Part shown: positions 1 to 22,089 of the stretch, piece by piece
Layout: each line of letters starts with the position of its first letter
Position numbering within the stretch: the first letter of the stretch is position 1
DNA from: a bacterium
Lineage (GTDB): Bacteria > DRYD01
Assembly (NCBI GenBank): GCA_030549815.1
Contig: JAUQQQ010000011.1
Span: forward strand, 31,758 to 53,846
DNA: 22,089 nt
Direction: 5' to 3'
Notes under the pieces: generated by a model
Told to the model about the DNA's origin: nothing
Seen by the model: only the letters and a program-made list of their open reading frames with translations
Databases searched by the model: none
Translations under genes and position numbers: made by a program

Positions 1-243
1 GATGCATATGTAATAAGGTTAAATAAAGATGGTAGTATGGATAGTGGTTTTGGAAGTAATTTGGGAAGAGATATAAATGGAGATGGGAATACTAATGATA
101 CTGGTGTTATTCTAAACAACATTGCTAGTGGTGGGAATGATATTGGTAAATCAATAGCGATAGACGGAAGTGGAAAAGTTTATGTTACCGGATGGAGTTC
201 TAATGGTACTAATTATGATGCTTTTGTAATAAAAATAGAATAG
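1..243 (+). CDS. C-terminal end of an SBBP/beta-propeller repeat surface protein (5' end outside window)
   Basis: The frame is open from base 1 (reading DAYVIRLNKDG...) to the TAG at 241-243, so this is the last 80 residues of a longer protein that starts upstream. The end carries the signature of SBBP-type beta-propeller repeats: GKVYVTGWSS followed by NYDAFVIKIE, and the window opens with a related strand, DAYVIRLNKDGS. Between them is a DINGDGNTND stretch with the Asp/Asn spacing of a calcium-binding loop. Proteins of this family are usually large, exported and cell-surface bound; that role is from the family and not visible in this fragment. The internal ATG at 37 is not a credible start because the repeat continues upstream of it. 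A strong terminator follows. Confidence 0.75.
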   Translation, partial: DAYVIRLNKDGSMDSGFGSNLGRDINGDGNTNDTGVILNNIASGGNDIGKSIAIDGSGKVYVTGWSSNGTNYDAFVIKIE

Positions 244-273
244 AGAAAGAAGGAGAAAAGGGAGGAAAGAAGG

Positions 274-300
274 GGGAGAAATTTTTCTCCCTTTTTTATT
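274..300 (+). terminator. Rho-independent terminator of the SBBP gene
   Basis: GGGAGAAA (274-281) pairs perfectly with TTTCTCCC (284-291) around a two-base loop, and TTTTTTATT follows. It lies about 30 bp after the stop of the SBBP gene and no plus-strand gene follows for over a kilobase, so it ends that transcript. Confidence 0.85.
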
Positions 301-391
301 TTACAAAGAAATTCATTGCAAAGAAATAGGAAGAGTAATTGTTAAAAAGAAAGGTATTTTAACAGTAATTTTCTAATAGTTGTGGGATTAA

Positions 392-454
392 GTTCATACT
401 CCAATCTACGAATTATCTATTGTTGAAGCAGGAATCTCCGATAGCTTCGAATAG
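392..454 (+). pseudogene. Possible remnant of a tnpB 3' end
   Basis: In frame from 398 to the TAG at 452-454 the DNA reads TPIYELSIVEAGISDSFE. The TPxE...VEAGIS pattern resembles the tail encoded at the very end of many IS200/IS605 tnpB genes, where the 3' end of the gene also forms part of the guide RNA. The frame is closed at 389-391 (TAA), so nothing else of the gene survives. This is weak evidence from a short stretch. It is included because a clearer tnpB tail sits at 5415-5513. Confidence 0.3.
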
Positions 455-473
455 TTTACTCAATGAAATTGAT

Positions 474-1508
474 TTATGTAATTAGTTTTTTTATTGATTC
501 TTTTATTTTTTGAGTTCCAAATTTTGTTTGTGCTAAATCTAATGCGTTTTTACCTAATTCTCGAGCTAATTTTCTATTTTCGTATAGTTCATCCATAATT
601 TCTGCTATTTTTTTTGGGTTATTTTCTATGATAAATCCGTTTATTTTGTTTTCTACTAATTCTGTGGGACCTCCTGAATCTATTGTTGTTATAACAGGTT
701 TGGATGAGAAAAAACTTTCTAAAACCACATACCCAAACGCTTCATTAATTGGAGTAAATATTACTGCTAAGCACTTTGAATAAAGGTCATATTTTTCATC
801 CGTCAAGAACTTATCGATTATCTTCAAGTTATTCTTTATTTTCTTGTTTTTTATTAAGGGGTTGATGTATTTCTTGAAGTATTTTTGATCTATCTGTCCT
901 GCTAATATTAGTTTTACGGGGTTTTTTGTATATAGCAATGCTTCGATTATTAAGTGTTGTCTTTTTGTGTAAGTTATTAATGATGGTAGGAAAAAGAAAT
1001 CTGAATATTCAGAATTATAGTATTTGTCTATATCATTTAGGAAAGGGTAAATGGTTTCCGCCTTTATATTGTTAAATTTTTCTAATTTTGATGCTACGAA
1101 GTTAGATACGGAAAATATTTTTTTTGATTCGTTAAGTAGATAAGTATCTTGTTCTATAAATTTTGATTTAATTATTTCGAAGTTTGGGTAGTTAAGGTAG
1201 GGGTTTAGTTTTGTGTTGGAAAATTCGTAAAAAAAGGAAATATGGTGCATAAACCATACTATTTTATGGTTATGTTTTATTGCATAACTCATTGGCCTAC
1301 TTGTTATTAAAATATCCGCTTTTATGTTTAGTTTTCTTATGCTCTCTACTTGTTCATCTAATTTTTCGATATTTGTTGAGAATGGTATGAAGAATAGTTC
1401 GGTTGGGATGTTGAAATGGTTTATTAGATAATTTTGAAGATTTTCAAATTGTTTTTTTGCTCCTCCTTTGACAAATGGTTCTATTGTTGAAAAAATTGCT
1501 ACCTTCAT
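474..1508 (-). CDS. Glycosyltransferase family 4 (GT-B fold)
   Basis: A 344-residue protein, normal for a single-domain GT4 enzyme that transfers a sugar from a nucleotide-sugar donor. The N-terminal Rossmann half opens with MKVAIFSTIEPFVKGGAKK, containing the glycine-rich loop usual for GT4. The C-terminal donor-binding half has the EX7E motif (E256 and E264 in NEAFGYVVLE), followed by SGGPTELV (278-285) and NGFII. A TYTKRQHLIIEALL segment near 180-192 matches the usual start of the second half. It has no signal peptide or membrane helix, so it is cytosolic or membrane-peripheral, and the acceptor is unknown. It stands alone, divergent from the M16-like gene, with no obvious Shine-Dalgarno before its ATG. 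No polysaccharide cluster is visible here. Confidence 0.85.
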   Translation of the reverse strand: MKVAIFSTIEPFVKGGAKKQFENLQNYLINHFNIPTELFFIPFSTNIEKLDEQVESIRKLNIKADILITSRPMSYAIKHNHKIVWFMHHISFFYEFSNTKLNPYLNYPNFEIIKSKFIEQDTYLLNESKKIFSVSNFVASKLEKFNNIKAETIYPFLNDIDKYYNSEYSDFFFLPSLITYTKRQHLIIEALLYTKNPVKLILAGQIDQKYFKKYINPLIKNKKIKNNLKIIDKFLTDEKYDLYSKCLAVIFTPINEAFGYVVLESFFSSKPVITTIDSGGPTELVENKINGFIIENNPKKIAEIMDELYENRKLARELGKNALDLAQTKFGTQKIKESIKKLIT

Positions 1509-1620
1509 AATTAATCAATTGTTTTTTTTTACTTAAAAACCTTCCTTTTAAAACTTTGCAATATTTATACAAAGGTATATTTTTGTAGAATAGAGAATAT
1601 TGATAGTAAAGGGAAAACAT

Positions 1621-2946
1621 ATGATAAAAAAATTTGGTATTTTGATTTTATTTTTAGTTTTTTTGTTTTCATTTTCTTTCTCGGATGATAATACTGAAAT
1701 AATTTCTGCGGATTTTGAAAAAGCTTGGAATAGATTTATGAATTCTAATGTTTTTGTGATGAAATACAATTCTTATTTGAATATGGTTAGTTTAATATTT
1801 CCTGTTGGTTTATCGGATGAGAAACCGAATAAAGTGGGTATTAGATATGCTTTTTTTTATTCACTTTCAAAGAAAATTGATAAGGAATTGGAGAATAATA
1901 AAATTTTTGGTAATGTATCGTTTGTTGTTGAAGATGATTACGTGAATGTTAAAATTCTATTCCCTTCTATGTATAAAGTTGTTGATGTTTTGAAGGTAAT
2001 AGGGTATGTTTTGAATGATACTGATGGTGTTATTTCGGATATCGATAAAGATATGCTTTTCTATTGTTACCAAGATGTTCAGAATTTTTATTCTAATTCA
2101 TTTAATTCAATATTATTTTATTTTAGGCAGAATATTTTTGCTTCACATCCTTATTCATTTTTGGCTTATGGTAATCAGAAAAATGTTTTGTATCTTACTA
2201 AATCAGATTTTTACGAATTTTTTAAGCAGGATAAAATGAAACCTTATTTTTTTATTCTTATTAATGATGGAAATGTTGAATATATTTACGATTATATACT
2301 TAATCACTATTCTTTGCCTAAAACTGAAGACCAGAAAAAAATTTTGTCATTGGATTATTGGGATTTTGACCAGTATTATTATCGTAAGGTAGATATTCAG
2401 AAGAATAGGACATTTTCCTTTAATATTTCTTCTGATTCTTCTTATTTTTTGTACCTATTTACTGCACCGGAGTTTAATAAAAACTTCGATGAATATATTT
2501 CAATGCTTATAATTGATAATTTATTATCCAATCCTTTGGATGGTGTTTTATGGAGGGAATTAAGAGAAAAAAAAGGGCTTGTTTATTCCATTTATTCTGA
2601 ATATCCGTTATTAAAATATACGAGTTTTTATGTTATTTTTACTTCTTGCTATTATAAAAATCAAGGGGAAGTCAGGAAAATAATGAGTAGGATAATCGAT
2701 AATCCCGATTTGAGTGACGATAGCATAATATATGCCAAACAAAGATTAATTAGTAAGATAAAATTCAGTTTTATGTCTATTGATTCTTTTAGTTCTTCAA
2801 TGATTTATCCATTGATTTATAAGGATAAAAGGATTTCTCCATTTTATCTACAATATTACATAATGAGGGCAGAATTAGATAGTGTAAGAAAGGTTTATAA
2901 AAAATATTTTGGTAATTACTACTTATTTATTTTTGAAGGGGGATAA
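1621..2946 (+). CDS. Exported M16-fold (insulinase-like) protein without the zinc site
   Basis: About 441 residues from ATG 1621, which has AAAGGGA 8 bp upstream; an upstream TTG at 1600 is possible but lacks a ribosome site. The first ~21 residues form a signal peptide (MIKK, a long Leu/Phe/Val core, then SFSFSDD). The rest looks like the two-repeat M16 peptidase fold. The N-terminal segment around IFPVGLSDEKPNKVGIRY aligns with the usual GSRxEPxxxxGxAH, but the catalytic HxxEH is replaced by a Tyr/Phe-rich YAFFYSL. The C-terminal repeat carries the M16 hallmark LWRELREKKGLVYSIYSEY. It is therefore probably a non-catalytic partner, like the alpha subunits of M16 heterodimers, acting outside the cytoplasm. 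No catalytic partner is in the window. The family is fairly sure, the function is not. Confidence 0.7.
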   Translation: MIKKFGILILFLVFLFSFSFSDDNTEIISADFEKAWNRFMNSNVFVMKYNSYLNMVSLIFPVGLSDEKPNKVGIRYAFFYSLSKKIDKELENNKIFGNVSFVVEDDYVNVKILFPSMYKVVDVLKVIGYVLNDTDGVISDIDKDMLFYCYQDVQNFYSNSFNSILFYFRQNIFASHPYSFLAYGNQKNVLYLTKSDFYEFFKQDKMKPYFFILINDGNVEYIYDYILNHYSLPKTEDQKKILSLDYWDFDQYYYRKVDIQKNRTFSFNISSDSSYFLYLFTAPEFNKNFDEYISMLIIDNLLSNPLDGVLWRELREKKGLVYSIYSEYPLLKYTSFYVIFTSCYYKNQGEVRKIMSRIIDNPDLSDDSIIYAKQRLISKIKFSFMSIDSFSSSMIYPLIYKDKRISPFYLQYYIMRAELDSVRKVYKKYFGNYYLFIFEGG

Positions 2947-2964
2947 AGTAATTGGTGCAGTGTA

Positions 2965-2985
2965 ATTCCGCCTGAAGTGCGGAAT
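2965..2985 (+). other. Intergenic hairpin before kbl
   Basis: ATTCCGC (2965-2971) and GCGGAAT (2979-2985) form a perfect 7-bp stem with a 7-base loop between the M16-like gene and kbl. No T-run follows, so it is not a normal terminator. It could be a weak processing or attenuation element, or chance. Confidence 0.35.
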
Positions 2986-3009
2986 ACAAATATTAAAAGG
3001 GGGAAAACT

Positions 3010-4191
3010 ATGATAAAAAGCAAATTCGACTTTATAACAGAAGAATTAGAAAATCTTAAAAAAGAATCAAGATATAACTACATAAGGGTTATAGAAAGTC
3101 CACAGGATTCTTGGTTAGTTATAGAGGGAAGAAAAAAATTAAACCTCTGTTCAAATAATTATCTTGGTTTAGCTAATCATCCAGAGATTATTCAGTTTTG
3201 TATAGAAGGAATAAAGAAATACGGTATAGGTCCTGGAGCTGTTAGGAGCATTGCGGGAACTAATGTTTTGCATATAGAATTAGAAAAGAAATTATCTGAG
3301 TTTAAACATACTGAGGATACGATTCTTTTGCAGTCTGGTTTTAATGCTAATTTGGCTGTTATTCCAACTTTGCTTGATAGTCCTGATGATGCCGTTATTT
3401 CTGATGAATTAAATCATGCCTCTATTATCGATGCAATAAGACTTTCAAAAGCCAAAAGGTTTATTTATAAGCATTTGGATATGAATGATTTGGAGGAAAA
3501 ATTGAAGGAAGCAAGTGGATGTAGGAGAAAGGTTGTTGTTACTGACGGTGTTTTCTCAATGGATGGTGATATTGCTCCTTTACCAAAGATTGTAGAATTA
3601 TGTCAAAAGTATGAAGCGATTTTGGTTGTTGATGATGCTCATGGAGAAGGAGTTTTGGGAAATAAGGGTAGGGGTATAGTTGATCATTTTAATCTACATG
3701 GGAAAGTTGATATAGAGGTAGGGACATTGTCAAAAGCGTTTGGAGTTGTTGGTGGTTTTGTCAGCTCTAATTCTATGGTTATAGAATTTTTAAAGCAAAA
3801 GGCAAGGCCATTTCTTTTTTCCTCTGCTCTAACTATTCCCGATACTTTAGCCGCTATTAAAGCAATAGACATTATCCTTAATTCTGATGTTGTTGAAAGG
3901 TTATGGGAAAATACAAGGTATTTCAAAACTGAGATGATGAAATTGGGTTTTGATTTGGGCAGTAGTCAAACTCCAATAACACCTGTTATGTTGTATGAGG
4001 AATCTTTAACCCAGGAATTTGCAAAGATGTTATTTGAGGAGGATATCTTTGCAATGCCCATATTTTATCCTACAGTTCCAAAGAATAAAGCAAGGATTAG
4101 AGTGATGATTTCTGCAATGCATACCAAAAATGACCTTGATTTCGCTCTCGAAAAATTCCAAAAAATAGGTAAAAAACTGGGAATTATTTAA
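3010..4191 (+). CDS. kbl: Glycine C-acetyltransferase / 2-amino-3-ketobutyrate CoA ligase
   Basis: A 393-residue PLP enzyme of the alpha-oxoamine synthase family (Kbl, BioF, serine palmitoyltransferase), close to the standard Kbl length. Kbl interconverts 2-amino-3-oxobutyrate plus CoA with glycine plus acetyl-CoA in threonine breakdown. Visible motifs: [15 protein letters not shown] (44-58), SIAGTN (80-85), the PLP-stacking histidine in ELNHAS (H136), DDAHGEG (208-214) and the lysine that binds PLP in GTLSKAFG (K242). The start is ATG 3010 with AAAAGGGGG just upstream; an earlier in-frame GTG at 2977 lies inside a hairpin. No threonine dehydrogenase or biotin gene is nearby, so Kbl rather than BioF rests on the motif pattern and length. 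It probably shares a transcript with the methyltransferase 14 bp downstream. Confidence 0.8.
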
Positions 4192-4205
4192 TAATAAGGT
4201 AATTA

Positions 4206-5399
4206 ATGATGCACAAGAATACATCAACAAAAATAAACATCGATAAAAATCTTTTTTACAAAATAAAATCAGGATATCTCTGGATTTTTAATAATGAAGT
4301 AAAAGTGCAGAGTATTGAGGATGGACAAATCATTGATTTTTACTATGATAGAAAATTTGTTGCAAAAGCTTATTACAATTCAAAATCCAAAATAGCTTTT
4401 AGAGTTATTAATTTTGAAGATAAAGAGATAGATTCAGAATTTTGGTTTTATAGGTTCAAAAATCTTTATGAATGGAAATCTTCTGTTTATGGAGATAATT
4501 TCAGATTAGTTTATTCTGAAGGTGATTTTTTACCGGGGTTAATTATTGACTTATTTACAACTGTCGATGGGAAGAAAATTGCCGTTGTTATGTTATTAAC
4601 GTTAGGCATAGAAAGACAAAAAGAAAACATATTTAAAGCTCTTAAAAAATTAGGAGTAGATTGTATTATTGAAAGAAGTGATAGTAACCTTAGGAAGCTT
4701 GAGGGGTTGGAATTAAGAAGAGGTATAGAATTTGGAAAAATAGAGATACCATTTAAAGTAAAGATAGATGATATTTATTTTCTTATTGATCCTCTTAATG
4801 GTCAGAAAACAGGTTATTATTTTGATCAAACTGAAAATAGAAGGTTTTTGAAGAGTATATCTCAAGGTGCTACTGTGCTTGATGTTTTTAGCTATATAGG
4901 AGCTTTTTCTTTGTATGCTTTGAAAGGAGGAGCAAAGTTTGTAGAGTTAGTAGATGAATCAGCTTTCGTATCTTCAGTTATCCCTAAAATAATGGAGTTA
5001 AACAATTTTCAAACTAAATATATTTTTCATAATGATAATGCTTTTACAAAGATGAGAGAGTTTGTTTCTCTGGGAAAAAGTTTTTCAATAGTTATTTTAG
5101 ATCCTCCATCTTTTACAAAAACTAAGGAAAAAAAACAGAATGCTTTAAAAGCTTATTTTGATATAAATAATATTGCTTTGAGGTTGGTTCAAAATGGTGG
5201 TTATTTGGTTTCTTCATCATGTTCTCAGAAGGTAAGAGAGGAAGAGTTATTGGATGTTATTAGGTCAGCATTTTTTAAGCAAGGTGTTATCGGTAGTCTT
5301 GTATATATTGGTAAGCAATCATTGGATCATCCAATAAACTTAGCAATGGAAGAAACTAACTATCTTAAATTTTTTGTCTTCAGAATATACCATAGGTGA
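4206..5399 (+). CDS. RlmI-like class I SAM-dependent rRNA (cytosine-C5) methyltransferase
   Basis: A 397-residue protein with the RlmI (YccW) layout: an N-terminal PUA-like RNA-binding domain (about 1-85, with SGYLWIFNNEV), a linker domain, and a C-terminal Rossmann methyltransferase. Motifs are NGQKTGYYFDQTENR (198-212), the SAM loop LDVFSYIGAFSLYA (225-238), ILDPPSF (297-303) and the cysteine motif SSSCS (336-340), whose C339 is the likely catalytic nucleophile. RlmI methylates C1962 of E. coli 23S rRNA; the exact target here is inferred. The start could be either of two adjacent ATGs (4206 or 4209), preceded by AAGG. It follows kbl closely. Its stop is a few bases from the right end of a decayed IS605-type element. 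Confidence 0.83.
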   Translation: MMHKNTSTKINIDKNLFYKIKSGYLWIFNNEVKVQSIEDGQIIDFYYDRKFVAKAYYNSKSKIAFRVINFEDKEIDSEFWFYRFKNLYEWKSSVYGDNFRLVYSEGDFLPGLIIDLFTTVDGKKIAVVMLLTLGIERQKENIFKALKKLGVDCIIERSDSNLRKLEGLELRRGIEFGKIEIPFKVKIDDIYFLIDPLNGQKTGYYFDQTENRRFLKSISQGATVLDVFSYIGAFSLYALKGGAKFVELVDESAFVSSVIPKIMELNNFQTKYIFHNDNAFTKMREFVSLGKSFSIVILDPPSFTKTKEKKQNALKAYFDINNIALRLVQNGGYLVSSSCSQKVREEELLDVIRSAFFKQGVIGSLVYIGKQSLDHPINLAMEETNYLKFFVFRIYHR

Positions 5400-5405
5400 C
5401 CTCCT

Positions 5406-5425
5406 CTCCTCGTTTTAACGAGGAG
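5406..5425. other. Right-end hairpin of a decayed IS200/IS605-type element
   Basis: CTCCTCGTTTTAACGAGGAG is a near-perfect palindrome (9-bp stem, two-base loop). It overlaps the stop codon of the tnpB tail on the minus strand, where IS605 right ends and the 3' end of the TnpB guide RNA normally carry a hairpin. It lies 6 bp beyond the methyltransferase stop and may also help end that transcript, though no T-run follows on the plus strand. Confidence 0.5.
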
Positions 5426-5513
5426 CTTCCTGCTTCCACGAGGCTTCCCTCTCCACAGGCGTGAGTTCGGACTGGTCCAGCCCTACCACCCTTAAGGCGA
5501 GTGACACCATACG
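5415..5513 (-). pseudogene. Decayed tnpB: C-terminal tail only (IS200/IS605 family)
   Basis: On the minus strand 32 codons end at a TAA (5415-5417) and include GLDQSELTPVEREAS and KQEAPR. The SELTPVE..AS...EAPR pattern is the tail found at the end of many IS200/IS605 TnpB proteins, after the catalytic core. The stretch is far richer in GC than its surroundings, as this part doubles as the 3' portion of the guide RNA. Upstream of about 5514 the sequence becomes an AT-rich direct repeat with no TnpB core, zinc finger or DED motif, so the gene has been deleted and only its right end remains. The family call rests on the tail motif alone. Confidence 0.6.
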
Positions 5514-5548
5514 TATATTATATTCCTTTTTTTATATTATATTCCTTT
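5514..5548. repeat. 16-bp direct duplication next to the tnpB remnant
   Basis: TATATTATATTCCTTT occurs at 5514-5529 and again, identically, at 5533-5548. It marks the point where the tnpB frame is lost. On the minus strand each copy contains TATAAT, which could act as a -10 box, but no clear -35 partner is seen. Confidence 0.6.
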
Positions 5549-5573
5549 CTTGAAAAATTTCAAGCCATTCATC

Positions 5574-5680
5574 TCTCCTTTACCCGAAGAGAGGCTTCCC
5601 CTACCCGAAGGGAGGCTTCGCCAAGGGGAGGCTTTGCCTGCCTGCAGGCAGGCTTCGCCTAAAAAGGAGAGCCTTCTGGC
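5574..5680. repeat. GC-rich palindromic repeat cluster (GAGGCTTC units)
   Basis: A GC-rich patch in an AT-rich region, built from repeated GAGGCTTC or GAGGCTTT words separated by CCC, GCC or CCTACCCGAAG. Its centre is the perfect palindrome GCCTGCCTGCAGGCAGGC (5636-5653), which extends imperfectly to 32 bp (5629-5660). The same GAGGCTTCC word also occurs inside the tnpB tail near 5440. It has no coding potential that I can support. It looks like a dispersed palindromic repeat family that expanded beside the IS remnant. Confidence 0.6.
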
Positions 5681-5722
5681 TTGGGTTTCGTAAAGTTTTG
5701 TTACTTTTGGGAGAGTGATAAT

Positions 5723-6481
5723 ATGACTAAACTAAGGCAGAAGATAATTGAAAAAGCAATGGATATTTTAGAAAATTCACCAAATGGGATTAGATATTCC
5801 GATTTAATAAGAAGTATTAGTAAGGCGTTACCAGATGTAAATGAAAACACTATTCACGGAACTATTTGGAATTTTAAACAAAAAATAGATAAAGGAAAAA
5901 TTAAAGATGTAGTTATACCAGAAAAAGGACTTTATATTTTGCGGAAATATTTGAAAGAGAATGAAATTGAAGAAATAGATAAGAAAGAGCAAATCAAGGA
6001 GGAAGAGTTTTATAAATCATTTGTTGAATATTTGGTTAATGATTTGGAGGAATGCACTAAGGCAATTCCGTTAGGAGGAAATAGATTTTAAGACCGATGG
6101 GGTACTCCAGATGTTATTGGGAATTATAGAATATTGGGGATAGGGCATATACAACCACCGATTGAAGTAATCAGCACAAAAATAGAAACTGATACTAATC
6201 AAATCATCACCGCATTTGGACAAGCATGCTCGTATAAACTCTTTAGCCATAAAGTTTATTTGGTTATCTCTAAGGATTCTCGTGGTTTGGGTATAAAAGA
6301 TATAAAAAAACTCGAATCTCTATGCTTAAAATTTGGTATAGGGCTGATTTTATTTGATAGAAATAATAAAGAAAAAACAAAGTTTCAAGTTTTAACCCGT
6401 GCTGCTAAATCCGAACCAGATTACTTTTATCTACAAAAATATCTGAGGTTGATTGAGGATATAGTAAGCGAATTATTTTGA
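5723..6481 (+). pseudogene. Winged-helix plus restriction-endonuclease-like protein, interrupted by an in-frame TAA
   Basis: One continuous frame of 253 codons from ATG 5723 (TTGGGAGAG just upstream), interrupted only by TAA at 6089-6091. Residues 1-75 form a helix-turn-helix domain (LRQKIIEKAMDIL, then a basic segment ending KGLYILRKY), followed by a charged linker. After the stop the same frame goes on with DRWGTPDVIGNY, then IEVISTKIETD and the QACSYKLFSHKVYLVIS stretch. Together these resemble the PD...(D/E)xK core of a restriction-like nuclease. The sequence around the break, GGNRF-stop-DRWGTPDV, suggests a lysine codon became TAA by one base change. It is the only plus-strand gene of the island. 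It could be a recent pseudogene, a stop read through at low level, or a sequencing error. The exact family is not recognised. Confidence 0.6.
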
Positions 6482-6607
6482 TTACAAATTCAATTTCTCA
6501 TTAATAGCTTCAAAAAAACAATAAAACAATACCATTATAATTTTACAAAAAGATATGATTTCAGGGAAAATCTAATGATCTAAAAAGTTCGCAAAATATT
6601 CGTCGAT

Positions 6608-7357
6608 CTAATTTTTTGTTTGTTTAATGTTTTTGTTTTCTTTTTGGAAGAGTAATGCTCCCATATATTCTTTTACGGTGTTAATCTTAATTGAGGGATA
6701 ATTAGTTTTGAAATCTCTTGTTAGTCTGTTATCTTTAAGTGGTGGGTAGTTTTCAAACATAAAGTGTAGGAAATTGTTTAGCTGCGGTTCATTGGAGAAA
6801 GACATAATAAAAGGCATTATAATATTGAAAAACATTTCTTCTTTTCTCTGAATTCCTATACCTTTGAAATCCATAATTTTTTTGAGAATGGAAGTGGGTT
6901 TTGTGTTTCCAATCTGTTGATTTATTTTTTTCTGAAAGTAATTAACGAGTCCGATGCTTACTGTTTCTGAAAGAAGATGAGAGATTCCTTTTATTCTTTT
7001 GTCTGGGAAATTTGCAGGTCTTGTCCCTTTGTATTTCCAGATTGTTTTTGACATTCTCAAGGAGAAATCAAAGGAAGATGGTATATCGGTTTTATCCTCT
7101 GTCAATCCTGCTCTATATAGGAGTGCTTTTTCAATGATTTTTCTTGTTCCAAGTTTTTTTATTTCGGAGTATGGGGTGAGCAATGCGAGTTCAAGGAAGT
7201 TAAGCTTGTTGTTAGGGTATCCTAAGGAAAGCATAATTTCGCGATAAAGTGCCTCATCAGGATCAGCTATTTTCAAAAGGTTATGCATTCTCTGAATTTT
7301 AAGTTCAAGCCATTTTTTACCGTAATATTTTAAATCAGGGATAGTTTCTTTGGTCAT
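6608..7357 (-). CDS. DUF2851-like protein, C-terminal half only
   Basis: 249 residues. The middle reads RLSK-like SLRMSKTIWKYKGTRPANFP, then an amphipathic stretch, FKGIGIQRKEEMFFNIIMPF and a helical end. This order (RPANxP, a GIG turn, a NxxLPF-like helix) is what I recall from the C-terminal half of DUF2851 proteins, which are normally about 400-450 residues. The N-terminal half is missing: a TAA lies two codons before the ATG, no Shine-Dalgarno is visible, and directly upstream are short TTGGCGATT repeats. It is the last gene of the minus-strand block. It may be a truncated relic left by recombination. Function unknown. Confidence 0.5.
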   Translation of the reverse strand: MTKETIPDLKYYGKKWLELKIQRMHNLLKIADPDEALYREIMLSLGYPNNKLNFLELALLTPYSEIKKLGTRKIIEKALLYRAGLTEDKTDIPSSFDFSLRMSKTIWKYKGTRPANFPDKRIKGISHLLSETVSIGLVNYFQKKINQQIGNTKPTSILKKIMDFKGIGIQRKEEMFFNIIMPFIMSFSNEPQLNNFLHFMFENYPPLKDNRLTRDFKTNYPSIKINTVKEYMGALLFQKENKNIKQTKN

Positions 7358-7362
7358 TTTGA

Positions 7363-7402
7363 GTTAATTGCCAAATAATCGCCAAAATCGCCAAGTAATT
7401 GC
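7363..7402. repeat. Short iterated repeat upstream of the DUF2851-like gene
   Basis: Read on the minus strand, TTGGCGATT, TTGGCGATT and TTGGCAATT follow each other at about 10-11 bp steps, flanked by another GCAATTA. The spacing is near one helical turn. They could be binding sites for a regulator, or the leftover end of an AlbA_2-type gene like that at 16322, whose 3' side also carries short-period repeats. Confidence 0.5.
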
Positions 7403-7462
7403 TACCATTGCTTTTTAAAAACATATAGCTTAAACTAAATTTTTTCTACGATTTTAATAAGT

Positions 7463-8191
7463 TTAACATTTGGAGATTGCAAGTTCAGTATAAGGGAATT
7501 GTTCCCATATTTTACCATCAAGGATTCGTCCTGTCTTTTTTTTATTTTTTCCACCCCATTGTTTGAAGAAGAAGGGAATTTTTTTTTCTATACAGATATC
7601 TCTTATTTTTCTTACCCACTCTGCTTCTAAGGGTCTTGCACCAGGACCACTTTCGCCTCCAACTATAACCCAGTTAATCCCTGACAAATCGGGGCATACA
7701 GGGCCAAGCAAAGGTTCAAAAGATATAAACTTAATCCTTGCTTTTGATTGTTTTAGATATTCTATTCGCCATATATAATCTTGATTTTCAACTGATACCC
7801 CCATCCATATATTATCTGACCATCTTAAAAGATCATCTTTATCATATTTCAGAAGTATATGTGGCCTTTTGGTTAGAATCTGAAATATATGTTGCTTATT
7901 TTCGTTCATTACTTTGAAAACTTGCTGAATAAACTCAATAGGAACATTTTCGTGAAACAAATCACTCATAGAATTAACAAATATCAAGGATGGTTTTTTT
8001 ATGAAATAAGGTTTAGATAATTCTTGTGGATGCAGAGTAATTTTAAAACCATTTCTGTATTTATATAATCCCATTACTTTAAGACGCAAAGCAAACTTTT
8101 CTGCATAACAATTTTTACAACCTGGAGAAATTTTTGTGCAACCTGTTATTGGATTCCATGTGTATTTTGTCCATTCAATTTTGCTTGTCAT
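7463..8191 (-). CDS. DUF5131 (phage Gp37/Gp68-like) three-Cys-motif protein
   Basis: A 242-residue protein with the signature of this family: IEWTKYTWNPITGC at the start, then the three cysteines C18, C25 and C28 in TGCTKISPGCKNCYAE, which look like a metal or iron-sulfur site. Further motifs are FVNSMSDLFHE, QILTKRP, NIWMGVSVENQ, FISFEPLLGP and WVIVGGESGPGARP, then FFFKQWGG near the end. The set resembles a small radical-SAM-like barrel; the biochemical activity is not established to my knowledge. It follows tcmP by 12 bp and has a strong GAGAGGAGG site. DUF5131 and TcmP are known neighbours in phage and defence regions, and the pair here looks intact. Confidence 0.88.
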   Translation of the reverse strand: MTSKIEWTKYTWNPITGCTKISPGCKNCYAEKFALRLKVMGLYKYRNGFKITLHPQELSKPYFIKKPSLIFVNSMSDLFHENVPIEFIQQVFKVMNENKQHIFQILTKRPHILLKYDKDDLLRWSDNIWMGVSVENQDYIWRIEYLKQSKARIKFISFEPLLGPVCPDLSGINWVIVGGESGPGARPLEAEWVRKIRDICIEKKIPFFFKQWGGKNKKKTGRILDGKIWEQFPYTELAISKC

Positions 8192-8203
8192 TTTTTCCTC
8201 CTC

Positions 8204-9115
8204 TCAATTTTTTTTACCAATAATATAATTTGCTATTTTTAATGCTGTTTCATTATTTGAAGCGAAAATGAAATGATATATAACAGAATTTTTTGAATTT
8301 TTTAATTCTAAAGGTTTTTCAGAAACATATTTCCATATAGTTTTTAATCTTTCAACATAGAGTTGAGCAATTTTATTTATTGCGTCTGGATCTTTTGTCT
8401 TCTTATCTTTTTGTTTTCTAAATAAATTGCTGTTTGTTTCTTCCTTATAAAAATAATTCTCAATTTCTTCTTTTGTTATTCCGAAGAATGTTTCAATTTT
8501 TGCAGATTTTTTTAACTTTCCATTTTTATCAAGTAATCGGTTTACAGCCACACCTGTTGGTACCAAGATCCACATATCTATTCTAATTCTAATATCTTTC
8601 AGATATTCAATAGATTTCCAATTTATTTCCATACCGAATGGGTCCAACATTACAAGAGCAACACTACTCTTATTCTTCTTCATTTCTTGGGAAAAATCCT
8701 TTAACACCTCATTAACATCTCCATGAATGAATTTGCAATTTTCAAATTTTTCAGGAAATTTTTCTTTGACATATTTTTCAAGCTGTTTTATATTTTTTTT
8801 AACTACATCTACAAAATAATGAATATCAAATCCAGGTTTTAATTTCAGAACTCTTTCAGGAGAACCTTCATAAACTTTTGCTTCTTCTGGAGTTGAAGTA
8901 AAATTTGGGAACAAAAGTTGAACATACTTTATTTCTTCCTCACTTTTATCATATTTTCCTCTACCGGCAAATCCATCGAAGTAGATTATCTGTGATGGCC
9001 AGCTCTTATATTTCTCTCTCTGACGATGCATTATTTTAAGATAAGCTCTTACATATTTTTCAAAGGCTTCAAGCTTTTCCTCTGTCCATTTTCCTCCCCA
9101 ATCTTTTTTTATCAT
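8204..9115 (-). CDS. tcmP: Three-Cys-motif partner protein TcmP
   Basis: About 303 residues with the hallmarks of TcmP: an N-terminal WGGKWTEEKLEAFEKYVRAY, the glycine-rich loop IIYFDGFAGRGKY of a Rossmann methyltransferase-like fold, FIHGDVNEVL, and ALVMLDPFGMEINW as the motif IV equivalent. The family is defined by sitting beside proteins with a CxxxxxxCxxC motif, and the next gene is exactly such a protein. The substrate is unknown. Start choice: AAGGAG at 9125-9130 lies 9 bp from ATG 9115 but only 3 bp from an in-frame GTG at 9121, so 9115 is preferred; the GTG start would overlap the upstream stop by 3 bp. It is tightly linked to the nuclease-methylase gene before it and probably co-transcribed. 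Confidence 0.88.
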   Translation of the reverse strand: MIKKDWGGKWTEEKLEAFEKYVRAYLKIMHRQREKYKSWPSQIIYFDGFAGRGKYDKSEEEIKYVQLLFPNFTSTPEEAKVYEGSPERVLKLKPGFDIHYFVDVVKKNIKQLEKYVKEKFPEKFENCKFIHGDVNEVLKDFSQEMKKNKSSVALVMLDPFGMEINWKSIEYLKDIRIRIDMWILVPTGVAVNRLLDKNGKLKKSAKIETFFGITKEEIENYFYKEETNSNLFRKQKDKKTKDPDAINKIAQLYVERLKTIWKYVSEKPLELKNSKNSVIYHFIFASNNETALKIANYIIGKKN

Positions 9116-9117
9116 AT

Positions 9118-12100
9118 TCACACACTCCTTGCTTTTTCTAATCTGTTTTTGACTAATTCAGCGACTGCCCAATATACTTCTTTTCTCTCTTCCTCAGTTA
9201 AACCAAGTGCATCAAACACAATATCATCAAGCGCTTTCCTGTCAGGCAATGGATTTGGCTCCTGCAAACGAATGGGCTTTGAGGGATCAAAACCAAGCTC
9301 AATGAAAATTGATTGGGGTGCATAATCACTAAAAAGTGAAATTTTATTCATTATATTCCTTATTTCTTCTTCTGTTAAATTTTCTGGATTAATTACAATC
9401 AATGGTTTCATTTCTGGAGCATAAGTCTGTAAAGCACCTTATCCTAATCCTGTTCTTCCATATATTTCCACCATTAAAAAATTTATAGATGTATTTAAAA
9501 TAAAGGCCAATACAGAAGCATGTTTTTTAAGAATTAAATAATAATATACATGGTCTGTTAATATATGATCTTTATTCCAAGGAAAGAGGTATCTTTCATT
9601 AAAAAATTGATTAAATAAAATATCAGCATTAGGTAATTTGGGTAGAATATACCATTTTTCTCTTCCTCTGCATGTTGGTCTTTTTTGAAATTCTTGTTTT
9701 TCTCCCCATTCAATATATTTTAATGCATTTGTTTCTCTTAGTTTTGATTTTTCTTCGTGGCACATAAAAACGAGATGGTTTAAGTCTTCAAGCCGAACTA
9801 TGATAGTTTTCAATTCTCTTGGGCTTTTTATCACTGGTTTTAAGAATTTTGCTTCAATCTCACCTTCCCATCCTGCACCATTTCTTACAGGAATTAAAGC
9901 ATAAGGGTCTTTTTCAGAAATTTCAACAACCTCTTTAACAGTCATCCCTATTGGTTTTAAATAAAAGAATTCATTCGCTCCTGTTGTAAATCCTCTTCTT
10001 ACTTCAGCAATGTCTCCTAATCTTACGAGTTTATCTTTCCCTTTTTCTAAAATTTTAAAATATATTTCGGGGGCACGGAGATACTTCCCACCCCACTTGT
10101 TGCCTATGTATTTTTTGAATTCCAAATTTTTATAAAGCTCTTTTTCCTCATCATCAACTTCAACCCCTTCAAGTAAGAGTTCATCTTTGGTTTTTGGAAA
10201 AATTCTGAAATCTTCATCGTCAAAAATTGGTTTGTTCGCTTTCGCTATTCTTTTTAAAACATCTGGTTTCATCACATCTTCAAACGTTTTTTTGAAAGCT
10301 ACAAATTTAATTGTGAAGTTTTCAGGTTTATTTTCAGGTCTTTTTATTAAAACTATTACTGTATTTACATCTGCTTGTTTGAATGAGCGCTTTTTGAGGT
10401 TATCAATAATCATAATTGGTTCCATATTTTTGAGCAAAAACTCCTGAAGCCCAGCACCATATCCCACATCAAGCCAAGAATTTGAATTTATAAAACAAAA
10501 AATTCCACCAGGACGAAGCAAAGATAAAGATTGATAGTAAAAATAAACATAAAGATCACTTCTTTTATCTATTACATTTATTCCCCATAAGTTTTTAACT
10601 TTTTGAAGAAGTTTTTCTTTGTATTCTTTTTTGATTTCTCTCCATTTATCATCATCGTAATCGTTTTTATTAAGAAGAGGAGGAGCTATCATCTCCTGTC
10701 TTACATAGGGCGGGTTCCCTATAACTATGTCAAAACCACCTTTTAATGAAAAAACCTCAATAAAGTCAATCTCCCACAAAAAGAAATCTTTTGCTTTGTT
10801 TTTTTCAATCGCTAAAAGAGTGTTTTCATATCTTTTAATATCGTTCTCTAAATTTTTTTTCTCGTTTAGTAGTTTTTCTATTTTACTTTCTGTTTTTTGA
10901 TCCTTTTTGTCCCAAAGATATCCTTGTCCTTCGATCATTTTTATATCTTGTTCTATTTGCTCTATTTCTTTTTTCTTCTTTTCTATTTTGTCAAAAATTA
11001 TCTCTTTGAATATTTCTTTTTCGAATTGTTCAATTTCTTTTAATTCTTTTAAGTCTGCGCTTCGTGTTCCCGAGAAAAACTTAAATTTTCGATCTATAAG
11101 TTCGTTTATCTTTTCTCTGATATTTTTAGGGAGGATTAACATTTCATTTCTCAAATCAATGGGAACATCTGCAATTTCTTGGATAAGTGAGTCACCTTGA
11201 CGGATTTTGAAAGAAAGGTTTGGTAATAAGGGGTTTTTATAAATGTTCATTTCTTTTTCATCTGTTTCAATTATAAGAGAAAGCCATAGCCTTAGTTCTC
11301 CAACCATAACGGCCCAATCTTTAACATCAACCCCATACAGACTATTGAGAATTATTTTTTCTTTTAAAGCAAAAAGGTTTTCTTCTTTGTTTTCAAGTTT
11401 TCTTGATATTTCTAAATGAAGTTGAACCAAAACATTCATCATTCCCACGAGGAAGGAAGCAGAGCCTACTGCAGGGTCAAGAATTTTTACATCATCTAGA
11501 AATTTCTTTATGCTTTTTAATTCATTTTCCTCAAAAACATTAACGCCTTCCTGAGGATTAAATACGAAATCAATGAGTTTTTCTTCTGCTAAATTTGTTT
11601 TTGATTTCAAATAATTTACAAGAGATAAGCGACACATAAGATCGATTTCAATTCTTGGAGTATAGAATACTCCTGCTTCCCCACGTTCTTCCTCATTTAT
11701 AAGAGATTCATAAACTTTTCCAATCATTTCAGGGTCAACTGCAACTTCGACATCAAGCTGAGTAGATTCATCAATAGTAAAGTTGTAAATTTCCAGAAAA
11801 CCTTTCCTTAAATCTTTATTGTCTGGTTCAAAGAGCCATTCAAAAACTTCATCCGGCACATCAAAACCAATTTCATCAAGCTCTGTCTTAGAAAATAAAC
11901 CACCGTTTAAGAAAGGCATTATGCGAAATGATTCTTGTATATCATCTGGTAATTCTTTGCTTATAAAATTCGATTTCTTATTAAAAGCTCCAAAGAAAAG
12001 AGAAGAAAGCCAATCTGAATAGAATTTATTGATCTTTTGTGTTCTTTCCTTCCATTCTTTATATTTCAGCCACAGGTTTTTCATATAATTTTTATCTTGC

Positions 12101-12858
12101 TGATAATCTTTCCATTTAAGCCAACCCTTTCTTTGCAGGAAATAAAGAAACATAATCCTTGATAGTAAAAGTTGAGCAAATGAATGTTTTTTATCATATG
12201 GTTTTGTTTTATCAAGGGATGGGATAATGATATTATAAACGGCATGTTTATATGCAGAAAAGAATTCATTTGTTACAACTTCTACATCAAACGCTTTTTC
12301 TAAATCTTCAAGGGTGGGTTTTTGTCTATCGTTTTCAAGTATATGAATAAATCTTGATTGAGCGGTATGACTTTTTTCGTTTTTACCAACAAGAAAGGAT
12401 CATCTCTTTGCTGGAGTGAATTCTTCTTTAACTTTCAATTTTCCAGAAGGGGTTTTTTCAAAACGATAATCTATTTTGACTAAGGAAAATCGCCAATCTT
12501 CATTATCTGGGGACACGAAAGCGACGATAGCAGCATCCTTTGGTTCTCCACTTATACTTTCCTTCAAATACCATGCAATTAAATTTCTTTGAGTTGTTCT
12601 TGCTTGCTCAAGTGACGATCCTTTTTTGAGATTGACAATTAAAAGATCAATCTCTTTATCTTCGTAAGTATATTTACCAATCCTTTCTAATGAACTTACG
12701 TAGTTTTCAAATGCAGCAGGTATATAATTGCCTTGATATACAAATGATTTATCTTCATAGGATTTTAGGAGATTTTTGAGAAAAATTATGAACCTGTTCT
12801 TATCAAAAGGATTTTCAAATGTTTCAATTATAAGTTTCTTTGCCTGTTCTCTGTTCAT
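9118..12858 (-). pseudogene. Type IIG-like (Eco57I-family) nuclease-methylase with two in-frame stops
   Basis: One frame of 1247 codons from ATG 12858 (ACGGGGGAAAT upstream) to TGA 9118-9120, broken only by TGA at 12400-12402 (codon 153) and TAA at 9439-9441 (codon 1140). Residues 1-150 look like the N-terminal nuclease part (EDKEIDLLIVNLKKGSSLEQ, then ARTTQRNLIAWYL). Next come FLVGKNEKSHTAQSRF, the helical FAQLLLSRIMFLYFLQRKGW, the N6-adenine methylase SAM loop DPAVGSASF (D461), the catalytic NPPY (715-718), a target-recognition region, and a C-terminal tail after GRTGLG. Family members read through both break points (TPAKR-[Y]-SFLVG and GRTGLG-[E]-GALQ), so the stops look like point mutations. 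The helicase gene ends 26 bp upstream. Type IIG enzymes combine cutting and protective adenine methylation; with the helicase this would be a restriction-type defence. Readthrough, or separate pieces acting together, are alternatives. Confidence 0.75.
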
Positions 12859-12884
12859 TTTATTTCCCCCGTAATTTTTTCAAT

Positions 12885-15800
12885 TTAGCTTAAATAGAGT
12901 GATAGTATAACTTCTCCTTTTCCTGTTGTTTGTGTGTAGTTTTCTGAATAGTGGCTTTCAAGAAATGAGGGAGAAATCTCTTGTTGTAAAATGCCGATTA
13001 CCTTTGATGGGTTTTGCATTTCAGTATTTAATTCTTTAATTTTCTTTAAAATTTTTTGGACGGTTTTTTTGGGTAAAGCTCCTTCCTTAAGCTTTGTTAT
13101 AACTTTTTTTAGATAGTTTTGCAGGTCTTCTGTTAATTGCTTGCTGTTTTGTTGTGTTGCTTTTAAAATTTTTAAAAGCTCTGTTGTATTATCTGAACCC
13201 CTATGATTATAAACAATTTCTTCATTAGTTGCATCAGAAAAAGCAATTTTATTCTTATCAAGTAGTTCGTAATAATCTTCAAAGGGTAATTTAGCTCTTT
13301 TTGTATCTTGGGAACTTTCGAGGATTTTTACTGCAGTTAAAAAGTCAAGCTCAATCGTTTTATTCTTGTCTGATATAAAGAATTTCATCAATTTACCTTT
13401 CCTGAAAAATGTCAAAAGAGAATTTTGGATGGGAATATCTAAGTTAATATCTATTAAGTTAATATCTGTGCTATATTTTGCTGAGCGAGCTTTTTTAGGA
13501 AGCCGCTTTATCTTTTCAAAAAGTTCAGGATTTTTGTCACGTATATCTTCAATAATTCTCAGATATTTTAACTCACTTTCTTCTTCCTCATCTTCTGTAA
13601 TAGTTTTTGTTGAAAGTAGTTTGTCAAATAATTCGTGAGAAGATACTGGTTCACCTTCGGTAAGTATAGCGGAGTCGTTTCCAAGCAAAGTTAAAAATGC
13701 CTCTACTTTAGAACGTGCGATCTTTGTAAGCTCAATTTCAGAATCTGCTTGTTTTGTCGGGAAAAAATTAAATGTATAAATTTTATCAAAGGGTGTATCA
13801 ATTCTATTTACTCTACCTACTCTTTGCATAAGTCTTGTTGGATTCCATGGTATATCGTAGTTAATCACAATGTTTGATCTGTGAAGGTTTACACCTTCTG
13901 AGAGGACTTCAGTTGATACAAGTATCCTGTATTCATCTTTTTTGTTTCGGGCTTTTGCATCAAAATTTTCTATTATTTTGGTCCTTATATCTTCCGGAGA
14001 ACTACCATGAAACAAAAGAGTAATCTCACCAAATTCTTTATTTATATTTTCTTTCAAATACTCAGCGGTCTCTTTTGATTCAGTAAAGATAATTATTTTT
14101 TTGTTTTTAAGTAAGGGATTGTTTTTTAAGTTATCGATTAATGTTTCGAGTTTTGGATCCCTTTTTACAGATTCCCACATAGTTTTTATTTGTTTTAAAA
14201 TTTTAAGGTCATTTTCAAGATCATGTTTTAGATCTTTGCTAAATTCTTCGCTACTATATTTTTTGGCTTTACCTTCTTCGATAAGTTTTTGAATTGCTTC
14301 ATCATCTCCTTGCTCTAAAAGCTCAAAAATTTTGTTTGGGTATCCTCTGATTATATACACACTTCCCTTTTCATATTCTTGAATAAATCTTTCGTAGGAA
14401 TAAATGAATCTTTCGATGCTTTTTCTGAATGCATAAAAGCTACTTTCAAGACGTTTAACAAGAAGCACTTTCATAAATCTACCCATATTTCTTTGTGATT
14501 GTTCTTCAAGGTTAGTGATTCCTTTTTTTAGATAGAGTAATGGCATATAGCGAGTATACTTAAATTCTTTAGTTAGTAAGGTGATTGTATCCATGAAAAT
14601 TTCATCTTCGATGTTATTTAGTTGGTAATAGAGAGGTTTTGGGTTTTCTACTTCTGGAGATTTGATATTATTTTTCTTTAAATCTTCGGCGAAATATTTT
14701 TCAATTTCAGTCCTTGTTCTCCTAACCATTAAGTATTTTAAAATTTTATTACGAATTTCTTTAGCATTATTCTTTGTTATTTCAAGGAATTTTTGGTAAT
14801 CTTTATCTTGCTTGATAGTGTTTAGTTTTGTTTCAAGTTTTAAGAAGAAATCTTCGAGATTTCTGACACCTGGTATAGTGCTTTTTGTTGGATTTTGGAA
14901 AAGTTTAATCAGGGAAAGAATATCTTTGGGGGAGTTATTGTAAGGAGTTGCTGAAACTAAGATAACTCTTTTTCCACGGCAAATTTCAGCAATCTTTTCA
15001 TAACTAATAGTTGTTTCTGTTCTAAAACGATGAGCTTCATCTATGATGATATTTTTAAACTCTCTTTGTTTTGTTTTTTCTCTTGCTTCATCGAGTTTTC
15101 CAATCGATACGAATTCAGCTGGGATATGGAAATCGTAAAAAATGTTGGGCCAGGAGCCAGGATTCTTTTCATCAAGAAGTGCAGGGGGAGCTATCACAAG
15201 AGTTCTACCATCAAGTTGAGCTGCAAGCATAGCGGCAATGTAAGTTTTCCCAAGCCCCACTACATCAGAAATAAAAACACCACCATATTCCTCTAATATT
15301 TTCTTTGCATTTAAAACTGCTTGCTTTTGATATTCAAAACTTTTGAAATCGGCAGGCAAGTATCTTGTGAAAATCTCATCTGTTTGTGATAATTCATCCT
15401 TAAAATACTCATATAAAAATTTAAGATAAAGTTCATAGGGGGTAATATTTTGATTGAGCCAAGTTTTTTCATTTAAAGTCTCTACAAAATTTTCGGATAC
15501 ATCGACTGATTCTTCCCATAATTCTTCAAATTTTTGTTTTGCAAATTCATAATCGGCACGGTTTTTTAACTCAACATTAAATTCGAGGTTATCAACGAGG
15601 CCTGATTGAGTAAAATTACTTGAGCCAGTAATAACTCTTCCTACATCCCGATCGCCTTCTTTGAATGTCATTATGTATAATTTTGCGTGAATATTTCCAA
15701 ATGGATAAGCTCTTATTTGTAGTTTCCCGGCCCTTATCCATTCAATAAACTTTTTTACTCCCTCTTCAACACTTTGATTATCTTCTGATTCTTCCATTTC

Positions 15801-16094
15801 ATTTTCTATTTCAGATTCAACTATTTGTTTTATTTCTGAATGAGAAGGGGGTGAATTTTCTGTGCTTTTTCTTATTAAATTGTAGGTTTCTTTATTTGTG
15901 CCAATTCCAATAAGAATTCTTATTTTTTCAGTTTTTTCAAGTGATTTATATATTGCATGAAACCCACTTATATAAAAATAAGCGACTAAGCAATCAAAAA
16001 ATTTGCAATCTTTTATAAGTTGTTCAAATCTATCTTTTAGAGTTTGACCTGGTTCATTGGAAATAAAAGTTAAATCTAAAGGTGGCTTTACCAT
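12885..16094 (-). CDS. PLD-domain SNF2/DEAD-like helicase of a restriction or defence system
   Basis: An intact 1069-residue protein. Residues 1-200 form a phospholipase D-like nuclease domain with a single HxK motif (H136 in NIHAKLYIM) and GSSNFTQSG (157-165), so it would have to dimerise to form a PLD active site. Residues ~240-780 form a superfamily 2 helicase: Q-like FEYQKQAV, Walker A DVVGLGKTY (277-285), DEAH (352-355), VSATPYNNS (380-388), then the second RecA lobe with IIIFTESKETAEYL, VLSEGVNLH and the arginine-finger motif QRVGRVNRID. The last ~270 residues are charged helices with no family I recognise. It is the first intact gene of the minus-strand block and feeds directly into the nuclease-methylase. 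By analogy with other helicase-methylase pairs it would be the ATP-driven DNA-translocating or scanning subunit; that is inference. Confidence 0.87.
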   Translation of the reverse strand: MVKPPLDLTFISNEPGQTLKDRFEQLIKDCKFFDCLVAYFYISGFHAIYKSLEKTEKIRILIGIGTNKETYNLIRKSTENSPPSHSEIKQIVESEIENEMEESEDNQSVEEGVKKFIEWIRAGKLQIRAYPFGNIHAKLYIMTFKEGDRDVGRVITGSSNFTQSGLVDNLEFNVELKNRADYEFAKQKFEELWEESVDVSENFVETLNEKTWLNQNITPYELYLKFLYEYFKDELSQTDEIFTRYLPADFKSFEYQKQAVLNAKKILEEYGGVFISDVVGLGKTYIAAMLAAQLDGRTLVIAPPALLDEKNPGSWPNIFYDFHIPAEFVSIGKLDEAREKTKQREFKNIIIDEAHRFRTETTISYEKIAEICRGKRVILVSATPYNNSPKDILSLIKLFQNPTKSTIPGVRNLEDFFLKLETKLNTIKQDKDYQKFLEITKNNAKEIRNKILKYLMVRRTRTEIEKYFAEDLKKNNIKSPEVENPKPLYYQLNNIEDEIFMDTITLLTKEFKYTRYMPLLYLKKGITNLEEQSQRNMGRFMKVLLVKRLESSFYAFRKSIERFIYSYERFIQEYEKGSVYIIRGYPNKIFELLEQGDDEAIQKLIEEGKAKKYSSEEFSKDLKHDLENDLKILKQIKTMWESVKRDPKLETLIDNLKNNPLLKNKKIIIFTESKETAEYLKENINKEFGEITLLFHGSSPEDIRTKIIENFDAKARNKKDEYRILVSTEVLSEGVNLHRSNIVINYDIPWNPTRLMQRVGRVNRIDTPFDKIYTFNFFPTKQADSEIELTKIARSKVEAFLTLLGNDSAILTEGEPVSSHELFDKLLSTKTITEDEEEESELKYLRIIEDIRDKNPELFEKIKRLPKKARSAKYSTDINLIDINLDIPIQNSLLTFFRKGKLMKFFISDKNKTIELDFLTAVKILESSQDTKRAKLPFEDYYELLDKNKIAFSDATNEEIVYNHRGSDNTTELLKILKATQQNSKQLTEDLQNYLKKVITKLKEGALPKKTVQKILKKIKELNTEMQNPSKVIGILQQEISPSFLESHYSENYTQTTGKGEVILSLYLS

Positions 16095-16164
16095 TTTCTA
16101 CAGTAATTTGTTTTTTGTTATAATTCTCGAAAATGTTGATAATATCCTTTCTTTTATAAACTCT

Positions 16165-16246
16165 GGACAATTTTTGTGTAATTGATGTAAAAAATGTGCA
16201 ATTTTTGTGCAATTAATGTGCAAAATGTGCAATTAATGTGCAATTT
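16165..16246. repeat. 11/20-bp alternating repeat array (31-bp superperiod)
   Basis: On the minus strand the word ATTGCACA (or ATTACACA, ATTGTCC) begins units of 11, 20, 11, 20 and 11 bp in strict alternation, giving a 31-bp period of a little over two full copies. It lies between the broken AlbA_2 gene and the helicase start at 16094, so it could serve as operator sites for the helicase operon, or be an extension of the repeats behind the AlbA_2 gene, which show the same 31-bp step. Confidence 0.75.
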
Positions 16247-16287
16247 CATAGAGGGATTTTACTTATAAATTCTATAAATTTTCCTAA

Positions 16288-16346
16288 TCATTACCTTTTC
16301 ATTACTTTCATTACCCAATCATTACCTTTCTATTACTTTCATTACA
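16288..16346. repeat. 31-bp tandem duplication across the stop codon of the AlbA_2 gene
   Basis: On the minus strand GTAATGAAAGTAATAGAAAG plus GTAATGATTGG (31 bp) is followed by an almost identical copy. Within each unit GTAATG recurs about every 10 bp. The first copy encodes the last residues of the protein (VMKVIER and the stop), the second lies just beyond. The protein end is therefore itself made of the repeat. Confidence 0.75.
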
Positions 16347-17424
16347 TAGTAGGTATTTTTACCTTTTCCTTCCTCTTTTAAAAAGCCTTTACTGATCAAA
16401 TCTGAAAGTTCAAAAAAAGCAGTTTTATTTGAAACTAAATTTATCTCTCTATATTCCTTATTAGTAATTTTTCCTCTCTCTTTTACATACATAATAGCCT
16501 TAATTTGCCTTTCATTCAATCCCATTTTCTTTAGATTTTCTTCTGTGTAGATATTTATCAGCATAGAAAAACACGTTAGCAAGCAAGGGATTGCGAAGTT
16601 TTGAAGGGTGCTCATGTTTCAACATTTCAATTGTAATCTCTGGAGGTAAGGTCCCCGGGTTCATAATAACTAATTTATCATCATACACGCGGATTTGTAT
16701 CTCAGAAGTGCTTAAATAGTCTCTATGAATTAAGGCGTTAATAATAGCTTCTCTAAGAGCTTCATAAGGATATTCAAGTATCTCCTTTCTATGAATCCCT
16801 TCGAAAATTGTCTTGCTTATAAGGTATTTTGTTCTTAATATATCCAGAGATTTTTCTAATTGCTCAAATAAATTCCCTTCGACTATATCAGTGGATATTA
16901 TGTCTGTTAAAGATTTAAATCTGCCAATTTTTATTTTTGCTTGTATGTAAAATTTTTGTGGATTTTTAGAAAAAAGGAGTATGCCTGCCTTTGTGATTTT
17001 TCCTTCCTTTATTAAATTAAGCTTTTCTAAAATGGTATTCCAGTAAACCATCCCATGTTTGCCCTGTTTTTTGAAGGAGAAAAGTTATTAGCTCTTGTCC
17101 TTCCAGTGTTTGGGTGGTGCTACCAGAACGGATATAAAACTTTCCATTGTAAGAAATAGGAAAGCTTGAAGGATTAACTTTTATTTCAATAACTGGCTTG
17201 TCCTTCATTTTTATCAGATTTATTTCAGGCAAAATTCCAAGCTTATTTTTTATTTTATTCGGTAGAATTTTAAGCAACTTTTTGTGATCTTCCAGCCCTA
17301 TTATATTGCCTTTATCGTTTATCCCTATAATTAGCTTTCCTCCTTTTGAATTTGCAAATGCTGAGATAGTAGCTAAATATTCATCCTGCCAGCTTTGTTT
17401 ATATTCAATCTCTTGGTCTTCCAT
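16322..17424 (-). pseudogene. AlbA_2 (Schlafen/RecG-like) putative transcriptional regulator, broken by two deletions
   Basis: Three overlapping frames make one family protein. 17424-17017 is the AlbA_2 domain (EYKQSWQDEYLATISAFANS, KGGKLIIGI, FYIRSGSTTQ, WDGL). 17051-16512 is the middle part (KITKAGILLFSKNPQKF, EALREAIINALIHRDYL, IRVYDDKLVIMNPG, HPSKLRNPLLANVFFYA). The third frame ends at 16322 and is the winged helix (LNERQIKAIMYVKERGKITN, then KNTYYVMKVIER). Family members have roughly 60 residues between WDGL and the LEKLNLI segment, and roughly 80 between FFYA and the winged helix; both blocks are missing here and the frame changes at each junction (near 17017-17051 and near 16550-16565). 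The intact protein would be a DNA-binding regulator of about 480 residues. It precedes the helicase-methylase operon, which it may once have controlled. Confidence 0.75.
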
Positions 17425-17546
17425 ATTACTACCTTAGAATAATTGCTTTCTCAAATACTTCGCAATCTTCTGAAGTTTTTTATCTACTTGTTTTTTATTA
17501 CTTTATTTAATAAAAAATGTTTTTTTTAGGTTTATAGGAGGAAAAT
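17425..17546. promoter_or_regulatory. Divergent intergenic region between the island and the lipA-fumC operon
   Basis: 122 bp separate the minus-strand AlbA_2 start from the plus-strand operon. The sequence is extremely AT-rich (TTGTTTTTTATTACTTTATT, then TTAATAAAAAATG) and must hold promoters for both sides. TTGTTT near 17490 followed about 17 bp later by TAAAAA is a possible sigma-70-type pair for the plus strand. No operator palindrome is evident. Confidence 0.3.
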
Positions 17547-17582
17547 ATGAAAAATTGTCAAAAAGTAAATAAGAAAGTTTAA
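17547..17582 (+). CDS. Very short ORF (11 residues) with a strong ribosome site
   Basis: ATG 17547 with AGGAGG 4 bp upstream encodes MKNCQKVNKKV and a TAA stop. It is the first ORF of the plus-strand operon. The Shine-Dalgarno is as good as those of the real genes that follow, so ribosomes very probably load here. It could be a leader peptide, a truncated gene, or a small basic peptide. No regulatory hairpin is evident. Confidence 0.4.
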   Translation: MKNCQKVNKKV

Positions 17583-17608
17583 TTAGGTAGTCAAAAGGAG
17601 GTGAAATT

Positions 17609-17677
17609 ATGGGTTGGTGGTGGCTTTTAGCTTTAGCTATAATATTGGTAGGTTTATCATATCCTGATCAATTCTAA
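17609..17677 (+). CDS. 22-residue single-pass membrane peptide
   Basis: ATG 17609 is preceded by AAGGAGGTGA at ideal spacing, a near-perfect match to the 16S rRNA tail. The product starts MGWWWLLALAIILVG and ends LSYPDQF, so residues 2-17 are one membrane helix with a tryptophan cluster at the N-terminal edge. The next gene starts 16 bp downstream with its own AGGAGG. The placement and ribosome site argue that it is translated. I do not recognise a family. It may act as a small membrane regulator or partner of the zf-TFIIB protein, which is speculation. Confidence 0.6.
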   Translation: MGWWWLLALAIILVGLSYPDQF

Positions 17678-17693
17678 GACAGGAGGATAAAAC

Positions 17694-18251
17694 ATGAATT
17701 GTCCTAGGTGTAAAACTTTTGGTGAGTTGGTCGAGCTTAAAAATTCAGTTATTGCTAATATCGAAATAGATATATGTTCTGAATGTGGAGGAATATGGTT
17801 TGATAAACAAGAGTTAGGAAATGTGGTTAATATAGATAAAGCAGAGGCTGAAAAGGTAAGTAATATGCTTTCTAATACTCGAGAAATAGATAAGTCACAG
17901 GATACAGAATTGGAATGTCCTAACTGTAATTTGCCAATGTTTAAATACAGATATATGTATACTTCTAATATTTTTATAGATAGTTGTGACAAGTGCGAAG
18001 GTATATGGCTTGATAAGGAAGAATTATTAGGTATAATTAACTATTTAGAAGAAGCTTCTAAAGTGGACCCAGAAAAAGAAGCAGCTGTCCTTGCAAAAGT
18101 AAGGCAAATAAAAATGGAGTACCAACAAAGAGAAAAGGAATTTGTTGATAGTTTAGTTAAATTAGATGATACTGCTAAGAACCCTGTTTCTAAAGCTTTC
18201 GGTGAATTACTTCAATCCATATATTCTTTCCTATACAAAAGAGGAATGTAA
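17694..18251 (+). CDS. Protein with two zf-TFIIB-type zinc ribbons
   Basis: 185 residues with two tandem zinc ribbons of the zf-TFIIB family. The first uses C3, C6, C28 and C31 (NCPRCK...CSECGGIWFDKQEL), the second C75, C78, C98 and C101 (ECPNCN...CDKCEGIWLDKEEL). The GGIW(F/L)DKxEL after the last cysteine pair is the family hallmark. Residues 115-185 are a charged, helical tail. Such proteins are widespread in bacteria and poorly characterised; zinc and possibly nucleic-acid or protein binding is the usual guess. ATG 17694 has AGGAGG 8 bp upstream. It follows the tiny membrane peptide and precedes an unrecognised gene by 14 bp. Confidence 0.85.
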   Translation: MNCPRCKTFGELVELKNSVIANIEIDICSECGGIWFDKQELGNVVNIDKAEAEKVSNMLSNTREIDKSQDTELECPNCNLPMFKYRYMYTSNIFIDSCDKCEGIWLDKEELLGIINYLEEASKVDPEKEAAVLAKVRQIKMEYQQREKEFVDSLVKLDDTAKNPVSKAFGELLQSIYSFLYKRGM

Positions 18252-18265
18252 TCTAAGGTGTTGCT

Positions 18266-18877
18266 ATGAGTAAAATGTTTCATCAGAAAGTTAAGGAAAT
18301 AAATTTTACAATAAATAAAGAAAGTAAGATAATAGAAAATTTAGATAAAAATGAATCAATTGTTTTTCAAATAATAGGACAATTTATATATGAAACAGAT
18401 AACATATTTTTAACAACTAACATTAGGAAAGTTTGGGATTATTTTTCAAAGCGAATAGGTGAAGTATTTTCTTTTGAAGATTTTTTGGTAATTTTAAAGA
18501 GATTTAATGAACAAGGATTATTAGATGTAAAATTTTTGGAACCACCTATTTACTCCTCTATCATTGTTTCTCCAAAGTTAATGTTTATTTATTACCAAAA
18601 TTTCTTACAAGAATTTCATACAGTTTTAAAAGCGATACTATTTGAAATTGAAGAAAAGAATAATGATGATAGTTTTAAGATTGCTCAAAACATAAAAGTT
18701 AAGTTGGTTGTTGTTAATAATATCCTAGATTTTTTAAGAGAACAAAAAATAGTTGAATTAATGAGATATAGTGGAACTCCTTTGCCTGGAGGTAAAAGCT
18801 TTATTATACTTAAAATTGATGAAGATAAACTAAAAGAATTTAAGGAAAAATTTATTGCTGGTAGTAAAGCTGTTTAA
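18266..18877 (+). CDS. Uncharacterised 203-residue protein, possibly tandem winged helices
   Basis: I do not recognise a family. The protein is soluble, with no signal peptide or membrane helix, and is rich in Lys, Ile and Phe. Two segments look like winged-helix units from the secondary-structure pattern: residues ~27-90 (FQIIGQFIYETDN, KVWDYFSKRIGEVFSF, VILKRFNEQGLLDVKFL) and ~125-195 (IKVKLVVVNNILDFLREQKI, VELMRYSGTPLPG, SFIILKID). A DNA- or RNA-binding role is therefore possible, but it is inference. ATG 18266 has AAGGTG upstream, and the gene follows the zf-TFIIB gene by 14 bp, so the two are co-transcribed. Confidence 0.7.
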   Translation: MSKMFHQKVKEINFTINKESKIIENLDKNESIVFQIIGQFIYETDNIFLTTNIRKVWDYFSKRIGEVFSFEDFLVILKRFNEQGLLDVKFLEPPIYSSIIVSPKLMFIYYQNFLQEFHTVLKAILFEIEEKNNDDSFKIAQNIKVKLVVVNNILDFLREQKIVELMRYSGTPLPGGKSFIILKIDEDKLKEFKEKFIAGSKAV

Positions 18878-18944
18878 TTAAGCAAATTTAAATAAATGAT
18901 TATTGATATTTGGGAAAAATAGGGAAGTTGGTTTGTTCGTTTAA

Positions 18945-19190
18945 ATGTCGCAAAAAAAGTATGTCCTTGTGGTGTCTGAAATAACTCCTAAATGGGTAAA
19001 GTTGAACTTTGAAGATGGGGATTTTATAACCATAAGTAAAGATAAATTACCTGAAAAAATACATGTAGGTCAAGTCATTGAAATAACAATAAAAACCACA
19101 ACTATCCTCACAATATTAAAAGAAATAGAAAATATTACCAAAAAAGAGAAGGGAATAGAGAGAGGAATTAGCAGATCTATGAATAAATGA
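18945..19190 (+). CDS. Small DUF3006-like beta-barrel protein
   Basis: 81 residues. The first 55 follow a small beta-barrel pattern (KYVLVVSEIT, WVKLNFEDGDFITISKDKLP, VGQVIEITIK), which resembles DUF3006, where a short barrel with an EDGEF...LP...G(D/Q)VI pattern is typical. The C-terminal third is a Lys/Glu-rich helix. The ribosome site is weak (AGGGAAG about 18 bp upstream), so translation may be coupled or low. Its stop lies 6 bp before lipA, which itself lacks a clear Shine-Dalgarno, suggesting that lipA depends on translation of this gene. Function unknown. Confidence 0.55.
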   Translation: MSQKKYVLVVSEITPKWVKLNFEDGDFITISKDKLPEKIHVGQVIEITIKTTTILTILKEIENITKKEKGIERGISRSMNK

Positions 19191-19196
19191 TTTTTT

Positions 19197-20078
19197 ATGA
19201 CGAAAAGTGTTTTTTATTTTGCTGATGGTAAAAATGCTGCTAAAATTAGGGAAGTAAGTAAAGGGTTTGGGATCACGACTGTCTGTGAGGATGCCAGATG
19301 TCCTAATAGGGGATTGTGCTGGCAAAATTTAAGTGCAACATTTTTACTATTGGGTCCTATATGCACAAGATCTTGTAGGTTTTGCTTTGTTAAAAAAGGT
19401 AATCCTTTGCCTGTTGATTATCAATCTATACCGAAGTTTGCTAAATCATTGGCCAAATTTGGTTTAAAGTATTACACTTTTACCATGGTTACAAGGGATG
19501 ATTTACCCGATCATGGTGCTGATTATCTCTTCCAATTGTTTTATCATCTTAAAAACTTCAATCCGAATTGTTATATAGAGGTTCTTATTAGTGATTTGGG
19601 AGGGGATGTAAAAAATCTAAGAATTTTATTTCAAGACAACGATATTATTGACGTTTTAGCTCATAATATTGAAACTGTTAGAAGGATTACACCTATCATA
19701 AGAGATAAAAGATTTGGATATGAGAAAAGTTTGCAAGTTTTGTATAATGCTAAAATGATTAACCCGAAAGTTGTTACTAAAAGTTCTATTATTGTTGGGT
19801 TTGGGGAAAGAGAAGAAGAAATATACGAAGCAATGGATGATCTGTTAAACGTTGGATGTGATGCTTTAACTATAGGACAATATTTTAGACCTTCTTTGAA
19901 AAATATCGAAGTTTGTAAAATATATACTGATCAAGAGTTTGATAAATTAGAGAGGGTTGCATTGGAAAAAGGATTTTATTTTGTTAAGGCTGGTAGAAAT
20001 GTAAGGACATCTTACAAAGCTTATGAGTTAATAAAATTGATAGAAGTGAGGAAGGGTGGTTGTTATGGTAAGAGTTGA
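19197..20078 (+). CDS. lipA: Lipoyl synthase
   Basis: 293 residues, standard length. LipA is a radical-SAM enzyme that inserts two sulfurs into octanoyl groups on lipoyl domains of 2-oxoacid dehydrogenases and the glycine cleavage H protein. The auxiliary cluster is bound by C30, C35 and C41 (CEDARCPNRGLC) and the radical-SAM cluster by C56, C60 and C63 (CTRSCRFCF). Other family motifs are VTRDDLPDHGA, DVLAHNIETV, KSSIIVGFGE and TIGQYFRPS. Near the end GRNVRTSYKAYE replaces the usual GPxVRSSY; the second serine, which ligates the auxiliary cluster, is kept. The start ATG 19197 has no Shine-Dalgarno and follows the previous stop by 6 bp. No lipB or lplA is in the window. Confidence 0.95.
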   Translation: MTKSVFYFADGKNAAKIREVSKGFGITTVCEDARCPNRGLCWQNLSATFLLLGPICTRSCRFCFVKKGNPLPVDYQSIPKFAKSLAKFGLKYYTFTMVTRDDLPDHGADYLFQLFYHLKNFNPNCYIEVLISDLGGDVKNLRILFQDNDIIDVLAHNIETVRRITPIIRDKRFGYEKSLQVLYNAKMINPKVVTKSSIIVGFGEREEEIYEAMDDLLNVGCDALTIGQYFRPSLKNIEVCKIYTDQEFDKLERVALEKGFYFVKAGRNVRTSYKAYELIKLIEVRKGGCYGKS

Positions 20079-21465
20079 ATATGATCCAATGGGTAGTGTT
20101 GAAGTGCCTTCTGAAAAGTATTGGGGAGCTCAAACTCAAAGAGCTCTTTTAAATTTTAGAATTAGCTCAAAAAAATGGGATGATGAAATTATTAAATCAA
20201 TCATTTTAATTAAAAAAGCGGCAGCGGAAGTTAATCATGAATTAGGACTTCTTGATCAACTCAAGTATGAACTAATTGTAAAAGCATGTGATACTTTATT
20301 AAACAATTGGGAAAAGTATAAAGATAACTTTCCTCTTGATGTTTTCCAAACTGGCTCGGGGACTTCTACTAACATGAATGTTAATGAAGTAATAGCTAAT
20401 TTGGCTTCAGAATTGGCAGGTAAAGAAAGAGGATCGAAATTCATACATCCTAATGATGACGTTAATAAGGGCCAATCATCTAATGATGTAATACCAACAT
20501 CTATTAGAATTGCTTCATATAAAATGGCGATAAGATTAATCAGAAAAATCAGAGAGTTGATAGATATTTTTAAAGTTAAAGAAAAGGAATTTGAGGGGAT
20601 AATAAAAACTGGTAGGACTCACCTTATGGATGCTACGCCTATTCGCTTGTCTCAGGAATTCTCAGGCTATCGAAGACAGTTAGAATTAAGTGTTGAAAGG
20701 ATAAGTGAAGTTTTTAAGAGGATAAGGGAGCTTCCCATTGGTGGGACTGCTGTGGGAACTGGGATAAATACTCATAAGGAGTTTGGAAGGAGAGTTGCTG
20801 AAAAAATCAATACCTATCTTGAGAACGAAATAGATTTTAGTGTTTATCCTCGGTTTATCGAAGCTATAAATCATTTTGAAGCTCAATCAACGATTGATGC
20901 TGTTATTGAGTTAGTAGGTAGTTTAAAAATTTATTGTTTAGCTTTAATGAAGATAACAAATGATATAAGATGGATGGGGAGTGGTCCTGTTGGAGGAATT
21001 GGGGAATTATTGTTGCCTGAGCTTCAACCGGGGTCTTCTATAATGCCGGGTAAGGTAAATCCAGTAATTCCTGAAGCTGTTGGAATGGCATGCTCTTATT
21101 GTATAGGTCTTGAATATTCATTAATCGTTGCTAATCAATATTCAAATTTTGAGCTATCTACAACTTTTCCTTTGGCTGGTCTTGTTATTTCTGATTGTTT
21201 TAATATTTTATTGAATTTAACTGAAACTGTTGGAGAAAAACTGATAAAAGGATTGAAACCTAATTTAGAGAGAATAGAGAGTATTGTTAATTTTAATCCT
21301 TCTGTTGTTACTCCTCTTGCTAAGGTATTGGGATATGATAAAGCTTATGAAATTGTTAAGAAAGCACTTAAAGAGAGAATGTCGATAAAAGAATATTGTA
21401 TAAAATACAATGTTTTGAAACTTGAGGAAGCTGAAGAATTGTTGGATCTTGAGAAGATGGTTTAA
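20065..21465 (+). CDS. fumC: Class II fumarate hydratase
   Basis: 466 residues from ATG 20065, with GAAGGG 8 bp upstream; the gene overlaps lipA by 14 bp, indicating translational coupling. It catalyses reversible hydration of fumarate to malate. Motifs: VEVPSEKYWGAQTQRAL near the N-terminus, TGSGTSTNMNVNEVIANLA, DDVNKGQSSNDVIPTSI, GRTHLMDATPIRL, and the superfamily signature GSSIMPGKVNP. YWGAQTQR and NMNVNEV favour fumarase over aspartase, which usually has YYGIHTLR and NMNANEV. Substrate assignment within this superfamily is still not absolute. A C-terminal domain (LNP-like FNPSVVTPLAKVLGYDKA) is present, so the gene is complete. CRISPR-like repeats begin 6 bp after its stop, with no clear terminator between. 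Confidence 0.93.
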   Translation: MVRVEYDPMGSVEVPSEKYWGAQTQRALLNFRISSKKWDDEIIKSIILIKKAAAEVNHELGLLDQLKYELIVKACDTLLNNWEKYKDNFPLDVFQTGSGTSTNMNVNEVIANLASELAGKERGSKFIHPNDDVNKGQSSNDVIPTSIRIASYKMAIRLIRKIRELIDIFKVKEKEFEGIIKTGRTHLMDATPIRLSQEFSGYRRQLELSVERISEVFKRIRELPIGGTAVGTGINTHKEFGRRVAEKINTYLENEIDFSVYPRFIEAINHFEAQSTIDAVIELVGSLKIYCLALMKITNDIRWMGSGPVGGIGELLLPELQPGSSIMPGKVNPVIPEAVGMACSYCIGLEYSLIVANQYSNFELSTTFPLAGLVISDCFNILLNLTETVGEKLIKGLKPNLERIESIVNFNPSVVTPLAKVLGYDKAYEIVKKALKERMSIKEYCIKYNVLKLEEAEELLDLEKMV

Positions 21466-21471
21466 ATGGTA

Positions 21472-21537
21472 GTTTCAAAACCTTATAAGTAGAGTAAAAA
21501 CGATAGATTTAAATAACAACCTCGGGATACAAAAAGA
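21472..21537. repeat. Outermost degenerate CRISPR-like repeat plus 36-bp spacer-like segment
   Basis: A 30-bp repeat (21472-21501, starting GTTTCAAAACCTTATAAGTA and ending AAAAAC) is followed by 36 bp and then the next repeat, so the spacing is that of a normal CRISPR unit (66 bp). The 36-bp segment contains CAACCTCGG, also found in the third unit (near 21692), so it may be a shortened 89-bp unit and not a true spacer. Confidence 0.65.
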
Positions 21538-22003
21538 GTTTCAATTTCTTTCAATTTCTTAAATGTATACTGGAATGTAGACTGGGATTGCAAGAATCTA
21601 TCCAACAAAGTTGAATAAAAGGAGCTATTCTATTTTAATTCTTAATGTTTTAATACCTTATGGGTAAGCTGGGATTGAATAGCAATCTACCCAACAACCT
21701 CGGATAAAATAAATTTTCTATTTTAATCTAGAAAATTTCAATTCTTTGTTAGGTAGACTGTGATTGCAAAGCAACATATTCAACAAAATTGGATAAAACA
21801 AATTTTTCTATTCTGATTAACAATGTTTCAATTTCTCATAGATAAGACTAAGATTGTGAAGCAATCTATTGGACAACATCGGATAAAAAGAACTATTCTA
21901 TTTTAATTAAAAACATTTCAATTCCTCATAGGTAGACGGGGATTGCAAAACAATCTATCCAACGAAGTTGGATAAAACGAATTTTTCTGTTTCCATTAAC
22001 ACA
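21538..22003. repeat. Five tandem 88-109 bp units, each a decayed CRISPR repeat plus two hairpins
   Basis: Units begin at 21538, 21647, 21735, 21825 and 21915, so the steps are 109, 88, 90, 90 and 89 bp; the first carries an extra ~20 bp by internal duplication of TTTCAATTTCTT. Each unit starts with the first 22-24 bases of the CRISPR repeat (consensus GTTTCAATTCCTCATAGGTA), then a hairpin around GATTGCAAAGCAATC, then a second around TATCCAACAAAGTTGGATA, then an AT-rich stretch (AATTTTTCTATTTTAATTAA). Units differ by scattered substitutions, so they are old. The 60 bp after each repeat are related between units, unlike CRISPR spacers. Confidence 0.85.
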
Positions 22004-22089
22004 GTTTCAATCCCTTATAGGTAGACTGAAAATGAGGTGATTAAAATGATAAAAATTTCTTATGATATGTTTCAATCCCTTATAGGTAG
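22004..22089 (-). CRISPR. Distal (trailer) end of a CRISPR array running out of the window
   Basis: GTTTCAATCCCTTATAGGTA plus one more base is identical at 22004 and 22069, the second cut by the window edge. The 65-bp step fits a 30-bp repeat (ending GAAAAT) and a 35-bp unique spacer (22034-22068). The reverse complement ends in ATTGAAAC, the usual 8-base crRNA 5' handle of type I-B and related systems, so transcription is expected on the minus strand with the leader to the right, outside the window. Repeats then decay toward fumC, as trailer ends do. Only one complete spacer is visible and no cas gene is in the window. Confidence 0.65.

What the first reader, a model, noticed from the sequence alone, without database searches (positions are those of the whole stretch)
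7463..16094. Helicase-PLD, nuclease-methylase, TcmP and DUF5131 in one block: candidate composite defence system
Four genes on one strand with gaps of 26 bp or less: a PLD-SNF2 helicase, a type IIG-like Eco57I-family nuclease-methylase, TcmP and the three-Cys-motif DUF5131. The first two form a plausible restriction pair with separated motor and modification parts. TcmP/DUF5131 is a known pair of unknown chemistry. The tight spacing suggests that all four act together, possibly with TcmP (methyltransferase-like) and DUF5131 (radical-SAM-like Cys site) adding a second nucleic-acid modification. I cannot match the whole set to a named system.
Basis: partly seen in the sequence, partly recalled or inferred. 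Interest (0 to 1): 0.65.

Follow-up and report, generated by a model that had tools for sequence, protein, structure and literature searches.

The report
Decayed restriction operon with swappable add-ons
This is a partly broken bacterial DNA-restriction operon (a nuclease-helicase plus a DNA methylase) that carries an exchangeable add-on, a methyltransferase-like protein paired with a radical-chemistry enzyme, which recurs beside the same restriction pair in a small minority of other microbes and may act as a second line of defence.

Summary
The methylase frame has two in-frame stops (TGA at 12402-12400, TAA at 9441-9439), so ORF 9118-9411 is its C-terminal end. A fifth gene upstream, a Schlafen/AlbA_2 protein (17424-16322), is a pseudogene with two internal deletions. 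The helicase, TcmP and DUF5131 frames are intact.

The PLD-SNF2 helicase and methylase are a real unit: the methylase follows the helicase on the same strand in 82 of 85 testable loci across many phyla. The methylase C-terminus is hypervariable, like a target-recognition domain. Two slots around the pair carry swappable genes typical of restriction operons: AlbA, BRO, RhuM, Fic, HEPN/MNT, AAA_13/PrrC-RloC type, OLD, ApeA, DarT.

TcmP/DUF5131 is one such add-on. It or an equivalent lies downstream of the pair in 5 of 57 loci. Local linkage exceeds random placement (P about 1e-4), but most copies of each module lack the other. DUF5131 has a radical-SAM fold closest to spore photoproduct lyase; TcmP has an RlmJ/Trm1-like methyltransferase fold.

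Verdict: a restriction operon with a minority accessory module, not an obligate four-gene system; this copy is probably dead for restriction.

The parts
12885..16094 (-). PLD-SNF2 helicase/nuclease, 1069 aa, intact: PLD HAK (136), Walker A GLGKT (280), DEAH (352), SAT (381), QRVGRVNR (757)
   Evidence: relatives up to 77% identical over full length
9118..12858 (-). Eco57I/PglX-like N6-adenine methylase with variable C-terminal target-recognition region; pseudogene with in-frame TGA at 12402-12400 and TAA at 9441-9439
   Evidence: intact relatives L138:7921-11634 (65%) and L011 (59%)
9118..9411 (-). C-terminal end of the methylase after the second stop, not a separate gene
   Evidence: in frame with the methylase; matches the C-terminal part of Thermus and Allomeiothermus relatives
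8204..9121 (-). TcmP (three-Cys-motif partner), class I methyltransferase fold, DxFAGxG and DPxG motifs intact; probable ATG at 9115, 2 nt after the methylase stop
   Evidence: TIGR04474 E 1.2e-48, PADLOC PDC-M41A; motif conservation; AF2 model pLDDT 75, RlmJ Z 14.9
7463..8191 (-). DUF5131 (PDC-M41B), radical-SAM fold with CX6CX2C cysteine site (C18, C25, C28)
   Evidence: PF07505 E 1.4e-94; TIGR04471; AF2 model pLDDT 93.5, spore photoproduct lyase Z 13.7
16322..17424 (-). Schlafen AlbA_2 / HATPase_c_4 accessory gene, pseudogene with two internal deletions
   Evidence: PF04326 and PF13749 hits in separate ORFs; alignment to L013 AlbA
6608..7357 (-). DUF2851-type ORF, 249 aa, 105 bp past DUF5131; possible further add-on
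   Evidence: PF11013 E 5.7e-10; directly follows the methylase in L138

Best explanation
This is a decayed restriction-modification operon. Core (inferred from sequence): the methylase recognises a DNA site with its variable C-terminal domain and methylates adenine (NPPY motif). The PLD-SNF2 helicase docks on it, and at unmethylated sites it translocates or remodels DNA with ATP and cuts with the PLD active site, as in type I/ISP-like enzymes. Two slots around the core hold exchangeable second-line genes. Here slot 1 held an AlbA_2 protein (now a pseudogene) and slot 2 holds TcmP-DUF5131, a methyltransferase-like protein plus a radical-SAM enzyme. That module is a self-contained pair found mostly elsewhere, probably modifying or repairing nucleic acid, and is sometimes recruited next to this core. 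In this genome restriction is probably off, because the methylase, which also carries the specificity, is broken. Shown here: core conservation, slot contents, recurrent linkage, folds, lesions. Inferred: all activities, and the accessory role of TcmP-DUF5131.
For: Methylase downstream on the same strand in 82 of 85 helicase loci. Methylase conservation falls from 0.5-0.8 in the first 560 aa to 0.2-0.4 after about residue 807. Slot genes are AlbA, BRO-N, RhuM, Fic, HepT/MNT, TumE, PIN and AAA_13, AAA_15/OLD-type, ApeA, DarT, Ymh, AbiJ, overlapping the PrrC/RloC, RhuM, Fic/Doc, ApeA and Ymh genes reported in restriction operons (PMC3710099). TcmP with DUF5131 or another radical-SAM enzyme lies downstream of the core in L086, L135, L136 and L031. 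Local adjacency: 2 of 16 against 0.016 expected (P 1.2e-4), while genome-level co-occurrence is not enriched (P 0.20). An intact core without TcmP/DUF5131 exists (L138). Lesions. Folds.
Against: No activity has been shown for this helicase-methylase family. Random placement is a weak null because defence genes cluster in islands. The methylase stops could be assembly errors, since reads were not available. The operon spacing, with the TcmP start 2 nt after the methylase stop and a 1-bp overlap in L135, hints at tighter coupling than loose cargo.
Confidence: 0.7

Rival explanations
1. One composite system: helicase, methylase, TcmP and DUF5131 act together, TcmP/DUF5131 adding a second nucleic-acid mark that guides or licenses restriction.
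For: Tight spacing in the window; same position in L135 (1-bp overlap) and L086 (4-8 bp gaps) in unrelated genomes; local linkage P about 1e-4.
Against: Most cores lack the pair (52 of 57) and most pairs lack the core (51 of 54; none of about 68 near it). The nearest intact core has none.
Confidence: 0.12
2. Chance neighbours in a defence island: the TcmP/DUF5131 pair simply landed beside a decaying restriction operon and has no functional link to it.
For: AlbA and methylase are decaying; genome-level co-occurrence is not enriched (P 0.20); TcmP/DUF5131 also sits in plasmids and phage-like contigs without the core.
Against: The module recurs on the same strand downstream of the methylase in at least four other genomes, once fused and abutting.
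Confidence: 0.3
3. TcmP-DUF5131 is a nucleic-acid repair pair (spore-photoproduct-lyase-like radical enzyme plus methyltransferase) that mends damage, and is not a defence gene at all.
For: DUF5131 aligns best to spore photoproduct lyase (Z 13.7, 190 residues, 2.8 A); an SPL-family protein occupies its place in L136.
Against: A shared fold does not show function; PADLOC lists the pair as candidate defence families PDC-M41/M30; TcmP occurs beside BREX genes and is grouped with the Hna phage-defence gene in S. meliloti (PMC12445080).
Confidence: 0.2

Closest known systems
Type I and type ISP restriction-modification (HsdRMS; LlaGI)
   Same: SF2 motor with nuclease plus N6-adenine methylase with its own recognition domain, and accessory genes of the same kinds
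   Different: Nuclease is PLD, not PD-(D/E)XK; motor and methylase are separate genes, no separate HsdS found (type features from general knowledge)
CglI / NgoAVII (PMC5737866, PMC4267653)
   Same: A separate endonuclease (R-protein; PLD family from general knowledge) working with a helicase-like ATPase beside a methylase
   Different: There nuclease and ATPase are separate proteins; here PLD and SNF2 are one chain and the methylase is Eco57I-like
Type-2 BREX-related (BR) systems (PMC12839542)
   Same: HKD nuclease fused to a Swi2/Snf2 helicase, with an N6-methylase
   Different: BR systems carry a DUF499 ATPase, DUF3780 and a DUF1156 methylase; none was seen here
DISARM (DrmD/DrmMI)
   Same: Helicase and methylase are distant relatives of DrmD and DrmMI
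   Different: Scores far below the curated DrmD cut-off; no DrmA, DrmB or DrmC genes in the block
PADLOC PDC-M41 / PDC-M30 (TcmP + DUF5131)
   Same: Window pair matches both M41 models strongly
   Different: No mechanism known; here it abuts a restriction core

Membership tests
PDC-M41 (TcmP + DUF5131 candidate defence pair) | Both model proteins adjacent | tested here: met
   M41A 330 bits, M41B 367 bits, adjacent, 12 bp apart
Radical-SAM superfamily (DUF5131) | Partial TIM-barrel radical-SAM fold | tested here: met
   Spore photoproduct lyase Z 13.7, viperin-like Z 11.2, RlmN Z 11.0
Radical-SAM superfamily (DUF5131) | Classical CX3CX2C cluster motif (not universal in the superfamily) | tested here: not met
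   Spacing is CX6CX2C, kept in 39 of 41 relatives
Class I methyltransferase (TcmP) | Rossmann methyltransferase fold with a motif I | tested here: met
   RlmJ Z 14.9, Trm1 Z 14.2; DxFAGxG conserved
N6-adenine methyltransferase (TcmP) | DPPY/NPPY motif IV | tested here: not met
   Motif is DPxG
Type IIG restriction enzyme (methylase gene) | Eco57I-type methylase domain with NPPY | tested here: met
   PF07669 E 1.1e-27; NPPY invariant; PADLOC IIG model
Type IIG restriction enzyme (methylase gene) | N-terminal nuclease domain in the same chain | tested here: inconclusive
   No Pfam nuclease domain in the N-terminal 300 aa of four relatives; no clear PD-(D/E)XK motif
Type-2 BR system | DUF499, DUF3780 and DUF1156 methylase in the locus | tested here: not met
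   Pfam scan of window ORFs found none
DISARM | DrmD helicase above curated cut-off | tested here: not met
   168 bits against a cut-off of 610
DISARM | DrmA, DrmB, DrmC genes present | tested here: not met
   No such genes among window ORFs by Pfam or PADLOC
BREX | PglX above curated cut-off plus PglZ | tested here: not met
   PglX models 35-60 bits against 400-900; no PglZ
Type I/ISP-like restriction | ATP-dependent site-specific cleavage of unmethylated DNA | not testable with these tools
   needs biochemistry

The most novel reading that the evidence does not exclude
TcmP plus a spore-photoproduct-lyase-like radical-SAM enzyme (DUF5131, a fused radical-SAM domain, or an SPL-family protein) is a new second-line arm of restriction operons that uses radical chemistry on nucleic acid, triggered when the restriction core senses or is blocked by a phage.
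Probability: 0.2. Interest if true: 0.75.

Novelty: new variant of a known kind. Interest (0 to 1): 0.42.

Why it matters
A widespread PLD-SNF2 helicase plus Eco57I-like methylase pair with two cargo slots is a ready test bed for how restriction cores recruit back-up effectors. The repeated pairing of TcmP with different radical-SAM enzymes gives a concrete chemical hypothesis for DUF5131/TcmP, families found on plasmids (DUF5131 on about 400 records) and in phage-like contigs with no known role.

Tried and rejected
Fused helicase-methylase in the same genome (C22, 2210 aa): rejected, because the frame crosses a 100-N scaffold gap. Stop-codon recoding of the methylase: rejected, because the two stops differ (TGA, TAA) and neighbouring frames follow the standard code. 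An empty site in same-genus genomes: flank gene 4206-5399 lies in unrelated surroundings there, so island borders were not set. TcmP scan of viral contigs with the single window sequence: nothing found. Sequence search of solved structures for TcmP and DUF5131: nothing convincing. Literature on DUF5131: none in the library; for TcmP only passing mentions. Assembly error for the methylase stops could not be excluded, as no reads were available, but the AlbA deletions are hard to explain that way. No published description of this exact helicase-methylase pair was found, but the library holds only open-licence papers.

Full report
Observation. The window is G000:C19:31758-53846 of a 1.59-Mb, 23-contig genome in a phylum with only seven held genomes. 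The methylase frame runs 12858..9118 with two in-frame stops, TGA and TAA. ORF 9118-9411 is its C-terminus. Intact full-length relatives exist in L138 (65% identity) and L011 (59%). Upstream, an AlbA_2/HATPase_c_4 gene is split into three ORFs. Aligned to an intact relative it has two internal losses of about 36 codons with frame changes, which is genuine decay. Helicase motifs are all present, and TcmP and DUF5131 keep their conserved motif residues.

The core. A helicase-profile scan of 84,980 species genomes returned 80 loci from bacteria and archaea of many phyla, the best over 70% identical along the whole protein. In loci with more than 2 kb downstream the methylase follows the helicase on the same strand in 82 of 85. 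In Thermus and Allomeiothermus plasmids the order is reversed. Methylase motifs (DPAxGSG, NPPY) are near-invariant while the region after about residue 807 barely aligns, as expected for a target-recognition domain. The nuclease motif found is the helicase's PLD domain; no nuclease domain is detectable in the methylase N-terminus. This fits an ATP-dependent restriction enzyme whose specificity lies in the methylase. An intact helicase surviving beside a dead methylase is consistent with a motor-nuclease that needs the methylase for targeting (inference).

The slots. Genes between helicase and methylase are AlbA_2 (8 of 28 scanned), BRO-N (5), RhuM, Fic, HepT/nucleotidyltransferase, TumE and PIN. 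Genes after the methylase include AAA_13, AAA_15/OLD-type, ApeA, DarT, Ymh, AbiJ, YhcG and a TIR protein. Restriction operons carrying PrrC/RloC-type, RhuM, Fic/Doc, ApeA and Ymh genes as multi-pronged defence were described in 2013 (PMC3710099).

TcmP and DUF5131. They are adjacent in 25 of 30 genomic TcmP loci, while only 6 of 74 viral DUF5131 loci have TcmP. Near the core they or equivalents occur in five loci. L086: helicase-methylase-AlbA-TcmP-DUF5131-TcmP. L135/G183: helicase-nucleotidyltransferase-methylase-585-aa protein whose N-half is TcmP and C-half radical SAM. L136/G279: helicase-BRO-methylase-541 aa-TcmP-spore-photoproduct-lyase family protein. L031: helicase-BRO-methylase-OLD-TcmP fragment-DUF5131. 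L074: DUF5131 only. The association is a minority one: 5 of 57 helicases with more than 7 kb downstream. In one phylum-level sample 16 strong helicase genomes and 51 TcmP genomes share 4 genomes (P 0.20), yet 2 of the 16 helicases have TcmP within 10 kb against 0.016 expected (P 1.2e-4; the genome that led to the choice of phylum was left out). A second sample gave none near the 5 helicases. A third sample was searched for helicases only; none of its loci with enough downstream sequence had the pair. Random placement ignores defence-island clustering, so this shows linkage, not function.

Chemistry. The DUF5131 model (pLDDT 93.5) matches spore photoproduct lyase best (Z 13.7, 190 residues, 2.8 A), ahead of viperin-like and RlmN enzymes. 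Its cysteine spacing is CX6CX2C, not the classical CX3CX2C. In L135, L136 and Nostoc L008 a different radical-SAM protein takes the partner place, independent support for a radical-SAM function. The TcmP model (pLDDT 75) matches RlmJ (Z 14.9) and Trm1 (Z 14.2) with motif DPxG, not DPPY. The substrate is unknown.

Conclusion. A new variant of a known kind: a decayed PLD-SNF2/Eco57I-type restriction operon with swappable accessories, one of which is the TcmP/radical-SAM module. The composite four-gene system is not supported as an obligate unit.

Noticed in passing
G000:C22:12893-19500 (L242:4888-11520): A second helicase-methylase pair in the same genome reads as one 2210-aa protein, but the frame crosses a 100-N scaffold gap, so the fusion is not established.
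   Followed up: yes
window 6608-7357; L138:7104-7859; L013:20942-21187: A short DUF2851-type protein follows DUF5131 here and directly follows the methylase in L138; another copy follows an AlbA gene in L013. It may be a further add-on.
   Followed up: partly
L240, L241 (G002, same family): Two more helicase-methylase copies in a relative, with AlbA remnants and a helicase split into two ORFs in L240: the operon decays repeatedly in this lineage.
   Followed up: partly
L013:19392-20569: A 39-residue remnant of a methylase C-terminus 82% identical to the window's lies beside an intact AlbA gene, a possible scar of a lost copy.
   Followed up: no
L008:6838-8900 (Nostoc plasmid): TcmP lies divergent to a CX3CX2C radical-SAM gene instead of DUF5131, next to BREX genes.
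   Followed up: partly
window 19197-21465: A radical-SAM protein (19197-20078) and a lyase (20056-21465) overlap on the plus strand; probably a housekeeping operon.
   Followed up: no

Follow-up and report, generated by a model that had tools for sequence, protein, structure and literature searches.

In the prevailing view a CRISPR array changes in two ways, through capture at the leader end and through loss by recombination between repeats. Degenerate CRISPR trailers lie at the leader-distal end, carry decayed repeats, lose whole units exactly and have their oldest units in common with related arrays, and in each of these respects the locus after fumC in the window (the whole stretch of 22,089 nucleotides analysed here) is alike. 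It is unlike them in that its spacer positions are occupied by near-copies of one 64-nt two-hairpin sequence, with a period of 89 bp as against 66 bp. We consider it probable that this is the trailer of a type I-B array of a Candidatus Calescibacterium-like bacterium, which would have arisen by a founder fusion, been amplified by recombination and spread with the arrays, and which most likely has no sequence-specific function left.

Tandem Repeats Finder assigns to 21578–22029 a period of 89, 5.1 copies and a score of 361, and a repeat search of the window located seven repeat-like starts (21472, 21548, 21647, 21825, 21915, 22004 and 22069), with an additional degenerate start at 21735. Unit borders are cuts at repeat starts and delimit six tandem units after fumC (66, 109, 88, 90, 90 and 89 bp), then an intact CRISPR repeat, a 35-nt spacer and a repeat cut at the last base of the window, which is the end of contig C19 (53,846 bp). 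The first-pass annotation had described five such units; both searches confirm its tandem repeat after fumC, the count being six units of 66–109 bp, and the return to a 65-bp spacing that it saw at the right end is real (22004 to 22069). Rfam CRISPR-DR2 (RF01315) matches 22004–22033 above its gathering score and more weakly at 22069, 21472 and 21825. The features are as follows, C5 and C14 being two further contigs of the same genome.

21472 to 21537, minus strand: unit 1, 66 bp, the most distal and most decayed; its start matches the array repeat at 20/25 positions; no fold
21538 to 21646, minus strand: unit 2, 109 bp; decayed repeat, internal duplication (TTTCAATTTCTTTCAATTTCTT) and decayed hairpins
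21647 to 21734, minus strand: unit 3, 88 bp; 91% identity to C14 unit 2
21735 to 21824, minus strand: unit 4, 90 bp; 89% identity to C5 unit 1
21825 to 21914, minus strand: unit 5, 90 bp; identity of 97% to C14 unit 3 and 92% to C5 unit 2
21915 to 22003, minus strand: unit 6, 89 bp, the best kept; identity of 98–99% to C5 unit 3 and C14 unit 4
21941 to 21955, no strand assigned: hairpin 1 of unit 6, GATTGCAAAACAATC; the best copies elsewhere read GATTGC-GAA-GCAATC
21957 to 21973, no strand assigned: hairpin 2 of unit 6, ATCCAAC-GAA-GTTGGAT
22004 to 22033, minus strand: intact 30-nt type I-B CRISPR repeat, GTTTCAATCCCTTATAGGTAGACTGAAAAT; the crRNA sense is the minus strand, ending ATTGAAAC
22034 to 22068, minus strand: 35-nt spacer, the last of the array, with no relation to the units
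22069 to 22089, minus strand: next CRISPR repeat, truncated by the contig end

Elsewhere in the window, two distinct AT-rich tandem repeats of ~31-bp period lie side by side at 16168–16345, between the PLD-helicase and HTH/AlbA_2 gene regions, and the minus strand of 6608–17424 carries a defence-like island with a DUF5131 gene, an Eco57I-type methylase, a PLD-SNF2 helicase and a split AlbA_2 gene. One gene of this island, which has no Pfam hit, presumably resembles TcmP.

In a well-preserved unit nt 1–25 of the 30-nt repeat are followed by ~64 nt common to the units, and in the best copies this insert forms two hairpins with 3-nt loops, laid out as nGATTGC-NNN-GCAATC, then TATCCAAC-NNN-GTTGGATAAAA and a tail with TTCTATTTTAATTAA. 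The junction between CTG and nGATTG is common to well-preserved units, the repeat having lost its final 5 nt (AAAAT/AAAAC); in the oldest units decay at the junction is too advanced to judge. Conserved blocks are present in both the repeat part and the insert. The handle side of the repeat had been singled out in the first-pass annotation as the best-kept part, and the conservation of its first eight bases (GTTTCAAT) is fairly good, but CATAGGT and, within the insert, the blocks GATTG..GCAATCTAT, GATAAAA and TTCTATT match or exceed it. Similarly, the two hairpins per unit that it proposed are present in the best copies, but units 1, 2, 4 and 5 of the window fold as DNA no better than shuffles; folding is clear in unit 6 (z = −2.6) and weak in unit 3 (z = −1.8), and unit 9 of C14 also folds well as DNA (z = −3.2). 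The gradient of decay along the units is suggestive but weak (Spearman p 0.03–0.46). RNAalifold returned no consensus pairs from the first insert alignment, and the model used to search for units was therefore built on sequence only.

The stretches around the arrays were read in the genome to which the window belongs (G000; 1.59 Mb in 23 contigs). All genomes compared are draft metagenome bins, with several loci at contig ends, and C19, C5 and C14 end inside repeats. BLAST within this genome places the 89-bp family at three places only, all of them contig ends (the end of C19, which is the window, and the starts of C5 and C14), and the position is always the leader-distal CRISPR end. A normal array of 20 repeats, with the same repeat and without hairpin units, forms the end of C3. 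Contigs C3, C9, C10 and C17 start with a repeat or at a repeat edge, followed by a common ~400-bp leader, and the leaders of G000 sit at these other contig starts in the expected direction. Next to the leader on C10 lie genes for Cas1b, Cas4b, Cas3b, Cas5b, Cas7b, Cas8b and Cas6b, that is, a type I-B system. It follows that crRNAs are read from the minus strand of the window and that the trailer lies on the fumC side. The terminal repeat of C5 is a variant (GGCTGAAAAT) also present in C3 and C9, where it stands first after the leader, and given this leader-type last repeat it is possible that in C5 the leader is joined straight to hairpin units.

A repeat–spacer unit of normal length (67 bp) sits among the hairpin units in both C5 and C14 (L053, 383–449, and L054, 417–483), on the minus strand, and provides a marker for the order of events. 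That it might be a shrunken hairpin unit was rejected, the search model giving no match to it. Its place among the hairpin units of both contigs means that simple tandem duplication is insufficient and that recombination between arrays is needed.

Hairpin units are also carried by two more species of the genus, on C36 and C47 of G002 and on C44 and C146 of G003, and well-preserved units of the three species have the same junction. The repeat of G002 and G003 (GTTTTCATTCCTCATAGGTAAGCTGAAAAC) differs from that of G000, and there the hairpin unit is joined to that repeat. The whole order can be read on a single contig of G003 (C44), where decayed units are followed by four repeats with three spacers and then by the leader, which places the units at the end opposite the leader. 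On C47 of G002 a unit and two repeats precede a cas operon with the gene order of the typed I-B operon on C10, while C25 of G002 has an array with a remnant flank only. Units are seen at six of the eight visible leader-distal ends in the genus, and at one orphan trailer (C146). They adjoin normal spacers and intact repeats of identical sequence in the window (22004–22089), on C44 of G003 and on C36 and C47 of G002; with a common 64-nt insert instead of unique spacers they fail as working repeat–spacer units and are classed as trailer-derived. The trailer ends of the three arrays that were read in G004, of the sister genus, carry no units; G001 has no such repeats. Several spacers of G004 on C16 and C26 (L069, L071) are long near-perfect palindromes, such as GAGTTCAGGGAAGGAATTGAACCTTCCCTGAACTAA, that resemble captured terminator hairpins.

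The first-pass annotation had offered two readings of the units. That of an old trailer, in which a repeat plus its insert was duplicated in tandem, is supported by the type I-B cas genes beside the leader, the four leaders, the normal 20-repeat array and the confinement to leader-distal ends in three species. Neither of the two contrary outcomes that it had named, the lack of an array beyond 22089 and a dispersed repeat with no link to CRISPR, was observed; as the contig ends at 22089, the array was followed at other sites of the genome and in relatives, not directly to the right. Its second reading, a separate hairpin element using the repeat as a boundary, is less likely, as every copy found lies in a CRISPR trailer, and among seven genomes the perfect hairpin GATTGCNNNGCAATC occurs only inside these trailers. 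Of five contigs matched by a pattern scan only that of Candidatus Calescibacterium sp. SKYB25 belongs to the family, the other four matching little or nothing past the pattern. A more specific proposal, that a mobile palindromic element (MITE or REP-like) inserted repeatedly into CRISPR repeats, would account for a short, hairpin-rich sequence at several loci and in several species; however, the searched phages, plasmids and IMG/VR viral contigs hold no match to the unit family, no copies are dispersed at unrelated sites or lie outside CRISPR trailers, and the units have one common junction and the same order at different loci. We therefore rejected a mobile or viral origin on the database result, and taking all of this together regard the element as improbable.

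The order of the units links the three loci of G000. Units 3, 4, 5 and 6 of C19 pair in the same order with C14 unit 2, C5 unit 1, C14 unit 3/C5 unit 2 and C14 unit 4/C5 unit 3 (89–99% identity), and C5 units 4–7 pair with C14 units 5–8 (97–99%); neighbouring units within one locus are about 70–80% identical. Some loci miss whole units exactly, as CRISPR arrays do. Between C5 and C14 a tract of ~92–98% identity covers the trailer and ~1 kb of the adjacent gene, an AAA-ATPase_like/PDDEXK_9 gene in which this ~1 kb is common to both contigs at 95–98%; beyond it, identity drops sharply to ~62–88%. Because the adjacent ~1 kb is equally alike and the drop beyond is sharp, the two trailers appear to exchange sequence or to have been copied recently together with their flank. 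An extra constraint on the trailer was rejected as the cause of the ~97% C5–C14 identity, which extends to the gene and fits exchange or recent duplication. Genes of this kind (PF09820/PF08011) are multi-copy, with 16 matches in G000, and are the immediate neighbours of many CRISPR trailers across the genus: L109 (G000 C5, 733–2300), L110 (G000 C14, 854–2368), L112 (G002 C36), L102 (G002 C25) and L113 (G003 C146). The end facing the trailer is the 3' end in G000 and the 5' end in G002 and G003, and the C5 copy is decayed.

The repeat part of a unit is mostly nearer the repeat of its own species, several inner units of G000 being about equally near both species' repeats. On C36 of G002 it matches its own repeat at 24/25 positions and that of G000 at 18/25, and in the most leader-proximal unit of C5 (unit 8) the match is 25/25 to its own modern repeat against 19/25, with inner G000 units intermediate. 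This modern repeat, together with the normal spacer among the units, might be expected if one sequence had repeatedly been captured by Cas1–Cas2 as long spacers. Normal spacers here are, however, 35–37 nt and not 59–64, and the units lack the last 5 nt of a 30-nt repeat that integration would duplicate in full; from the known mechanism, the constant 25-nt junction points to recombination between repeat parts instead, and such capture seems extremely improbable. An origin of the insert in the leader found no support: five inserts compared with five leaders, on both strands and with shuffled controls (50 comparisons), gave a single p of 0.01, to the leader of another genus.

We therefore favour the reading of the units as a fossil trailer. 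In an ancestor of the genus one repeat would have lost its last 5 nt and been fused to a ~64-nt two-hairpin sequence, probably in a single event. The unit may then have been multiplied as its 25-nt repeat parts recombined or slipped, just as array units normally duplicate and are deleted, a route suggested by paralogous arrays that differ by whole units, gained or lost exactly. The arrays, leader and trailer included, would have been copied to several chromosomal sites, leader and array presumably moving together, and would have exchanged sequence; this is suggested by matching units that are ordered at three loci and by the tract of ~97% identity that runs into the flanking gene. Distal units would have decayed as trailers do, and the best-kept hairpins might at most affect transcription of the 3' end of the array. 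A current function is doubtful because the hairpins are broken in most units of the window.

The pairing of stem 2 provides a counterpoint to a fossil. In an alignment of hand-picked, related units of equal length, with four decayed units left out, 85% of cells are paired and 14 two-sided changes are seen against 5.2 in shuffles, slid controls being far lower. All of these changes fall in stem 2, and the pairs affected number four, no more than in shuffles; stem 1 shows breakage or one-sided change only. Across species stem 2 keeps its pairing despite sequence change (CCAAC/GTTGG vs CTTGC/GCAAG), which could reflect selection. The stem 2 of G002 (TTGCAAAGCAA) repeats the core of stem 1, and owing to this resemblance one replacement event could account for much of the covariation.

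Tandem hairpins at the 3' end of the pre-crRNA might arrest RNA polymerase or slow it down and shield the transcript, a property that would be of importance wherever transcription of fumC or another gene heads for the array. The palindromes of the best copies, the conserved pairing of stem 2 and the presence of units at most visible leader-distal ends (6/8) fit such a role, as does a terminator-like site on the crRNA strand of unit 6 (21976–21954; 1 found, 0.3 expected). This was the one site, and a weak one, obtained on the minus strand when a GC-rich stem followed by a U-run was sought in array sense. Against this, stem 2 is not followed by a clear U-run, folding is lost in most window units, and the arrays of C3 and of G002 C25 have no good units; a functional 3' end is thus rather unlikely. 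The same doubt applies to a genus-specific structured trailer that selection keeps, in step with each species' repeat, and that would give type I-B arrays a functional 3' boundary, whether it ends the pre-crRNA, protects it or serves as a sponge for Cas6/Cascade.

By analogy with CreA RNAs, Cas6 might also cut the degenerate repeats to release two-hairpin RNAs that use Cascade for regulation, close to the near-identical processed RNAs envisaged in the first-pass annotation, an idea that is weakened by the decay of the hairpins. In its favour, the genome has a type I-B system, a Cas6 gene and degenerate repeats, and the crRNA handle is fairly well kept; however, there are many near-copies in place of one or two repeats, the 64-nt insert is structured, no toxin gene was identified, and no match to the insert that could serve as a target was found elsewhere in the genome (E below 0.01, at which CreA-type partial seed matches would escape). 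We find this highly improbable, and rank the fossil first, a terminator or stabiliser second and a crRNA-like RNA third.

No account of such a trailer came up in a literature search of partial coverage. A unit that is not a spacer and whose repeat is defective has here multiplied, persisted across species of one genus, spread to several loci by copying and adopted the changing repeat of each species, so that the units form an ordered record of array duplication and of exchange between arrays, and raise the question whether CRISPR trailers ever function. The casposon/MITE model for the birth of CRISPR arrays envisages a tandem array of a target-like repeat and one repeated insert, as is found here; in the present case, though, array and cas genes pre-exist, and the fixed junction points to recombination and not to integration. 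CreTA, the CRISPR-regulated toxin–antitoxin RNAs, in the outline given by PMC9458426, likewise pairs a type I-B system with degenerate CRISPR repeats in the same genome, but has mostly one or two ectopic repeats with a toxin RNA, whereas up to ten tandem units are found here and no toxin or self-target. MITE or IS hits in CRISPR-cas loci, at least those outlined in PMC10359306 for ISs in cas genes, also place foreign-looking palindromic DNA in a CRISPR locus; here, in contrast, there are no dispersed copies and amplification occurred as part of the array unit. While degenerate CRISPR trailers are already known, their hairpin-unit form represents an unusual, genus-wide fossil of array growth and recombination.
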